From Paludibacteraceae bacterium (lineage in GTDB: Bacteria; Bacteroidota; Bacteroidia; Bacteroidales; Paludibacteraceae), in contig JAKSNH010000005.1 in the NCBI GenBank assembly GCA_024399955.1, positions 1-64,000 on the forward strand: a stretch of DNA of 64,000 nt, written 5' to 3'. Position 1 is the stretch's first letter; each line of letters begins with the position of its first letter. Below are positions 1 through 64,000 of the stretch, one piece after another. A program made the translations under genes and the position numbers. The notes below the pieces were generated by a model that saw only the letters and a list, made by a program, of their open reading frames with translations, did not search any database and had not been told where the DNA came from.

Positions 1-63
1 GAAACCCTTTTGGAGTTTACACGCTTTCCAGGCGTGCCTCTTAAACCACTCGAGCATCTCTCC
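1..63 (-). tRNA. tRNA-Ser (GGA), 3' part cut by the window edge
   Basis: Read on the minus strand from 63 downward, the sequence gives a 7-nt acceptor strand GGAGAGA, a D-arm, and an anticodon stem CACGC/GCGTG enclosing the loop CTGGAAA, that is anticodon GGA for serine. A long variable arm begins after it, as expected for class II tRNA-Ser. The T-arm and 3' acceptor strand lie outside the window. Confidence 0.9.
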
Positions 64-191
64 TTCGTCGGAAGAAACTTCGCTAAATGACTTTGCTTGG
101 CAAATTAGGGCGCTCGGTTCTTCCTCCTCTTCGATCCACAACGTGTTGTGTCTCGATTATTTATTTTTCCCCACTAAATCGTAAGGACGTG

Positions 192-224
192 CAAAATTAC
201 TATTTTTTTTTGAACTGTGCAAAT
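192..224 (-). promoter_or_regulatory. Bacteroidota-type promoter for tRNA-Ser
   Basis: On the minus strand ATTTGC (219-224) precedes TAATTTTG (192-199) at the spacing of Bacteroidota -33/-7 elements. It fires towards the tRNA with a leader of roughly 120 nt. Nothing else was recognised between 64 and 190. Confidence 0.6.
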
Positions 225-248
225 TTTTGTGTAAAAAAATTGCGTTTT

Positions 249-833
249 TTAGTTATTTTGCGTATTTAATTGCGATTGTCCCACTCGTTCCGTCCACCAT
301 AACCACATTAAAAAGATGATACCATAGAAAATATATTTGAATATATAGGTATGCATAAGATCAAATAAATCTGGGTGGAATTCAATAATGAGTGAAATGG
401 CAGCGATGCGCAATATATTGACACCATAGATGATTATCCATCCCAAAGGGATGAACCATAATTTGCGTAGCCATGAACCGGCTGCGGTTAGAATAAGGCA
501 GAGCCAAATAAAACTTTGTTTAACCGGAGTGCAGGACCACACCACATTAGAGGCGCTACCTGAATCAAAACGGATATGGGTGCCATTGAGGTGCACCGTA
601 TCTCGGAATAGGTCCACCACCCAATACGCACACCGCGCCGTATGATGACTGATGGCATCGAAGAAGGGTGTCCAGATAAGTCCGAACCAGGTAACATCCC
701 CTACTCCCGCCTCATCACCATGAACGGTGAATTTCCAAAAATAATTCGCCACTAATAGGGTGATGGCAAAAATAAGGATGTCTTTGTATTCCGATATTTT
801 AGATGGTTGTTTTGGCATAAGGTGCAGCATCAA
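249..833 (-). CDS. Exosortase/archaeosortase family membrane protein (XrtF-like)
   Basis: A 194-residue, multi-spanning membrane protein. The three residues that define exosortase/archaeosortase cysteine transpeptidases are in the right order: Cys101 in WSCTPVKQ, Arg142 in NILRIAA and His161 in MHTYIFK. These enzymes cut C-terminal sorting tags of exported proteins and transfer them to a membrane or surface acceptor. The length and sparse N-terminal half fit the small Bacteroidota forms such as XrtF. The assigned start overlaps the end of tsaD by 35 bp; the second methionine (818) is also possible. No protein in this window has an obvious canonical exosortase tag, so the substrate is unknown. 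Confidence 0.8.
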   Translation of the reverse strand: MMLHLMPKQPSKISEYKDILIFAITLLVANYFWKFTVHGDEAGVGDVTWFGLIWTPFFDAISHHTARCAYWVVDLFRDTVHLNGTHIRFDSGSASNVVWSCTPVKQSFIWLCLILTAAGSWLRKLWFIPLGWIIIYGVNILRIAAISLIIEFHPDLFDLMHTYIFKYIFYGIIFLMWLWWTERVGQSQLNTQNN

Positions 834-1875
834 TAGGACAAAAATCGTGGTCTAAGAACTTATAATAACCTGCCTGCGCAATCATAGCTCCATTGTCGGT
901 TGTAAAGGAGAAGGGAGGGATGAACACATCCCAGTGTTGACGTTTCCCCATCTCTATCATGGCGTCTCGCAAACCGGAGTTAGCACTTACGCCACCAGCT
1001 ACGGCGATACTGGTTATACCTAAGTCCTTGGCGGCTTTTTTGACTTTAGTCAATAGAATATCAATAATCGTTGTTTGCAAGCTGGCGCATAGGTCCTCGC
1101 GCAGGTTCGGAATCCGTTCAGATAGTGCATCCACATCCTCTACCTTATATTCGCGCATGAGATCGCGTAGCGTGTATAGGAAGGAAGTCTTGAGTCCTGA
1201 GAACGAATAGTCATAGTGCGGCATATTAGGTTTAGCCAGCGGATAGCGAGTGGGGTCGCCGGACTTGGAGAGTTTATCTATCCATGGTCCTCCCGGGTAA
1301 GGCAGTCCCATCACCTTAGCGCATTTATCGAACGCTTCACCGGCAGCGTCGTCAATGGTCTGACCAATTATTTGCATATCGTTATAGGCATTGACCTTCA
1401 CTATCTGCGAGTTACCTCCGCTGACGAGCAGGCACAGGAAGGGCATTGACGGATGTTTAATCGTTACGCCTTGCAACTTAGGATTAGAGGCGACGTAGTC
1501 GGGGGATGGGTCAATGAAGTGGGCCATGATATGTCCCTGAAGGTGATTAACCTCGATAAGGGGAATATGTAACGACAGGGCCAACCCTTTAGCAAAACTG
1601 GTGCCGACAAGCAACGAACCTAATAATCCGGGGCCGCGCGTAAAAGCAATCGCCGATAATTCGGTTTTGTCCACACCGGCATGTTTAAGAGCAGCGTCCA
1701 CCACCGGCATTATATTTTGCTGGTGGGCACGAGAAGCCAGTTCCGGCACTACTCCGCCGAATTCCTCGTGTACTTTTTGCGAAGCAATGACATTGCTCAT
1801 CAGCAAACCATTCTTGATAACGGCGCACGAGGTATCGTCACAACTTGATTCAATAGATAAAATAACAGTATCCAT
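799..1875 (-). CDS. tsaD: tRNA N6-adenosine threonylcarbamoyltransferase TsaD
   Basis: TsaD transfers the threonylcarbamoyl group to A37 of ANN-decoding tRNAs, in the cytoplasm with TsaB and TsaE. The N-terminal ILSIESSCDDTSCAV matches the family ASKHA motif, and HLQGHIMAH carries the metal-binding histidines. GGVVPELASRAHQ and the C-terminal AVAGGVSANSGLR are also characteristic. I chose the ATG at 1875 because the family starts three to five residues before the IESSCDDTS motif; an in-frame ATG at 1893 would add six residues and overlap uvrA. It lies directly downstream of the uvrA paralogue and overlaps the exosortase-like gene, so the three are probably cotranscribed. Confidence 0.95.
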   Translation of the reverse strand: MDTVILSIESSCDDTSCAVIKNGLLMSNVIASQKVHEEFGGVVPELASRAHQQNIMPVVDAALKHAGVDKTELSAIAFTRGPGLLGSLLVGTSFAKGLALSLHIPLIEVNHLQGHIMAHFIDPSPDYVASNPKLQGVTIKHPSMPFLCLLVSGGNSQIVKVNAYNDMQIIGQTIDDAAGEAFDKCAKVMGLPYPGGPWIDKLSKSGDPTRYPLAKPNMPHYDYSFSGLKTSFLYTLRDLMREYKVEDVDALSERIPNLREDLCASLQTTIIDILLTKVKKAAKDLGITSIAVAGGVSANSGLRDAMIEMGKRQHWDVFIPPFSFTTDNGAMIAQAGYYKFLDHDFCPIDAAPYAKTTI

Positions 1876-1885
1876 ATTGGTTGAT

Positions 1886-4504
1886 TTAGACAAATTGACC
1901 GGTCAATGAACGAGGGTTATGACGTATATCGTCCAATGTACCGACAGCCACCACTTCTCCGCCATTTCGTCCTCCTTCGGGTCCAAGATCAATAATCCAA
2001 TCTGAGGCTTTGATGACATCCGGGTTATGCTCAATGACGATGACTGTATTACCTTTGTCGGTTAATTGCCGCAAGACATTAAGTAGCACACGAATATCTT
2101 CAAAATGCAAACCGGTGGTTGGTTCATCTAATATATATAAGGTCTTACCCGTAGAGGGTTTACTTAGTTCCGTTGCCAGTTTCATTCGTTGGCTTTCGCC
2201 TCCGGATAGCGTAGTGGAGGACTGACCTAATTTGATATAACCCAATCCCACATCTTGGATGGTTTTTATTTTTTTCAGTATCTGCGGTTGGCTTGCAAAG
2301 AACTCCACGGCTTGGTTGACGGTCATATCCAGCACGTCCGCTATTGTTTTGCCTTTGAATCGTACCTCCAATGTCTCTTTTTGGTAACGCGATCCGCCGC
2401 ACACTTCGCATGGCACCAATACATCAGGCAGGAAATTCATTCGGATGGTTTTATAACCATTACCCGAGCACTCTTCGCATCGTCCTCCGGACGTATTAAA
2501 AGAGAACCGTCCAGACCGCCAAGCGCGGATACGCGATTCGGGCAGTTGCGCAAATAGTTCGCGTATATCCGTGAAGACATTGGTGTAGGTAGCCGGATTA
2601 CTGCGAGGAGTCCGTCCAATCGGCGATTGGTCCACGGCGATTACCTTATCTATATTTTCCAGTCCCTCCAACGCATCGTATTCAAGAGGTTGTTGCAGAC
2701 TATGATGCAGTTCTCGCCGCAGCAGTGGATAGAGTGTTTGGTTGATGAGTGTTGATTTACCGCTGCCGGACACGCCGGTGACACAGATCATTTTTCCCAA
2801 AGGGAAGGAGACCGTTATATCCTTGAGGTTATTGCCTCGACAACCTATCAGAGACAGGGTACGATTCGCGTCTTCGGTGCCTTGATTTGTTCCTAGTGGA
2901 CTATTATCTGCGTCTTTATCACTACTATGGGCTTCACCACGGAGGTACCGGGCCGTCAATGTATCGGCTTGCAGCATCTGTTTGGGTGTACCGGAGAAAA
3001 CCACCTGACCACCTAATCGCCCTGCCTTAGGACCTATATCTACTATATAGTCAGCTTGCCGCATCATCTGCTCATCATGTTCGACCACGATAATCGTATT
3101 ACCCATATCGCGCAGTTCCTTGAGGCTATCTATGAGTCGCTGATTATCTCGCTGATGCAGTCCGATAGAAGGTTCGTCTAGTATATATAGGACATTCACC
3201 AGACGCGAACCTATCTGGGTAGCCAATCGAATGCGTTGACTTTCTCCTCCGGATAGGCTATCGGAAGAGCGGTTGAGATTCAAGTAATTCAATCCCACTG
3301 CCAACATGAATCGTAATCGTCCGCATATCTCCTTGACGATAGGTTCAGCAATGGCCATTTGGCGACTATCCATGTCTTGGGACTGCTCTAAGTAACGCAG
3401 CAATACATCTATATCCATTGTGGCCAGTTCCGCGATATTCTTGTCTCCGATACGGTAACTGAGAGCCTCTTTGTTGAGTCGTTGTCCTTGACATTCAGGA
3501 CAAACAAGCCATTGTTCCTCTTCCTGCTGTTCGTCCTCGTCCTGATGGGTTGCTTCCACCAAGCGTTCGAACCAATTATCATCATGGATCATCTCATCCA
3601 AAGCATCGTCATTGATATTGTCTGACTTATTGGCCTTTATCTTACCCAATCCTTTGCAGCAAGGGCACCAGCCGCTTGGGCTATTGAAGGAGAAGGTATG
3701 TGGCGCAGGTTTTTGATAACTAAGTCCTGTTTCGGCATCCATCAGATTACGAGAGAAATAGCGTGGCGTAGCTTTGTCATCCTCCATGGGTAGCACCATC
3801 ATCAGTCCTTCACCGGCAGTCAGACATTTATTCACCGACTCAAAGAGTCGTTTCTCATCCACCGCACCTATGATAAGACGGTCCACGACAACTTCAATGT
3901 GGTGATTGACATAGCGATCCACCTTCATTCCTTGGTACAGTTCTTTGACTTCGCCATCCACCCGTGCATACAAGTACCCTTTCTTTCGGATGGTATCAAA
4001 TAGTTCGCGATAGTGTCCTTTTCGTCCTTGTACCAAGGGTGCCAGCAGCATGATTTTGCGATTGACATACTCATGTTGAAGTCGTTCCACGATTTGCTCA
4101 TCGGTCATTTGAATCATCTCGTGACCGGTTTGGTAGGAATATGCCTTGCCGGCGCGGGCGAAGAGCAGACGCAGGTAGTCATACACTTCGGTCATTGTTC
4201 CTACCGTAGAACGGGGGTTGCGGGATGTTGTTTTTTGGTCAATCGAGATGACGGGACTCAGTCCGGATATCTTGTCCACATCGGGCCGTTGCATCTGACC
4301 AATATAGCCTCTGGCGTAACTGGAAAAAGTTTCCATATATCGCCGTTGTCCTTCCGCAAAGATAGTATCAAATGCCAGCGACGATTTGCCGCTACCACTC
4401 AATCCTGTTATAACCGTCAGTTTACCCTGCGGCATACTGACGGATATATTCTTCAGGTTATGCACCCGAGCACCGATTACTTCTATGTGATTGTCGTTTA
4501 CCAA
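1886..4504 (-). CDS. uvrA: UvrA-family excinuclease ATPase (short paralogue)
   Basis: An 872-residue protein with two ABC ATPase halves: Walker A GLSGSGKS near residue 34 and GVSGSGKS in the second half, each half with an LSGGESQR signature. UvrA dimers recognise bulky DNA lesions and load UvrB. It is shorter than the roughly 940 residues of classical UvrA. The zinc module of the first half is degraded: the CPCC pair in [13 protein letters not shown] remains, but the usual upstream CxxC is replaced by NLMDAETG. The second-half module (CEEC and CEVC) is intact. This resembles the second UvrA paralogue carried by many Bacteroidota, so it may not be the main repair UvrA. It overlaps the M13 peptidase gene by 7 bp. 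Confidence 0.9.
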
Positions 4505-6510
4505 ATATGTACGCGGTTTTGTTCAGCCACAAAGAGCGGCGAATTCTCATCTACATGCCAAGCGTCGTACCATGCTCCAATCTGAGGCAGGGCACCGTTG
4601 ACACGCCATTTACCTAAACTATGAGGATCGGACTTGGTGCGACGCAGGATTTCTTCATCGCGTATATTGCCGGCCCACACATTAGCGTAACTAAGGAAGA
4701 AGCGTTGTTGAGGAGTAAACTGCGTATCCTCAGCCAGTTTAGCCTTGCCGGATTGCAGCAGTTTATTGAATGCCTGATAACTAACTTGCAGTCCACCATG
4801 GTCCGCGATGTTCTCGCCTAAGGTGAATGCACCATTAGCATGTACCCCAGGAGCCACTTCAATGCCGTTGAAGTATTCTTCCATCACTTCCGTGCGTGCC
4901 TCAAAAGCAGCCTTATCTGCTTCGGTCCACCAATTATTGAGGTTACCATCCTTATCAAATTGGCAACCTTGGTCATCAAATCCGTGCGTCATCTCGTGAC
5001 CGATGACCACACCAATAGCACCATAGTTAAAGGCATCGTCTGCGCTCATATCGAAGAAAGGATATTGTAATATACCGGCAGGGAAGCAAATCTCATTGCT
5101 GGAAGGATTGTAGTACGCGTTCACGGTTTGCGGAGTCATATACCACTTAGTTTTATCCACCGGTTTATCCAAATAACTGAGACTATAATCCTGCTCAAAC
5201 TTAGCAGCACGCAGCACGTTCTCGTAGAGGCTCAACGAGGGGTCTATATCCAACGCCGAGTAATCACGCCAAGTATCCGGATAGCCGATTTTAATGGTGA
5301 AGGCCGCCAGTTTATCCAACGCTTTGGCTTTCGTTTCGTCACTCATCCAATCGGTAGCGGCAATGCGTTCACCCAACGCTGTTTGCAGGTTCTTAACCAA
5401 TGCTAACATACGTGCCTTATTCTCTTCGGGGAAGTATTTTTTGACATACATCTGTCCCACAGCCTCTCCTAACGTACCATTTACCATACTAACGGCACGT
5501 TTCCACAAAGGAGTGGGCTCCTGTTTACCACTTAATATTTGACCATAGAAGTGGAAATTCTCCATATAGACATCATTGCTGAGATAGTTGGAACTGCCAT
5601 CAATGATTTGCCAAATAAAGTACGTTTGCAAATCGTTCAGACTCTCTTCGGCAAACATCCGTCCGGCCTCTTTCAGATGCTCTACTTGTCCCACGTTGAT
5701 ACTATCCGTATGCATACCGGCCAGGTCCAAATAAGTAGTCCAATCAATTTGAGGAACCAGAGACTGTAACTCACTGATACTCATCTTGTTGTAGTTGGCA
5801 ATAGGATCACGTAATTCCACATTATTCAGGGCCGCTTTGGCCAAGCGTGTTTCCATTCGCATCACCACTTCGGCAGCCAAATCGCCATCCAGATAACCAA
5901 ATAAAGTGAACATCTGAGCGATATGTTTTTTGTATTCATTGCGAATATAGGTTGTTTGTTCATCCGTATCAAAGTAATACTCTTTCTCACCCAAACCAAA
6001 TCCGGCTTGGCATTCATTGAGGATGTTCATGCTGCTATTCATGGCATCGGCATCCACGTACATTCCCCACATGCTGCATTCCAGACTAGTTGCCAAAAAA
6101 CGCAACAGCTCATCCTTAGTAGAGAGGTTCTGCAGCACCTCAATGCTCTTGTATGCCGGCATAACGCTCAGACTATCTCTGCGCGCAGTGTCCATTACCA
6201 TTTTGTATAGGTCACCGATTTTTTGCTCAATGGAGCCCTGCTTGGCGCCACCTTGTTCTCCCAATTCGGTAATGATACCATTCACTTGCTCTAAGTTACG
6301 TAAGCCTAATTCATCAAACGAGCCGAAACGGCTATACTCGGCCTCGAGCGGGTGATTACGCATCCACCCGCCACAAGCATACTGGTAGAAATCCGCTATA
6401 GGCGAAGTGGTAGTGTCTAAATTTTCAGGTAAGATACCTGTAGTAACCTTGTTGGTTGTACAAGAAGAAATGACTGCTGCCATAATTAAAATAAAAAGAC
6501 TTTTTTTCAT
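4498..6510 (-). CDS. M13 (neprilysin/PepO-like) zinc metallopeptidase, lipoprotein
   Basis: A 670-residue M13 endopeptidase. The signal peptide ends in a lipobox (ISSCTT, Cys17), so it should be lipid-anchored in the cell envelope. The zinc motif HEMTH lies near residue 505 and is followed by the third-ligand motif GENIADHGG. The C-terminal end is VHIW, near the CxxW-like end of the family. The N-terminal half (KIGDLYKMVMDT, then NPSSNEICFPAGILQ before the zinc site) also matches. It probably degrades extracellular or periplasmic peptides. It is the first gene of a minus-strand set running on into uvrA and tsaD, with its promoter at 6571-6603. Confidence 0.93.
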   Translation of the reverse strand: MKKSLFILIMAAVISSCTTNKVTTGILPENLDTTTSPIADFYQYACGGWMRNHPLEAEYSRFGSFDELGLRNLEQVNGIITELGEQGGAKQGSIEQKIGDLYKMVMDTARRDSLSVMPAYKSIEVLQNLSTKDELLRFLATSLECSMWGMYVDADAMNSSMNILNECQAGFGLGEKEYYFDTDEQTTYIRNEYKKHIAQMFTLFGYLDGDLAAEVVMRMETRLAKAALNNVELRDPIANYNKMSISELQSLVPQIDWTTYLDLAGMHTDSINVGQVEHLKEAGRMFAEESLNDLQTYFIWQIIDGSSNYLSNDVYMENFHFYGQILSGKQEPTPLWKRAVSMVNGTLGEAVGQMYVKKYFPEENKARMLALVKNLQTALGERIAATDWMSDETKAKALDKLAAFTIKIGYPDTWRDYSALDIDPSLSLYENVLRAAKFEQDYSLSYLDKPVDKTKWYMTPQTVNAYYNPSSNEICFPAGILQYPFFDMSADDAFNYGAIGVVIGHEMTHGFDDQGCQFDKDGNLNNWWTEADKAAFEARTEVMEEYFNGIEVAPGVHANGAFTLGENIADHGGLQVSYQAFNKLLQSGKAKLAEDTQFTPQQRFFLSYANVWAGNIRDEEILRRTKSDPHSLGKWRVNGALPQIGAWYDAWHVDENSPLFVAEQNRVHIW

Positions 6511-6570
6511 TGTTATAAAATTAAATATTACGTTGCAGGTTAATTCATTTGCTCTTCAGCAAATAGCCCG

Positions 6571-6603
6571 CAAAGGTACAGTTTTTTTTTGATATATGCA
6601 AAT
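6571..6603 (-). promoter_or_regulatory. Promoter of the M13 peptidase-uvrA-tsaD unit
   Basis: On the minus strand TTTGC (6598-6602) precedes TACCTTTG (6571-6578). The spacing matches the Bacteroidota consensus. The start codon follows about 60 bp downstream. Confidence 0.65.
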
Positions 6604-6626
6604 TTATGCACATTTTTTAATCAAAT

Positions 6627-6659
6627 ATTTGCATATTTGAAATAATATTCGTATCTTTG
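6627..6659 (+). promoter_or_regulatory. Promoter of the thioredoxin-antiporter-epimerase unit
   Basis: TTTGC (6628-6632) and TATCTTTG (6652-6659) are spaced as in Bacteroidota promoters, about 45 bp before the thioredoxin ATG. It is divergent from the M13 peptidase promoter. Confidence 0.65.
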
Positions 6660-6703
6660 CACGAAATTTGTGGTATTGTGTATAAACATCAAATTTATTC
6701 GAT

Positions 6704-7132
6704 ATGAAAAAGCAAATTGTAATCGCTCTCTTATGTGCATTTGGAATGACAATGCATGCAGAAGTTAAGTATTTAACTACGTCCGAATTCAAAACCAAAG
6801 TCATGGATTACACCACGTATTCCCAGGAAGCAGGTTGGGACTACCAAGGTAAAAAGCCTTGTATTATTGATTTCTACACGACTTGGTGCGGTCCATGCAA
6901 GCGTTTAGCTCCTATTATGGAAGAGTTGAGCGAGCAGTACAAAGGTAAGATTGATTTTTACAAAGTGGATACTGAGCAAGAACGTGAATTGGCTTATTTC
7001 TTCCAGATTAGCAGTATACCTCAGGTACTGTATGTACCCATGCAAGGCGATCCGACTCTTACTAAGGGGTTGTATCCTAAGGAGGAAATTGTAAAGATTA
7101 TCAACGAAGTATTACTTAAACAAAAGAAGTAA
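6704..7132 (+). CDS. Periplasmic thioredoxin-like protein
   Basis: A 142-residue exported thioredoxin-fold protein. An N-terminal signal peptide (about 19 residues, ending near MHA) is followed by the redox motif WCGPCK, with Cys62 and Cys65. The cis-proline stretch ISSIPQVLYVP is also present. It should act as a thiol-disulfide oxidoreductase in the periplasm; the partner is not evident. The stop codon is followed after one base by the ATG of the antiporter gene, so translation is probably coupled, although no functional link between the two is known. Confidence 0.9.
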   Translation: MKKQIVIALLCAFGMTMHAEVKYLTTSEFKTKVMDYTTYSQEAGWDYQGKKPCIIDFYTTWCGPCKRLAPIMEELSEQYKGKIDFYKVDTEQERELAYFFQISSIPQVLYVPMQGDPTLTKGLYPKEEIVKIINEVLLKQKK

Positions 7133-7133
7133 G

Positions 7134-8735
7134 ATGCAGGTAGAATTTGTATTATTGGTATTGTCACTGCTTTTCTTTGCCAGCATTTTCACGGATAAGA
7201 TTGGTTTTAAGTACGGAGTTCCTGCTCTGTTGCTTTTCTTGTCCGTTGGTATGTTATTCGGTCCGGAAGGCATCTTCAGTTGGTTTGGAGGGTCAGGCAT
7301 CTATAAGATAGGTGTAGGTCCGGCTCAGGCTATTGGAACGATTGCATTGTGCGTCATCCTATTTTCCGGTGGAATGGACACCAAGATTAGTGATATACAC
7401 ACCGTGATTGCTCCGGGTATGACGCTCGCCACTATTGGGGTGCTCCTAACTTGCGCCATCACGGGTGTGCTGATTTATTATATCTTTGGTTGGTTCAACG
7501 CAGTAGTGAGCGTAAGTATTTGGGTGGCATTACTGATGGCAGCCACAATGTCCTCAACCGATAGTGCCAGTGTGTTCTCTATTTTACGAACGAATGGTAC
7601 TAAGTTAAAGCATAACTTACGTCCGTTATTGGAATTAGAAAGCGGTGCCAATGACCCTATGGCGTATATCTTGACCATCACGCTGATTGGCATTGTAACC
7701 AGTGGCAGCCATCATGTATCGGCTCTTGCTATTGTACAAGATATCTTGGTGCAACTGGTGATGGGCGGTGTGATTGGTTTTGCTTTTGGTAAAGTAGTGG
7801 TGGATTTGCTGAAGCGAGCCAAGTTAAATAACGAGTCACTCTACCCTATTATGGTATTGACGGCATGTATTTTTATTTTCTCGGCAACGTATTACTTGAA
7901 AGGCAACCCCTACTTGGCCGTCTATATTGGCGGATTGATTATCGGGAATAGTAAGTTCACTAAGAAACGTCAAACCAAATCGTTCTTTGATGGACTGACG
8001 TGGTTAAGTCAATTGGCTATGTTCCTGATGTTGGGTTTGATGGTGACCCCAAGTGATTTCATCAAATTAGAGGTTTGGTTACCCTGTCTCATTATATCCA
8101 TTGTGATGATCTTCATTTCGCGTCCTATCAGCACTTTTATTTGTTTATATCCGTGGAAAGATAAATTCAAGCAAAGTGACTGCTTGATGGTTAGTTGGGT
8201 AGGACTAAAGGGTGCAGTACCCATTATCTTTGCCATCTTATGTGAATCGCATGAGGTGCCTCAGGCCGGCCTAATATTCAATATTGTGTTTATGTGCACC
8301 ATAGTCAGTCTGTTGGTGCAAGGCACAAGCCTTAATTCGATTGCACAAAAACTCAAATTAGCGCAACCTCAACAAGCGGAGCGTAAATTAGAGTACTTTG
8401 ATATCGACCTGCCGGAAGACATTGAAGCCTCGGCTTGGGAAAGAGAAGTGACCGAAGAGTTGATGAAAAACGGTCATCTATTGAAGGACCTGAACGTACC
8501 TGAGCACACCCTGGTTATCATGGCTCGTCGCGGAGAGAGTTTCTTTGTGCCTACAGGAGAAACCGAGTTGCAGGTAGGAGATCAATTGCTGGTTATTTCT
8601 GACCGCAATGCAGCACAGGTCGTGCAAGAATTAGAGGATGAAGAAGCACAGATTCTCACGCATTGGTGGTTACAAGTCACACATGACACCAAGCGATTTG
8701 TGAAAGATAAATGGAAGAATTTAATTAACGGATAA
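7134..8735 (+). CDS. CPA1-family K+/H+ or Na+/H+ antiporter with TrkA-C domain
   Basis: A 533-residue inner-membrane antiporter of the CvrA/NhaP2 type. The first 400 or so residues form about 12 hydrophobic segments, with the conserved STDSASVFSILR and LESGANDPMA stretches that carry the transport aspartates. The C-terminal region (roughly residues 420-500) has the TrkA-C/RCK_C signature ('VIMARRGESFFVPTGE', 'LQVGDQLLVI'), which binds regulatory ligands. It probably exchanges K+ or Na+ for protons during osmotic or pH adaptation; which ion cannot be read from the sequence. It lies between thioredoxin and an epimerase gene with 1-3 bp gaps. Confidence 0.9.
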   Translation: MQVEFVLLVLSLLFFASIFTDKIGFKYGVPALLLFLSVGMLFGPEGIFSWFGGSGIYKIGVGPAQAIGTIALCVILFSGGMDTKISDIHTVIAPGMTLATIGVLLTCAITGVLIYYIFGWFNAVVSVSIWVALLMAATMSSTDSASVFSILRTNGTKLKHNLRPLLELESGANDPMAYILTITLIGIVTSGSHHVSALAIVQDILVQLVMGGVIGFAFGKVVVDLLKRAKLNNESLYPIMVLTACIFIFSATYYLKGNPYLAVYIGGLIIGNSKFTKKRQTKSFFDGLTWLSQLAMFLMLGLMVTPSDFIKLEVWLPCLIISIVMIFISRPISTFICLYPWKDKFKQSDCLMVSWVGLKGAVPIIFAILCESHEVPQAGLIFNIVFMCTIVSLLVQGTSLNSIAQKLKLAQPQQAERKLEYFDIDLPEDIEASAWEREVTEELMKNGHLLKDLNVPEHTLVIMARRGESFFVPTGETELQVGDQLLVISDRNAAQVVQELEDEEAQILTHWWLQVTHDTKRFVKDKWKNLING

Positions 8736-8738
8736 TAT

Positions 8739-10271
8739 ATGAAGACAGTATTTTTAACCGGTGCAACCGGCACCATGGGCGGAGCAGGATTACAGGAGTT
8801 ATTGCGTTATCCGGACCAATACAAAGTGCGTGTATTGGCTCGTCCCAGTCAAAAGAACAAAGCTAAATTAGCAGTTTATGCCAACCAGATTGAGATTGTT
8901 TGGGGTGATTTAACCAAATACGAAGATGTCTTAAAAGGCGTAACCGGCAGTGATGTTGTCTTGCACGTTGGCGGTATGGTCAGTCCCCAAGCGGACTACC
9001 GACCAACCCAAACCCGCAAGACCAATTTGACAGCAGCCAAGAATATCCGTGATGCGGTATTGGCGCAGCCGATTGATAAGCAACCCAAGGTGATTTATAT
9101 CGGTAGTGTAGCCCAGATGGGAGACCGTCGCGAACCTCTGCATTGGGGACGTACCGGCGACCCCATTTGCGTAAGTGCTTATGACCACTACGGTATCACT
9201 AAGGCTATGGCCGAGCGTATTATTACCAACTCACCCATCAAGCATTGGGTTAGTCTGCGTCAGTCCGGTATTTTGTACCCTGCTATTTTGAAGAACTACG
9301 ATCCGATTATGTTCCATGTACCTATTCGTGGTGTCTTGGAATGGGCAACAGTGGAAGATAGTGGCCGTTTATTAGAGCGTTGCTGCCGTGACAATGTCCC
9401 GGAGGAGTTTTGGAAACGTTATTATAACATCGGTTCGGGCGAACAATACCGTTTGAGCAACTACGAGTTTGAATGTCTATTACTGAATGCCATCGGTTGT
9501 CCCAAGCCGGAGAAGATCTTCGATAGCAACTGGTTCACGACCCGCAATTTCCATGGTATGTGGTATTTAGATGGTGATGTATTGGAGAACTACATGCATT
9601 TCCGCGCCAATGTACCTGTTAAGGAATACTTCAAACAGATGGCCAAGAGTGATACCCTGCCCGGTGGCCTTAAGTTTGCTGTTCGCAGCAAATTGGTTTA
9701 TCTAAGTCACCTGGTTCCTCATATCGTCAAATTAGCCATGAAAGCGATGGCGATGAGCAAGGAGCATGGTACGCAGTGGTGGATTAAGAATAACAAGGAA
9801 CAACGTATTCACGCTTACTATGGCAGTTTAGAGGCATACAAGGCTATTCGTCCCTGGAGCGAGATGGACCTGAGCCACAACAGCGAACAAGCCGTTATCT
9901 TGAATCACGGATACGACGAGAATAAACCGATGTCCGAGTTCACCATTGAAGATATGCAGCAAGTGGCAGCCTTCCGTGGAGGTAAATGTCTGAGCACGCA
10001 AATGGTTAAGGGCGATTGGGACACTCCGCTGCAATGGCAATGTGCACAAGGACATGTCTTTACGGCTACTCCGAGGCTGATTCTATTGGGCGGTCACTGG
10101 TGCCCGGATTGTTTCCCCAATCCTTACAAAGATGAACCCAATGCTCGTCCTTGGGCTTGGGACAAAGAGTCCAAACGCAATCCTTTCTTTGCGCAGTTAT
10201 GGGCTCCGTTGCATGACAAAGACGAAGACAACGAATACGGACCGGAGATATTTGACGGATGGGAAAGTTAG
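8739..10271 (+). CDS. NAD-dependent epimerase/dehydratase with C-terminal zinc-ribbon domain
   Basis: A 510-residue protein. The N-terminal Rossmann half has GATGTMGGAG as the dinucleotide loop and an extended-SDR YxxxK active site in HYGITKA. It is of the NAD(P)-dependent sugar-nucleotide or sterol-like epimerase/dehydratase class. After about residue 330 comes a further domain not found in ordinary SDRs. It ends in a CxxxH...CPDC arrangement (QCAQGHVF then HWCPDCF), which looks like a treble-clef or zinc-ribbon module. The substrate is unknown. The gene starts 3 bp after the antiporter stop and is followed by a 40-bp spacer made of 7-bp repeats before ftsH. Confidence 0.8.
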   Translation: MKTVFLTGATGTMGGAGLQELLRYPDQYKVRVLARPSQKNKAKLAVYANQIEIVWGDLTKYEDVLKGVTGSDVVLHVGGMVSPQADYRPTQTRKTNLTAAKNIRDAVLAQPIDKQPKVIYIGSVAQMGDRREPLHWGRTGDPICVSAYDHYGITKAMAERIITNSPIKHWVSLRQSGILYPAILKNYDPIMFHVPIRGVLEWATVEDSGRLLERCCRDNVPEEFWKRYYNIGSGEQYRLSNYEFECLLLNAIGCPKPEKIFDSNWFTTRNFHGMWYLDGDVLENYMHFRANVPVKEYFKQMAKSDTLPGGLKFAVRSKLVYLSHLVPHIVKLAMKAMAMSKEHGTQWWIKNNKEQRIHAYYGSLEAYKAIRPWSEMDLSHNSEQAVILNHGYDENKPMSEFTIEDMQQVAAFRGGKCLSTQMVKGDWDTPLQWQCAQGHVFTATPRLILLGGHWCPDCFPNPYKDEPNARPWAWDKESKRNPFFAQLWAPLHDKDEDNEYGPEIFDGWES

Positions 10272-10310
10272 TGTTTAGAGTTTAGAGTTTAGTGTTTAGT
10301 GTTTTAGAGT
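10272..10310 (+). repeat. Heptanucleotide repeat filling the epimerase-ftsH spacer
   Basis: The spacer is almost entirely built of 7-bp units of the forms GTTTAGA and GTTTAGT, about five copies. The unit contains a TAG stop. Confidence 0.85.
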
Positions 10311-10311
10311 T

Positions 10312-12303
10312 ATGGAGAAAGAACAACCCAAAAAACCAACACCACAACAGCCTAAGAGAGGTTGGCGGTGGGTATATTACATTTTATTATTTGGTGGATT
10401 AGCCTATTTCTTATATAGTCCAGCCGATAAGCAGAAAACGAGTAAGGAACTTAGTTACACGCAATTCGCAGCCTATATTGAAAATGGCTACATCAAAGCC
10501 ATCAAAGTGAGCGATGACCGCAAAGCCGAAGCCACGGTTCGTTCGGAGAACTACATTGCCGTGTTTGGCAGTCGCGAAGAAGGAGAGAATAAAAAAGGTG
10601 CATTACAGACTCAAGTACCCAGTATAGAAGAGTTTAGTAAATGGATAGATGCCTATAATCAGAAGTGTAAGGAACAGAATCAAGGGGCAGTAGATGTTAC
10701 GTACGCCTCTTCCCACGATATTTGGTATTTGCTTTTAGTCAATATCGCGCCCATCCTTTTGATTTTCCTCTTCCTGGCATTGATGAGCCGCGGAGCGGCC
10801 GGTGCTGCAGGAGGCATCTTTGGTGTAGGCAGAGCCAAAGCGCAGATCTTTGACAAGGACAAGAAAGACAAAGTCACCTTTAAAGATGTGGCCGGGTTGG
10901 AAGGGGCGAAAGAAGAGATACAAGAGATTGTGTCCTTCCTCAAGAACCCCAAGAAATACACGGTCTTAGGAGGTAAGATTCCCAAGGGCGCCCTCTTGGT
11001 AGGTCCTCCGGGCACAGGTAAGACGTTGCTGGCCAAGGCGGTAGCCGGCGAAGCCAATGTACCCTTCTTCAGTATGTCCGGTTCGGACTTTGTGGAGATG
11101 TTCGTTGGTGTAGGAGCCAGCCGAGTAAGAGACCTCTTCCGTCAAGCCAAGGAGAAAGCTCCGGCTATCATCTTTATCGATGAGATAGATGCTATCGGTC
11201 GAGCAAGAGGCAAGAATGTGATGACCGGCAGCAATGATGAACGCGAGTCCACATTGAATCAGTTACTCACCGAGATGGACGGCTTTGATACCAATTCAGG
11301 AGTAATCATCTTAGCAGCCACCAACCGCGCCGAGATATTAGACAGTGCCCTATTGCGTGCCGGACGTTTTGACCGTCAGATACGGATTGAGTTGCCTGAC
11401 CTCAAAGAACGTAAGGAGATTTTCAATGTGCATCTTAAGCCGCTTAAGTTAGACGCCAGTGTAGATGTTAATTTCCTGAGTAAACAAACTCCGGGCTTCT
11501 CGGGTGCCGACATCGCCAATGTATGTAACGAAGCCGCCCTGATTGCAGCCCGTAATGACCACAAAACCGTCGGCAAACAGGACTTCATGGATGCCGTAGA
11601 TCGTATCATCGGAGGTTTGGAGCGCAAGAATAAGATTATGACCGAAGAAGAGAAGAAGAGTATTGCATATCACGAAGCAGGTCATGCTACTATCTCCTGG
11701 TTATTGCGCTGGGGTAATCCGCTGGTTAAGGTGACTATCGTGCCTCGTGGCATGGCCTTAGGTGCAGCGTGGTACTTACCCGAAGAACGTCAACTGACGA
11801 ACAAAGAGCACCTATTAGATGAGATGTGTTCATTATTAGGCGGTCGAGCAGCCGAGCAGTTATTCCTGAACCAAACATCCACCGGTGCACTCAACGATTT
11901 AGAGCGAGCCACTAAGCAAGCATACGCCATGGTGGCTTATTATGGTATGTCCGACAAGTTGAAGGATATCAGTTTCTATGACTCCACCGGTCAACGCGAC
12001 TATAGTCTGCAAAAACCCTATTCCGACAAGACCGCCGAGACGATTGATAAGGAGACGCAAGCCTTGATTGATAGTCAGATGAAACGCGCCAAGGAAATCT
12101 TAGATAAAAACAAAGAAGGTCATAATGCTTTGGCACAATTATTGATTGAAAAAGAAGTGATTACATCCGATGACGTTGAACGCATATTAGGTCCGCGTCC
12201 CTGGAAAAGTCGTAATGATGAACTAATTGATATTAACGATGAAAAAAATTCTGATTCTGCTACCGATGATGGTAGCCACGATGCTGTCAGCACAACAGCC
12301 TAA
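10312..12303 (+). CDS. ftsH: ATP-dependent zinc metalloprotease FtsH
   Basis: A 663-residue AAA+ protease anchored in the inner membrane that degrades misfolded membrane proteins and short-lived regulators. Two hydrophobic segments (around residues 20-40 and 138-160) flank a periplasmic domain. Walker A GPPGTGKT is at 231-238, Walker B is [10 protein letters not shown], the second region of homology is [20 protein letters not shown] and the zinc site HEAGH is at 454-458. The family usually ends soon after the GPRPW motif. Here about 30 further acidic, serine-rich residues follow, and their last 22 codons overlap the start of the M16 peptidase gene in another frame. Confidence 0.96.
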
Positions 12304-15046
12304 TATCCAACCTCTGCCGATTGATTCGGCCGTTCGTGTAGGTCATTTAGAGAATGGTCTGACCTATTACATCCGTCACAACGAGTTACCCAAGCAGCGT
12401 TGCGAGTTCCATATCGCTCAACGTGTAGGTGCTATCCTCGAGGAAGACAACCAGAACGGCTTAGCGCACTTCCTGGAGCACATGTGCTTTAATGGCACGG
12501 AGCACTTCCAAGGCAAGGGCATCATTGAGTACTTTGAGAAGCAAGGTGTTAACTTTGGTGGTGACATCAATGCCTATACGTCCCTGGATAAGACGGTGTA
12601 TCGATTGAGCAATGTGCCTACCATTCGTGAAGGCATCGTAGATAGTGCCTTATTGGTTTTGCACGACTGGAGTTGTTCGGTCAGTTTACTGCCCGAAGAG
12701 ATTGATGCCGAGCGTGGTGTTATCCGCGAAGAGTGGCGCACAGGTCGCACGGCGGCTCGCCGTATGTGGTCACGCGGACAGGCGGTTATGTTCCCCGGCA
12801 CCAAGTATGCTATTCGTGACGTGATTGGTGATACGGCAGTCATTAATAACTTCGCGTATGACGCGTTGCGCGCGTATTATAAAAAATGGTATGGCCCGGA
12901 TAATCAGGCTCTCGTCATTGTAGGCGATATAGATGTGGATCAGATGGAGCAGAAAATCAAGGACCTCTGGGCCAATGTGCCTGCTCGTGCTAACTACGGC
13001 GAACGTCCCTACGAGGTTATTCCTGAGAACGAAGAACCGCATATCGGTGTGTTGACCGACAAGGAGCAACAGCAGTCCGTACTGACGCTTATCTTCAAGC
13101 ACGAACCTGTTCCCAATGAGTATAAATCTACGATTATAGGATTCACGTATAATATCTTCCATGAACTGGCTTATCGCATTATGAGCGAGCGGTTGCAAGA
13201 GAAGATGATGCAACCGGATGCTCCGTTTATTGGAGGTATTATGGCCTATACGGATTTAGTGCCGACCCAAGACGCTTTCTATTGCCGTTTAGTAGCTAAA
13301 GATGGCAAGGTAAAAGATGCCTTTCATCTGATGCTCACAGAGGTTGAGAAGATGCGTCGTTACGGTTTCACCGAGGACGAGTTGGAACGCGCCAAGGCGT
13401 TGTTGACCAATGATTATGAGCAGATGTACAATGAGCGTGATAAGACCGAGAATATCAACTATGTGGATGAGTATCTGGGTCATTACCTGGACCACGAACC
13501 TATTCCGGGTATTGCTACCGAATTGGAGATTATCAAGATGCTGTTGCCGTCCATTCAGACTGCTCAACTCAATGAAGTGGCAGCAGGCTATATTACTGAC
13601 AAGAATGTGATTGCTATGGTTCAGGCTCCGGATAAGGAAGGCAATGACCTGCCTACCGAAGCTGAGATTAAAGAAGCCCTTGCTCATCGTACTGAATTGG
13701 AGATTGAAGCACCCAAGGCATCGGTGGTAGAGAAGAGTCTGATTAAGAAAATGCCTAAGGCAGGTAAGATTAAGAAAGTCAGCCACAATGATGTTCTTGG
13801 TACCACGGAATGGACTTTATCCAATGGTGTTAAGGTCATCTTGCGTCCCACTCAACTCAAGCAAGATGAGATTCTGATGAATGCTTATTCATGGGGCGGT
13901 TTAGCCGTTCTCAAGCAAGACGAGTTGCTCAATGCCATGTTAGCAGGAACGGCGGCTGAGTTTATGGGTTTAGGTCAATTCTCGATGAACGACCTGCAAA
14001 AGATGTTAGCCGGCAAGACGGTAGGGCTGAATTACAGCATCAATAAGTACACCGAAGATGTTGAAGGTAATTCCAGTGTCAAAGACTTTGAGACGCTGTT
14101 GCAACTCACCTACCTTGGGTTCACGTCACCTCGCAAAGATGCGGAAGCATTTGCATCGCTTCGCAAGATATTGGAAACTCAGATCAAGAATAAAGCGACC
14201 AATCCGAAGGCAGCCTTCAGGGACTCTGTTACTACCATGATAGCCAATCATAGTCCGCGAGCTATTCTGCTGGACGAACAAACGGTGAACGAGATGGATG
14301 TAGATAAATGTTATCAGATCTATCAAAAACGCTTTGCTAATCCGGCCGACTTTACCTTCTCATTTGTTGGCAATATTGATCCCGAGGATGCCACTGTTCA
14401 GCAGTTAATCTGCACGTACCTTGGTGGACTGAAGGGCAACAAGAAGAAAGAACAATGCACGGATGATGGTGTACGCGTTCCTGCCGGAGTGGCGAAGAAT
14501 TATTTCACTCGCGAGATGGAAACCAAGACCGCAAGCAACCGCATCCAATACACCTCATACGATATTCCTTACACCTTGGAGAATGCCTTAACGGTCGAAC
14601 TCATTGGTATGATCTTAGACCGTCGTTATATGGAGAGTATCCGTGAGCGTGAAGGTGGTTCGTATGGCGTAGGAACGTATGCTCACGTAGCAAAGGAACC
14701 TATCGACAAGGCCGTGTTACTGATGCAGTTTGATACCGACCCTGCTAAACAACCTCGACTGATGGAGATTATCCACGAAGAAGTGAACACTATTGTAAAC
14801 AATGGTCCGTTGGCGGATGATGTACAGAAGGATAAAGAGATTCTGCTTAAGAGTCACAAAGAGGATTTGGAGCAAAATAGTTGGTGGCTAGAAGCCATTG
14901 CTAATTACGAGAAATGTGGCACCAACCTGGTTAGCGACTACGAGAACGCAGTCAATGCTATTACCGGAGAGAAAGTTCAGGCTATGCTCAAACAACTGGT
15001 TGCCTCCGGCAATGTATTTGAAGTCGTTATGCTTCCCGCAGAATAA
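12239..15046 (+). CDS. M16 (insulinase/pitrilysin-like) zinc peptidase, secreted
   Basis: A protein of about 935 residues with two M16 halves. The active half carries the inverted zinc motif HFLEH (77-81) followed by MCFNGTEHF; the C-terminal half is the inactive partner domain with the RxxGGSYGV-type element. I start it at 12239, where a signal peptide ([20 protein letters not shown]) begins; an ATG at 12227 would only add four residues. The gene starts inside ftsH, overlapping it by 65 bp in a different frame. It likely degrades peptides in the periplasm or at the cell surface. Confidence 0.93.
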   Translation: MKKILILLPMMVATMLSAQQPNIQPLPIDSAVRVGHLENGLTYYIRHNELPKQRCEFHIAQRVGAILEEDNQNGLAHFLEHMCFNGTEHFQGKGIIEYFEKQGVNFGGDINAYTSLDKTVYRLSNVPTIREGIVDSALLVLHDWSCSVSLLPEEIDAERGVIREEWRTGRTAARRMWSRGQAVMFPGTKYAIRDVIGDTAVINNFAYDALRAYYKKWYGPDNQALVIVGDIDVDQMEQKIKDLWANVPARANYGERPYEVIPENEEPHIGVLTDKEQQQSVLTLIFKHEPVPNEYKSTIIGFTYNIFHELAYRIMSERLQEKMMQPDAPFIGGIMAYTDLVPTQDAFYCRLVAKDGKVKDAFHLMLTEVEKMRRYGFTEDELERAKALLTNDYEQMYNERDKTENINYVDEYLGHYLDHEPIPGIATELEIIKMLLPSIQTAQLNEVAAGYITDKNVIAMVQAPDKEGNDLPTEAEIKEALAHRTELEIEAPKASVVEKSLIKKMPKAGKIKKVSHNDVLGTTEWTLSNGVKVILRPTQLKQDEILMNAYSWGGLAVLKQDELLNAMLAGTAAEFMGLGQFSMNDLQKMLAGKTVGLNYSINKYTEDVEGNSSVKDFETLLQLTYLGFTSPRKDAEAFASLRKILETQIKNKATNPKAAFRDSVTTMIANHSPRAILLDEQTVNEMDVDKCYQIYQKRFANPADFTFSFVGNIDPEDATVQQLICTYLGGLKGNKKKEQCTDDGVRVPAGVAKNYFTREMETKTASNRIQYTSYDIPYTLENALTVELIGMILDRRYMESIREREGGSYGVGTYAHVAKEPIDKAVLLMQFDTDPAKQPRLMEIIHEEVNTIVNNGPLADDVQKDKEILLKSHKEDLEQNSWWLEAIANYEKCGTNLVSDYENAVNAITGEKVQAMLKQLVASGNVFEVVMLPAE

Positions 15047-15049
15047 GTT

Positions 15050-16492
15050 ATGTTATTTAATTCATTTGCTTTTGCACTTTTTCTGCCCATTGTCTTTGTA
15101 TTATACTGGACAATATTTAGTAGAAAGGATGTTCATCTTCGCAACTCTTTTCTACTAATTGCCAGTTATGTCTTTTATGGCTGGTGGGATTGGAAATTTC
15201 TTTTCTTGATTGCCCTTACCAGTTTCGCATCTTGGGGAACGGGCTTACTGATTAGCAAGGAGGGGCAGTCTGAAAAGAGAAGGAAACTTTGGTTAACGTT
15301 GAATTTGGTACTCAATTTAGGTATTTTAGCGGTCTTTAAGTACTTCAATTTTTTCGTTGACTCTTTCTGCACGCTTTTCCATATACAATCTTCGCTTACC
15401 ATCAGCATCATACTTCCGGTAGGTATTTCGTTCTACACTTTTCAGGCGCTCAGTTATAGTATTGATGTGTATCGCAAAGAGATTGATGCTACTCGCAATT
15501 GGCTACAGTTCTTTGCGTTCGTCAGTTTCTTTCCTCAATTGGTGGCGGGACCTATTGAGCGAGCCAAGAATCTCTTGCCGCAGTTCTCAACGATTCGCGA
15601 AGTTGATTATCAAACTTTTCGTTCGGCGTTGCTGCTTATGGCGTGGGGATTCTTCAAGAAGATTATGATAGCGGACCGCCTGGCTGTCTTTGTAGAAGGG
15701 ACATTTGATAAGGGAGCATCCGGATTACCTATGGTGTTGGGGGCAGTCTTCTTTGCCTTCCAACTCTATTTGGATTTTTCGGCGTATTCCGATATAGCGA
15801 TAGGTTCGGCCAAACTCTTTGGGTTTGATTTGATGACTAATTTCCGCCGCCCCTATCTGAGCACATCGTTCAGTAATTTCTGGAAACGCTGGCATATATC
15901 GCTCTCTTCGTGGTTTATGGATTATCTATATATTCCATTGGGAGGCAACAGGAAAGGGCAGTGGCGCAAGTATCTCAATTTATTGATTGTGTTTGCGGTG
16001 AGTGGCTTATGGCATGGTGCCAGTTGGAACTTCGTTATTTGGGGAGTGCTTAATGTGCTGTTTATGATTGCTATAGATCCACTTATCCGCAAATGGGAAT
16101 CTCCTGCCTTCCTGGCACGTAGTGTTAAGGCATTGGTTATCTTTGTTTGCTACGCACTCTCATTAGTGTTCTTCCGAGCCAAAGGATTCGATACTGCCAT
16201 CACCTGTTTAACTAACCTTGGTTGGTATAATGCCGATACACTAACCTCCTTCGGATTGAATATGGCTGAACTGAAACTGACAGCGTGGTTATTAGGAGGG
16301 TTATTGCTGCTTGAGGTTTTAGTGGAGCGTTTTGGCGGGCAGTTGTCGGCCTATGAGATGATTGATGCAATTATCCAGAAGATACCTTCCCTCATACGAT
16401 GGGCGTTGTATATAGCATTGGTTTTGTCTATTGTGTATTTCGGTCAATATGGCGGAGGTAACGAGCATTCCTTTATTTATTTCCAATTCTAA
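15050..16492 (+). CDS. MBOAT-family O-acyltransferase (AlgI/DltB-like)
   Basis: A 480-residue polytopic membrane protein of the MBOAT family. The catalytic histidine lies in LWHGASWNFVIWG, preceded by the family stretch FRRPYLSTSFSNFWKRWHISLSSWF and the QLVAGPIERAKNLLPQ element. AlgI-type enzymes move an acyl group across the membrane for O-acetylation of an envelope polysaccharide. The next gene encodes an exported protein with an SGNH-like GNSH motif, the usual partner that finishes the transfer. Only 3 bp separate it from the M16 peptidase gene. Confidence 0.93.
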   Translation: MLFNSFAFALFLPIVFVLYWTIFSRKDVHLRNSFLLIASYVFYGWWDWKFLFLIALTSFASWGTGLLISKEGQSEKRRKLWLTLNLVLNLGILAVFKYFNFFVDSFCTLFHIQSSLTISIILPVGISFYTFQALSYSIDVYRKEIDATRNWLQFFAFVSFFPQLVAGPIERAKNLLPQFSTIREVDYQTFRSALLLMAWGFFKKIMIADRLAVFVEGTFDKGASGLPMVLGAVFFAFQLYLDFSAYSDIAIGSAKLFGFDLMTNFRRPYLSTSFSNFWKRWHISLSSWFMDYLYIPLGGNRKGQWRKYLNLLIVFAVSGLWHGASWNFVIWGVLNVLFMIAIDPLIRKWESPAFLARSVKALVIFVCYALSLVFFRAKGFDTAITCLTNLGWYNADTLTSFGLNMAELKLTAWLLGGLLLLEVLVERFGGQLSAYEMIDAIIQKIPSLIRWALYIALVLSIVYFGQYGGGNEHSFIYFQF

Positions 16493-16504
16493 TGATATAG
16501 CATC

Positions 16505-17695
16505 ATGGCAAACAAGAATAATAAAAAGGTTCAACCCCAGCCCACCAAACCAAAGAACAAGTGGCTGCAATTGGGTGTAAAGGTAGCATGCTTATTGGGC
16601 ATAGTGGTAGCCGTAGTGGCTTATACCGATAAGAAAGAATATTTTGTAGGCGACCAAACCAATAATCACAGTCAGCGTAAATGGCGTTCATTTTATAAGT
16701 TTATCGATAAGAAAAAGGATGTTGATATCTTGTGTTTGGGTAATTCGCACGCATCAGCCGGCATTGAACCTTATGTCCTTTCCACCAATAACAATTGTTA
16801 CTGTTTCATTCTGAACACCCCCGGTTCAGGCAGTGTAGATTTGTATTATAATCTAATTGAGGTACTAAAGTACACGACGCCCAAGTTACTTATTATTGAG
16901 TCTTCCTGCGTTGTTGGTAGTGGCACATTGGGCAAGGAATGGGCTAAGATTCAAAGTATTGAGTCCAAGCGGGGCAGGTGGAATCAACTAACCCTTATTC
17001 CTCGCTATCTCCCATCAGATGATTGGATGAAAGCGGTGTCACCAACCATACGTAATCATTCGTTCCTGCTCAAGGACCCCGATCGCATTGCTTTTAACCG
17101 CAAGTTTGTAGGCAAGGAAAAGAATCCGAGTCGTGTGCCATTGGATTTAGGTCGTTTTAGTCATGGTAACACCGGATTGAGCGATAGTATTCTCCGTATG
17201 TATGACACTCAAGGCAGTCCCTATACGCGCAAGTACCATGTCATCGAGGATGAGACGAAGCGTTACATCCATAAGATTTATGACCTATGTCAGGAGCACC
17301 ACATACAGATGTTGTTTGTAACCGTACCCATGTACTATCGCACATACGAAGCCTACGACGAGTTATGCGAACTGGAACAGGAATTCTTTGACGAGCTGCC
17401 CAATGCCCGCTGGTTGGACTTGCAGAAAGACTATGACCCCTCTATCTATACGCGCAAGGCCTTTAATAACGAGTATGGTATGGCACAACACAACACGTAT
17501 TTAGGTATGTTAATCAATAGTTATTATATCTGCGAATATATCCAAAAGAACTACGCTGGTGTTCTGCCCGACCGTTCTAATGATCCCCGATGGCTGAAAG
17601 ACATGTCGTCTGATAGTTATTTTCAAACCGCACATCAGGCGCAAGACAAACAGTCCGTTTTACGTGCAATGATTGGTTATTATCTAACCCATTAA
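16505..17695 (+). CDS. Membrane-anchored SGNH-like protein, MBOAT partner
   Basis: A 396-residue protein with a basic, proline-rich N-terminus and one membrane segment (about residues 18-38), so the bulk should be periplasmic. The motif LGNSHASAGIEP near residue 78 resembles the GDS/GNS block of SGNH-type acyl transferases found beside AlgI/DltB-family MBOAT proteins (DltD, AlgJ/AlgX). Pairing with the MBOAT gene 12 bp upstream suggests a two-protein polysaccharide or glycan O-acylation system. The C-terminal catalytic Asp-His pair was not identified with certainty. Confidence 0.7.
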   Translation: MANKNNKKVQPQPTKPKNKWLQLGVKVACLLGIVVAVVAYTDKKEYFVGDQTNNHSQRKWRSFYKFIDKKKDVDILCLGNSHASAGIEPYVLSTNNNCYCFILNTPGSGSVDLYYNLIEVLKYTTPKLLIIESSCVVGSGTLGKEWAKIQSIESKRGRWNQLTLIPRYLPSDDWMKAVSPTIRNHSFLLKDPDRIAFNRKFVGKEKNPSRVPLDLGRFSHGNTGLSDSILRMYDTQGSPYTRKYHVIEDETKRYIHKIYDLCQEHHIQMLFVTVPMYYRTYEAYDELCELEQEFFDELPNARWLDLQKDYDPSIYTRKAFNNEYGMAQHNTYLGMLINSYYICEYIQKNYAGVLPDRSNDPRWLKDMSSDSYFQTAHQAQDKQSVLRAMIGYYLTH

Positions 17696-17698
17696 TAA

Positions 17699-17734
17699 AA
17701 TTGGCTAATTGGTTAATTGGGTACTTGGCTAAAA
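17699..17734 (+). repeat. Degenerate AATTGGT-type repeat
   Basis: Short AT-rich units of 7-8 bp (ATTGGCT, AATTGGT, TAATTGG) lie immediately after the SGNH-like gene stop codon. It belongs to the same class of spacer arrays as at 10272 and 33625. Confidence 0.5.
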
Positions 17735-17771
17735 AAACTGCTTGGCACGTCCTGTGCCCGGCAGTTTTTTT
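17729..17771 (+). terminator. Rho-independent terminator after the MBOAT/SGNH-like pair
   Basis: AAAAAACTGC pairs with GCAGTTTTTT, with an inner stem GGCAC/GTGCC around the loop, ending in a run of seven T. It closes the plus-strand unit starting at 6704. Confidence 0.85.
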
Positions 17772-17854
17772 GGATACTAAACGTTTTGCACGATTTTTGT
17801 ACTATGTTTAGTATATTCACTCAATCATAGTAATAAACTTTAATTTCTCAGCTT

Positions 17855-18664
17855 ATGTTAGTTACATTTATCATTCTTACCTTGTTAACAATGGCTATTG
17901 ATGCCGTAGGTTTTAAACGCTTCATTTGGTTTATATCCATTGGCTATGGATACAGTGTAGCAGGCATAGCATTGGCTGTTGCTATTATTCATTTTCATAG
18001 TCTAACTTGGGCTACAGGATTGATGCTCTTATTGTTGATGTTTTATGGTTGCCGTTTGGCTACGTATCTACTTATCCGTGAGTTACGCAACAAAAATTAC
18101 ACTAAAACGGTCAGCTTGGATGCAAAGAACAATACAGACTATAAGCCAATGGTTTTAGTTGCTATTTGGCTCAGTTGTGTGCTATTGTATTTATGCCAAA
18201 CCTCTCCCATTATCTTCCGCGTCCAGAACGCAGCAGATGGATTGAGCGATAATATGATTACAGCATGGATAGGTGTTGCCATTGCTGCTTTTGGAATTGT
18301 TATGGAAGCATGGGCTGATCATCAAAAGAATGTGGCTAAGAAAATCAATCCTAACCGTTTTGTAGATACAGGTCTGTATCGTATTGTGCGTTGCCCGAAT
18401 TATTTGGGTGAAGTTCTCTTGTGGACTGGTGTTTTTGTTTGTGGTATAGGTGCTTATCACACTTGGTGGCAATGGTTAATGGCTTTATTGGGATACATCG
18501 GCATCATCTATATTATGTTCAGTGGTGCTCGTCGTCTGGAGTTACGGCAAGACCATAATTATGGAACGGACGAAGCCTATCTTCGTTATAAAAAGAGCAC
18601 ACCTATCTTATTGCCCTTCGTCCCTATTTATTCCGTCAAAAACCAAACCTGGTTAGTGGGGTAA
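17855..18664 (+). CDS. DUF1295-family integral membrane protein (methyltransferase/reductase-like)
   Basis: A 269-residue protein with about six membrane segments. The C-terminal half carries the pattern of DUF1295 and isoprenylcysteine carboxyl methyltransferase-like proteins: FVDTGLYRIVRCPNYLGEVLLWTGVF, then an RRLELRQDHNYGTDEAYLRY tail. Members are SAM-dependent methyltransferases or steroid 5-alpha-reductase-like enzymes; no substrate can be assigned here. It stands alone between two terminator-like hairpins. Confidence 0.85.
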   Translation: MLVTFIILTLLTMAIDAVGFKRFIWFISIGYGYSVAGIALAVAIIHFHSLTWATGLMLLLLMFYGCRLATYLLIRELRNKNYTKTVSLDAKNNTDYKPMVLVAIWLSCVLLYLCQTSPIIFRVQNAADGLSDNMITAWIGVAIAAFGIVMEAWADHQKNVAKKINPNRFVDTGLYRIVRCPNYLGEVLLWTGVFVCGIGAYHTWWQWLMALLGYIGIIYIMFSGARRLELRQDHNYGTDEAYLRYKKSTPILLPFVPIYSVKNQTWLVG

Positions 18665-18674
18665 TGTGTAAGAA

Positions 18675-18706
18675 GCGAGGCAGAAACGAATTGTTTTCTG
18701 CCCCGC
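18675..18706. terminator. Bidirectional hairpin between convergent genes
   Basis: An inverted repeat GGCAGAAA/TTTTCTGCC with flanking GCG(A)GG and CCCCGC sits in the 54-bp gap between the convergent DUF1295 and Bro-N genes. There is no long T run, so termination is inferred from position and symmetry. Confidence 0.6.
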
Positions 18707-18718
18707 AAGAGATGGATA

Positions 18719-19570
18719 TTACTCTGTTTCAGAAAAAGGAAGTTCGTCAGTAGGTTGAATATAATCAATCGCTTTCTTGCTGCTAATAACAGAATGACCA
18801 AGTCTCTTCTCTAATTCTTGGCGGGCGGTTTTGGCAACACTCGCGCCTTCAACTGCGACTTGAGCATTCGCCATAATACCTTTTGGATTCTGTTCCTTAC
18901 TAATATCGGTAGCAGCTTGCTCGGCTAGAGCATTAAGCAGTAGCTCTGTATTGGTCATATTATCACGAAGATTCTGAGTCGTTAAGCCTTTATGATGCTT
19001 ATACTCCTTGGTAGAGAGACCACTCCATACCTTACTCATTAAATCCGTCAAAAAGGCATATTGGGTCTCGTTTTGCACACCTCCTCTTTGCCACTCATCC
19101 GTCAGCCCTTTACGTACCTCAATGGTCTTAATACGCTGGTTAATCCAACTCTCTGAATACCCTAATCGACGATAATCGGCTACCATTTGTTGCAGGCTTC
19201 GCTCCGGATCTTGCATTTGATTGAGCCGCTCGGCACCTACAGTTGCTAACCATTGTTTGATTGGTTCTGCTTTCTTACTTGGTACGGACTGAATCAAACG
19301 TAAAATCTGCTCCGTGTCAGCAACATCCGTGAGATAACGTTTGCCATCTGTATGAGAGGTCATTTTCAGTTGACTACAACTTGTAGCCAACTCGTTTCCT
19401 TCTTCTTTAAGACGCGTCTTTAACACACTCCAATATTTACGAGCGTTCTCACTTTCAGTTAGTACTTGGATAACATCCACAATAGAAAAGAAGTACTTTT
19501 CTTGTTCATCATCCCAAACAACACGTACCTTTTGTGTCTCAAATTGTTTAATTATTTCTTCTTGAGCCAT
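18719..19570 (-). CDS. Bro-N domain protein (phage antirepressor-like N-terminus)
   Basis: A 283-residue cytoplasmic protein. The N-terminal ~120 residues match Bro-N domains: KVRVVWDDEQEKYFFSIVDV, then a YWSVLKTRLKEEG stretch, then YLTDVADTEQILRLIQSVPS. These domains occur in phage antirepressors and in stand-alone bacterial genes. The C-terminal part is helical and typical of the Bacteroidota stand-alone form. I start it at the ATG at 19570 (MAQEEII) because the upstream codons overlap the -7 promoter element. No phage genes surround it, so it is an isolated accessory gene. Confidence 0.8.
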   Translation of the reverse strand: MAQEEIIKQFETQKVRVVWDDEQEKYFFSIVDVIQVLTESENARKYWSVLKTRLKEEGNELATSCSQLKMTSHTDGKRYLTDVADTEQILRLIQSVPSKKAEPIKQWLATVGAERLNQMQDPERSLQQMVADYRRLGYSESWINQRIKTIEVRKGLTDEWQRGGVQNETQYAFLTDLMSKVWSGLSTKEYKHHKGLTTQNLRDNMTNTELLLNALAEQAATDISKEQNPKGIMANAQVAVEGASVAKTARQELEKRLGHSVISSKKAIDYIQPTDELPFSETE

Positions 19571-19608
19571 ATCATATTTTTTTGATGTCCGTTTTGCGTT
19601 TGCAACTG

Positions 19609-19641
19609 CAAAGGTACAAAAAATAAATGATATACGCAAAT
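19609..19641 (-). promoter_or_regulatory. Promoter of the Bro-N gene
   Basis: On the minus strand ATTTGC (19636-19641) precedes TACCTTTG (19609-19616), about 40 bp before the start codon. The same arrangement, with very similar flanks, precedes the RelE antitoxin at 38511. Confidence 0.65.
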
Positions 19642-19679
19642 AAATTTGCTAATTTTCTTCATTTCATCCTCCCAATTTG

Positions 19680-19774
19680 GGCTGGTTTAGGCGGAGGTTA
19701 GGTGGGGCTTACCTTAGCAGCATGTGGTCCCGAAATGGTCCCCTACTTTAGACGCCCTGTGCTTACTTTTTGAG
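19680..19774 (-). repeat. Interspersed repeat copy A, just after a BspA-like gene
   Basis: Read on the minus strand this stretch shares TCAAAAAGTAAGCA, GACCATTTCGGGA(C/T)CAC and CCCCACCTAACC(T/C)CCGCC, in the same order, with 34968-35070 on the plus strand. The copies are imperfect and inverted relative to each other. Confidence 0.7.
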
Positions 19775-21361
19775 TTATTTCACTTTGGCGCCGGTGGCGG
19801 TGTGAAGGTGTCCGTTGTGGCGGATATATAACTGATTGCCAAAGATGAATTTGTTGCCTACATTTTTATCTATAGTCAAATCTTCCAGTCCTGTCGCACT
19901 AGTAGTAATGAATTTACCGCTATGCGTCTGAATAACTTGTTCAGATGCATCTTTTGCGGTGACAGTGTAGGAATATTCCGTACCAGGATCCAAACCAGTA
20001 ATCGTAAATCTATATCCATTAGCCGTCATTTCGGCTGCAGAGACTTTGCGTCCTTCTCCACGAATAGGAGCAGCAAAAGCGATGATAATTAATTGACCTT
20101 GACGGTTGAAAGTGAGTGTACAGAATAATTCACCATCCTTTGTGATTTCTATTGTGTAAGTATCTGCATTTTCATTTTGTGGCCAAATAATAGTAACAGA
20201 ATAATCGTCGGTTGTGATGATTGGCTCTATAATTGGAACATCTTCAGCTGCAATAGGTAGTATATTGGTAAATTCTTTCCACTCTGCGGCTTGTTTATAT
20301 GCGCTAATTGAATACATTGGTACATAAACAGGAATAGATTTACCTATACCCTCAAAACACTTTCCCCCACAAGTAGGAGGAGTGGTGGCATAACTTGTTA
20401 TTGAAGACATTCTGCAGAATTGGAAAGCATAATCTCCTATTGTTTTAACGGTGGGTGGAATGATAAATGATGTTAGTGATATACAAGAGGCAAAAGCACT
20501 TTCTCCAATAATCTGAACAGAATTAGGTATGGTTATGGAACTCAATTCATAACAATTCCAGAACGCTCCCTCATCAATCGTTGTAACAGATGATGGAATG
20601 TTTACCGTTGTCAAACCACAGTTTTTAAAAGCCCAGCCGGCAATTTGTTTAATACCGTCTGGAATAGTATAACTTCCCTTATACGAGGTAGGCAGATAAG
20701 CAAAACAGTTAGCATTGTAGATGGGCTCGGTTATTTTAGAGCATAGATAAAAAACACCAATACCAATTGAAGAAACAGAAGAAGGAAGAATCACAGATTC
20801 CAAACTCTTACAACTCCAGAACGCATGATCCCCAATCGTTGTCACCGAAGAGGGGATAGTCACAGATGTTAAGCTGGTGCAAAAACTAAAAGCCCATTCT
20901 CCAATAGTTTTGACAGAAGCAGGCATTGTAACTGAAGATAATTTAGTGCAGTCTGTGAATGCGGAAATACCAATTGTTGTAACTGCAGACGGAATGGTTA
21001 TAGCAACCAAGGAGGAGCAACCACTAAAAGCAAAGTCTTCAATTGCCTTGACAGACGAAGGAATTGTAACAGACGTTAAACCTTCACTCCCCTTAAATGC
21101 TGCTACTCCTATGGTTTTGACTTCGTCTTTAAAGATAATAGTGCCTACACCATCCACAAATTCATGTGACACAATAGGCGTATTAAAGGCATCGGTATGC
21201 ACCCCTACTCGATCATGTGATATCACCTCCGGCAATTTCTCCGTTGCCGTGTAAGTAATAGTGTTATTTGCTTGATTCGTGGCAGCAGTTGGTTGAACCA
21301 TCATAAAAGCCACACTTAAAAAGAGAAGTAATTTAACTTCGGATGATACAAAATTTTTCAT
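19775..21361 (-). CDS. BspA-like leucine-rich repeat surface protein with FN3-like domain and C-terminal tail
   Basis: A 528-residue secreted protein. The signal peptide is about 27 residues. Roughly ten BspA-type LRR_5 repeats of 23 residues follow (consensus 'LTSVTIPSSVTTIGDHAFWSC'-like), then a KSIPVYVPMYSISAYKQA spacer. An FN3-like domain (about 385-485) comes next, with the insertion pattern CTLTFNRQGQLIIIAFA. The last 35 residues form the tail QLYIRHNGHLHTATGAKVK, shared with three other proteins in the window. BspA-like proteins mediate adhesion to host proteins or other bacteria. It is the third gene of the operon led by 25182 and is followed by repeat copy A. Confidence 0.88.
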   Translation of the reverse strand: MKNFVSSEVKLLLFLSVAFMMVQPTAATNQANNTITYTATEKLPEVISHDRVGVHTDAFNTPIVSHEFVDGVGTIIFKDEVKTIGVAAFKGSEGLTSVTIPSSVKAIEDFAFSGCSSLVAITIPSAVTTIGISAFTDCTKLSSVTMPASVKTIGEWAFSFCTSLTSVTIPSSVTTIGDHAFWSCKSLESVILPSSVSSIGIGVFYLCSKITEPIYNANCFAYLPTSYKGSYTIPDGIKQIAGWAFKNCGLTTVNIPSSVTTIDEGAFWNCYELSSITIPNSVQIIGESAFASCISLTSFIIPPTVKTIGDYAFQFCRMSSITSYATTPPTCGGKCFEGIGKSIPVYVPMYSISAYKQAAEWKEFTNILPIAAEDVPIIEPIITTDDYSVTIIWPQNENADTYTIEITKDGELFCTLTFNRQGQLIIIAFAAPIRGEGRKVSAAEMTANGYRFTITGLDPGTEYSYTVTAKDASEQVIQTHSGKFITTSATGLEDLTIDKNVGNKFIFGNQLYIRHNGHLHTATGAKVK

Positions 21362-21420
21362 AATCCTAATAAATCTATGTTATACTTGTTTTTCTTTATC
21401 TTTTGTGTCCATTTAACTCG

Positions 21421-22017
21421 TTATTGTACTATTTGTCCGGTGATGGTATAGGTCTTCCCATCACGACGGATGAATAGCTGTCCACTCAGTAAAAGTCCAC
21501 CATTTGCACATTTCTCATCTTTTGTCTCACCAATGCCGGTGATTATTTGTGCTTCGGGATTGGAGGGAATAATAGGAGGCGTTGGGATAACTTCATAGTC
21601 TCCTTTTAATTCGCCCGAATATCCGGTGGTAGCAAAATCGCCGACAAAAACATGCAGCGGTGTGCCACTTGCGCTGAGGTACGACATAACATAGTTATAT
21701 CGTGTGGCGGCGGTCAGTCCAGTGATCATGAACGAAAGGGTGTTGGCATCCTCTGTCGCCTTATGTTCACGGCTGAGAGCATTAAATGAGATGCCTTGCA
21801 GTTGTCCATTGGCACCTAAGGTGATATGGGCGAATACTGCGCCATCGTGATAGATGTCTAATTGGTACGACTGCGCATCGGAATCAACATTCCAGGTGAT
21901 AGTGGCAGTTGTTTCTGCGGAATCAATCAAAATTCCCGTCTTCTCACTCGCGTAGGCGCAAGTTCCTTGAATTATCAAAACTGCCGTTACAAGCAGATGC
22001 AAAAGATATCGTTTCAT
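21421..22017 (-). CDS. Small secreted FN3-like protein with shared C-terminal tail
   Basis: A protein of about 198 residues that is almost only the shared module: signal peptide, an FN3-like domain (AQSYQLDIYHDGAVFAHITL, then GQLQGISFNA, then FMITGLTAATRYNYVMSY), and the tail QLFIRRDGKTYTITGQIVQ. I use the ATG at 22017 because it begins a regular signal peptide; an ATG 9 bp upstream exists. It has no N-terminal effector domain, so it may be a minimal surface or secretion-cassette protein. It lies 27 bp downstream of the large YD-like gene and 59 bp upstream of the BspA-like gene. Confidence 0.75.
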   Translation of the reverse strand: MKRYLLHLLVTAVLIIQGTCAYASEKTGILIDSAETTATITWNVDSDAQSYQLDIYHDGAVFAHITLGANGQLQGISFNALSREHKATEDANTLSFMITGLTAATRYNYVMSYLSASGTPLHVFVGDFATTGYSGELKGDYEVIPTPPIIPSNPEAQIITGIGETKDEKCANGGLLLSGQLFIRRDGKTYTITGQIVQ

Positions 22018-22044
22018 AACTATCATATTTTAGTGTTTGATTTA

Positions 22045-25000
22045 CTAGATTCGTTTTCCTTCTGCGTTATACATTTCTCCGTCACGGATGATTACCAAAT
22101 GTCCGCCACGTATCACCTTCGTGCATTGCACTTGGTCACTTGGTATTTCATCGATTCCTGTTGCAGTTCCTCCGCTTTCGCCTTTCGTTTTAAACGAACC
22201 ATTGGTGCTCTCTACGGTATTGCCGTCAGCGGTTATTCCTCGCACGGAATACCAGTAATTGGTGGCAGGTGTCAATCCTTCTAAAGCGTAATTCAATTGC
22301 TCTACTTCGGAATACCTTGCCGGTGCATGGCGTATGAAATTGACAGAAATAACGCAACCATGTTTGTCAAATACCACATAACAGATTTCTTCTGTTTGTG
22401 CAGCATCCGCATACACATGCAGTACATACGTTTCTGCGCCTTCAACGGCTCCCCATGTGAAGACAGCACTCGTCTCCCCAGTTGCGACATCCACAGGCAT
22501 GCGCGGAGCATCTACATCCTCGCGAAGCTGCGTATAATAATAGGTAGCCATGTAGGATTGATTAGGATTTTTTATGTAACTATAAACTATATCCTTCACG
22601 CGCTTGGAAGCCACCTGCTCTTGAACATATTCGCTGTACCCCAAATCTGCTATATTGGGCAAGCGGTAACTGTTGGGCGAAAGCACGGGATAGGTAGTTA
22701 CGTCCGCCGCATAAGAGTACACCTTAAGCGATTCGTCTTCTATTCCACCGCAGGTGTTCTTACGTTTCCAGCGGGAAGTAATATCTCCATCTTCATCACG
22801 CTCAGCACCAGTGAGCAAAAGACGGCGGTTCGTCACACCCGCACAGTCCCAGTTTCCGTCGTTCATTTTGTAGTGTTCCTCTGTGACCCAACCGAGGTTG
22901 TTGTCCTCGTAGAAATACACGTATTTGTCCGTTGGCACGGCGTGTGTACTATCCTTGCTGATACCAAAACTGATGCGCTCAATCACCCTGCCAGCTTCGT
23001 CATACACCCTCTGCGTGCGGTCATCATTCGTAGAGCCAGCTTTCCAACATTTATTTTGTGAACCAGGATATTCATTCCAAAGCAACAACGTGCGATAAGC
23101 CGTCAGGTCGTCATTCTCATAGTACAGATAGCGCTTACGAGTTATATCCTTGTTTCCTTCGTAGCCATTTAACCCTTGCTCGTAGAGACGTCCCTGTGCA
23201 TCATAAATTAACTTGTAGTCAACGGAATCCGTAACAATGGAGTCTCCTTCCCATCTAAACGTATAGGATTTCGCCAAATTGCCATTTTCGTCTTTCACCT
23301 CGTGCGTATAACTGTTTGTGCGTGACGGCGTAGCGATAATCTCCCAAGCACCTGTCTCTGCATTCCGGAAGTACTCAGCTCTCTCTGCCACCTTCGTGCA
23401 ACTACCAACCGGGAAATAACGATAAGCGGTATAAGAAAGCGTGTCTTTGGTATGCATTGCCGAGTCAAAATTGCATTCGTAATCTTTGGTTTTGCGGCCA
23501 AAAGCATCAAATTCAGGCAGATATATGTTTCCTGCAGCGTAGCGTAAATACCAGCCTACACGTGCTCCGCTTTTCGTGAAGAAATAGATATACGCACCAC
23601 TGTACTTATAATCGTCTCGTCGGTAGAAATCCCATTCGGGGATATACGTAAATGTATATATACTAGAGGGATTCCATTGCTCATTGCGCCGGTTGTATTC
23701 AACAGCAGTCAAAGGTTCACCATTAAACCCAAAAGACACATTCAGCCAGTATCCGCTTTTAGACTTCCAATTGCCGTTCTCGTCACGCTCTTCAACCAAT
23801 TCATAAGAATTATCAAAACCATAGTTATACTTGCGCGAAGTCGTACGTTTATTGCCCTGCAGAATTACCGTTTTTGTATAGTTTTCAATGTTCGTCTCCT
23901 CGCGCACATAGGTCCACTCCGTCTCTGTTGTATCATGAGACCTCTCAATTTTGTGAATTTGATTCCCTTGTTCGTCAAAATCGGTAATTGTCCATATACG
24001 ATTACGCGAATGAACGATAGAATCCCCCTGCTGTTTGACCGTGGAACTTAAAATCGAATCCACTTTTTGTTTGAGCGTGAAATCGTCATAATAAACGTAC
24101 CGACTGTAATAGGTATCTGACGTGTAGGGATTTTGGCTATAAATCAGATGGTCTTTGCCTTCCAGATCCACTAAGTATTTGATTACGCCGTTCTCCGTAC
24201 GAATAACCATCCCGTTCGGTAGATACTCGTAGTCTTTGGTCGGGTTGCCCGCAAAACTATGCATTCCGTCCTCATACCAAGCGAAACGTGTATCTGAATA
24301 GTGAACAATCCGACCGCCTTCGAACAACTCGATGTTTTCCCGCCAAGCGTTATCAAGGAATAGCATAGGTTCGCCATTCTCCTGATAAATCTTATACGTC
24401 GAATAGGTGCGGGTCTTTTCGCCTAACTCGTTATAACCCGTTCCGTCCACCCAGATTTGTTTCAATGTTCCGTTGCTATAAAAATTCCGGCGCGTGGACT
24501 CACTATACGTCAAGCGGTGGTTAATATAATCACGGTGCAGGTCTTTCGACAAACTCCAAACACCAGTCGTCACATTGCAGCTCCATTGTTTCTCATCTTC
24601 CGTGCTGTCCGTAGCCAACACCTGCTCACGCTTGATGCTCGTACACGCCCCAGTCGAATAATTATAATCAGTCGTCGTTTTGTCGTAATGGTGTATTGTA
24701 CGAACGATACCTCCGTCCGCGTCATATATTACACGCATCGAATCAAAAGCATATTCGTCCTTTTGATACAACGCAAACAGACTATTATCAATCTCCGCGC
24801 CCGTAGTATCAATGAGGTCCCCGGTCATGTAATAATGTAGTTCCGTCCGTTTGCCGTTCTCACCAAACGAGCGATATTCGTGCTTGTTACCGTAGAATCG
24901 AACTGATCGTGGCTTGCGGGTCGTGTAAAGGTCTTCATAGTCCAGCGTACTAAAGCCGCTGTCTGTAGGCAGACCGTCCAAACCATACGTGTATTTCACT

Positions 25001-25182
25001 CCCTCTCGCCTGCCTAAGCGGCCATATTCCTCGCGTTCGCCAGTCATTAGCGGATACGAATACACCACACTGTCCAAACGCCAAGCATACTTGTCGCCCA
25101 AGTTCTCTTGCGCGTACACACCTGTTCCTTTTAGTAGTAAAAATGCTACAAAAAGCATACAAAAAACATTTTTCTTTTTCAT
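22045..25182 (-). CDS. Large secreted YD/RHS-like protein with FN3-like domain and shared tail
   Basis: A protein of about 1045 residues with a signal peptide (MKKKNVFCMLFVAFLLLKGT, cleaved near VYAQ). The central ~850 residues are rich in Tyr-Asp and Tyr-Gly pairs in strings such as 'YTYDLDGL', 'DEQGN' and 'YDAQGRLYEQGLNG', reminiscent of RHS/YD wall repeats and MORN-like toxin shells but not a canonical match. An FN3-like domain follows (about 915-1010), then the tail HLVIIRDGEMYNAEGKRI. I take the ATG at 25182; upstream codons run into the promoter. It is the first gene of the three-gene surface operon and is divergent from the TPR-HTH regulator. Confidence 0.8.
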   Translation of the reverse strand: MKKKNVFCMLFVAFLLLKGTGVYAQENLGDKYAWRLDSVVYSYPLMTGEREEYGRLGRREGVKYTYGLDGLPTDSGFSTLDYEDLYTTRKPRSVRFYGNKHEYRSFGENGKRTELHYYMTGDLIDTTGAEIDNSLFALYQKDEYAFDSMRVIYDADGGIVRTIHHYDKTTTDYNYSTGACTSIKREQVLATDSTEDEKQWSCNVTTGVWSLSKDLHRDYINHRLTYSESTRRNFYSNGTLKQIWVDGTGYNELGEKTRTYSTYKIYQENGEPMLFLDNAWRENIELFEGGRIVHYSDTRFAWYEDGMHSFAGNPTKDYEYLPNGMVIRTENGVIKYLVDLEGKDHLIYSQNPYTSDTYYSRYVYYDDFTLKQKVDSILSSTVKQQGDSIVHSRNRIWTITDFDEQGNQIHKIERSHDTTETEWTYVREETNIENYTKTVILQGNKRTTSRKYNYGFDNSYELVEERDENGNWKSKSGYWLNVSFGFNGEPLTAVEYNRRNEQWNPSSIYTFTYIPEWDFYRRDDYKYSGAYIYFFTKSGARVGWYLRYAAGNIYLPEFDAFGRKTKDYECNFDSAMHTKDTLSYTAYRYFPVGSCTKVAERAEYFRNAETGAWEIIATPSRTNSYTHEVKDENGNLAKSYTFRWEGDSIVTDSVDYKLIYDAQGRLYEQGLNGYEGNKDITRKRYLYYENDDLTAYRTLLLWNEYPGSQNKCWKAGSTNDDRTQRVYDEAGRVIERISFGISKDSTHAVPTDKYVYFYEDNNLGWVTEEHYKMNDGNWDCAGVTNRRLLLTGAERDEDGDITSRWKRKNTCGGIEDESLKVYSYAADVTTYPVLSPNSYRLPNIADLGYSEYVQEQVASKRVKDIVYSYIKNPNQSYMATYYYTQLREDVDAPRMPVDVATGETSAVFTWGAVEGAETYVLHVYADAAQTEEICYVVFDKHGCVISVNFIRHAPARYSEVEQLNYALEGLTPATNYWYSVRGITADGNTVESTNGSFKTKGESGGTATGIDEIPSDQVQCTKVIRGGHLVIIRDGEMYNAEGKRI

Positions 25183-25219
25183 AATTTGCAGATTTAAAAA
25201 ATTTGTACTAATTTTGCAG

Positions 25220-25236
25220 TCGAAATCATGTTTCGA
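25220..25236. promoter_or_regulatory. Inverted repeat TCGAAA-N5-TTTCGA
   Basis: A perfect 6-bp inverted repeat lies just downstream of the -7 element of the surface operon promoter. It is well placed to be an operator or a 5' UTR hairpin. That the divergent regulator binds it is inference. Confidence 0.5.
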
Positions 25237-25245
25237 AATCTGGTG

Positions 25246-25278
25246 CAAAGGTACTGCTTTTTTTTGACATGTGCAAAT
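25246..25278 (-). promoter_or_regulatory. Promoter of the surface-protein operon
   Basis: On the minus strand ATTTGC (25273-25278) precedes TACCTTTG (25246-25253). The start codon is about 65 bp downstream. Confidence 0.65.
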
Positions 25279-25344
25279 TTAACAGTTGTACGAGCATAGT
25301 TTAAGAAACTTTATAACACAATATAAATCAATCATTTATAAAAT

Positions 25345-26805
25345 ATGATAAAAAATAAAGTTGTACGATACGTTGAATCGGGTGTTTTTTGCCTGATTTT
25401 TTGCTTGCAAGGTTGTCATTTTTCATCTCAAAATGACCAAAAAAGGCTTCAAGAAGCAGAAGAATTATACCATCAGGGAATATCTTCTAATAGTAGTAGT
25501 CAGTATGAAAATTCTACTATATATTTGAAGCAAGCAGAAGATATATTGACAAGCCTTCCTTATTCCGTGCGGAGAGATCAGTTATTAGGACTGACGTGGT
25601 TTGGTTTAGGCAACACTTCCGAAAGTGAAATGCTATATGACATTGCGCTGAATTACTACCGCAAAGCGATATCGATGCTTAATTCGGATAGCGATGCTGT
25701 ATATATGATTTGTGCCTATCGCGACATCGCGCGTACGATGGCACTAACAAATGCTCCGCAAGATAGTGTCTTATGGTATTTCGCACAGGCGAAACACCAT
25801 GCAAAAGCCATAAATAATGAGTTGTTAGAACTAGATATAGATGCTTATCGCTATCAACTATGTTATCCGGATAGTGTTCAACAACGGTTGGCTGTGTGTC
25901 GTCGCTTAGCTGAGGAATTCGGGGCGAATGCACGATACTCGGAGATAGTTGAGTTGTTATTGGCTCAACATGCTACGGACTCTGCGGCATATTATTTGGA
26001 ACGGCTTCATCCTAAAGATTCCTCTTACGTCTATTGGTTCGAACAAAGTTACGCCTATTTGCAAAGCAAAGTACTAAGACAGCAAGGTCAACCGAACAAG
26101 GCTTATGATGTATTATTGGGCTTATACGACCATAAGATAGAAGAACTGCAGCGCGATGCGGGCGCACGCACGTACGCGCTCGCTTTACATTATGATGTCG
26201 CGCGCGAACAACAGTTAGCACAAGAAGCACAACGCGAAAAGAGGTGGCAAGGAATGCTTTCCTCTATTTTGATACTTTTGCTTATATTGCTGGTAACGTT
26301 GTTATTGGTGCTCTGGCGATATGGACAGCACAAACGACGTGAACAGGCAACTGCCTTACAAACCTTGCAAGACAAATACGCGCAGCAACTTCAATTGGCA
26401 TTGGAACGACTAAAACAGAAAGTGAACTTGACGAGAGAAATGGAATTACAGCGCCTACGTGGTGACGAGCCCGAGTTTCCGAAATGGTTGCAGACCTATC
26501 GCACCGAGCAGCTAACGCTGAGCAAAGAGAGTATTGACGAATTGATTGCCTCTGTGGACGCTGCTTTGGACGGTGCCATCAGCCGCTTGTGCAAGGACTA
26601 TCCTGCACTCACGGAATCAGATATGCAGTTTGCCATCCTTACAATCATTGGAGCCTCCGATTCGGATATGGGTATTCTGCTCAATGTCCAAAAACAAACT
26701 ATCTACCACCGCCGTCAGATTGTCCGCAAGCACGTTGACGCCTCCATCGAAGACATCGATTCTTGGCTTCGCTCATATGTTCTCCAAGGTAATCTCGCCC
26801 GATAG
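25345..26805 (+). CDS. Membrane-bound TPR-HTH transcriptional regulator
   Basis: A 486-residue protein. The N-terminus has a lipobox-like LQGC (Cys24), suggesting a lipid anchor. Residues 35-290 are tetratricopeptide-like helices (for example 'EELYHQGISSNSSSQYENSTIYLKQA'). One membrane segment lies at about 307-328 (SILILLLILLVTLLLVLW) followed by a coiled coil. The C-terminal part (LTESDMQFAILTIIGASDSDMGILLNVQKQTIYHRRQIVRKH) is a LuxR-like helix-turn-helix. This layout is common in Bacteroidota transmembrane regulators. It is divergent from the surface-protein operon, whose promoter is about 90 bp away, and probably controls it. Confidence 0.8.
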   Translation: MIKNKVVRYVESGVFCLIFCLQGCHFSSQNDQKRLQEAEELYHQGISSNSSSQYENSTIYLKQAEDILTSLPYSVRRDQLLGLTWFGLGNTSESEMLYDIALNYYRKAISMLNSDSDAVYMICAYRDIARTMALTNAPQDSVLWYFAQAKHHAKAINNELLELDIDAYRYQLCYPDSVQQRLAVCRRLAEEFGANARYSEIVELLLAQHATDSAAYYLERLHPKDSSYVYWFEQSYAYLQSKVLRQQGQPNKAYDVLLGLYDHKIEELQRDAGARTYALALHYDVAREQQLAQEAQREKRWQGMLSSILILLLILLVTLLLVLWRYGQHKRREQATALQTLQDKYAQQLQLALERLKQKVNLTREMELQRLRGDEPEFPKWLQTYRTEQLTLSKESIDELIASVDAALDGAISRLCKDYPALTESDMQFAILTIIGASDSDMGILLNVQKQTIYHRRQIVRKHVDASIEDIDSWLRSYVLQGNLAR

Positions 26806-26861
26806 TCACTCCGCAACATTGGTCTATCTGCGCCTAAAAAAACACACTCAAAAATAAGCCC

Positions 26862-26902
26862 CACCGAAAGCCAACGAAAACCAAGGTTGTCGGTAGTTTT
26901 TT
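26862..26902 (+). terminator. Rho-independent terminator after the TPR-HTH regulator
   Basis: ACCGA and CCAAC pair with GGTTG and TCGGT around a short loop, followed by a T run at 26897-26902. It separates the regulator from the convergent lpxB gene. Confidence 0.8.
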
Positions 26903-26921
26903 GAAAATGCAATTGCACTTT

Positions 26922-28118
26922 TTATTTCAACGATACAATTCTTTTGGCAGCGGTGGCGGCGGCAGGATAGCACCCCAAGATAGAGCGTATCTCATCATAG
27001 TCCGCAAGCATCTGTTGGCGATAGGGTTCATCCGTCAGCAAGCGAGTGAGTTCAGTCACAATCTTAGCCTTGGTGAAATTGAACGCAATGAGTTCCTTAA
27101 TCACCTCGCGCGCGGGCACGATATTAACTAAGGTGAAGAAAGGTATCTTGAAAATAAACGGTTTGAGCCACCCTAACCATTTAGAACAAGCAATATAATA
27201 AACAGCCGTTTGAGGACAATTAAGCAGAGCCGTCTCCAACGTAGCAGTTCCTGAATTAACGATAGCAGCCTTAGCATGAGTGACTAACTGATAGGTATCA
27301 CGAGTGAGTTGCTCGCCCTGCAAGTAAGGAGCATAGAAAGAATCCTCGATGCCGGGGGCAGCAGCGACGGTAATGGTGGTGAGAGGTTGCAGGTGACAGG
27401 TTGCAGGTGACAGGTTGCAGGTGACAGGTTGCAGGTTGCAGGTTGCAGATTCAGCACTACGAAGGACTTCTCTTGCGGCGGCGAGCATAGTAGGTAGGCA
27501 GTGCTTGATTTCGCTGCGACGACTACCGGGGAGAAGGGCGATAATATTGGTGATTGGTGATTGCTGATTGCTGATTGCTGATTGCTGATTAATGCTTGAT
27601 GATTGGTACTCGCGGATGGAGTCCATGGTGGGATTGCCGACATACTCGCAGCAATAGCCATACTTGGCATAGAAAGTCGATTCAAAGGGGAAGATACCCA
27701 GCACCAGGTCGGACAGTCGTGCAATCTTATGAATACGGAACGTCTTCCATGCCCACACCTTAGGCGGGATATAGTAAACAATCTTCGTTTGTGGCAAGTT
27801 AGTCTTGCAGAACTGCGCTATCTTGAGATTAAAAGATGGATAGTCAATCAGCACCAGCACATCGGGACGTTCATCGAGTAATCCCTGCTCGGCAATGCGG
27901 AAATTCTCACGTATCTTCTTCAGATTAGCCAACACCGCGATGACTCCCATAAAGGCCATATTACGATAGTGCTGCAATAAACGGCAACCGGCATCACACA
28001 TTTTATCTCCACCCAAGCCCACGAACGTAGCCTCAGCGTCCTCCTGTTGCAGAGCACGTATCAGATTAGAGGCATGTAAATCGCCGGACGCCTCACCGGC
28101 AAGAAGGAAGTATTTCAT
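26922..28118 (-). CDS. lpxB: Lipid-A-disaccharide synthase LpxB with in-frame repeat inserts
   Basis: LpxB joins UDP-diacylglucosamine and lipid X to form lipid A disaccharide at the inner membrane. Family stretches include MKYFLLAGEASGDLHASNLI at the start, YYIPPKVWAWKTFRIHKI, LLPGSRRSEIKHCLP, and NSGTATLETALLNCPQ. I chose the ATG at 28118 from the family N-terminus. Two stretches are not family sequence: residues about 171-189 (INQQSAISNQQSPITN) and about 223-244 (heptapeptides CNLQPVT, CNLSPAT, CHLQPLT). Both are encoded by tandem 7-bp repeats on the DNA. The second lies between the LLPGSRRSEIKHCLP stretch and the TITVAAAPG stretch. Confidence 0.95.
   Translation of the reverse strand: MKYFLLAGEASGDLHASNLIRALQQEDAEATFVGLGGDKMCDAGCRLLQHYRNMAFMGVIAVLANLKKIRENFRIAEQGLLDERPDVLVLIDYPSFNLKIAQFCKTNLPQTKIVYYIPPKVWAWKTFRIHKIARLSDLVLGIFPFESTFYAKYGYCCEYVGNPTMDSIREYQSSSINQQSAISNQQSPITNIIALLPGSRRSEIKHCLPTMLAAAREVLRSAESATCNLQPVTCNLSPATCHLQPLTTITVAAAPGIEDSFYAPYLQGEQLTRDTYQLVTHAKAAIVNSGTATLETALLNCPQTAVYYIACSKWLGWLKPFIFKIPFFTLVNIVPAREVIKELIAFNFTKAKIVTELTRLLTDEPYRQQMLADYDEIRSILGCYPAAATAAKRIVSLK
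27385..27449 (-). repeat. Heptanucleotide array GGTTGCA/GGTGACA inside lpxB
   Basis: Nine 7-bp units in plus orientation alternate between GGTTGCA and GGTGACA. On the coding (minus) strand the units TGCAACC and TGTCACC are free of stops in all three frames, so the array translates as heptapeptide repeats. Confidence 0.9.
27550..27605 (-). repeat. Heptanucleotide array TGATTGC inside lpxB
   Basis: Eight units in plus orientation, mostly TGATTGC with TGATTGG at both ends. On the coding strand they are GCAATCA, stop-free, giving NQQSAIS and NQQSPIT. Confidence 0.9.
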
Positions 28119-28152
28119 ATTGACGTTGACGTTAACGAGGACGTTGACTCTT
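28119..28152 (-). repeat. Hexanucleotide (ACGTTG-like) repeat in the spacer before lpxB
   Basis: The gap between the small membrane-protein gene and lpxB consists mostly of 6-bp units, ACGTTG, ACGTTA, ACGAGG. If translated in frame it would give VNVLVNVNVN before the family start, so it is more likely noncoding. Confidence 0.7.
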
Positions 28153-28428
28153 TTATAGTGTGAAACCGATTGCGGCAATCATGAAGGGAAACGCCCCCAG
28201 CAAGACGCCTTTACTTAAGTTCCATGTATTGGTTGTATAGAAAACAAAAATCAATGCCAGATTAGGGAAGACACTTAATAAACATAGTTTGGAGAAAGTT
28301 GGAAAAGCCGCCTTACCCACTTCCAATAAGAACCATAGATGGAAGTGCGATAAATAAACCGCAATAAAAGTGAGAGGCAATAAGAGTCCAATCACTGCAC
28401 CAATCCAATATTTATCGAAGCGCTGCAT
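28153..28428 (-). CDS. Small membrane protein of unknown function (surE-lpxB gene pair linker)
   Basis: A 91-residue hydrophobic protein with three predicted membrane segments (about residues 10-30, 47-64 and 72-90). I do not recognise the family. It overlaps the end of surE by 17 bp on the same strand and precedes lpxB, so the three genes are likely cotranscribed. Its position suggests an envelope role, but that is inference only. Confidence 0.75.
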   Translation of the reverse strand: MQRFDKYWIGAVIGLLLPLTFIAVYLSHFHLWFLLEVGKAAFPTFSKLCLLSVFPNLALIFVFYTTNTWNLSKGVLLGAFPFMIAAIGFTL

Positions 28429-29197
28429 ATAAGGTCATATCAATCGTGCAAGGCTGAATGGATAATAATCCATGCTCCAATGCATAATTATCTGTATCCT
28501 CCGCATCCGGTTCATCATTCACCATATAGCCGGATAACGTATAAGCCGTTTCACCATTGTCCATCGTAAACGGTTTCATCTCTTTCTCCCAATGCGCCTT
28601 CCCTTGTCTTGTCCAACGAACGCCCTGAATAGGTCCCTTGGGAGCGTTGACGTTGAGAATAGTGATGGTGTTGACAGGTGACAGGTGACAGGTGACAGGT
28701 GGCAGGTGACAGGTGACAGTATCGGAGAGGATGGTGTCGATGTGGGGGTCCATGAAGGAGAAGTCGGCATCGGCACTTAAATCGTCAATCGAGAAGCCAA
28801 TGGCCGGAATACCATGTTCTCCTGCCACAAAGCATGCACCCATCGTGCCGGAATAAATGAGATTGATGCCGGCATTGGAACCATGATTGATACCACTCAC
28901 CACCAAATCAATCTTAGAAGCATCACCATTGAAGAGCACATTGATTGCCAACTTGACGCAGTCGCTGGGGGTACCGTTGGTGATGTAAACATCCAAGGAT
29001 GGAGAGTTGAGCGTTGAGAGTTGAGAGTTTATTTTACGCAGGGTAATCGGCTGAGTCACCGTAATGGCATTACTCATGCCACTTCGTGGACCGTCAGGCA
29101 CAACCACCGTGACATGCCCTAATGGAAGCAAGTGCGGAAGCAAGGTCATCAAGCCCTTTGAGCCCCATCCGTCATCGTTGGTAAGGAGGATATTCAT
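28412..29197 (-). CDS. surE: 5'/3'-nucleotidase SurE with in-frame repeat inserts
   Basis: SurE is a metal-dependent phosphatase acting on nucleoside monophosphates and possibly polyphosphate. MNILLTNDDGWGSKGL carries the DD metal-binding pair, and VSGINHGSNAGINLIYSGTMGA is the second family block. Two stretches are encoded by tandem repeats: residues about 56-65 (NSQLSTLNS) and about 159-175 (the array at 28672-28720, TCHLPPV and TCHLSPV). Both break otherwise typical sequence between conserved blocks. The predicted protein is 261 residues, close to the family length. Confidence 0.95.
   Translation of the reverse strand: MNILLTNDDGWGSKGLMTLLPHLLPLGHVTVVVPDGPRSGMSNAITVTQPITLRKINSQLSTLNSPSLDVYITNGTPSDCVKLAINVLFNGDASKIDLVVSGINHGSNAGINLIYSGTMGACFVAGEHGIPAIGFSIDDLSADADFSFMDPHIDTILSDTVTCHLPPVTCHLSPVNTITILNVNAPKGPIQGVRWTRQGKAHWEKEMKPFTMDNGETAYTLSGYMVNDEPDAEDTDNYALEHGLLSIQPCTIDMTLYAALR
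28672..28720 (-). repeat. Heptanucleotide array TGACAGG inside surE
   Basis: Seven 7-bp units: TGACAGG in five of them, with TGGCAGG at position 5 and TGACAGT last. On the coding strand these are CCTGTCA, stop-free in all frames. Confidence 0.9.
29002..29029 (-). repeat. Heptanucleotide array GAGAGTT inside surE
   Basis: Four units, GAGAGTT, GAGCGTT, GAGAGTT, GAGAGTT. On the coding strand the unit AACTCTC is stop-free and encodes NSQLSTLNS. Confidence 0.75.
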
Positions 29198-29222
29198 TGG
29201 TGTTTCGTGTTTCGTGTTTAGT
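29198..29222 (-). repeat. Short GTGTTTC-type array between surE and glmM
   Basis: Three 7-bp units (GTGTTTC, GTGTTTC, GTGTTTA) fill the 20-bp gap and the last few bases of the glmM stop region. Confidence 0.6.
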
Positions 29223-30588
29223 GTATCTTATCCATGATGCGGTGGGCGAGTTCATTGGCTTTATCCATAGTCTCCGCCTCGCTATACACACGGATGATAG
29301 GTTCGGTATTGCTCTTTCTCAGATGCACCCACCCTTCGGCAAAGTCAATCTTAACACCATCTTTATCATTGACACGTTCGTTCTTGTATGTTTCCTTAAT
29401 CGACGCTAAGATAGCATCGACATCAGTAGTTGGAGTGAGGTCGATACGATTCTTGGATATACAATAATTCGGGAAGGTCTTGCGCAGTTCGCTCACCTTC
29501 ATATTCTTCTCGCACAAGGAACTGAGAAACAACGCTATTCCTACCAGTGCATCACGTCCATAATGGGCAGCAGGATAGATAACCCCGCCATTTCCTTCGC
29601 CACCAATGACAGCGTTGGTGTTCTTCATCTCGGTAACGACATTCACTTCCCCTACAGCCGAAGCCGTATAGACACCACCATGCATACGAGTGACATCACT
29701 TAAAGCACGCGTGGAAGACATATTAGAGCAGGTATTGCCAGGCGTATGAGACAGGATATAATCCGCTACACTAACCAGCGTGTATTCTTCGCCGAACATA
29801 TCTCCATTCTCACAGATAATAGCAAGACGGTCCACATCAGGGTCAACCACAAATCCTACATCGGCTTTGCCGGAGCGCAGCAGTTCGCTTATCTGCGTGA
29901 GGTGCTGCGGCAGGGGTTCAGGATTATGTGCAAAATGACCGGTGGGCTCGCAATTGAGTTGGATGATATTGTTTACGCCCAGTGCCTTGAGGATAGCAGG
30001 GATAGCCAAGCCTCCAACGGAATTGACGCAATCGATAGCGACGGTGAAGTTCCGTTTGGCAATGGCATCGCGATTAACGAGTTGCAGGTCCAGCACTTTC
30101 TGAACGTGATAGGGCAGATAGTCTTTCTCCACCATTGTACCTAATTGGTCCACTTCGGCAAACACAAAGTCCTCTTTCTCGGCAATAGCAAGCACTTCTT
30201 TTCCTTCGGCATCGTTTAAGAACTCGCCTTTCTCGTTCAGCAGCTTAAGTGCATTCCACTGTTTAGGATTATGGCTGGCAGTAAGGATGATACCTCCGGC
30301 AGCCTGTTCACCGGTAACCGCCACTTCGGTAGTAGGCGTGGAAGCCAAACCTATATTCACCACATTATATCCCATACCCATCAGTGTGCCACTAACCAGC
30401 AGATTGACCATCGATCCGGATATCCGTGCATCACGTCCCACAACGATGGTGTTATTATTAGGTAGCATAGCTCGACGTTGCGTAGCATACGCTGCAGTAA
30501 ATCGAACGATATCCACCGGATTTAATCCTTCTCCAACGCGTCCACCTATCGTGCCGCGAATACCGGAAATACTCTTAACTAAACTCAT
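29218..30588 (-). CDS. glmM: Phosphoglucosamine mutase GlmM
   Basis: A 456-residue alpha-D-phosphohexomutase. GlmM interconverts glucosamine-6-P and glucosamine-1-P for UDP-GlcNAc synthesis, which feeds both peptidoglycan and lipid A. The phosphoserine loop TASHNPKQW has Ser105, the metal loop is DPDVDRLAI, the sugar loop GGEGNGGVI and the phosphate loop RKSNTEPIIRVYSE. Bacteroidota GlmM proteins have this length. The gene lies upstream of surE and lpxB and ends 20 bp before the surE start, with two lipoprotein genes preceding it. Confidence 0.93.
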   Translation of the reverse strand: MSLVKSISGIRGTIGGRVGEGLNPVDIVRFTAAYATQRRAMLPNNNTIVVGRDARISGSMVNLLVSGTLMGMGYNVVNIGLASTPTTEVAVTGEQAAGGIILTASHNPKQWNALKLLNEKGEFLNDAEGKEVLAIAEKEDFVFAEVDQLGTMVEKDYLPYHVQKVLDLQLVNRDAIAKRNFTVAIDCVNSVGGLAIPAILKALGVNNIIQLNCEPTGHFAHNPEPLPQHLTQISELLRSGKADVGFVVDPDVDRLAIICENGDMFGEEYTLVSVADYILSHTPGNTCSNMSSTRALSDVTRMHGGVYTASAVGEVNVVTEMKNTNAVIGGEGNGGVIYPAAHYGRDALVGIALFLSSLCEKNMKVSELRKTFPNYCISKNRIDLTPTTDVDAILASIKETYKNERVNDKDGVKIDFAEGWVHLRKSNTEPIIRVYSEAETMDKANELAHRIMDKIH

Positions 30589-30591
30589 ATC

Positions 30592-31134
30592 TTAGTGATT
30601 TTTAATTTTAAACTTCAATTCATAGCCGTAGGGGGTTACGGAACTATTATCTTCGACAAAGCCCAACTTACTGGGGCAAATCAAGTAGCAATGGCCTCCA
30701 CTATATTTCATCGTCTGTATCGCCAATGTCCATCCTGCGCAATAGAATTGGTCGGTTGCATTGCCCAATTGGAATTCGATGGGTGCTCCCCCATCGTCCG
30801 TCGTCCAATAGCGGATAGTGTCCGAATAGGATTTCAGGGAATATTTCTTGTAGCGCAAGACAATCTTGTCACCTAATTCGGCAGGTTTGGAAGTGCTGTC
30901 CATCTCATCGGTGATAATATGAATATAGATATTATCATACTCAGGGATGGCATAATAGTCTTTTTCTCCCCACACTTCTGGCATCTCGTCTAAAACACGA
31001 ATACCCTGACTGGAGATATAGTCTTTGATTTGTTTCTTTTCTTTTTTGAGCAACTTAGAGTAGGTGGTACCTTTGCAGCCCACCAAAGCTATTGCCAAGA
31101 AGCACGCACCAATAATCCACAATCGTTTCATCAT
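30592..31134 (-). CDS. DUF4827 lipoprotein (FKBP-like fold)
   Basis: A 180-residue lipoprotein with a lipobox near residue 20 (ALVGCKGT). The body matches DUF4827, a Bacteroidota family related to FKBP-type peptidyl-prolyl isomerases. Features are KKQIKDYISSQGIRVLDEMP near the N-terminus, KIVLRYKKYSL and IEFQLGNATDQFYCAGWTLA, and the end LICPSKLGFVEDNSSVTPYGYELKFKI. The gene starts 1 bp after the FKBP-like gene and ends 3 bp before glmM. Function is unknown; a periplasmic folding role is plausible. Confidence 0.85.
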   Translation of the reverse strand: MMKRLWIIGACFLAIALVGCKGTTYSKLLKKEKKQIKDYISSQGIRVLDEMPEVWGEKDYYAIPEYDNIYIHIITDEMDSTSKPAELGDKIVLRYKKYSLKSYSDTIRYWTTDDGGAPIEFQLGNATDQFYCAGWTLAIQTMKYSGGHCYLICPSKLGFVEDNSSVTPYGYELKFKIKNH

Positions 31135-31135
31135 T

Positions 31136-31633
31136 TTATGGAAGCACTTTTAATTCTATTCTTAAATTGGTATATGGTAGCACTTGATTACTACCTAAAC
31201 TGCCGTAAGCCAAATACCACGGCACAATCATACTCACGCTATCGTTTTTATACAAGGATGGCAGCACCATTTTGATGGCTTGTATATCATCCACTTTATC
31301 CAAGGTGGTATGTCCCTGATGATTAGCAATCAAACTATCCTCCAACGTATATAACGTAGCCTCGTACGAGATAAACTCTCCCTCTTGCCACGTACTATCC
31401 TGATTATGCACCCCGCGAATCCAGTAATTATCCTCGGTCATCACATAGCCTTGTTGAGCATAACGGGTGAGCAGCAGATCGGCCTCGTTCGCCATTTTCT
31501 GGTTAAAAGCCAAAGCATTAACCACGGCTGTATCCACGGTGGCTGAACCATGAAAGACCGGCCGTTGTGGCGCAGTAGGTTTGCATCCTGCACAAAGAAT
31601 GATTATAAATATGACCAGCAGGCTATTTCTCAT
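31136..31633 (-). CDS. FKBP-type peptidyl-prolyl isomerase-like lipoprotein
   Basis: A protein of about 165 residues. From the ATG at 31633 there is a clear lipoprotein signal ([19 protein letters not shown]). The later part has FKBP features: an '[18 protein letters not shown]' strand pair and the end [30 protein letters not shown], corresponding to the F-W-Y binding pocket region and C-terminal strand. The gene overlaps rfbA by 11 bp and precedes DUF4827, which forms a related pair. Confidence 0.85.
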
Positions 31634-32501
31634 TGTCCGCCAAACGTTCCAAATAGCGTCCATAAGCTGTTTTCATTTCCTTACCTAACGCCCTTAGTTG
31701 GTCGGTAGTAATCCAGCCATTGCGCCATGCTATCTCTTCGATACAGGCCACATAGAAGCCCTGACGATTCTGGATGGTAGCAATGAAATTACCTGCCTCA
31801 AGCAAACTATCGCAGTTACCGGTATCCAGCCATGCAAAACCACGGCTGAAGAGTTTCACTTTAAGTGTTCCTTCCTGAAGGTACAACTTATTGAGGTCCG
31901 TAATCTCATATTCGCCTCGAGCCGAAGGTTGCAGATTAGCGGCTTTCTCGCAAACTGTTTTGTCGTAGAAATACAAGCCCGGCACCGCATAGTTACTCTT
32001 GGGATACTCAGGTTTCTCCTCCAATGACAGCACATTACCCTGCTGGTCAAATTCCACCACGCCATAGGCTCTTGGGTCTGCCACCTCATAGCCAAAGATA
32101 CAAGCGCCATTACCATGTTCCACTTGTTCAACAGCTTCGCGCAATATGCCGCTGAAGTTATGGCCATAGAACATATTATCGCCTAAGATCAAGCATCCAG
32201 GTTCGCCATTCAAGAACTCAGCACCTAACACAAAAGCCTGGGCGAGGCCATTAGGAACCAATTGCACCTTGTAACTCAGACGTGCACCAATGCGACTACC
32301 ATCTCCCAACAATTCCTCAAACATAGGTAAATCGCGCGGTGTAGAAATAATCAGTATATCGCGAATACCCGCTAAGAGCAGGCTGGACAATGGGTAATAA
32401 ATCATCGGTTTATCATATACCGGCATAATCTGCTTACTAATAGCCTTACTGAGGGGATACAACCTGGTTGCAGAACCTCCTGCGAGAATAATTCCTTTCA
32501 T
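31623..32501 (-). CDS. rfbA: Glucose-1-phosphate thymidylyltransferase RfbA
   Basis: Makes dTDP-glucose from glucose-1-P and dTTP, the first step to dTDP-L-rhamnose and other deoxysugars. The start [17 protein letters not shown] and then [18 protein letters not shown] are diagnostic, as is [14 protein letters not shown] use the ATG at 32501; seven extra upstream codons come from the promoter region. Genes rfbB, rfbC and rfbD are not in the window, so the rest of the pathway must be elsewhere. It shares a palindromic promoter region with thiL. Confidence 0.95.
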
Positions 32502-32519
32502 TTTGTCTAAATTTTTGCG

Positions 32520-32567
32520 CAAAGATACTAAATTATTTGCATATATGCAAAATTTTTTGTATTTTTG
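32520..32567. promoter_or_regulatory. Divergent rfbA/thiL promoters sharing a palindrome
   Basis: The palindrome TTTGCATATATGCAAA (32536-32551) supplies the -33 element in both directions. The -7 elements are TATTTTTG (32560-32567, plus, thiL) and TATCTTTG on the minus strand (32520-32527, rfbA). Confidence 0.65.
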
Positions 32568-32586
32568 CGGTCAAAATATATCTTTT

Positions 32587-33624
32587 ATGGCAAGAACAGA
32601 GATTTCCACACTGGGAGAGTTTGGTTTAATACGTCATTTAACCGATAAACTTCCCTTACAGCAACCATCTACTAAGAAAGGCATTGGCGACGATGCCGCA
32701 GTTATGCAATTTGGCAGCAAACGAACCTTGATGACTACCGATCTTCTCTTAGAAGGTATTCATTTTAATTTAGAGTATGTGCCCCTCAAGCACCTTGGTT
32801 ACAAGGCAGTGGCTGTCAACCTATCGGACATCTATGCCATGAATGGCACACCGACACAGATTACCGTCTCTTTAGGTGTTTCTGCACGATTTAGCGTGGA
32901 AGACCTTGAAGAACTATACGCAGGCATGCGCCTTGCGTGCGAAAAATATAAGGTAGATCTGGTAGGCGGAGACACCTCGGCCAGCATGACCGGTTTGACG
33001 ATCAGCATTACCTGCTTGGGAATAGCCAATGACAAGGATATCGTTTATCGCAATGGAGCTAAAGTGAATGACCTTATCTGTGTTTCCGGCAACTTAGGAA
33101 CGGCTTATATGGGATTACAACTGCTGGAGCGTGAGCGCATTGCACATTCTCATCAAGATGCTCAACCGGAAAGTATTCCTGCCTTTGAGGGCCGCGAATA
33201 TCTATTGGAACGGCAACTCAAGCCCGAACCACGTCAAGACATCATCGATAAACTGCGCGAAGCCGGTATCCGTCCCACAGCCATGATGGATATCAGTGAT
33301 GGTTTGAGCAGCGAAATCAAGCATATCTGCCATCAATCTAATGTAGGCTGTGCCATCTATGAGGATAAGATTCCTATTGATTTTGTGGCAGCCGAAGTGG
33401 CAGAAGAGATGAACCTGAATATTGTCACCTGTGCCCTGAATGGCGGCGAAGATTACGAACTACTCTTCACGTGCGACCTCAAGGATTACGAAAAATTAGT
33501 GGGCATTGAGGATGTTTATATCGTTGGTCATATCACCAAACCTGAGTTTGGCACTATGCTGATTGGACGCAATGGCGAAGAATTAGAGTTGCAAGCCCAA
33601 GGTTGGCAAGCATTCAAGAGTTAA
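32587..33624 (+). CDS. thiL: Thiamine-monophosphate kinase ThiL
   Basis: A 345-residue AIR-synthase/GHMP-like kinase that phosphorylates thiamine monophosphate to the diphosphate. EISTLGEFGLIRHLTDKL, GIGDDAAVM, the metal block TTDLLLEGIHFNLEY, LSDIYAMNGTP and LVGGDTSAS are family motifs, with MMDISDGLSSEIKHIC further on. The start at 32587 is chosen because the preceding codons overlap the promoter. It is followed by a 51-bp spacer filled with 7-bp repeats before a glycosyltransferase gene. Confidence 0.95.
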   Translation: MARTEISTLGEFGLIRHLTDKLPLQQPSTKKGIGDDAAVMQFGSKRTLMTTDLLLEGIHFNLEYVPLKHLGYKAVAVNLSDIYAMNGTPTQITVSLGVSARFSVEDLEELYAGMRLACEKYKVDLVGGDTSASMTGLTISITCLGIANDKDIVYRNGAKVNDLICVSGNLGTAYMGLQLLERERIAHSHQDAQPESIPAFEGREYLLERQLKPEPRQDIIDKLREAGIRPTAMMDISDGLSSEIKHICHQSNVGCAIYEDKIPIDFVAAEVAEEMNLNIVTCALNGGEDYELLFTCDLKDYEKLVGIEDVYIVGHITKPEFGTMLIGRNGEELELQAQGWQAFKS

Positions 33625-33675
33625 GAGTTAAGAGTTAAGAGTTAAGAATTAAGAATTAAGAGTTAAGAGTTAAGA
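33625..33675 (+). repeat. GAGTTAA/GAATTAA heptanucleotide array in the thiL-glycosyltransferase spacer
   Basis: About eight units, nearly all GAGTTAA with two GAATTAA. The array begins over the thiL stop codon and runs to the next ATG. Each unit carries a TAA stop. Confidence 0.9.
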
Positions 33676-34836
33676 ATGAATATCACCATTTTAGGCACCG
33701 CTCACCCTTATCGAGGTGGTCTTGCCACCTTTAATGAACGTCTGGCTCGGCAGTTTCAGGACGAAGGACATGATGTACAAGTCATCACTTTCACGCTGCA
33801 GTATCCCTCTTTCCTTTTCCCCGGTAAGACGCAATACACCAATGACCCTGCGCCTAAGGATTTATCCATACAACGCGCCCTTAATTCCTGCAATCCCTTC
33901 AACTGGCTTCGCCTTGGGCATCAACTGCGTCGGGAACAACCGGACCTGCTGATTTGCTGCTATTGGATGGCTTTCTTTGCTCCTGCCTATAGCACCATCT
34001 GCCGCATTGTTAAGCGCAATCACAAGACCCGTTGCATCGCCTTGGTGCATAATATGTTCGGGCATGAAAAGAGTATATTAGACAAACTCTTTGCTCCGTG
34101 TTTTGTGCGCAGTCAAGACTCCTTTGTCACCCTCAGCGATGCTGTTGCCAAAGACATCAAGGCTCTACACTCTACACTCTACACTCTAAACTCTAAACAG
34201 CAACCACAGGTTGCCGTTTCCCCCCACCCCATCTATGACCATTACGGAGAACGTATGAATAAAGAGGAGGCATGTGAGGCATTGGGATTAGATCCGACGA
34301 AGAAATATATCCTTTTCTTTGGACTTGTTCGTGCCTACAAGGGGCTGGATCTGCTCTTAGATGCTATGGAAAAGATTAAAGACACGCAACCCGATATCCG
34401 TCTGTTGGTGGCCGGCGAGTTTTACGAGAATGAAGCGACTTATTTGCAACAAATCGAACGCAATGGCATTGCGGACCGCGTTATTCTACGAAACGAATTT
34501 ATTCCGGATGCCGATTTACGCAAGTACTTCGGTGCAGCAGACCTGATTGTGCAACCCTATAAGTCCGCCACACAAAGTGGTGTCACGCAGGTTGCCTTCC
34601 ATTTTGAAAAGCCTATATTAGTGACTAATGTAGGTGGATTGGGAGAGATTGTGCATCATGGTAAGATGGGTTATGCCGTTGTGCCGGATAGTCAAGAGAT
34701 TGCTGAAAGCATCGAGGATTATTTCCGCCACAATCGTCAACCAGCCTTCACCACTTACCTCCAAAAAGAGAAAGTCAAATACGGCTGGGATAGAATGACA
34801 AAAGCCTTCCTATCGTTGCATATAAGATTTGTTTAA
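33676..34836 (+). CDS. GT4-family glycosyltransferase with a repeat-encoded insert
   Basis: A 386-residue GT-B fold glycosyltransferase of family 4. The N-terminal GTAHPYRGGLATFNERLARQ and the C-terminal FGLVRAYKGLDLLLDAM, IVQPYKSATQSGVTQVAFHFEKPILVTNVGGLGEIV are typical, the latter covering the sugar-nucleotide binding region. The sugar is unknown. Residues about 162-174 (LHSTLYTLNSKQQ) are encoded by a 7-bp array at 34163-34197, between the N- and C-terminal halves. It ends the plus-strand unit starting with thiL. Confidence 0.88.
   Translation: MNITILGTAHPYRGGLATFNERLARQFQDEGHDVQVITFTLQYPSFLFPGKTQYTNDPAPKDLSIQRALNSCNPFNWLRLGHQLRREQPDLLICCYWMAFFAPAYSTICRIVKRNHKTRCIALVHNMFGHEKSILDKLFAPCFVRSQDSFVTLSDAVAKDIKALHSTLYTLNSKQQPQVAVSPHPIYDHYGERMNKEEACEALGLDPTKKYILFFGLVRAYKGLDLLLDAMEKIKDTQPDIRLLVAGEFYENEATYLQQIERNGIADRVILRNEFIPDADLRKYFGAADLIVQPYKSATQSGVTQVAFHFEKPILVTNVGGLGEIVHHGKMGYAVVPDSQEIAESIEDYFRHNRQPAFTTYLQKEKVKYGWDRMTKAFLSLHIRFV
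34163..34197 (+). repeat. Heptanucleotide array CTCTACA inside the GT4 gene
   Basis: Five units, three CTCTACA followed by two CTCTAAA. CTCTACA is stop-free in all frames; CTCTAAA is not, but the reading frame used here avoids its TAA. Confidence 0.9.
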
Positions 34837-34886
34837 CTTTTCTTCTTTAACTACAGCCATACTATAGTTATTTGCGGAAATTTGAT

Positions 34887-34920
34887 GCAAAAAGTACTAC
34901 TTTTTTCTTAATTATGCAAA
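34887..34920 (-). promoter_or_regulatory. Promoter-like element without an obvious gene
   Basis: On the minus strand TTTGCAT (around 34914-34920) is followed by TACTTTTTGC (34887-34896), close to but not equal to the consensus. It would read into the 3' end of the glycosyltransferase gene. The rest of 34837-34967 holds nothing recognisable. Confidence 0.3.
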
Positions 34921-34967
34921 TTTTTACAGAAAAAAATACGATTATTACAAAGATTTTTATAGCAAAA

Positions 34968-35070
34968 ATCAAAAAGTAAGCATAAGGAATATACTTTTCG
35001 TGACCATTTCGGGATCACTTCGCGACCATAAACGCCCCTACTAAACCCCACCTAACCCCCGCCCAAAAAC
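34968..35070 (+). repeat. Interspersed repeat copy B
   Basis: Shares TCAAAAAGTAAGCA, GACCATTTCGGGA(C/T)CAC and CCCCACCTAACC(T/C)CCGCC with 19680-19774, in the same order but opposite orientation. It also lies just beside the 3' end of a BspA-like gene. Confidence 0.7.
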
Positions 35071-35125
35071 CTACAACAAGAGGAGATTGCTCTCCCCTTG
35101 TGCAAGTAATGTTCCTAACGGATGT

Positions 35126-37252
35126 TTATTTTACTTTCTGCCCGGCAGCGTTATAGATTTTATCGCCCCGGCGAATGAATAACTGATTGTTCTTGATTAC
35201 CTTGGTAAGTCGCTCATTCGGTGAAGTGGTGAGTTGGTCATCTTTTGTTACCACTCCGCCTTTGGTGGTAAAGGTGCCTGAATAACTGTTGATTATTTGA
35301 TCTAAAGCATCCTTAGAAACAATAACATAACCATAGGTAGTGCTGGGTGTTAAGTTGGTGATGGTAAACTTAAATCCACTTGCTACATCTGTTGCATTAT
35401 TATTCATACCACGACTCGGGGCAAAAGCAATACCTATCAACTGACCTTGAGCATTAAATTTGAGCGTGCAGAAGACTACACCATCTTGGGTAATCTCTAT
35501 GCTATACGAGGAAGCATTGTCATCTTTAGGCCACGTAATCGTGACCTCTGTCTCTGTTGGTTCTATATTTAATTCTGTTGTTTGTGTGGGTTCTGCACTG
35601 ATAGGCAATATATTAGTAAATTCTTTCCATACATCTGCTTGTTTGTAAGTGTCAACAGAATTAGTAGGAACATAAACTGGTATAGATTTTTTAACATAGT
35701 CCCAACATAAACTATTACTGCAAGCAGGTGGAATCAATGCATAACATATTATAGATGTTAAACCAAAGCAACAATGAAACGCACTTTCTCCAATCGTTGT
35801 GACAGACGAGGGAAGCGTTATTGAAGTTAAATCGGTACAGTAATTGAAGGCATATTTTCCAATCGTTGTAACGGAATTGCCGATAGAGACAGTGGTCATA
35901 TTTTGACACTCGTTAAAAGCATAATCTCCTATCGCGGTAACTGAATTGGGAATAGTCACAGAAGTCAACATGTTGCAACGCTCGAAAGCATATTTTCCTA
36001 TCTTATCTACACCTTCTGGAATAACCAAATCTTTAACTTCTACATCATCAATATAGAAATATAAACTATAATCTAGTGGATTAGCGATAGGACCACCAAA
36101 AGATATTTTACACCAATCAGCAACAGTTCCTGTATAGTATGTTTTAGTTAAATAAACGCATTCGGCGAAAGCATAAGCTCCAATCGTTGTGACAGAATTA
36201 CCGATGGTTACTGATTTCAAACCGCTGCAACCATCGAAAGCCCCCTCTCCAATTGTTGTGACGGAATTAGAAATCGTTACCGAGGTCAAACTAGTACAAT
36301 CCAAAAAAGCATCATCTTCAATCGTTATTATGCCATTAGGAATAATAACATCGGTAGTCGTACCGATATATCCTGTAACAATTGTATCTTCTTTGATAAT
36401 AAGATTTCCTACAGGTATTCCATCATACACTATGTCAGCATAATATGCCACATAACCATGCGTTGTTGATTCTATGATAATGTCCAACTTTGAACCATTA
36501 TATACCGTTTTCAAACTAGTGCAGCCATAAAAAGCTTTATCTCCAATCGTTGTAACGGAATTGCCAATCGTTACCGAAGTTAAACTCGTGCAATTATAGA
36601 AAGCATCATCTCCAATCGTGGTGACGGAATTGGGGATAGTGACAGAGGCCAAACTTCTGCAACCAAAGAAAGCATAATCTCCAATCGTTGTCACGGAATT
36701 GGGGATAGTGACAGAGGTCAAACTTCTGCAACCATCGAAAGCCCACTTTCCAATCGTTGTCACGGAATTAGGAATCGTTACCGAGGTCAAACCGCTGCAA
36801 CCAGAGAAAACTCTCTCTCCAATCGTGGTGACGGAATTAGGAATTGTAACTGAGGTCAAACCGCTGCAACCATCGAAAGCATAATCTCCAATCGTTGTGA
36901 CGGAATTAGAAATAATTAACGCACCTATCAAACCGCTGCAACCATAGAAAGCATCATCTCCAATCGTTGTGACGGTATTAGGAATAGTTATCGAGGTCAA
37001 ACTTCTGCAACCATAGAAAGCATGATCCCCAATCGTAGTGACTTCTCCAGCAAAAGTAATCGTGCCTTCCCCATTTGAAAAGGTGTGAGAGGAAATAGTT
37101 ACACCAAAAGCATCAATGTGAAGACCACTAAAATCTAAATCTTCTACTTCAGGCAATTTTTCCGTTGCCGCGTAGGTAATTACATTGTTTTGCGCCCACA
37201 AAGCGAATGTGGCACATAGAGCCACCAATAAAGTTAAAAGTTTTGTTTTCAT
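35126..37252 (-). CDS. BspA-like leucine-rich repeat surface protein with FN3-like domain and shared tail
   Basis: A 708-residue secreted protein. After a signal peptide (about 20 residues, ending near LWAQ) it carries about 15 LRR_5 repeats of 23 residues, many nearly identical (core 'SVTIPNSVTTIGDYAF-GC'). At the DNA level they form a 69-bp tandem repeat between about 36500 and 37050. The region KSIPVYVPTNSVDTYKQA, the FN3-like domain (about 570-670, with CTLKFNAQGQLIGIAFA) and the tail QLFIRRGDKIYNAAGQKVK match the protein at 19775-21361. It lies 2 bp after the small gene at 37255 and behind the leader at 37561-37928. Adhesion is the likely role. Confidence 0.9.
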   Translation of the reverse strand: MKTKLLTLLVALCATFALWAQNNVITYAATEKLPEVEDLDFSGLHIDAFGVTISSHTFSNGEGTITFAGEVTTIGDHAFYGCRSLTSITIPNTVTTIGDDAFYGCSGLIGALIISNSVTTIGDYAFDGCSGLTSVTIPNSVTTIGERVFSGCSGLTSVTIPNSVTTIGKWAFDGCRSLTSVTIPNSVTTIGDYAFFGCRSLASVTIPNSVTTIGDDAFYNCTSLTSVTIGNSVTTIGDKAFYGCTSLKTVYNGSKLDIIIESTTHGYVAYYADIVYDGIPVGNLIIKEDTIVTGYIGTTTDVIIPNGIITIEDDAFLDCTSLTSVTISNSVTTIGEGAFDGCSGLKSVTIGNSVTTIGAYAFAECVYLTKTYYTGTVADWCKISFGGPIANPLDYSLYFYIDDVEVKDLVIPEGVDKIGKYAFERCNMLTSVTIPNSVTAIGDYAFNECQNMTTVSIGNSVTTIGKYAFNYCTDLTSITLPSSVTTIGESAFHCCFGLTSIICYALIPPACSNSLCWDYVKKSIPVYVPTNSVDTYKQADVWKEFTNILPISAEPTQTTELNIEPTETEVTITWPKDDNASSYSIEITQDGVVFCTLKFNAQGQLIGIAFAPSRGMNNNATDVASGFKFTITNLTPSTTYGYVIVSKDALDQIINSYSGTFTTKGGVVTKDDQLTTSPNERLTKVIKNNQLFIRRGDKIYNAAGQKVK
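36500..37050 (-). repeat. 69-bp tandem repeats encoding LRR_5 units
   Basis: The coding DNA of the BspA-like gene repeats every 69 bp (23 codons) with near-identical copies, for example around the motif CAATCGTTGTCACGGAATT on the plus strand. Such arrays allow copy-number change by recombination. Confidence 0.75.
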
Positions 37253-37254
37253 AA

Positions 37255-37560
37255 TTATAAATTGTTTTGAAGTTGTTCTATACGTTTTTCAACATGTTTT
37301 GGTTGAACCTTATTGGAAAAATAAAGTCCTTTACGAGTAGATTGTTTACCTATTGATTCTTCGTCCATATAATCCTGCTCAATAATTAATAAACTTGCAA
37401 TATTTTGATAACAATCCAACAATTCTTTTCGTAAAGAATCTATTGTTTGTGTTTTCTTACGCGGAATATAGGCAAAAAAGAATGCCATAAGAACGCCCGC
37501 AATAGCAATTATCATCGTAGATATTGCTGTAATTAATTGTAATAATGTTTGTACTTCCAT
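37255..37560 (-). CDS. Small single-pass membrane protein of unknown function
   Basis: A 101-residue protein. It has an N-terminal hydrophobic segment (about residues 8-32) and then a basic, lysine-rich cytoplasmic tail. I do not recognise the family. The gene stops 2 bp before the BspA-like gene starts, which suggests the two are cotranscribed behind the structured leader. It may assist or regulate that protein, but nothing in the sequence shows it. There is a clear start after an AT-rich spacer. Confidence 0.6.
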   Translation of the reverse strand: MEVQTLLQLITAISTMIIAIAGVLMAFFFAYIPRKKTQTIDSLRKELLDCYQNIASLLIIEQDYMDEESIGKQSTRKGLYFSNKVQPKHVEKRIEQLQNNL

Positions 37561-37928
37561 AATTTATAATTTAACTATTTTGCCTTCACAATTGGCAGGA
37601 GGCATTTGCCGGTTATATTTGATTGACTACATACAATAAAAAAGCGCAGGTTCGAGTTGCTGACTCGTCCTGCGATTCTAGGCTGTGAGAATGCCCCTAT
37701 GCCAGTAACGAGCAACTCAAGCCTACGCCGTATGTATAATGCATACCTTTTTATTATGGTACGCGTGTATATACACACCACATAAACGTTTGTTGCTTCG
37801 TCTTGGGCATTATTTTGAGTTTCTCACATTCAGAATCGCCAAGTACAAAGCGTATTAACGCCTTTTATCAATATGTCTTGCTACTATTTTTACGTCTGTA
37901 GCCAATTCTTCACTAAGAATTAAGACGA
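37561..37928 (-). promoter_or_regulatory. Structured 5' leader with terminator and competing hairpin (attenuator-like)
   Basis: This 368-bp stretch has no convincing gene. On the minus strand a strong terminator hairpin uses CGCAGG (37669-37674 complement) and CCTGCG (37645-37650 complement) with an inner GAGT/ACTC stem, followed by a run of six T (37638-37643). The upstream strand GAGTTGCTCGT (complement of 37708-37718) can instead pair with ACGAG-tca-GCAACTC (complement of 37654-37668), which would break the terminator. That is the layout of an attenuator. A palindrome GTGTATATACAC (37765-37776) and a TATGTATAATGCATA inverted repeat (37731-37745) lie upstream. No known riboswitch was recognised. 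Confidence 0.5.
37638..37674 (-). terminator. Intrinsic terminator in the leader
   Basis: Hairpin CGCAGGACGAGT/ACTCGAACCTGCG followed by six T on the minus strand. It could simply end the RelE transcript, or be conditional as described for the leader. Confidence 0.75.
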
Positions 37929-38264
37929 TTATAGTAAGGTACTTAATGCTACACTTATTTCGGCATTGGTAATATTCTCTTGTTCGTTCTTATCATAAAT
38001 GGTAACTAAAATAATTTGCTTATTGCTTTCATCAAGAAAACAATTTAGCGTAATTACTCGCGCTCCACCACTTTTACCCTTCCCTTTTGAAGTAATTGCC
38101 ATCCGGATCTTTCTAAATCCATCTTTCAACAAAACACCTTGCACCGGATTATCTTGCAATGATTGTAGCAAATTCCTGAAATCCTCTTTGATAGAGGCAT
38201 ACTTCTTTGACAAGCGTTTGATACGCTTATCAAACTCAGGGGTTGTAATAATATTATAGTTCAT
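37929..38264 (-). CDS. RelE/ParE-superfamily toxin
   Basis: A 111-residue protein with the RelE/ParE fold pattern: TTPEFDKRIKRLSKKYASIKEDFRNLL at the N-terminus, then GFRKIRMAITSKGKGKSGGARVI and ILVTIYDKNEQENIT. Toxins of this group either cut mRNA on the ribosome (RelE) or poison gyrase (ParE); which applies here is not readable. It overlaps the antitoxin gene by 11 bp and is the second gene of the unit, a common but not universal order. Confidence 0.8.
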   Translation of the reverse strand: MNYNIITTPEFDKRIKRLSKKYASIKEDFRNLLQSLQDNPVQGVLLKDGFRKIRMAITSKGKGKSGGARVITLNCFLDESNKQIILVTIYDKNEQENITNAEISVALSTLL

Positions 38265-38481
38265 TAAGTAGCGTATAAGCGTTATTACCCTTCATCTGTC
38301 CTTGAGCAATCATTTTAGCATGCCTGCCGGCATCAGCTATCTCCTTAAGAAATGCAGTCTTAGGAGAAACTTGTTTGGCTGGTTTCACGTATTCCCGATA
38401 AGGAATACCTTGCTCACTGGCTATTGACAACAACCAATTCAACTGATTCTTTGTCTTTGGTAAAAATAATAATTCTGGCAT
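38254..38481 (-). CDS. Antitoxin partner of the RelE/ParE-like toxin
   Basis: A small protein of 75 residues (start MPELLFLPKTKNQLNWLL). Its position directly before and overlapping the toxin gene identifies it as the antitoxin. The sequence resembles no antitoxin family I can name with confidence; the end (KMIAQGQMKGNNAYTLLNEL) is the likely toxin-binding region. The ATG at 38481 is preferred because the codons before it lie over the -7 promoter element. Confidence 0.7.
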   Translation of the reverse strand: MPELLFLPKTKNQLNWLLSIASEQGIPYREYVKPAKQVSPKTAFLKEIADAGRHAKMIAQGQMKGNNAYTLLNEL

Positions 38482-38510
38482 ATTTTCTACGTTATTTGCG
38501 TTTTGCACCG

Positions 38511-38543
38511 CAAAGGTACAAAAAATAATTGATATATGCAAAA
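38511..38543 (-). promoter_or_regulatory. Promoter of the RelE-type TA pair
   Basis: On the minus strand TTTTGC (38538-38543) precedes TACCTTTG (38511-38518). The flanks GCAAAGGTACAAAAAATAA are nearly identical to those of the Bro-N promoter. Confidence 0.65.
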
Positions 38544-38564
38544 TAAAATTTAGTTTTTATATTA

Positions 38565-39575
38565 TCACTTTGCAAATGGCAACGCATTTATACGAGTATT
38601 TAGTTCGTTGATGCGAGCAAGCAGTTCATTAAAAGGCAACGAGTCGCCATAAATCATGGTTTTCTGCATCGCCTCATAGTCTTGTTTCCAAAGCGGCAAT
38701 ATCTTTGTCGGAATATGAAGCGACAATGTTTTTGGGTAGAGCGTATCGTAATCAAATCCCTTCAAACCCATAAACTTACGGCGATGCTCCAGTACAGCAC
38801 GATAGAGTTGCTCGTCGGTAAGTGCCTTGTCCATAATATCCGTCCGCATCATACGCTCCAAATCGTACAAATGACGCGACATGCGTTCCGTACGAACTTC
38901 TGCTATTGGTTTCGCAAACTCTTCATGAAGCAGCATAACCTTCTCTATGAATGTACGTTTAGGAATTACAACATTTGCATCAAAGCTTGACATAACTATC
39001 TTGGTTTGAGGCAAGTATTGGTCTATCAAAGAACGGAGTGCAACACTATCTACCGAATCATGCATACTGCGTCCGCTCACCTCAATCTTCACAGTATGAG
39101 CGATATATTCCGATTGAGGTAGCCCTGATTGGTAATCCACATAGATAACCTCGGGATCTACAGTAGTGACGGAAGTTATGTTTACTCGAACCGTGAACTT
39201 ATCGGCTCCTATTCCCAAAGTCAATAACCCGTTGCGCACATCGTTCTGCAGAGTTTCACGAACGAACGTACACGCGGCACGACGCAACTTGTCGCTCACC
39301 TGCGTACGACTAAGTTCGCCAGCGAATCCCAAATATTCACGCGATACAGCAATGTCAATATCCTCAGAAAATCGGTTTATTAGATTCCACGCCTTACTAA
39401 GCGAAGTGCCACCCTTGAAGGACATGTACTTAGCATACGGCAAAGAAAACAACACACGCAAGACTTGCGTTACCCACCAATCCTTCTCAATATTTTGTGG
39501 TTCTTGTCCTGTCAGAGCATTGACTTGATTAAGAATTGTTAACTGCTGTTCTGATGTTAAAGAAGAATATGTCAT
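38565..39575 (-). CDS. AbiEii-type nucleotidyltransferase toxin
   Basis: A protein of 336 residues matching the AbiEii/AbiGii nucleotidyltransferase family. The motif MSFKGGTSLSKAWNLINRFSEDIDIAV is the nucleotidyltransferase signature (GGTS then DID). AbiE systems are type IV toxin-antitoxins that can give phage resistance by abortive infection; the toxin adds nucleotides to tRNA in studied members. I start it at the ATG at 39575, which overlaps the AbiEi stop codon in ATGA; the tighter coupling favours this over the ATG at 39602. It forms a pair with the AbiEi gene upstream. Confidence 0.88.
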   Translation of the reverse strand: MTYSSLTSEQQLTILNQVNALTGQEPQNIEKDWWVTQVLRVLFSLPYAKYMSFKGGTSLSKAWNLINRFSEDIDIAVSREYLGFAGELSRTQVSDKLRRAACTFVRETLQNDVRNGLLTLGIGADKFTVRVNITSVTTVDPEVIYVDYQSGLPQSEYIAHTVKIEVSGRSMHDSVDSVALRSLIDQYLPQTKIVMSSFDANVVIPKRTFIEKVMLLHEEFAKPIAEVRTERMSRHLYDLERMMRTDIMDKALTDEQLYRAVLEHRRKFMGLKGFDYDTLYPKTLSLHIPTKILPLWKQDYEAMQKTMIYGDSLPFNELLARINELNTRINALPFAK

Positions 39576-40177
39576 AATGCTTTCAATTTTTCTTGTAGCC
39601 AAATAGGAGCCAGTTTCACGTCATGTGCAAACTGTTTCTCTGTTACGTGAGCGAGGAAGGGACGGATTTGTTCTAGATGGGCATCGGTTACGCTTTTCTC
39701 ACCATAATCCGTCAGCGCTGTCACGATAAGTTGCATAACGTACGATCGAAACGCAAAACGCGACATGTCGCTGGTGTGAAGAAATAGAATGCCCTTACCC
39801 TTTCCGACCTTGACTCTACGACCAGGGCCATCCGTGTAGTAAACTGTATTGGCAGGCACCTGCGTAGATAGCCCCAACGCATTCTGAGCGAAAGGAGCAT
39901 TCGGCGCTACACGAATCTTGTCACGGCGAGCAATAGCCCGTACAATATCATCACGACTCGGCATGAGCACTCCAAGTCCAAGCTCTTCATCAAACTTCGG
40001 ATACCAATAGATACCCTGCGTGAGGCGAATCAACACTCCTTCTTTTGTCAGACGTTGAAAAGCTTTTTTGACCGACTCATGCTCCGCAACATCATCCATA
40101 TCCTGGAGGAAAAGGATGCGTCCTCTACCTCCACGCGAAATGCGCGTCATGATAACATCTTTCGTACTTCTATACAT
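39572..40177 (-). CDS. AbiEi-type antitoxin (DUF6088-like)
   Basis: A 201-residue protein with an N-terminal winged-helix DNA-binding domain (VKKAFQRLTKEGVLIRLTQGIYWYPKF) and a C-terminal domain seen in AbiEi/DUF6088 proteins. The antitoxin usually represses its own promoter and restrains the AbiEii toxin. Its own promoter is at 40233-40265. The gene overlaps the AbiEii gene by 4 bp (ATGA). Confidence 0.85.
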   Translation of the reverse strand: MYRSTKDVIMTRISRGGRGRILFLQDMDDVAEHESVKKAFQRLTKEGVLIRLTQGIYWYPKFDEELGLGVLMPSRDDIVRAIARRDKIRVAPNAPFAQNALGLSTQVPANTVYYTDGPGRRVKVGKGKGILFLHTSDMSRFAFRSYVMQLIVTALTDYGEKSVTDAHLEQIRPFLAHVTEKQFAHDVKLAPIWLQEKLKAL

Positions 40178-40232
40178 AGTATAAATCTTTATTTTGTCCC
40201 TATTGTGTTATATATTCGGGAAAATTCGAGTA

Positions 40233-40265
40233 CAAAATTACACTTTTTTTAGGACATGTGCAAAT
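40233..40265 (-). promoter_or_regulatory. Promoter of the AbiE pair
   Basis: On the minus strand ATTTGC (40260-40265) precedes TAATTTTG (40233-40240), about 55 bp before the AbiEi start. Between 40266 and 40404 no gene or other element was recognised. Confidence 0.6.
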
Positions 40266-40404
40266 AATTTTTTAAGAAAATGCAAAAAAGAAAACGTTTT
40301 CTTGATTTTACCACCTTGAAAGCAGTTTTAAACGGATTAGTATTGTGTCAAAGACTATAAAATACTGACTTTGGGGGTATATATGCAAGAAAAGACAGCA
40401 AATA

Positions 40405-40436
40405 TTTGTATATTTGCAAAAAAAAGTGTATCTTTG
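40405..40436 (+). promoter_or_regulatory. Promoter of the ispD-kdsC-rlmI unit
   Basis: TTTG (40405-40408) and TATCTTTG (40429-40436) are spaced as in Bacteroidota promoters. The ispD ATG is 27 bp downstream. Confidence 0.6.
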
Positions 40437-40463
40437 CACGCAGAAATTATATATTCGTGTATT

Positions 40464-41165
40464 ATGACTAATTTAGCTGTCATATTAGCCGGAGGAATCG
40501 GACAACGAGCAGGGGAGGGACTTCCTAAGCAGTTACGCACCTTGGCTGATGGACGAACGGTATTGCAAACATGCATTGAGGCCTTTCGGTCCTGCTCGTG
40601 CATTGATGATATTCTCGTTGTTATGCACCCCGATTGGATAGAGCAGGCAAAGGCTATCTTGCATGCTTGTCAAATGGACGATATTCGCGTTATAGCCGGA
40701 GGGAACGAGCGATGGGAATCGTCATGGAACGCCATACAGGCGGCAGGAGACAGGTGGCAGGTGGCAGGTGACAGGGGACAAATAAATATATTATTGCACG
40801 ATTGCGCCAGACCGTTTGTGAGCGAACGTATTATAACGGATGTATGCAAGGCCTTGGAAAACTATGAAGCCGTGACGGTGGCCGTTCCTGCAACAGATAC
40901 GATATACGAATGCACGACTGACAATGCACAATGCACGATTAAAGACATTCCTGACCGCTCGACGATGTTCCGCGCTCAGACACCACAGGCATTCCGTTTG
41001 GAGATAATACGTAAGGCCTATCAAATCGCTATTCAAGACCCCAACTTGCAGGCAACCGATGACTGTGGTATCGTGCATCGATACATGGCCAATCAACCTA
41101 TCTACATTGTGGAAGGTGATGAAAGTAATAAAAAGCTAACCTTTCAAGAGGATTTTGAGAATTAA
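40464..41165 (+). CDS. ispD: 2-C-methyl-D-erythritol 4-phosphate cytidylyltransferase IspD with repeat inserts
   Basis: IspD makes CDP-methylerythritol from MEP and CTP in the non-mevalonate isoprenoid pathway. MTNLAVILAGGIGQRAGEGLPKQ, HDCARPFVSERII, RAQTPQAFRLEIIRKAY and TDDCGIV are family motifs. I start at 40464, where the family N-terminus begins. Two stretches are repeat-encoded: residues about 92-105 (AAGDRWQVAGDRGQ) from the array at 40741-40779, and about 149-158 (ECTTDNAQCT) from 40911-40938. The first lies just before the conserved HDCARPF block. It is followed by kdsC and rlmI. Confidence 0.95.
   Translation: MTNLAVILAGGIGQRAGEGLPKQLRTLADGRTVLQTCIEAFRSCSCIDDILVVMHPDWIEQAKAILHACQMDDIRVIAGGNERWESSWNAIQAAGDRWQVAGDRGQINILLHDCARPFVSERIITDVCKALENYEAVTVAVPATDTIYECTTDNAQCTIKDIPDRSTMFRAQTPQAFRLEIIRKAYQIAIQDPNLQATDDCGIVHRYMANQPIYIVEGDESNKKLTFQEDFEN
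40741..40779 (+). repeat. Heptanucleotide array GGCAGGT inside ispD
   Basis: Five units of the forms GGCAGGA, GACAGGT, GGCAGGT, GGCAGGT, GACAGGG plus a partial sixth. GGCAGGT is stop-free. GACAGGT would give TGA in one frame, but the frame used avoids it. Confidence 0.85.
40911..40938 (+). repeat. Degenerate ATGCAC(G/A) heptanucleotide array inside ispD
   Basis: Units ATGCACG, ACTGACA, ATGCACA, ATGCACG in tandem, stop-free on the coding strand in the register used. Confidence 0.55.
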
Positions 41166-41184
41166 GAATTATGAATTTTGAATT
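41159..41184 (+). repeat. GAATTAA/GAATTAT array between ispD and kdsC
   Basis: Units GAATTAA, GAATTAT, GAATTTT, GAATTAT fill the 19-bp spacer and reach back over the ispD stop codon. The units contain stop codons in some frames. Confidence 0.65.
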
Positions 41185-41682
41185 ATGAGAGCACTTTCAG
41201 ATATTAAACTTTTTTTGACCGACGTGGATGGTTGTTTGACCGACGGCGGTATGTATTACTCCGCAGGAGGAGACGAGATGAAACGCTTTTGCGTATATGA
41301 TGGTATGGGCATTGTGCAATTGCGCAAGGCTGGTATTCGTGTTGGTATTCTCACAAGTGAGACGACAGAGATAGTAGCCCGTCGTGCTCGCAAACTGAAC
41401 TTAGACTACCTTTACATGGGTGTAGGCAGTCAAGTTAAGCAGGGCGTGCAAACCAAGTTAGAGACCTGTCAACAGATTTGTGCCGAAATGGGAATCGGAC
41501 TCCATCAGGTTTGTTACGTGGGAGATGATATCAACGATATCGACCTGCTGCAGGCTGTTGGTGTAGCGGCATGTCCTCCCAATGCTCGCCCACAGGTGAA
41601 GGCCATTCCGGGTATTCTGCAATTAAAGACTCCGGGCGGTCAAGGGGCTATTCGTGAGTTATGTGATATGATCTTATCATGA
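41185..41682 (+). CDS. kdsC: KdsC-like HAD phosphatase (3-deoxy-D-manno-octulosonate 8-P phosphatase)
   Basis: A 165-residue HAD-superfamily phosphatase. The N-terminal nucleophile motif is FLTDVDGCLTDGG, motif II lies in VGILTSETTE and motif III-IV is YVGDDINDIDLL; GGQGAIRELCDMIL ends the family. KdsC removes phosphate from KDO-8-P on the way to lipopolysaccharide inner core. Related NeuA-associated phosphatases look similar, but the isolated gene without a cytidylyltransferase favours KdsC. It overlaps rlmI by 4 bp. Confidence 0.88.
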   Translation: MRALSDIKLFLTDVDGCLTDGGMYYSAGGDEMKRFCVYDGMGIVQLRKAGIRVGILTSETTEIVARRARKLNLDYLYMGVGSQVKQGVQTKLETCQQICAEMGIGLHQVCYVGDDINDIDLLQAVGVAACPPNARPQVKAIPGILQLKTPGGQGAIRELCDMILS

Positions 41683-42893
41683 CAACTATTATATTAAAAC
41701 CACATAAAGAAGAGTCGCTTAAACGTTTTCATCCTTGGGTTTTCTCGGGAGCTATTGGACGTGTCGTATTGGACAAGGATTACCCTTTTGATAGTCCTCA
41801 AGAGGGGGAAGTGGTTCTTGTGACCGATGCCAATAATCAGCCTTTGGGTGTAGGGCATTATCAGGTTGGTTCGATTGCCGTTCGGATGTTGGAGTTTGGA
41901 GTTACTACCCTGCCCCGCGACTTTTATGAACAACGCATTGCTGCTGCCTATCGTTTTAGAAAGGACTTGCAGTTGATTCGCAAAGACAATAACACCTATC
42001 GACTCATACATGGCGAAGGCGACTTCCTGCCGGGATTGGTGGTAGATATCTATGCTGATACCGCAGTTGTGCAGGCCCATTCGGTTGGCATGCATCTGGT
42101 GCGTGAAGAGATAGCAAATGCCATCGTAAAAGAAGTGAAAGAGGTGAAGAATGTGTACTATAAATCGGATGACACGTTACCTTTCAAAGCACCTATCACA
42201 GGAGATAAGGTGGGATACTTGATTGACGCAAACGAGAACGTTAACGTTGACGAAGGATTTTGGAGCAAGGAGAATGGGTTGGAGTTTAGGATAGATTGGT
42301 TGCGGGGACAGAAGACGGGATTCTTTGTGGACCAGCGTGAGAACAGAGCCTTATTGGAGCATTATGCCAAAGGCAAAGAAGTGCTGAATATGTTCTGTTA
42401 CACCGGCGGATTTAGCGTATATGCTCTTCGCGGTGGAGCCAAGATGGTTCATTCGGTCGATGTAAGTGAAAAAGCCGTGGAGTTAGTTCGCAAGAACGTG
42501 GAACGTAATTTCCCAGATTGCACCCATCACGAAGCCTTTGCTCAGGAAGCATTTGCTTTTATGGCCGATATAAAAGATAAGTACGACCTGATTATCCTGG
42601 ATCCTCCGGCTTTTGCCAAGCACCGGGATGCCATCAAGAACGCGCTGCGCGGTTATCAGCGGCTCAACCAAAAGGCGATTGAGCAGATTCGTCCGGGAGG
42701 TATTTTATTCACCTTCTCTTGTTCGCAGGCGATTGATAAGGAGATGTTCCGTTTAGCAGTCTTTAGTGCAGCCGCAGCAGTAGGCAGAAAGGTGCGTATC
42801 CTGCATCAACTTCATCAACCGGCTGACCATCCCATCAATATCTATCACCCCGAAGGTGAGTACTTAAAAGGGCTGGTTTTGCAAGTAGAATAA
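41679..42893 (+). CDS. rlmI: RlmI-like 23S rRNA (cytosine-C5) methyltransferase
   Basis: A 404-residue class I SAM methyltransferase. An N-terminal PUA domain (VFSGAI...) is followed by a Rossmann domain with VLNMFCYTGGFSVYALRGGA (SAM binding) and IILDPPAFAKHRDAI, and the catalytic CSQAIDKE. Members methylate C1962 of 23S rRNA or related positions. Residues about 183-193 (ANENVNVDEG) come from a degenerate 6-bp array (42225-42258) between the PUA and methyltransferase domains. It ends the unit that starts with ispD. Confidence 0.9.
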   Translation: MTTIILKPHKEESLKRFHPWVFSGAIGRVVLDKDYPFDSPQEGEVVLVTDANNQPLGVGHYQVGSIAVRMLEFGVTTLPRDFYEQRIAAAYRFRKDLQLIRKDNNTYRLIHGEGDFLPGLVVDIYADTAVVQAHSVGMHLVREEIANAIVKEVKEVKNVYYKSDDTLPFKAPITGDKVGYLIDANENVNVDEGFWSKENGLEFRIDWLRGQKTGFFVDQRENRALLEHYAKGKEVLNMFCYTGGFSVYALRGGAKMVHSVDVSEKAVELVRKNVERNFPDCTHHEAFAQEAFAFMADIKDKYDLIILDPPAFAKHRDAIKNALRGYQRLNQKAIEQIRPGGILFTFSCSQAIDKEMFRLAVFSAAAAVGRKVRILHQLHQPADHPINIYHPEGEYLKGLVLQVE

Positions 42894-42953
42894 CCCCTCC
42901 GACAAGCAAAATCTGCTACAAAAAGCAAAAAAAACGAAAAAAGTTGCACAAAA

Positions 42954-42986
42954 TATTGGATATATCACATATTATTTGTAATTTTG
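42954..42986 (+). promoter_or_regulatory. Promoter of hipBA
   Basis: TATTGG (42954-42959) and TAATTTTG (42979-42986) are spaced close to the consensus. The -33 element is weak, as expected for a self-repressed TA promoter. Confidence 0.5.
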
Positions 42987-42996
42987 CAGCGTAATT

Positions 42997-43008
42997 ATAG
43001 ATATATCT
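42997..43008. promoter_or_regulatory. Palindrome TAGATATATCTA, candidate HipB operator
   Basis: A perfect 12-bp palindrome lies between the -7 element and the hipB ATG. A related GATATATCACATAT half-site lies further upstream. Binding by HipB is inferred from position only. Confidence 0.5.
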
Positions 43009-43013
43009 AATAT

Positions 43014-43355
43014 ATGACACAAGATTTATACAGTTGGACAGATACTGCCATCGTACGTTCAATTGGACAAAAAATCAAGAATGTACGCATTGCTAAAAAG
43101 CTCACGCAAGCGCAACTTGCGAAACATTGTGGTCTTTCCGCTTTCTCTATCAGCCAGATTGAGAATGGTCACAATACGAGTTTATTAAGCCTTGTAATGA
43201 TTTTACGTTGTTTACAGCGATTGGACCTATTGGAAACATTAACACAAGAGGAAGCAATTAATCCTCTTGCAATAATTGAGTACCAAAAGAAACATCCTCG
43301 ACGTCAGCGCGTCACGAATGGAATTGTTAAACCTAAGCAAGAATCAGAATGGTAG
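43014..43355 (+). CDS. hipB: HipB-like antitoxin (Xre-family HTH)
   Basis: A 113-residue protein with an Xre-type helix-turn-helix at about residues 20-70 (IKNVRIAKKLTQAQLAKHCGLSAFSISQIENG). It lies directly before hipA and overlaps it by 7 bp. HipB neutralises the HipA kinase and represses the operon. Confidence 0.88.
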   Translation: MTQDLYSWTDTAIVRSIGQKIKNVRIAKKLTQAQLAKHCGLSAFSISQIENGHNTSLLSLVMILRCLQRLDLLETLTQEEAINPLAIIEYQKKHPRRQRVTNGIVKPKQESEW

Positions 43356-44635
43356 CAGCAGAGATTTTTTTATGGGGCAAACGTTTAGGAGCCATCATTT
43401 GGAATGAAAGTAAAGGTATTTCATCATTTGTATATGATGATGATTTCTGCCAACAGGGAATAGAGCCATCTCCATTGATGATGCCTATTGCATCGAATAC
43501 GCCTTATGAGTTTCCCGGGCTTAATCATGACACATTTATGGGGTTGCCCGGATTGCTAGCAGATGCCCTTCCTGATGCGTTTGGTAAGGCATTACTGGAT
43601 CGTTGGCTCACCAGTGTAGGTCGTCGTTTTGCCAATCCCGTAGAACGCCTGTGCTATCAAGGTTCTCGCAGCATGGGTGCATTAGAGTTTGCACCTGCGT
43701 ACGCCCCATATTTGGAGCAGTCAACTCGTTTGGAAATGGATGCCTTGGTAGCGATTGCTCATGAAGTGCTGACGCAGAAAGCAGAACTCAATGTCAATAT
43801 AAATGACGACAAACGCGAAGCTATTGCCAATATCATTAAAGTCGGCACATCTGCCGGAGGGCAGCGTGCTAAAGCCGTCATTGTTTACAATGACGCAACG
43901 GGCGAAGTCCGTTCCGGACAGTTAGATGCGCCCGAAGGATTTGATTATTGGTTACTCAAGTTAGATGGCGTCACCAATAAGCAATTAGGCGACCCCCAAC
44001 ACTTTGGAGAAATTGAATATATTCATTATCTGATGGCACGAGAGGCGGGCATCAACATGACCGAATGCCGTCTATTGCATGAGAATAATCGCGCACACTT
44101 TATGACCCGTCGTTTTGACCGAGTGAATGGGGAGAAGGTACACATGCAAACACTATGCGGATTAGCACATTATGATTACAAGATGCTACATGCTTATTCC
44201 TACGAACAAGCATTTCAAGTCATGCGCCGTTTACACTTACCTTATCCGGAAGCCGAAGAATTCTATCGCCGAATGGTCTTTAATGTCGTAGCTTGCAACC
44301 AAGATGATCACACTAAGAATATCTCATTCTTGATGGATAAGAAAGGTACATGGTTCTTATCTCCTGCATACGATATGTCTTGGTCATATAATCCGGAAGG
44401 AGACTGGACCTCCCGTCATCAAATGTCTATCAACAACAAGTGGATTGACATCACTCGTGCAGACCTATTGGAAGTGGCACGGCAGATGAACATCAAGCAC
44501 GCCCCTGCTATTATTGACAAGGTGGTAGAAGCAGTCAGTCGCTGGACCACCCTCGCCTCCGAGTACGAAATAGATACAGAGGTTGTTAAGTACATAGAAC
44601 AGACACATAATTACCTGCCCAAGGACAGCATTTAA
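43349..44635 (+). CDS. hipA: HipA-like serine/threonine kinase toxin
   Basis: A 428-residue full-length HipA. The active site NQDDHTKNISF has Asp319/Asp320, followed by the metal-binding region AYDMSWS (LSPAYDMSW). The N-terminal FLWGKRLGAIIW and GLPGLLADALPDAFGKALLDRW, and HFMTRRFDRV in the middle, are family blocks. HipA phosphorylates glutamyl-tRNA synthetase in E. coli, halting translation and giving persistence. No truncation is seen, so it looks functional. Confidence 0.92.
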   Translation: MVAAEIFLWGKRLGAIIWNESKGISSFVYDDDFCQQGIEPSPLMMPIASNTPYEFPGLNHDTFMGLPGLLADALPDAFGKALLDRWLTSVGRRFANPVERLCYQGSRSMGALEFAPAYAPYLEQSTRLEMDALVAIAHEVLTQKAELNVNINDDKREAIANIIKVGTSAGGQRAKAVIVYNDATGEVRSGQLDAPEGFDYWLLKLDGVTNKQLGDPQHFGEIEYIHYLMAREAGINMTECRLLHENNRAHFMTRRFDRVNGEKVHMQTLCGLAHYDYKMLHAYSYEQAFQVMRRLHLPYPEAEEFYRRMVFNVVACNQDDHTKNISFLMDKKGTWFLSPAYDMSWSYNPEGDWTSRHQMSINNKWIDITRADLLEVARQMNIKHAPAIIDKVVEAVSRWTTLASEYEIDTEVVKYIEQTHNYLPKDSI

Positions 44636-44658
44636 GAAGTCAATTAACTGCCTCGGTT

Positions 44659-44746
44659 TACTATTTCGTGCAGTTTAGAAGTGCCAAATCTTACTATTTT
44701 GTGCAGTTTAGAGGTACCAAATCTTACTATTTTGTGCAGTTTAGAA
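44659..44746 (-). repeat. 33-bp tandem repeat (2.7 copies) after hipA
   Basis: The unit (TACTATTTTGTGCAGTTTAG at its start) repeats with a period of exactly 33 bp at 44659, 44692 and 44725. Read on the minus strand each unit encodes LHKIVRFGTSK, so the 11-codon unit stays open, ending in a stop near 44641. No start or longer ORF is present. It may be a coding remnant. Confidence 0.8.
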
Positions 44747-44765
44747 TGATTTTTTTGCTTATTTA

Positions 44766-44797
44766 TTTGCATATATCAAATAAAAAGTGTAATTTTG
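44766..44797 (+). promoter_or_regulatory. Promoter of the DUF4268 gene
   Basis: TTTGC (44766-44770) and TAATTTTG (44790-44797) have consensus spacing. The ATG follows at 44848. Confidence 0.65.
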
Positions 44798-44847
44798 CTA
44801 GAAATTAAAAAACTACAACATGACCGAATGAACAAAAAATATTTAAT

Positions 44848-45810
44848 ATGGCACAATTAGGAAGAATTCAGAAAGTAGAATTACGAGACTACTGGAAAAA
44901 GGAGGACAAGGATTTTACCCCGTGGCTTGCAAAAGAAGAAAACATTCAATTACTATCTGAGACGATAGGAATTGATTTGGAAGTTATCGCACAAGAACAA
45001 AATGTAGGTCCTTTCCGTGCAGATATTTTGTGTAAGGATGTGGCAACAGACCAATACGTGTTGATTGAAAATCAGTTAGAAATGACCGACCACACTCATC
45101 TAGGACAAATTATGACTTATGCCGCAGGATTAAACGCAGTAACCATTATTTGGATTGCTCGCAAATTTGATGATGAGCATCGTGCTGCATTGGATTGGCT
45201 CAATCGTATTACGGATACGACTTTTAATTTTTTTGGTATTGAAGTTGGCTTGGTTAAAATCGGTGACTCATTAGCAGCACCTATTTTTGACATTGTAGCA
45301 CAACCAAATGATTGGTCTAAAACAGTTAAAGAATCTACGAAAAATAGCGTAAATGGGGAATTAACAGACATTAAAAAAGCACAATTGAATTATTGGAATG
45401 AATTTACCGACTATGCTCGTCAAACAGGTAAGGCCAATTTTAGTTTGCAAAAAGGACTTCCACAACATTGGTTTAATGTTTCCGTTGGTAAATCATATTT
45501 CAACATTTCTTTAGCAGTTAATTCACAAAAGAACTTTATTCGTGTAGGACTGGATGTATTAGGAGAGCGTGCTAAAGATAACTTTCGCTTTTTAAAGGAA
45601 CAATATGAAGAGGAATCACGCAAGGAAATTTCTGAAAAAATAGAATGGTATATTTTGGAAGATAAAAAGCAATCATATATTGGTGTTCAGACTCCTTATG
45701 ATTTTCTTGATGCATCTACTCGTAAACAACAATTTGAATGGTTAATAGACACCACCAATCGTTTTGTTGCGTTCTTCAAGCCAAAAGTTCGAAATCTCCA
45801 AGTTCAATAA
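44848..45810 (+). CDS. DUF4268 protein with PD-(D/E)XK-like nuclease N-terminus
   Basis: A 320-residue protein. The N-terminal half fits a restriction-endonuclease-like fold: FRADILCK with Asp59 and then VLIENQLE with Glu74 and Gln76, a D-ExQ variant of the PD-(D/E)XK core, followed by HTHLGQIMTYAAGL. The C-terminal half (from about 165) matches DUF4268. Such genes occur as single-gene accessory elements and are thought to act in defence or mobile DNA biology. It is directly downstream of hipBA, with its own promoter. Confidence 0.8.
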   Translation: MAQLGRIQKVELRDYWKKEDKDFTPWLAKEENIQLLSETIGIDLEVIAQEQNVGPFRADILCKDVATDQYVLIENQLEMTDHTHLGQIMTYAAGLNAVTIIWIARKFDDEHRAALDWLNRITDTTFNFFGIEVGLVKIGDSLAAPIFDIVAQPNDWSKTVKESTKNSVNGELTDIKKAQLNYWNEFTDYARQTGKANFSLQKGLPQHWFNVSVGKSYFNISLAVNSQKNFIRVGLDVLGERAKDNFRFLKEQYEEESRKEISEKIEWYILEDKKQSYIGVQTPYDFLDASTRKQQFEWLIDTTNRFVAFFKPKVRNLQVQ

Positions 45811-45818
45811 CTCTATTA

Positions 45819-45855
45819 TACCGATAAGCACACGACTTAAACATTACTCAAAAAC
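45819..45855 (+). repeat. 37-bp direct repeat, left copy (5' of DUF1016 gene)
   Basis: Identical to 47161-47197, including ACCGATAAGCACACGACTTA. The two copies bracket the DUF1016 gene and are 1342 bp apart. Confidence 0.9.
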
Positions 45856-45894
45856 GACTTAGAAACAAGAAGCAATAAAAATCAACTAGTAATT

Positions 45895-47106
45895 ATGGGC
45901 ACTAAAAAAACAATATTGCCAACGCCTCTGGCTAATTCAACAAATGAAACGTACATATATCACGATGCCGTTCAAACTATCAAACAAGCCATATTAGAGG
46001 GGCAATACGAAGCAGCAAAGGGGGTCAACCGCATTCAGTTAGCCGTTTACTTTGCTATCGGCAAATATATATCTCTGCACACACGCAAAGACAAGTGGGG
46101 CACTCATGCTTTGGAGTTCATAAGTGCCCAACTGCGTCGTGAGTTACCCGGCTTGCGTGGTTTCTCGGAGACACAGTTGAGGGAAATGCGCTTGTTTTAT
46201 GAGGGCTGGATTATGTTAGATGCAAATTCGTCGGTTGCAACCGATGAATTACAAAATGCTGATAATGAGTGTGTTTTAGATTTATCGGTTGCGACCGATG
46301 AATTGATAGATGTTCATCATGCCATTACAATTAGTGACTTAGATTTCCCATTAGAAGAATTCTTTAAAGTACCTTTTACACACCATTCTCGTATCTTGGC
46401 AAATGCTAAAGATTCACAAACACGTTACTATTACATCCACCGTGTAGCTGAAGAACATTTATCTATTTCACAACTCAAACAATTGATGAAAGATGAGGCA
46501 CACAAACATCAAGGCGACATGCCCAATAATTTTGTCAAGACTATTAGCGATACGCGTAGTGCCCGAAAAGCAGTAATGATGTTCAAAGATGAATACTTGC
46601 TCAATTTTATCAATGTAGAAGAAATAGGCGAACGCGAACAGATAGATGTAGATGAACGAGTTATAGAACAAAAGATTATTGGTAACATCAAAAACTTTAT
46701 TCTAACATTCGGTTCCGATTTTGCATTTATAGGTAATCAATATCATTTGGAAGCGTATGGCGTAGAGCAATTTCCCGATTTATTGTTCTTTAATAGGGAA
46801 CTAAATGCTTTAGTAGTTATTGAACTCAAGTATGGGGATTTCAAAACGTCGTATTTGGGACAATTGATGGGATATCTACGCATTATTGATGATCATGTCC
46901 GCAAACCCCACGAAAATCCAACTATCGGAATAGTGCTATGTAAGAGTGCAAATAAAGAATTTGTTGAATATGTAATTCAGGACTATAACAAGCCGATGGG
47001 AGTTGCCACCTATAAGACATTGGATGATATGCCAGAGTCTATACGTAAAGCACTACCCAATAACGAACAACTACAACAACTTTTATCTCCTGATTCCAGT
47101 TTATGA
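45895..47106 (+). CDS. DUF1016 (YhcG-like) PD-(D/E)XK nuclease
   Basis: A 403-residue protein of the YhcG/DUF1016 family. The N-terminal DUF1016_N domain starts after residue 25 (IKQAILEGQYEAAKGVNRIQLAVYF). The C-terminal nuclease has Asp295 (FPDLLFFN) and Glu310-Lys312 (VVIELKYGDF). In between, the linker has two SVATDEL repeats at residues about 113 and 131. The family is found next to restriction systems and defence genes and is thought to be a structure-specific or phage-directed nuclease. Flanking 37-bp direct repeats suggest the gene is a discrete cassette. Confidence 0.9.
   Translation: MGTKKTILPTPLANSTNETYIYHDAVQTIKQAILEGQYEAAKGVNRIQLAVYFAIGKYISLHTRKDKWGTHALEFISAQLRRELPGLRGFSETQLREMRLFYEGWIMLDANSSVATDELQNADNECVLDLSVATDELIDVHHAITISDLDFPLEEFFKVPFTHHSRILANAKDSQTRYYYIHRVAEEHLSISQLKQLMKDEAHKHQGDMPNNFVKTISDTRSARKAVMMFKDEYLLNFINVEEIGEREQIDVDERVIEQKIIGNIKNFILTFGSDFAFIGNQYHLEAYGVEQFPDLLFFNRELNALVVIELKYGDFKTSYLGQLMGYLRIIDDHVRKPHENPTIGIVLCKSANKEFVEYVIQDYNKPMGVATYKTLDDMPESIRKALPNNEQLQQLLSPDSSL
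46231..46304 (+). repeat. Palindromic TCGGTTGCAACCGATGAATT pair inside the DUF1016 gene
   Basis: Two copies 54 bp apart (46231-46250 and 46285-46304) encode SVATDEL twice. The core TCGGTTGCAACCGA is palindromic; the second copy has one change (GCG). Confidence 0.75.
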
Positions 47107-47160
47107 CCTCTCAACAATATAATAATGGTACGGTAACGGTAGGTTGAACTACCGATATAC

Positions 47161-47197
47161 TACCGATAAGCACACGACTTAAACATTACTCAAAAAC
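47161..47197 (+). repeat. 37-bp direct repeat, right copy (3' of DUF1016 gene)
   Basis: Identical to 45819-45855. It leads into the phased A-tract region before the gene at 47306. Confidence 0.9.
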
Positions 47198-47300
47198 AAC
47201 CTAAAAACGACTTAAAAACGTCCAAAAAACAACTCAAAAACAACCTAAAAACGACTTAAACACTACTCAAAAACGACTTAATCTAAACATAAAAACAACA
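47191..47300 (+). repeat. Phased A-tracts, about 11-bp period
   Basis: A5-type tracts start at about 47192, 47203, 47214, 47224, 47236, 47247, 47258 and 47269, so the period is close to one helical turn. The shared unit is AAAAAC(A/G)AC. This implies intrinsic DNA curvature upstream of the 47306 gene. Confidence 0.8.
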
Positions 47301-47305
47301 AAAAC

Positions 47306-47815
47306 ATGGCAAAGGTAAAACCAATCAGTATCATACAGAGCATGTCTGGTAAGAGTGCAACAGGCAGCGACATTGCGTATACTACAAAAAAATCTACCGG
47401 AGATACCTTCACGAAGAAAATCGGTCAACGCGACTTTGAACAGCATCCTGTTACAGACAGAGAAATAGCCACTCATCAAAAGATGCATGATGCCACAGCA
47501 GCATATCATGAGATAAAGCAACACCCTGAGCAATACCAACAATTGGTACAACACTACCAAGAAGCAAAAGCTAAAGGGTTTCAACAAGATATATATCGAT
47601 TCTTCCTACATGAGTTTTTAGACGAGGGGAAGAATAGTATCGTCACCAAGATTGCCAAGGGTAAAAGTAGCGAGGATAGTTATGCGCAAGGTATGTTACG
47701 TTGCCACAACCGCGAAGAAGCAGACAAATTGCTGCTGGAGTTTATAAGAACACTCGGATATAACAAATTAGCCGACGCATACGAAAAGATAGTAACTTTA
47801 TATAGACATTCATGA
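47306..47815 (+). CDS. Hypothetical protein of 169 residues
   Basis: I do not recognise the whole protein. The N-terminal part (KPISIIQSMSGK) resembles a small Bacteroidota family of unknown function. The C-terminal part is helical and charged (ADKLLLEFIRTLGYNKLADAYEKI). Its stop codon overlaps the start of the polysaccharide pyruvyl transferase gene by 4 bp, so it may be translated with the polysaccharide locus, but its composition fits the accessory genes upstream. It follows the phased A-tracts. Confidence 0.6.
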   Translation: MAKVKPISIIQSMSGKSATGSDIAYTTKKSTGDTFTKKIGQRDFEQHPVTDREIATHQKMHDATAAYHEIKQHPEQYQQLVQHYQEAKAKGFQQDIYRFFLHEFLDEGKNSIVTKIAKGKSSEDSYAQGMLRCHNREEADKLLLEFIRTLGYNKLADAYEKIVTLYRHS

Positions 47816-49044
47816 CGGAATCTAAATGTTATAAGATTATTATAGGTAATTCTCCCATCATAAATGGGAATAAAGGATGTGTAGCACTAACCTACTCTAT
47901 ATTGTATATATTGGATGAAGTTATGCGTTCTGCCAACTGCAACTACGAACTGTTTTTGCGAAACAGTTTGGACAAAGATTTTGATATTCACACCATAACG
48001 ATAGGCGATCGCTCTATATCGTATCAAAGTTTTGCATATACATTAGGCAAAGAGCATAATACCTCTCCGCTCTGGCTATTGAAGGCTCTATTTTGGCAAA
48101 CCAAAATCAACTGGCGCATTTGGAAGCAAGCGGACTTTGTGTTAGATATTGGAGAAGGAGATAGTTACTCTGATATATATGGATTAAAGCGATTAAAGAA
48201 GGAAAATCGTATTCATTTATTAGCACAATTGTTTGGTAAACCCTATGGTTTCCTGCCACAAACACTTGGTCCTTTTCAAAGTACCTCGGCACAAAGGCAA
48301 GCCAAGCAAGCTTTTCAACGTGCAGCATTTGTGATGGCTCGCGACACGTTGAGTCTTCAAATGATACACAAGCTCTTACCTTCCTATAAGCATGCTAAAG
48401 AATACATAGATGTAGCCTTTGTATTGCCCTATAAGGCCCAACATTTTGAAGAACATAAATGTCACGTAGGTCTTAATATCTCTGCTTTGTTATGGCATGG
48501 AGGGTATCGTCGGAATAATCAATTTCAATTACGAGAGGATTATCCGACTCTTATCCAACATATTATTACTTGGTTCCTTGACAACACAACGGCTCAAATA
48601 CATTTGGTAGCTCATGTTATTTCACAAAGAGGGGCGATTGAGGATGATTATACGGTTTGTCTTCAATTATGTGAGCAATTCCAATCTAATCGTATCACAG
48701 TGGCTCCTGCTTTTGAGACGCCTATTGAGGCCAAGAACTATATTGCCGGCTTAGACTTTTTTATGGGAGCACGTATGCACGCAACCATTGCAGCCTTTTC
48801 TGCAGGTGTTCCGGTGCTACCAATGGCATATAGTAGGAAATTTAATGGCTTATATAAAGAGACATTGAACTACAACTATTTAATTGACCTCAAGCAGGAC
48901 ACCATGAATCAGATTATTGATATGGTTCAGGAGTCATTTAACAAACGCGATGAAATCAAATCATTTATAGCGCAACAAACAGTTCCTGCGCAACGTATTA
49001 ACTTAATCATCTCCGATCTTCAACATTATATCTGCTTAAAATGA
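47812..49044 (+). CDS. Polysaccharide pyruvyl transferase family protein
   Basis: A 410-residue protein of the CsaB/WcaK-type pyruvyl transferase family. The motifs NSPIINGNKGCVALTYSIL at the N-terminus and GARMHATIAAFSAGVPVLPMAYSRKFNG near the C-terminus are typical. It transfers pyruvate from PEP to a sugar in a surface polysaccharide. It is the first of six plus-strand genes (47812-53939) for polysaccharide assembly, and overlaps the next by 4 bp. Confidence 0.92.
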   Translation: MTESKCYKIIIGNSPIINGNKGCVALTYSILYILDEVMRSANCNYELFLRNSLDKDFDIHTITIGDRSISYQSFAYTLGKEHNTSPLWLLKALFWQTKINWRIWKQADFVLDIGEGDSYSDIYGLKRLKKENRIHLLAQLFGKPYGFLPQTLGPFQSTSAQRQAKQAFQRAAFVMARDTLSLQMIHKLLPSYKHAKEYIDVAFVLPYKAQHFEEHKCHVGLNISALLWHGGYRRNNQFQLREDYPTLIQHIITWFLDNTTAQIHLVAHVISQRGAIEDDYTVCLQLCEQFQSNRITVAPAFETPIEAKNYIAGLDFFMGARMHATIAAFSAGVPVLPMAYSRKFNGLYKETLNYNYLIDLKQDTMNQIIDMVQESFNKRDEIKSFIAQQTVPAQRINLIISDLQHYICLK

Positions 49045-50213
49045 TTAACCGTATTACTTCCAATAATTTGTGTTTGGGATGTGGCTTATGTGCATCAATA
49101 TGTCCTTCTATTAAGATGGAAGAAGACAAACGAGGATTTTATATTCCTACGTCTTCTACACTATCTGACGAGGAGAACCTCCTACTTCGCCAAGCCTGTC
49201 CTGCGCTTACCATTCATGCAGAACAACAAAAAGGCGATTGGGGTAATATTGTTCAGAGTTACGATGCCTGGTCTACCAATGCAGACATACGCTTCCGTGC
49301 AGCATCAGGTGGAGCGGTGACTGCCATAGCGCTATTCTTACTTGAGCATCATCTGGTTGATGCCATCATGCAAGTAGGAGTATGCGATGGAGATTATCTA
49401 CACAACACTATGAAGATAAGTAGATGCAGCCAAGATATTATCTCTAATTGTCAATCACGTTACGCGCCATGTCTTACTCTCAACAATATTCAACAAATAC
49501 TCGCTTCCACAAAAGATACCTTTGCTTTTATTGGGAAACCTTGTGACATTGCAGGAATCAAGAACTACTTATCCATATTTCCTCAATATAAGAAGCGTTT
49601 CAGTTGTTTTATCTCTATTTTCTGTGCAGCAATGCCAAGTTATAACGCCAGTATAAAAGCCTGGAAATGTTCAGGCAAATCCGATGCTCCTCAGAAAATA
49701 ACCTATCGCGGAGATGGATGGCCGGGACAATTCTGTGCACAATGGGCAGATCGTTCTCAATTTACTTTATCATACGATGATAGTTGGGGAAAGATATTAG
49801 GCCGAGATGTGGCTTTCCGATGCAAGATATGTCCAGATGGCATAGGTTTATTGGCAGATATTAGCGTTGGTGATGCTTGGAGAATAAAAAATAAGCAACC
49901 AGATTTCACCGAGCAGCCCGGTCATTCCGTTGTTTTAGCACGTACCGAAATCGGTCAAACAATTGTGCAGGATGCCATTTCGCACCACTACCTCGATGCA
50001 GAGTCGTTTGATATTGATTCGCTGAAGTTTAGACAACCTTATCAATATATCCGAAGACGCCAACTGGGATGGAGACTACTGCCGGTACAATTGAAAACAA
50101 GGTGGTTATTAGATTTTAAGGGGTTACAAGTCAGAGAATTAGCACTTCGTGCCAATCCTTTTATGGCCTGTAAGATGTTTTTTGGCATGATAAAAAGAAT
50201 GAGAAAGAAATGA
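49041..50213 (+). CDS. Coenzyme F420 hydrogenase/dehydrogenase beta-subunit family protein
   Basis: A 390-residue protein with an N-terminal [4Fe-4S] motif (LCLGCGLCASICPS, Cys11/14/17/21) and FrhB family domains, with CKICPDGIGLLADISVGDAW at about residues 260-280. Members are common in polysaccharide loci beside pyruvyl transferases and glycosyltransferases, where the exact reaction is not known. It overlaps both neighbours by 4 bp, suggesting tight coupling. Confidence 0.9.
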   Translation: MINRITSNNLCLGCGLCASICPSIKMEEDKRGFYIPTSSTLSDEENLLLRQACPALTIHAEQQKGDWGNIVQSYDAWSTNADIRFRAASGGAVTAIALFLLEHHLVDAIMQVGVCDGDYLHNTMKISRCSQDIISNCQSRYAPCLTLNNIQQILASTKDTFAFIGKPCDIAGIKNYLSIFPQYKKRFSCFISIFCAAMPSYNASIKAWKCSGKSDAPQKITYRGDGWPGQFCAQWADRSQFTLSYDDSWGKILGRDVAFRCKICPDGIGLLADISVGDAWRIKNKQPDFTEQPGHSVVLARTEIGQTIVQDAISHHYLDAESFDIDSLKFRQPYQYIRRRQLGWRLLPVQLKTRWLLDFKGLQVRELALRANPFMACKMFFGMIKRMRKK

Positions 50214-51226
50214 TTCAGAGACTTCTTCTCATAGGACCTAATTTTCACTATTTCCTCGCTTCAATAGGGCGAGCATTTGAGACATGTGGGTACCAAGTGC
50301 ATACCTGTGCGTATGACAATCCTATTCATCCATATACTACTCTCAACAAATGGAAGTATAAATTTGCACAAGATAAAGAAGCCTTAAAGCAACAATCTCG
50401 CCAGCATTATGACTCGTATATCCGCAAGCAGTTTGACTCGATACAACCGGAAATAGTCTTTATTCTAAACTCGGACAATCTACTACCTACCACATTAGAT
50501 TATTTCCGACAGACCTCCAATGTCATTATTTGGCTCTTTGATTCAGTAAAGCGTTTTCCTGTTGTTTTAGAAAATCTATCGTACGCAGACCATGTGTTCT
50601 GCTATGAGCAAAGCGATATACCTTATATTCAAGAGCAGGTGGGGATAACGGCACAATTCCTGCCGCAGGCTGTGGATGAGACACTTTACCATCCCACCTC
50701 CGATAAAAAGCAATTTGTATTGTCCTTCGCCGGAGATATATGGCAATCCAAACGTCGTCAATCAATACTTCAACATATTGTGAAACGTTACGGACATCTG
50801 CCTATTCGTATTTGGGGTATTTATAAACCATGGTATAAAGGATTTTGGCAGTGGATGACACGCGAGAGACGTGATATTTATATGAATCATAACACAACGG
50901 CAGAAGTGCTAAATACCACATATAATCAATCACGCATTGTCCTCAATATCCACGGAGAGCAGCAAAAAAACGGTGCCAATCCTAAGGTATATGAAATAGC
51001 AGCAACGCGTTCTTATCAGATTTGCGATGCCAATCCGTACATTGAAACACTTTTCCAACATGGCGAAGTGGGATTATACCACAACGAAGAAGAGATGTTC
51101 CAATTGATTGATTACGCTCTTAGTCATGATATGAGCGCACAAGCGCAAGCGGCATATCAAATTATCGTAACGCAACATACCTTTACTCATCGCATCCGAC
51201 AGATGCTTCAAATAATCAACAAGTAA
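50210..51226 (+). CDS. CgeB-like glycosyltransferase
   Basis: A 338-residue GT-B fold protein like CgeB/DUF3880 glycosyltransferases. The C-terminal stretch RIVLNIHGEQQKNGANPKVYEIAATRSYQICDANP is characteristic, and YADHVFCYEQSDIPYIQEQ and FAGDIWQSKRRQSILQH lie in the middle. It presumably adds one sugar to the surface polysaccharide; donor and acceptor are unknown. It is the third gene of the polysaccharide locus. Confidence 0.85.
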   Translation: MIQRLLLIGPNFHYFLASIGRAFETCGYQVHTCAYDNPIHPYTTLNKWKYKFAQDKEALKQQSRQHYDSYIRKQFDSIQPEIVFILNSDNLLPTTLDYFRQTSNVIIWLFDSVKRFPVVLENLSYADHVFCYEQSDIPYIQEQVGITAQFLPQAVDETLYHPTSDKKQFVLSFAGDIWQSKRRQSILQHIVKRYGHLPIRIWGIYKPWYKGFWQWMTRERRDIYMNHNTTAEVLNTTYNQSRIVLNIHGEQQKNGANPKVYEIAATRSYQICDANPYIETLFQHGEVGLYHNEEEMFQLIDYALSHDMSAQAQAAYQIIVTQHTFTHRIRQMLQIINK

Positions 51227-51239
51227 TAGGCTTACAACC

Positions 51240-52277
51240 ATGCAGAAAGAACGAGACATAACTATCGATGTTGCCAAAGGAATAGGTATTGCTTTGGTGG
51301 TAGCATGCCATGCCAACTTTGCACCGGTGTCCCCCGGACGGTTCTTTCATATGCCTTTGTTTTTCTTCTTAACAGGTTACTTATCCCTCTACAGCGATAG
51401 TTTCTTACCGTTCGTTCAGCGTAAGATTCGTACCTTATATATCCCATTTATTGTGACGGAATTGATTTTCCTATTGACCAATCCATTATGGATAATGATG
51501 GGCATCAGCACTCCCTCTCAATATAGTCTAACTGAACAACTCTTGCATATTGTATGCTTTAATAATATCAGTCTTATACTGTCCCCCATTTGGTTCTTAC
51601 CCGCCTTGTTCGTTGTTAACCTCGTCGGTTATAGTCTCGTTCAATGGCACAAGAAGAGTCAATTCAAGTGGTGTCCTTTGGTGTGCAGTATATTATTATG
51701 CGCTCTAGGAATAGCCAACACGCATCTTGGGTGGATGCGCATACCGTGTTCATTCAATTTTAAAGAAGCAATAAATGTCATTTTAGTGGCACAAATGTTT
51801 TGCTTTGTCGGCTATTTAACAAAACAATATCATATATCCATCAATAAGGGTTGGCTAGTAGTTTTGGCCTTTGTTTATCTATATGTTGCTAAACTATGGT
51901 TGAACTTAGGTGTAGATATGCGAAGCAATCATTATAGTTCAACACCCTTGTTTATTTTAGCGGCCTTAGGCGGTATATATCTGACTATCTATATCAGTCA
52001 ACGCATCAGTTCGTGGTCTCACGCTATAGGCCAATTGCTTACTCGTTTATTGAGTATAATGGGCAAAGCATCGCTATACATTATGTTATTACATATCTTC
52101 TGCTTCAAAATAGTAGGCTATGTACAAGCCGTTATTACGCATACATCTATAGACAATAGCCATTGGGAGAATCCGGGATGTATTGGTCTTTGGTGTATCG
52201 TCTATATTATTGCAGGAATCGTCATTCCAATATGTATCTACTCACTTATTCAACAAGTCAAACATGCCCGTCATTAG
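51240..52277 (+). CDS. Acyltransferase 3 family membrane protein
   Basis: A 345-residue protein with about ten membrane segments. The start RDITIDVAKGIGIALVVACHANF matches the acyltransferase 3 (OafA/WecH) family, which uses acyl-CoA to O-acetylate surface glycans. It lies between glycosyltransferase genes, so the target is probably the polysaccharide repeat unit. Its end overlaps the next gene by 14 bp. Confidence 0.9.
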   Translation: MQKERDITIDVAKGIGIALVVACHANFAPVSPGRFFHMPLFFFLTGYLSLYSDSFLPFVQRKIRTLYIPFIVTELIFLLTNPLWIMMGISTPSQYSLTEQLLHIVCFNNISLILSPIWFLPALFVVNLVGYSLVQWHKKSQFKWCPLVCSILLCALGIANTHLGWMRIPCSFNFKEAINVILVAQMFCFVGYLTKQYHISINKGWLVVLAFVYLYVAKLWLNLGVDMRSNHYSSTPLFILAALGGIYLTIYISQRISSWSHAIGQLLTRLLSIMGKASLYIMLLHIFCFKIVGYVQAVITHTSIDNSHWENPGCIGLWCIVYIIAGIVIPICIYSLIQQVKHARH

Positions 52278-53076
52278 TATTATTATACCGGTTTATAATG
52301 TAGCACCTTATATGGAAAGGTGCATGGATAGTATCGTCCATCAAACATTGCAGGATATAGAGGTTATCTTTGTAGATGATCATGGTAAAGATGATAGTAT
52401 CGCTCTTGTTCAACGTTATATCCAAGCACATCGTCTATCTAAGACATGGCACATCATTGCTACACCAACGAATAGCGGTCCCGGCATCGCCCGTAATATG
52501 GGTATTGAACAAGCCAGCGGTCAATACATCGCCTTTTGTGATGCAGACGATTGGGTAGAACCTACTATGTATGAGCAGTTGTATGATTTGGCACAGAATC
52601 AAAATGCCGATATCAGTTCTGCTGCCGCCATCTTGGACTATCCGGATGGTTCACATCGTTTGATGCTCAATCCTGAGGTCGGAAGCGGAGAGGTTAGTTT
52701 GGAACTACGGCGTTACTTATTATCTCACTTCGTGAGTAACTTCACTACCATGCTTTTTAGACGAGAGTGGTTGAATCAATACTCCATTCGTTTTCCTCAA
52801 GCACGAAGTGGCGAGGACAGCAGTTTCATGGGGCAATGTTATTTAGTCGCTCAGCACATTGCACAGACCAATCAGGCACTTTATCATTATGTTATTCACG
52901 AGGATAGTATCAGTCATCGCACACATGTATGGCGAGGTAAAGACAAACGCAAGGCCTTTGGAGCATTGATTGATTTTGCCAAGCTGAATGGTTTATGGCC
53001 AACCTTCCGTAAAGAACTCATTTTTATCTATATTAAGAAAGCATTATTGACCCCCATAAAGGAATGGATACACTAA
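52264..53076 (+). CDS. GT2-family glycosyltransferase
   Basis: A 270-residue family-2 glycosyltransferase. MPVISIIIPVYN at the start, FVDDHGKDDS and CDADDWVEP (donor-binding DxD region) are diagnostic, with GEDSSFMGQCY as the catalytic loop. I use the ATG at 52264, the family N-terminus. It overlaps the acyltransferase gene by 14 bp and the next gene by 13 bp. Confidence 0.92.
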   Translation: MPVISIIIPVYNVAPYMERCMDSIVHQTLQDIEVIFVDDHGKDDSIALVQRYIQAHRLSKTWHIIATPTNSGPGIARNMGIEQASGQYIAFCDADDWVEPTMYEQLYDLAQNQNADISSAAAILDYPDGSHRLMLNPEVGSGEVSLELRRYLLSHFVSNFTTMLFRREWLNQYSIRFPQARSGEDSSFMGQCYLVAQHIAQTNQALYHYVIHEDSISHRTHVWRGKDKRKAFGALIDFAKLNGLWPTFRKELIFIYIKKALLTPIKEWIH

Positions 53077-53939
53077 ACATTAAGATATATTGTCGCTCTT
53101 TTGATCTTCGTTTATACGAGAAGTCACGTTGTTTTTATGAGACGATGGGACTACCATGTGTGCGTTTAACCGACCAGTCAGCGGATGGCTATTTCTATAC
53201 CATGCTGCACGATACAGACTGCGACATTGCCATCAATGTAGATGAAGACTGTTTTATTGCGAATCCACAAGCAGTCATGGACTTAGTAAAGGAGGTAGTG
53301 GCAGGAGGTTATGCGAACGCCGGATGTCCAGACGGTGGTGGAGGAACGCCACGCAATGGTAATCCATTAGTCACCAATCCTTTCTTTAATGTGTTTAATT
53401 TGCATCTTATTCGAGCACAAGAAGGAAATGCAGATACAATACGCAAAAAGGTCAAGGCCTTTGATTATAAGAGCCACATAGAAGAGATGAAAGCCACCTA
53501 TCCTACGGATATATTGATACGTGAGCCTTTGTATGACCGATGGGGATTGGAGCCTTATTATCCGTTCTTCTTTTGGTTAGCATATCATTTTAAGACCCTT
53601 TACCTGCCCAGTCAGAAACATATAGATGGTTGGACAACGATGCTATATGATACGCAAGGGCATTTGCTATGTCAGCATTCGTGGCTGTCACGTTTTTATT
53701 CTGTTCCGGGTTTTATTGTGCGCCACTGGCAATCCGATGCCGGGCAACAAAAAACACGAATTGATGCTTTGATTGTAGAGACTGCTACTATGCGCGGAGA
53801 CATCCAACTTCCGGAAGAACATTGTTCTGCTCGACTCCGTTATGGATTAGATAAAATAATTCGTTGGTGCATCAAAGTGCCTCAACGAATTATGGGTTGG
53901 CCGAAAAAACTTAAACGGAAGTTATCCCGCAATTCCTAA
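53064..53939 (+). CDS. Glycosyltransferase-like protein of the polysaccharide locus
   Basis: A 291-residue protein. INVDEDCFIANP near residue 78 looks like a DxD metal-binding motif of a GT-A fold. The later blocks (GCPDGGGGTPRNGNP and FPYFFFWLAYHFK-type stretches) do not match any family I can name. Its place at the end of the plus-strand locus suggests a sugar-transfer or modification step. The last 18 bp overlap the convergent acyltransferase gene on the other strand. Confidence 0.65.
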   Translation: MDTLNIKIYCRSFDLRLYEKSRCFYETMGLPCVRLTDQSADGYFYTMLHDTDCDIAINVDEDCFIANPQAVMDLVKEVVAGGYANAGCPDGGGGTPRNGNPLVTNPFFNVFNLHLIRAQEGNADTIRKKVKAFDYKSHIEEMKATYPTDILIREPLYDRWGLEPYYPFFFWLAYHFKTLYLPSQKHIDGWTTMLYDTQGHLLCQHSWLSRFYSVPGFIVRHWQSDAGQQKTRIDALIVETATMRGDIQLPEEHCSARLRYGLDKIIRWCIKVPQRIMGWPKKLKRKLSRNS

Positions 53940-54908
53940 GTAGTTCTTCCACTTTCCTGGAATTCTATCTGCTATCCAGCAACCGAAAGTGCAGATAGCA
54001 ACAACACCTATTCCCACAACCAATGGCAACCACCATTGGGGATTTTCTGCGTGTACCAATAAATAAATGGCACAAATAATGGGAATATGCACCAAATAGA
54101 TGCAATAACTATACCTGGATATCGCTACTACGAGGCAAGAAGAAGATAACGGATGCCGACGATGTATAGATAGGATGGTTCCAAAAACAGCAACTGCCGT
54201 CAATTGAGTTAGGACATTATTAGGACAATCTGTCAGTACATTAATGACATATAATGCCATTGCAGTTATACCATAAATCCAATCAGCAGCAGCAAAATGA
54301 GTTCCATATTGAGCTATGTAATATCCCGCAAGATATAAACCAATATATCCGAATAAAGTAGAGCAATATGTCAGTATAAAAATAGAAGGGAAGAACCACT
54401 TAAGCAACAAACATACTAGTATTAAAATCAGTATATATTCACAGAGTCGCTTGCCGTCAGCATTTTGAATAACTCGTTGCAAAACAGGTGTGAGCAGATA
54501 CAAAGCGATTATCATATGAACAAACCAATGCGACACATTGATTTGATTATTTAATAAATAGGGGAACCAACATAAGAGCGCATCCGATAGATTCTGGATA
54601 TTGTCGTATTGATGGCGATAGACACCTATTATATATATTATAGTAGCCCAAATAACAAATGGGATTAACACGCGTTTAAGTCGTTTCTGAAAAAAAGAAG
54701 ATAAGGACGATATGGGTGACGACAATACCAATGCTCCCGATATTAGCACAAACAAAGGAACTCCTGCATCCACAATGGCACGATATAGATAGCACATCAT
54801 TCCGTATTGCGGTTCATCCATCTTGAGCAAAGACCAAGCATGCAGCACAGCTACCAGCAGAATAGCCAATGAGCGCAGATAATCGTATGCAATATTCCGT
54901 TCAGTCAC
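53922..54908 (-). CDS. Acyltransferase 3 family membrane protein
   Basis: A 328-residue polytopic protein. The start (ERNIAYDYLRSLAILLVAVLHAWSLL) and VPLFVLISGALVL are typical of acyltransferase 3 proteins, as is the paired histidine block WFVHMIIALYLLTPVL. It overlaps the yfhO gene by 4 bp and the convergent polysaccharide gene by 18 bp. It probably O-acylates a surface glycan. Confidence 0.9.
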   Translation of the reverse strand: MTERNIAYDYLRSLAILLVAVLHAWSLLKMDEPQYGMMCYLYRAIVDAGVPLFVLISGALVLSSPISSLSSFFQKRLKRVLIPFVIWATIIYIIGVYRHQYDNIQNLSDALLCWFPYLLNNQINVSHWFVHMIIALYLLTPVLQRVIQNADGKRLCEYILILILVCLLLKWFFPSIFILTYCSTLFGYIGLYLAGYYIAQYGTHFAAADWIYGITAMALYVINVLTDCPNNVLTQLTAVAVFGTILSIHRRHPLSSSCLVVAISRYSYCIYLVHIPIICAIYLLVHAENPQWWLPLVVGIGVVAICTFGCWIADRIPGKWKNYLGIAG

Positions 54909-57406
54909 TGTTTGCGAATCTTCTTTTTATAGATATATCCACCTATTGTTCCTATTAGGACAAGCACGAATAAAGCGAAACAACTTACGGCTAATGTATT
55001 GCCTTTCTTCACGCTATCCGGTTCGAAGGTCATCACGATGTCATGTCGTCCGGCAGGGATATTAACGGCACGCAACATATAGTTGACGCGATAGATATCG
55101 GTCGGTTCTCCATCAATGGTGCATTTCCATCCATAAGGATAGTATATTTCAGAGAAGACAGCCAGTCGCTCTTGCTGCGTTTGTGCCTCATAAACGAGTT
55201 TATTCGGAGCGTAAGATATAAGGTTGATGATTGCTTCATCCAAGTCTTCGCCGTCGGTTCGCCGTCGGTTCGCCGTCGGTAAAGACCCGGCTAAGTCCTG
55301 CATTGAGATTCGGTTCGGAGCGTAGGTAGTATCCATAACAGCCACGCGACGCAGGTCAATTGTGTTGAGCGCATCGGATTCGGCATTGGCATTATCTACA
55401 TAATACATCTCATCTACGAACCACGCATTACCTAAAGCATCCGGATTGAGGTATGGGAAAGGTTGACCATTCTGTCCTTTTGAGATGATGTACTTAGCAT
55501 TAAGCATATTCAATACCGGCATGTGCATCTTGCTGATATGTTCGTCTATCAAATCCTGATAACGACGCAGTTTAGCTGCCGAATAGCCACCAATGGACTT
55601 AAGGTAATACGAGGTGCGGGCATCGTTGAAGGTATTAGCCGTTAGATTCAGTACACGGTAGTAAGACGGATCACTTGCTAACAAGTCCTTTTCGTAGGGT
55701 AGCATCTTAAATGCCTTGTCACGCTCTTTTGCAGAAACAAAATTGCTATCATTGCAGAAACGTTTATCAACCGTCCACATATCTGCCACAATCAGCGCCG
55801 TTAAGATAAGTCCAAGATACTGCACTTTGAAGTTCTTGCGCATATACATCCAAATCACCGCCGCAGCGAGTAAGATGAAGATAAACGAACGCCACGCATC
55901 AGCCTGAATCATGGCAGTACGCTGATCCAGAATCATTTGATAAATCTCGTTTCCTACTTGTCCTTTCCACTGTGCATCGTATGAGGAGACAGGATTAGAC
56001 CCTCCAAAGAGTGCCATAATGAGGCAAATACCTGCGGTAATGCCTGCGGCAATAAGAATAGGATGAGCCCCCTTCCGACTTCCCCTTATAGGGGAAGAGG
56101 TGAGTTGTTGCAAGGCAAGGAAGCCCAACAGGGGCATCGTTATTTCAGCCACAATAAGGATAGACTCTACTGCACGGAACTTGTTGTACATTGGGAAGTA
56201 TTGGAAAAACAATTCCGTCAACGACATGAAATTATGTCCCCAACTGAGAGCAACAGAGAAGAGCGTGGCAATGAGCAGCGCCCATTTATATGGTCCGGGA
56301 ACGATAATCAGACCTAAGACAAAGAGGAAACAGATAATGGCTCCCATATAGACGGGTCCGGAAGTAAAGGCTTTCTCTCCCCAATAAGTAGGAGCAGATT
56401 GGCAGAACTGTTTAGCCGAGCCTCTTGGCACGCGTGCTTTCACCAATTCCTCGTATAGGACGGACTTTTCGCCGACGTTATACCCCGATGCGCCTCCCAT
56501 ATAGTTAGGAATAAGGAAAGTCATCGTTTCATTTATGCCATAACTCCATGCCGTAGCATAGTCGAGGTCAAGTCCTTCGGTTTTGTTGGTTGCATCATTG
56601 GTCTTCACCAAATCGGAATGTCCTCCTCGCATGGTTTGTTCGGCGTACTCCTTATTGACAAATATATTTCCAGACCCCATCCCCATACCAATCGCGAAGG
56701 ATGCAAAGAAAATGAGTGTTGCTACAATAAAGTGTTTCCATTCTTTGGCTTTGGCAGCAATAGCCAATTCGGCAAAGAACAAAATTCCTATCAGCATGCA
56801 GATGTAGTAACTCATCTGGGGGTGCAAGAAGAAGCCAATATACGTGAAGAACATAATGAGCAAGGCTCCCCAAGCATACTGTTTTCGGTAGGTTAGGATA
56901 AAGCCAACAATAACCAACATCATCCATGTAATGGAATAGCACTTACCATGGTGTTGCGCAGCAATGATAACAAAGAAATAGCTGCTGAGGGCCGTAGCAA
57001 AAGCGCCGGCCATAGATAGCCATTTATCTACCTTAAAAGAGCGCAATAATAGGAAGAACGCGCAGAGATAGAAGAGGAAGATAAAGACCATATTACGTGT
57101 TCCCCAAGCGAAGAACCACTTGAGGGGCTTCATAATATGATCCACTACAAATCCTCCATTCCCGCCAATTTGGTAGTTAGGCATTCCGGAGAACATAGAA
57201 CCGGTCCAATAGGTATAATCCCCTGTTGTTTTGTGAAATTCGGAACTCTCGTGAACAGCGGCAAGACCATTGATGTTATCTCCGGCATAAATAACTTTTC
57301 CTTGCAACGCAGGCCAAAAATAAATGGCAGAAGCCAATAAAAAGATGACAAAAATAACACAATGGGGAAGTATTTTCTTCCACGTACTCTGTAGATTATT
57401 ATTCAT
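54905..57406 (-). CDS. YfhO-family membrane glycosyltransferase-like protein with repeat inserts
   Basis: An 833-residue protein with 12 or more membrane segments and an extracytoplasmic region near the C-terminus. IYAGDNINGLAAVHESSEFHKTTGDYTYWTGSMFSGMPNYQIGGNGG at the N-terminus is the YfhO pattern; related Gram-positive proteins add sugars to teichoic-type polymers. Two in-frame oddities: an 11-bp triplicated repeat (55247-55279; NRRRTDGE region) in the C-terminal domain and an inverted repeat (56080-56098; SSPIRGSRKGAHP) in a loop between membrane segments. It overlaps the MerR gene by 4 bp. Confidence 0.85.
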   Translation of the reverse strand: MNNNLQSTWKKILPHCVIFVIFLLASAIYFWPALQGKVIYAGDNINGLAAVHESSEFHKTTGDYTYWTGSMFSGMPNYQIGGNGGFVVDHIMKPLKWFFAWGTRNMVFIFLFYLCAFFLLLRSFKVDKWLSMAGAFATALSSYFFVIIAAQHHGKCYSITWMMLVIVGFILTYRKQYAWGALLIMFFTYIGFFLHPQMSYYICMLIGILFFAELAIAAKAKEWKHFIVATLIFFASFAIGMGMGSGNIFVNKEYAEQTMRGGHSDLVKTNDATNKTEGLDLDYATAWSYGINETMTFLIPNYMGGASGYNVGEKSVLYEELVKARVPRGSAKQFCQSAPTYWGEKAFTSGPVYMGAIICFLFVLGLIIVPGPYKWALLIATLFSVALSWGHNFMSLTELFFQYFPMYNKFRAVESILIVAEITMPLLGFLALQQLTSSPIRGSRKGAHPILIAAGITAGICLIMALFGGSNPVSSYDAQWKGQVGNEIYQMILDQRTAMIQADAWRSFIFILLAAAVIWMYMRKNFKVQYLGLILTALIVADMWTVDKRFCNDSNFVSAKERDKAFKMLPYEKDLLASDPSYYRVLNLTANTFNDARTSYYLKSIGGYSAAKLRRYQDLIDEHISKMHMPVLNMLNAKYIISKGQNGQPFPYLNPDALGNAWFVDEMYYVDNANAESDALNTIDLRRVAVMDTTYAPNRISMQDLAGSLPTANRRRTDGEDLDEAIINLISYAPNKLVYEAQTQQERLAVFSEIYYPYGWKCTIDGEPTDIYRVNYMLRAVNIPAGRHDIVMTFEPDSVKKGNTLAVSCFALFVLVLIGTIGGYIYKKKIRKQ
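55247..55279 (-). repeat. 11-bp tandem repeat TTCGCCGTCGG (3 copies) inside yfhO
   Basis: Three perfect copies (33 bp, 11 codons) keep the frame open and encode part of the region ANRRRTDGED. Confidence 0.9.
56080..56098 (-). repeat. Palindrome CTTCCCCTTATAGGGGAAG inside yfhO
   Basis: A perfect inverted repeat (CTTCCCCT / AGGGGAAG) lies in frame within a membrane-protein loop. It resembles intergenic palindromic repeats of Bacteroidota. Confidence 0.75.
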
Positions 57407-57726
57407 AAGTTTGCTCTTATTTCCATTAGTTCTTTTCGAATTCGCATCAGCACTTCTGCTGCACGCTGACGAGCATCCGTGCCTCGTTTACCATTATCCA
57501 ATTCGTTTTTGATAGCCTCAATGCGGGTTATTTTCATATCATCACGAATGAACTTGACCTGCTTAATAAAGGCAATATCATTTTCGGTATAGTAGCGATT
57601 ACCGTGACCATCTTTGCGCGGATTGAGTTGGGGGAATTGACTCTCCCAATAACGTAAAGTAGTGATGGGCACTTGAGTTTGCTGTTCCACTTCACGAATA
57701 GAATAATATTGCTTAAACGGTTCCAT
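57403..57726 (-). CDS. MerR-family transcriptional regulator
   Basis: A 107-residue protein. The N-terminal winged helix (QYYSIREVEQQTQVPITTLRYWESQFPQLNPRKDGHGNRYYTENDI) is the MerR pattern. The protein is short and lacks cysteine metal ligands, so it is not a heavy-metal sensor of the classical kind. It follows the lytic transglycosylase gene with no gap and overlaps yfhO, so it may be just carried within the operon. Confidence 0.88.
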   Translation of the reverse strand: MEPFKQYYSIREVEQQTQVPITTLRYWESQFPQLNPRKDGHGNRYYTENDIAFIKQVKFIRDDMKITRIEAIKNELDNGKRGTDARQRAAEVLMRIRKELMEIRANL

Positions 57727-58838
57727 TATCTGCAGATCTTGAGTTTTTGTCCGATACGGATATTGTCTGATTTCAGTTTATTCCAAGTCTTGAGTTGCTT
57801 AACGGTGACATGGTATTTCTTGGCAATCTTGCCCAAGTTATCTCCGCTTTTAACGGTATAAGTAGTGGATCCGATTGGTTGTTTATGCAGCAGTTCAATC
57901 TCCGAGCGGCGGTTATTGATAAGCGAATCCGCTTTGTAGAGGTGAATCGAGTCCGCATTTTCGATATAGGATATCACAAAGTCTGTTGGTAGACAAAGGG
58001 TATATGCTTTCTCATTCGACAATATATCACCCGGAATAATGTCTTTAGGATACTGCGGATTGAGTTTGCGTATTGTATCCAAAGAGATGCCCATCACTTC
58101 AGCCAATTGGTTAAAGTGCAGGCGACGTTTGATCACAAGAGTATCGGTAGCGGGATACATCCAAGTTGTATCCGGGCAAATATCATGTAAATCTGCGTAG
58201 TTCATCACGTAGCACGCTGCGATAAAGATAGGCAGGTAGCTGCGTGTTTCTCGGGGAAGGTAGGGATAGATGGACCAGAAATCCGTTTTTCCACCACTGC
58301 GGGCAATGGCTTTTCTTACATTTCCCGGACCACAATTATAGGCAGCAATGGCTAAATTCCAGTCTCCAAAATCGGCGTTAAGATTCTTGAGGAACTTGCA
58401 CGCAGCTTCGGTGGCAGCAATAGGATCCATTCGTTCATCAACCAAGGAGTTCACTTCCAATCCATACAACATACCTGTAGCCGGCATAAACTGCCATAAT
58501 CCTGCAGCGCCCACGGGAGAATGAGCAATGGGATTTAGGGCTGACTCAATGACGGGCAAGTAACAGAGCTCGTAAGGCAAATCATACTTGCCTAATATAT
58601 CCCAAAAGATAGGAAAATAATAATCAGCTCGGGATAAGATACGAGCGGTTTGTTGCTTATTATTGAGGTAACGATCTATGTATGAACCTACCACTTGGTT
58701 GTAAGGCATTTCAATTTGGAAAGGGAGATACTGCAAACGTCCCTTATAAAGAGAATCAAGATTGGTAGATGTGCTATCCTGTGCATACAATGAACAGGAT
58801 ACGCATGTAAACAAGAATATATATAAGATTTTTTTCAT
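57726..58838 (-). CDS. MltD-like lytic transglycosylase with LysM domain
   Basis: A 370-residue exported enzyme. After a signal peptide the catalytic SLT domain has Glu98 in VIESALNP, followed by SPVGAAGLWQFMPATG and AIAAYNCGPGNVRKAI. The C-terminal LysM domain (about 323-369) binds peptidoglycan. It cleaves the glycan strands of the murein. It overlaps the DUF5683 gene by 4 bp and its last base coincides with the first base of the MerR gene. Confidence 0.92.
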   Translation of the reverse strand: MKKILYIFLFTCVSCSLYAQDSTSTNLDSLYKGRLQYLPFQIEMPYNQVVGSYIDRYLNNKQQTARILSRADYYFPIFWDILGKYDLPYELCYLPVIESALNPIAHSPVGAAGLWQFMPATGMLYGLEVNSLVDERMDPIAATEAACKFLKNLNADFGDWNLAIAAYNCGPGNVRKAIARSGGKTDFWSIYPYLPRETRSYLPIFIAACYVMNYADLHDICPDTTWMYPATDTLVIKRRLHFNQLAEVMGISLDTIRKLNPQYPKDIIPGDILSNEKAYTLCLPTDFVISYIENADSIHLYKADSLINNRRSEIELLHKQPIGSTTYTVKSGDNLGKIAKKYHVTVKQLKTWNKLKSDNIRIGQKLKICR

Positions 58839-59569
58839 TTTATAGTTAGTGCCAAATGTATTCCGGCGGAACTTCTTTGGCGTTGCACATCGTAATAGAT
58901 CTCCGGTGCCACATTCAGACTCAGGTCCGGCGAGATATCAAAGTCAAATAACTCTGCATCTACGAAAGCATCTATGATGGACAAGGCATAAACAGCGGCT
59001 ATTCCGACAATGGATAGGTCTCTATTACGGCGATAGGTATTTTGTTTATTCTTCAATATGTTCGTGTACGTAGCACGTCCTCCCATGGACTCAATGGTGT
59101 ATCCTTTAGGCAGAATAGCATTGTAAGAACGATTAGGATCAGTCGAAAGTACTTCGTCGGTTAATATATCACGATAGGCTTGTCTATAATCCTCGTACAT
59201 ATTGCCATTCCACATAACGGCGTAGATACATCCCATGAATGCGCCATATACGATTGGTAATTTCCAATAACTGCGGTTGTATATTTGTCCCAAGCCCGGC
59301 ACTAAAGCACCCATCCAAACGGCACGCAAGGGATCCGGTCTCCAACCATCATCCCACGTAGCTTGTGGTTGAGGAGTCACCGTATCTCCTACGATAATCT
59401 CGTGCTGATTACCAACAACGACTAAGGTATCTCTAACGCCTGCATCATTGGGTAGCACATCACTCGATGTGATGGCAATCGCCACACTATCCGGTTGGGT
59501 AGTTTCAACCTCTTGCGCCCAAGCCAAGATAGGGAGAATGAGTAATAATATGCCAATTATCTTTTTCAA
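58835..59569 (-). CDS. DUF5683 domain protein
   Basis: A 244-residue protein with a signal peptide and one or two membrane segments. The core (PDPLRAVWMGALVPGLGQIYNRSYWKLPIVYG) is the DUF5683 signature in Bacteroidota, usually next to parB and a lytic transglycosylase, as here. The function is unknown; the gene order suggests an envelope link to chromosome partition or cell division. Confidence 0.9.
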   Translation of the reverse strand: MKKIIGILLLILPILAWAQEVETTQPDSVAIAITSSDVLPNDAGVRDTLVVVGNQHEIIVGDTVTPQPQATWDDGWRPDPLRAVWMGALVPGLGQIYNRSYWKLPIVYGAFMGCIYAVMWNGNMYEDYRQAYRDILTDEVLSTDPNRSYNAILPKGYTIESMGGRATYTNILKNKQNTYRRNRDLSIVGIAAVYALSIIDAFVDAELFDFDISPDLSLNVAPEIYYDVQRQRSSAGIHLALTIK

Positions 59570-60390
59570 TGTATCCGAGTCAATAGGTTGTACAACTCAT
59601 GTTCTGATTCAAAAGAAATGATGATGTGATGCTCACTAATCTTCACTTTTGTACCCAAACGTTGTTCTAATTGGCGTTGCTGAATCAAGAAAGGAGATTC
59701 TTTCTTAACCATCACTTTTTTATTGGATTTGATGTCGTTAACCAATTCTTCGACTTTGCGGACGCTCAATCCTTCTTTCAAGATACGTCGGTAAAGGTTC
59801 AGTTGTTGTTCGGTGGAAGCGCTGCCTAAGATAGCACGGGCGTGTCCCATATCCAGTTTCTTTTCCTTGATACCAATTTGAATCTCAGCAGGCAGTTTGA
59901 GCAAGCGCAAGTAGTTCGCTACCGTAGCACGTTTTTTGCCAACTCTTGCTGCCATTTTCTCTTGTGTCAATTCATAATCATCCATCAGTCGCTGATAGGC
60001 CAGTGCGATCTCAATAGCATCCAAATCTTCGCGTTGGATATTCTCGATGAGAGCCCATTCCATCACCTGTTCATCCTTGGCTGTGCGCACATAAGCAGGT
60101 ATGGTATGTAGGCCCGCCATCTTAGAAGCACGGAAGCGGCGTTCTCCTGCAATAATGAGATAAGTACCATCCGCATTTTTACGTAAGGTAATGGGTGATA
60201 TCACACCATGTTCACGAATGGAATCGCTCAACTCTTGCATCGCCTCTTCATCAAAACTGCGACGAGGTTGATTAGGATTCGCTACGATTAAGTCTAGTTC
60301 AACTTCGCTAATTGAACTTGATCCGCTGGTAGTGATATGTGTGTCAATGAGCGCATCTAATCCACGCCCTAAGCCAGTATTTTTTTTCAT
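59566..60390 (-). CDS. parB: Chromosome-partitioning protein ParB
   Basis: A 274-residue ParB/Noc protein. VANPNQPRRSFDEEAMQELSDSIREHGVISPITL and IIAGERRFRASKMAGL are the CTPase/N-terminal boxes, EWALIENIQREDLDAIEIA leads to the helix-turn-helix (TQEKMAARVGKKRATVANYLRLL). It binds parS sites and loads condensin near the origin. It overlaps parA by 4 bp. No parS-like palindrome was seen in the window. Confidence 0.96.
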   Translation of the reverse strand: MKKNTGLGRGLDALIDTHITTSGSSSISEVELDLIVANPNQPRRSFDEEAMQELSDSIREHGVISPITLRKNADGTYLIIAGERRFRASKMAGLHTIPAYVRTAKDEQVMEWALIENIQREDLDAIEIALAYQRLMDDYELTQEKMAARVGKKRATVANYLRLLKLPAEIQIGIKEKKLDMGHARAILGSASTEQQLNLYRRILKEGLSVRKVEELVNDIKSNKKVMVKKESPFLIQQRQLEQRLGTKVKISEHHIIISFESEHELYNLLTRIH

Positions 60391-61145
60391 TTCTTCAACA
60401 GTTCTTTCGCTAAGTTAATATAACATTTTGCTCCCTTGCTGGAGCTATCATAATCCAATACACTCAATCCATGACTTGGCGCTTCGCTCAGCCGCACATT
60501 TCGAGGGATGTACGTATCAAAGACGAGGTCTCCAAAATGACGTTTCACTTCGTCAAACACTTGTACCGACAAACGCAAGCGAGCATCGTACATTGTCAAC
60601 AAGAATCCTTCAATCTGCAAAGCAGGATTGAGGTTTTGCTTGATAATCTTAATGGTTGACAGCAGTTTAGCGATGCCCTCTAATGCGAAGAACTCACACT
60701 GCACAGGGATGATGACGGAATCACTGGTGGTAAGAGCATTTACCGTGATTAACCCTAATGATGGAGAGCAGTCAATAAGGATATAGTCGAACTCGCCACG
60801 CACTTGCTGCAACAGATGTTTCATCAGTTGTTCTCTATTCTCCAGATTCAGCATCTCAATCTCGGCACCAACTAAGTCAATGTGACTCGGAATCAATTGA
60901 AGGTTATCCACATTGGTTTGAATCATTGCGTCATGCGGATCCAATTGATTAACCAAACATTCATAGATTGTTTTGTCTAAATCGCGAATCTCAACACCCA
61001 ATCCGGAAGAAGCATTGGCTTGTGGGTCTGCATCAACCAAGAGAACCCGTTGACCTTCACGAGCCAAAGCAGCAGCCAAATTGATTGCGGTGGTAGTTTT
61101 GCCCACACCACCTTTTTGGTTTGCTAATGAAATAATTTTTGCCAT
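60387..61145 (-). CDS. parA: Chromosome-partitioning ATPase ParA/Soj
   Basis: A 252-residue Walker-type ATPase. MAKIISLANQKGGVGKTTTAINLAAALA carries the deviant Walker A (residues 11-18). LIDCSPSLGLITVNALT is motif A'/B, and VRLSEAPSHGLSVLDYD ends the family. It cooperates with ParB in moving the origin region. I start it at 61145 rather than 61178 because the family begins at MAKIISLAN. Confidence 0.96.
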   Translation of the reverse strand: MAKIISLANQKGGVGKTTTAINLAAALAREGQRVLLVDADPQANASSGLGVEIRDLDKTIYECLVNQLDPHDAMIQTNVDNLQLIPSHIDLVGAEIEMLNLENREQLMKHLLQQVRGEFDYILIDCSPSLGLITVNALTTSDSVIIPVQCEFFALEGIAKLLSTIKIIKQNLNPALQIEGFLLTMYDARLRLSVQVFDEVKRHFGDLVFDTYIPRNVRLSEAPSHGLSVLDYDSSSKGAKCYINLAKELLKK

Positions 61146-61150
61146 ATAAT

Positions 61151-61834
61151 CTATTGTTTTTTGCGTTTTATTTCCCATAAGTAACCTACATTGATGCTCA
61201 ATGTTATGGGATTGGAGCGGGAGAAGTAATCCGTTTTTCGGTTACTGAAGTAGTCTCCTAAACTGTAAGAAAAACGTGCTTCCAACTGGAAGACTCCCAC
61301 TTTATGTGTACGGACTAGCAGACCTAAACCAGCAGCCAGTCCCCAATCAAATTTATTTTCTAGTTCTTCGTACTGCGCCTGTTGAGTAGGATGTTTGGTT
61401 CCGGACTCCGACTCATGAATACAATAACCTATTTGAGGTCCGAGATTAAAGAAACCTCGGCACATTTTCTTTCCAAAAAAGATATGAGCCAAGAAAGGCA
61501 TTTCGATATAGTCTAATCTGCGTGTATAGTGAGCCTCCTCCGTTGCATTATCATCTGTGTTTTCTCGCCAGCCTCGCTGCATATAGTTTAATTCTAACTG
61601 GAAGCCGCAGCATTTATGTCCAGCATATCTAAACACGAATCCTCCTTCACCACTCAAGAGCACTGTTCCCATCAAGGATTTCGTTCCAACAACTTGAGGA
61701 GTAAACATACCCATCGAAGCAATTGGTCCTCCGTGTAATCCCACATACATCTCCGGTTCACGCAAACGAGGCTGAGCCAAAGCACCAATAAATATGGGCA
61801 GTAATAATATGATAAGAATGGTCAATCGTTTCAT
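61151..61834 (-). CDS. Outer-membrane beta-barrel protein (PorT-like)
   Basis: A 227-residue protein with a signal peptide (MKRLTILIILLLPIFIGALA) and alternating amphipathic strands ending in a C-terminal strand (ITLSINVGYLWEI). The size and pattern fit the OMP_b-brl_2 family, of which PorT is a member. PorT is needed for type IX secretion in Porphyromonas; the match here is only by length, fold and neighbour genes. It lies 5 bp from parA and overlaps the binding-fold gene by 4 bp. Confidence 0.65.
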   Translation of the reverse strand: MKRLTILIILLLPIFIGALAQPRLREPEMYVGLHGGPIASMGMFTPQVVGTKSLMGTVLLSGEGGFVFRYAGHKCCGFQLELNYMQRGWRENTDDNATEEAHYTRRLDYIEMPFLAHIFFGKKMCRGFFNLGPQIGYCIHESESGTKHPTQQAQYEELENKFDWGLAAGLGLLVRTHKVGVFQLEARFSYSLGDYFSNRKTDYFSRSNPITLSINVGYLWEIKRKKQ

Positions 61835-62910
61835 TTGGTACGCACAATGTGAATGTTCATATTTTGATAGCCACCCATCGGACTAATTGGAAGGAATTGC
61901 ATATCAGACTGCAAACCCATATAAGGTATTGTGATGGCATCCTCTCTGTTCTCACGCAAACGCAAAGCAGTGATGAGCACATATCTCATTTGATCAAAGC
62001 CCAATAAATCGTAGTATGGTTTAGACGGCACACGTGCTATATTAGGATAGAAATAACGATACTCTGCGCCATAAGCGAAACTATCTATATCAACTTCGTG
62101 ACGAAAGACAGTACTATATATTTGCGGAAGAGCAATCGCTTCTCCCTGCCACGAGTACTGAGATAAAAGTGTCAGTTTCTTTCCTTGCGCAGCACGCATG
62201 AGATAGGGCATCAAGGTGCGCACATTGCTATAACGTTCGGTGTTGAATAAAATTATATTCTCCACACCATCCGCAAGCAACGTATTTAAAGAGTCAGCCA
62301 ATATGCTCTTAATCGTAACAAACGAGCATGGGATATCTGTAACAAGTAATTGTTGCTGCAAAGCCTTTACGCTATTAGGAATCTCGTTAGCAGAAGCCTC
62401 AATTAAGATGCAATGGATTGAATCCCGCCTTTGCTCCATCCAATTAACCATCGCCTTGGCCGAAACATCATCAGACGGATTGAATTGCAGCACATACGGA
62501 TTATTCTCTATGCCCGGCACAGAAGATGAGAAGGGGAATAAGATGCGTTTCTGATGTACCAATGCCCACTCGGCAGCAATGCTGACCTGGGAGACATAAG
62601 CAGGACCTATAATCATATCCATGCTATCCAATTCTGGACGAGCTAAAACCTCGCGCAGTTTATATGTAGATTTCTCTACATCGTAGGTATGTAATTCAAT
62701 GGGAGCATAATCACGTTGAACTTCATTGATAGCCAACAACGCACCTAAATAATAGTGTACAAAACGATCCATGTTTTGATCGCGTTGTGAGGCATTACTT
62801 TGCAAAGGAAGCATCATGGCAACACGCAAAGGCTCTTGCTGCGCCACCAACTGCCATGGAAGTGCTATGAGGCACACCAATAAAATGATATATTTATTCA
62901 TCGTTTTCAT
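61831..62910 (-). CDS. Periplasmic type 1 binding-fold protein (ABC substrate-binding-like)
   Basis: A 359-residue exported protein. After a signal peptide (MKTMNKYIILLVCLIALPW) it shows a type 1 periplasmic binding fold, as in LivK-like proteins: RVAMMLPLQSNAS, then MIIGPAYVSQVSIAAEWALVHQ, then FPYVLQFNPSDDVSAKAMVNW. Bacteroidota relatives often carry an N-terminal LysM domain; this one has none. It overlaps gldG by 4 bp (ATGA) and is likely part of the same gliding/type IX-linked unit. Confidence 0.75.
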   Translation of the reverse strand: MKTMNKYIILLVCLIALPWQLVAQQEPLRVAMMLPLQSNASQRDQNMDRFVHYYLGALLAINEVQRDYAPIELHTYDVEKSTYKLREVLARPELDSMDMIIGPAYVSQVSIAAEWALVHQKRILFPFSSSVPGIENNPYVLQFNPSDDVSAKAMVNWMEQRRDSIHCILIEASANEIPNSVKALQQQLLVTDIPCSFVTIKSILADSLNTLLADGVENIILFNTERYSNVRTLMPYLMRAAQGKKLTLLSQYSWQGEAIALPQIYSTVFRHEVDIDSFAYGAEYRYFYPNIARVPSKPYYDLLGFDQMRYVLITALRLRENREDAITIPYMGLQSDMQFLPISPMGGYQNMNIHIVRTK

Positions 62911-64000
62911 GCTATATATTTCTTTCTCCGAATTCCTAAAACCACCCCGCCCACAAGAGCTAAGAGAGCAATAGGAGTTATTATACTGATTGTCGTTATT
63001 TGTTGAGCTATTTGACGAGTTCGTTGATCATTCAGTAATCGCAAAGGTATATGTTTGCTGCGTAAGTCTATGAGTCCATTATTATCCGTGAGCCACAACA
63101 CAGCATTCACCAAAAAATCACGATTGCCAAATTGCATCTTCATGTATTGGTCATATCCCACAGGCAGAGGATTATTTTGTTGCCATTCACCCACCGCCAT
63201 TTGTGCACCAGCCACAACTATCTGACGAGTCTTAGGACTCACCTTGGTTATGGTTGCCTGCATATCTTCCGGAGGTAATCGATGCTCATATATCGAATGG
63301 AATTCGCCCTCTAAACTCATTGCAACCGGCAAAAAAGCCATCGTGAATATCTCCGGATGAATGGTTTGATCCATCAGGTTCACTTCGGCAGGTGCGCCCA
63401 CCATGGTTGATGCAGACGAAGTAGCCAACAGCACTTGTTTATGTATGCCATCTTCGCCACCTACTGCCTCTATTTGACTCGCCATCATAGTACGTACTTG
63501 TGACACATTCTTCGTGATAGGAGAAACCTCACTGGTCAATAGCAATGGTGCAAAGGTCCACGGCATCGGTTGGAATTGTGGGTTTTGCGCATCTCCACTT
63601 ACCTCAACCGGCATCATTCGGCATTGTAAATCCTGAATCAGCACAGGATTGATCCGCACACCATAACGAAATAACATATCTCGCAGTCCCCAGTCCTCAG
63701 CTATAATTGGAGTCAATCCGTTCTCTGTTAACATCTGATTCGAAAAGCGAACACCATCCAATAGCCACATCACACGACCACCATGCATAATATATTGGTC
63801 AATGATGAACTTATCGGTCTCCGAAAGAGCCTCGCGAGGATCCGCCACAATGACGGCTTTGTAATCATCTAGCACATCCGGAACATTTCCCAACATTCCT
63901 CGATCAATTTGATAGTAGTTACTTAACTCTCGACACCAATCATACACGTCTCGCTCACTTAACTCCCCATGTCCTTCTAAAAAGACAATGCGATCTACTT
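62907..64000 (-). CDS. gldG: GldG, gliding-motility ABC transporter component (5' end beyond the window)
   Basis: The ORF is open to the window end: codons before the GTG at 63947 continue with FLEGHGELSERD, a stretch known from GldG. The visible part has ALSETDKFIIDQYIMHGGRVMWLLDG in the N-terminal half and a C-terminal membrane segment with GIRRKKYIA at the end. GldA-GldF-GldG form an ABC transporter required for gliding in Flavobacterium. Many non-gliding Bacteroidota keep the genes. Its start lies outside the window. Confidence 0.9.
   Translation of the reverse strand, partial: VDRIVFLEGHGELSERDVYDWCRELSNYYQIDRGMLGNVPDVLDDYKAVIVADPREALSETDKFIIDQYIMHGGRVMWLLDGVRFSNQMLTENGLTPIIAEDWGLRDMLFRYGVRINPVLIQDLQCRMMPVEVSGDAQNPQFQPMPWTFAPLLLTSEVSPITKNVSQVRTMMASQIEAVGGEDGIHKQVLLATSSASTMVGAPAEVNLMDQTIHPEIFTMAFLPVAMSLEGEFHSIYEHRLPPEDMQATITKVSPKTRQIVVAGAQMAVGEWQQNNPLPVGYDQYMKMQFGNRDFLVNAVLWLTDNNGLIDLRSKHIPLRLLNDQRTRQIAQQITTISIITPIALLALVGGVVLGIRRKKYIA

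Follow-up and report, generated by a model that had tools for sequence, protein, structure and literature searches.

The DUF1016 gene at positions 45895 to 47106 of the analyzed window, i.e. the first 64,000 nt of the contig JAKSNH010000005.1 of a Paludibacteraceae bacterium, was probably brought in together with a duplication of its target, and the family seems to do so repeatedly. Direct repeats bracket DUF1016 genes in many unrelated bacteria and consist of different DNA each time, which suggests that these genes enter genomes by duplicating their landing spot. Bracketing repeats, the gene architecture, the enrichment of bracketing, one pair of a filled and an empty site, and nearly identical DUF1016 genes at unrelated sites were directly observed. 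For the window, we favor the reading that the two repeats are one leader, which was duplicated when the DUF1016 gene inserted between a DUF4268 gene and a small gene, and we give it a probability of roughly 0.6.

The gene is located on the forward strand and encodes a protein of 403 aa, which is a member of the DUF1016 / YhcG family and a predicted nuclease. The matches to the Pfam families PF06250 (YhcG_C, 154.5 bits) and PF17761 (DUF1016_N, 78.2 bits) were far over the cut-off, the PD-(D/E)XK residues D295, E310, and K312 were conserved in 9 out of 9 aligned sequences, and a PADLOC profile match (E 2e-112) points to the candidate anti-phage defence system PDC-S02. No solved structure of a DUF1016 relative was found. 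In the excerpts available of the respective publications, the YhcG family is likened to archaeal Holliday-junction resolvases (PMC1189080), COG4804 appears in a table of gene families among the horizontally transferred genes of gut bacteria (PMC10782964), and the YhcG/DUF1016 family is also treated in PMC4316617 and PMC11341870.

The neighbors of the gene are the DUF4268 gene, HipBA, and the small gene, and there is no methylase among them. The DUF4268 gene (44848 to 45810, forward strand; PADLOC candidate PDC-S11) would represent the upstream side of the insertion. Its leader at 44658 to 44798, comprising three 33-bp repeats and a promoter-like stretch, shares 91% identity over 141 bp with DNA on contig C106 of the genome G110, and just 3' of that match lies a gene that by its look we take to encode a DNA adenine methylase. 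The small gene (47306 to 47815, forward strand, 169 aa) did not match any Pfam family and is followed by genes resembling a polysaccharide locus. In the genus, the N-terminal part of about 90 aa of this small-gene family occurs in several copies per genome (26 of 61 genomes with a match), with a maximum of seven in G032.

The original prediction had described a pair of identical 37-bp direct repeats around the DUF1016 gene, and this proved correct. Exact copies are present at 45819 to 45855 and at 47161 to 47197, both on the forward strand, and, according to the ORF list, the DUF1016 gene is the one long ORF on the same strand between them. A third site did not exist in the window even when up to three mismatches were allowed (expected number 0, 100 shuffles), and the similarity of the two copies extends beyond the 37-mer to 48 nt with 94% identity (45819 to 45866 and 47161 to 47208). 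It had also been proposed to search for the 37-bp sequence elsewhere. This search yielded no match in viral contigs, and across 360 loci the matches were solely copies of the window's own region. The repeat is ordinary leader DNA of the next gene (47306 to 47815) and does not constitute a separate attachment site. Nor does the 37-mer represent the end of a mobile element; the repeats at other bracketed DUF1016 genes are unrelated.

The downstream copy forms the opening part of a leader of 145 bp, which consists of degenerate 11-bp units and ends at the start of the small gene. The degenerate tandem array that makes up the remainder of this leader (47177 to 47299, forward strand) is shortened in the upstream copy by exactly 77 bp, i.e. 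7 x 11 bp or seven units, as read from the coordinates, in which position 45856 corresponds to 47275. The far end of the leader is also matched by the upstream intergenic stretch (45832 to 45881 versus 47251 to 47304, 83% identity). When the downstream leader was compared with its own 2.02-Mb genome, the best match after itself was the upstream copy (74 bits), and the next-best matches, on contigs C18 (56 bits), C17 (54 bits), C12 (53 bits), and C1 (34 bits), comprised the left part only. In G055, the small gene has a relative (52% identity) with an element of this kind, ...CTACTACCGATGTACTACCGATAAAG..., adjoining its ATG. Because the element lies just before the start codon there, the leader was assigned to the small gene as its presumed owner, and the upstream copy was regarded as the duplicate. 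We infer that the window locus arose like the family cases described below, by target duplication. The insertion would have duplicated the intergenic leader of the small gene, and newcomer and resident would each have retained a leader. The upstream copy would afterwards have lost seven 11-bp units, and later recombination between the leader copies could take the gene out.

The original prediction would lose force if the repeat belonged to a larger family unconnected with the gene, and this turned out to be half true, because the left ~26 bp, CTACTACCGATATACTACCGATAAGCAC, belong to a dispersed family of 11-bp units that is unconnected with DUF1016, whereas the right part is, in the own genome, common to the two copies alone. 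Sites of the dispersed element were found in the own genome (contigs C18, C17, C12, C1, and C20), in G050 and G100, and in other species of the genus, and a 16-mer of the element was present with at most one mismatch in 13 of 151 genomes, several of which had no sign of the array. The other members of the family that were shown part from the leader soon after AAGCAC. The pattern of the 11-bp array matched genome-wide at this locus alone, with 7 matches. In the own genome, the dispersed element also occurs inside two coding sequences (L003 and L004, in both cases near position 1501), where it is read in-frame as LIGSISVVE; the two genes are presumably radical-SAM-like and DsbD-like. In the window, tandem arrays were observed at 10268 to 10311, 27378 to 27448, 27546 to 27605, 28672 to 28719, 33608 to 33677, 47177 to 47299, and 55247 to 55280.

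These features have to be weighed for a rather unlikely alternative, namely that each copy is a member of the dispersed 11-bp family in its own right and that the two flank the gene by chance, maybe after gene conversion, in which case they would be uninformative about the arrival of the DUF1016 gene. The recurrence of the left ~26 bp at several loci of the own genome, in G050 and G100, and in related species fits this alternative, as do the variation of orthologous sites of the element by whole 11-bp units and the marked excess, over shuffled sequence, of tandem arrays with unit lengths of 7 bp, 11 bp, or multiples of these in the 464 kb that were sampled. However, it leaves unexplained that only the two copies have the right part and the array half in common, that the match of the upstream spacer includes the leader's far end, and that bracketing recurs at DUF1016 genes with unrelated DNA.

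The family-wide occurrence of bracketing was quantified in a sample comprising the window, 400 kb more of its own genome, and 60 stretches of relatives. The latter were picked by hand: 40 came from the high scorers, for the most part following the ranking but skipping fragments and some second places, and the other 20 had identities near 30%. A gene was called bracketed when the 400 bp upstream and the 400 bp downstream shared a direct repeat scoring 50 bits or more. Genes less than 400 bp from the end of a stretch were dropped, which left 816 of 886 genes for the test, including 60 of 61 DUF1016 genes. Direct repeats bracketed 12 of 60 DUF1016 genes versus 9 of 756 other genes (Fisher p 1.5e-9), and without the window gene the result was closely similar (11 of 59, p 1.1e-8). 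When only genes with spacers of at least 60 bp on both sides were considered, the respective numbers were 12 of 47 and 7 of 226. HipA loci, which were gathered alike, served as a control: 7 of 28 DUF1016 genes were bracketed (2 of the 30 loci were left out due to short flanks), but only 1 of 30 HipA genes (p 0.02). DUF4268 was dropped as a control family, as it was too rare (5 of 178 genomes). A second set contained 80 loci from named genomes of many phyla, from which genes less than 300 bp from the locus end were removed. With repeats of at least 80 bits, 6 of 75 DUF1016 genes and 0 of 268 other genes were bracketed (p 9e-5). Most DUF1016 genes are not bracketed, i.e. 48 of 60 in the genus and 69 of 75 across phyla at the stricter cut. 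Bracketed genes of other families include ATPase_2, KilA-N, and ORF6N genes (L180 3915 to 5036, L155 7409 to 8233, L161 4711 to 5301, and L184 5956 to 6585), and this mode of bracketing may therefore extend beyond DUF1016.

The sequences of the repeats are unrelated from site to site, and their lengths range from about 48 to 233 bp. In the genus, repeats were found in G015 (233 bp, 94% identity), G079 (196 bp, 94%), G063 (188 bp, 90%), G029 (93 bp), and G125 (66 bp). Outside the genus, they were present in Parabacteroides massiliensis (140 bp, 96%), an unplaced MAG (106 bp, 100%), Calothrix PCC 7103 (about 174 bp, 90%), and members of the Omnitrophota (187 bp) and the Planctomycetota (206 bp). 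In P. massiliensis, the final 70 bp of the upstream coding sequence are part of the repeat, the second copy of which starts directly after the stop codon of the DUF1016 gene; in the MAG, the 106 identical bases likewise derive from within the preceding coding sequence. The inclusion of the 3'-end of the upstream gene in these two cases argues for target duplication and against a shared promoter. For two of the bracketed cases across phyla (L293 and L329), the adjoining gene is itself DUF1016-like, and duplication of paralogues could thus contribute there.

One pair of genomes contained a filled and an empty version of the same site. In G063, the order is gene A, spacer, DUF1016 gene, spacer, and gene X (start MADLLQTIERYRQLG), while in G058 gene A and gene X are separated by one spacer; gene A presumably encodes a channel of the chloride channel type. 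The two flanks are 96% and 92% identical between the genomes, and the sole spacer, about 220 bp long, is where both flank matches overlap. The pair fits a gain and a loss of the gene alike, and both genomes are drafts, which are 82% and 71% complete. For the DUF1016 gene of G125, a second close empty site was looked for and none was found. In addition, the same DUF1016 gene, with 97 to 98% nucleotide identity, occupies unrelated sites in the genomes G029, G139, and G015, and the gene of G079 has a 97% counterpart at an unrelated site in G171. Other DUF1016 pairs are alike from the start codon until just past the stop codon. Such gene-precise blocks of homology were rejected as proof of a DUF1016-specific cassette, because HipBA, a control matched for ascertainment, has operon-precise blocks. 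In two HipBA pairs (L245/L247 and L245/L246, 96 to 97% identity), the similarity sets in about 450 bp before hipA and ends with the hipA stop codon, which looks like operon-precise exchange. As HipBA blocks are also precise, the case for a cassette rests on the bracketing repeats.

At the window locus, a genome with one copy of the repeat and no gene, which clean deletion of a cassette would leave behind, was not detected. The DUF1016 gene is missing in three relatives. G050 (94% identity) has the counterpart of window positions 41679 to 42893, a gene that we take to be rlmI, and directly behind it, within about 11 bp, a stretch matching 47693 to 47795; window positions 42893 to 47692 are absent, and the small gene is reduced to a C-terminal piece of about 38 codons. 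In G110, the same gene is followed by HipBA and then by other capsule-like genes, and the DUF4268, DUF1016, and small genes are lacking. In G100, the contig ends at the break. Because none of the breaks coincides with the 37-bp repeats, these three loci do not represent the predicted clean empty site. In summary, the claim that the gene is a cassette is supported for the family by the enriched bracketing and the G063/G058 pair, but not for the window's own locus, where a single-copy empty site was not found and the common stretch is only 48 bp long and on its left side consists of a dispersed element.

A further feature of DUF1016 genes is the presence of palindromes within the reading frame. 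The window gene contains a near-perfect palindrome of 26 bp (46225 to 46250) and a second one of 25 bp (46280 to 46304), and a weak inverted repeat of 18 bp is located in the tail 3' of the stop codon (47137 to 47154). At least one palindrome with a score of at least 8 was present at nt 200 to 480 in 109 of 131 DUF1016 ORFs, across phyla. These palindromes are 25 to 35 bp long and have a fixed place in the frame; their sequences vary, but the symmetry is kept. Arm positions 1 to 7 showed all four Watson-Crick pair types, and the positions further out to 9 showed three or four of them. The percentage of paired positions is inflated because the windows were chosen as the best palindromes, whereas the clustering, with 170 of 186 such palindromes located in the third or fourth tenth of the ORF, is not. 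Synonymous shuffling reduced the mean best palindrome score from 9.92 to 6.51 for 130 DUF1016 ORFs, compared with 6.49 to 6.33 for 130 control ORFs. The yhcG gene of E. coli K-12 has three palindromes in the frame and one just 3' of the stop codon (L350 6129 to 6233 and 6969 to 6995). In the accessible parts of literature naming COG4804, PF06250, "YhcG family", DUF1016, or YhcG together with palindromic, no description of the intragenic palindromes was found. They are a concrete candidate for a substrate or control element of an enzyme family of unknown function.

The palindromes raise the question of whether the nuclease mobilizes its own gene. It is possible, though unlikely in our view, that DUF1016 genes are self-mobilizing single-gene elements across phyla, that the nuclease recognizes the palindromes in its own gene, and that gain of the gene duplicates the target boundary. 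If true, the fast-changing palindromes, with symmetry conserved and sequence free, would be built into the coding sequence of the nuclease, each pair of nuclease and palindrome would constitute a private, co-evolving specificity, and duplication of the target boundary would let resident genes keep their signals. A related reading, in which a homing-like or cruciform-cutting enzyme uses the palindromes as recognition sites that drive copying into gene boundaries, seems quite improbable. It would agree with the PD-(D/E)XK domain and its conserved D-ELK residues, the published comparison with archaeal Holliday-junction resolvases (PMC1189080, excerpt), the palindromes found in 109 of the 131 ORFs, whose symmetry is preserved through compensating changes, and the bracketing across phyla. 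However, the 300-bp flanks of 93 DUF1016 genes did not contain a copy of the palindrome at 75% identity or more, and no solved structure of a relative was found. As none of the palindromes recur in these flanks, they were also rejected as marks of insertion ends. Movement by a composite transposon or an IS-like mechanism, in which the 37-bp repeat would be the element end or a target-site duplication, is hardly conceivable and already contradicted: one gene bracketed by direct repeats would fit, but the only long same-strand ORF between the repeats is DUF1016, a transposase is missing from the ORF list, and the repeats of about 48 to 233 bp are unrelated between sites.

If target duplication is indeed the mode of entry, it would explain how DUF1016 genes enter operon-dense genomes without cutting neighbors from their promoters. 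Not all family members conform to this scheme. The yhcG gene of E. coli K-12 belongs to the same YhcG/DUF1016 family, yet, unlike the window gene, it was not bracketed by repeats in the stretch that was read. In most E. coli genomes, it is located at a single position, and it was dropped as a polymorphic case due to this single conserved, unbracketed site. Integron gene cassettes resemble DUF1016 units in being units of a single reading frame with differing neighbors; in contrast to integron cassettes, a common 3' attachment sequence was not noticed among the DUF1016 units. Insertion with long target duplication was reportedly described by Nobusato et al. in 2000 for restriction-modification genes of Helicobacter pylori. 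The available excerpts of two publications treat this mode for the same genes (PMC3031569, PMC1643837). In contrast to that system, the insert here is a lone DUF1016 nuclease gene and not a restriction-modification system, the duplicated DNA is mostly spacer between genes, and several phyla are involved. If true, our reading would mean that a mode of gene gain described for restriction-modification systems also applies to a very common family of nucleases that occur as lone genes and are functionally uncharacterized. A related genome that is free of the insert and has one copy, as in the H. pylori system, was found here for the G063/G058 pair, but not for the window locus. The two cases have in common long direct repeats of variable length that derive from the target, i.e. 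48 bp with 94% identity in the window and 66 to 233 bp in relatives.
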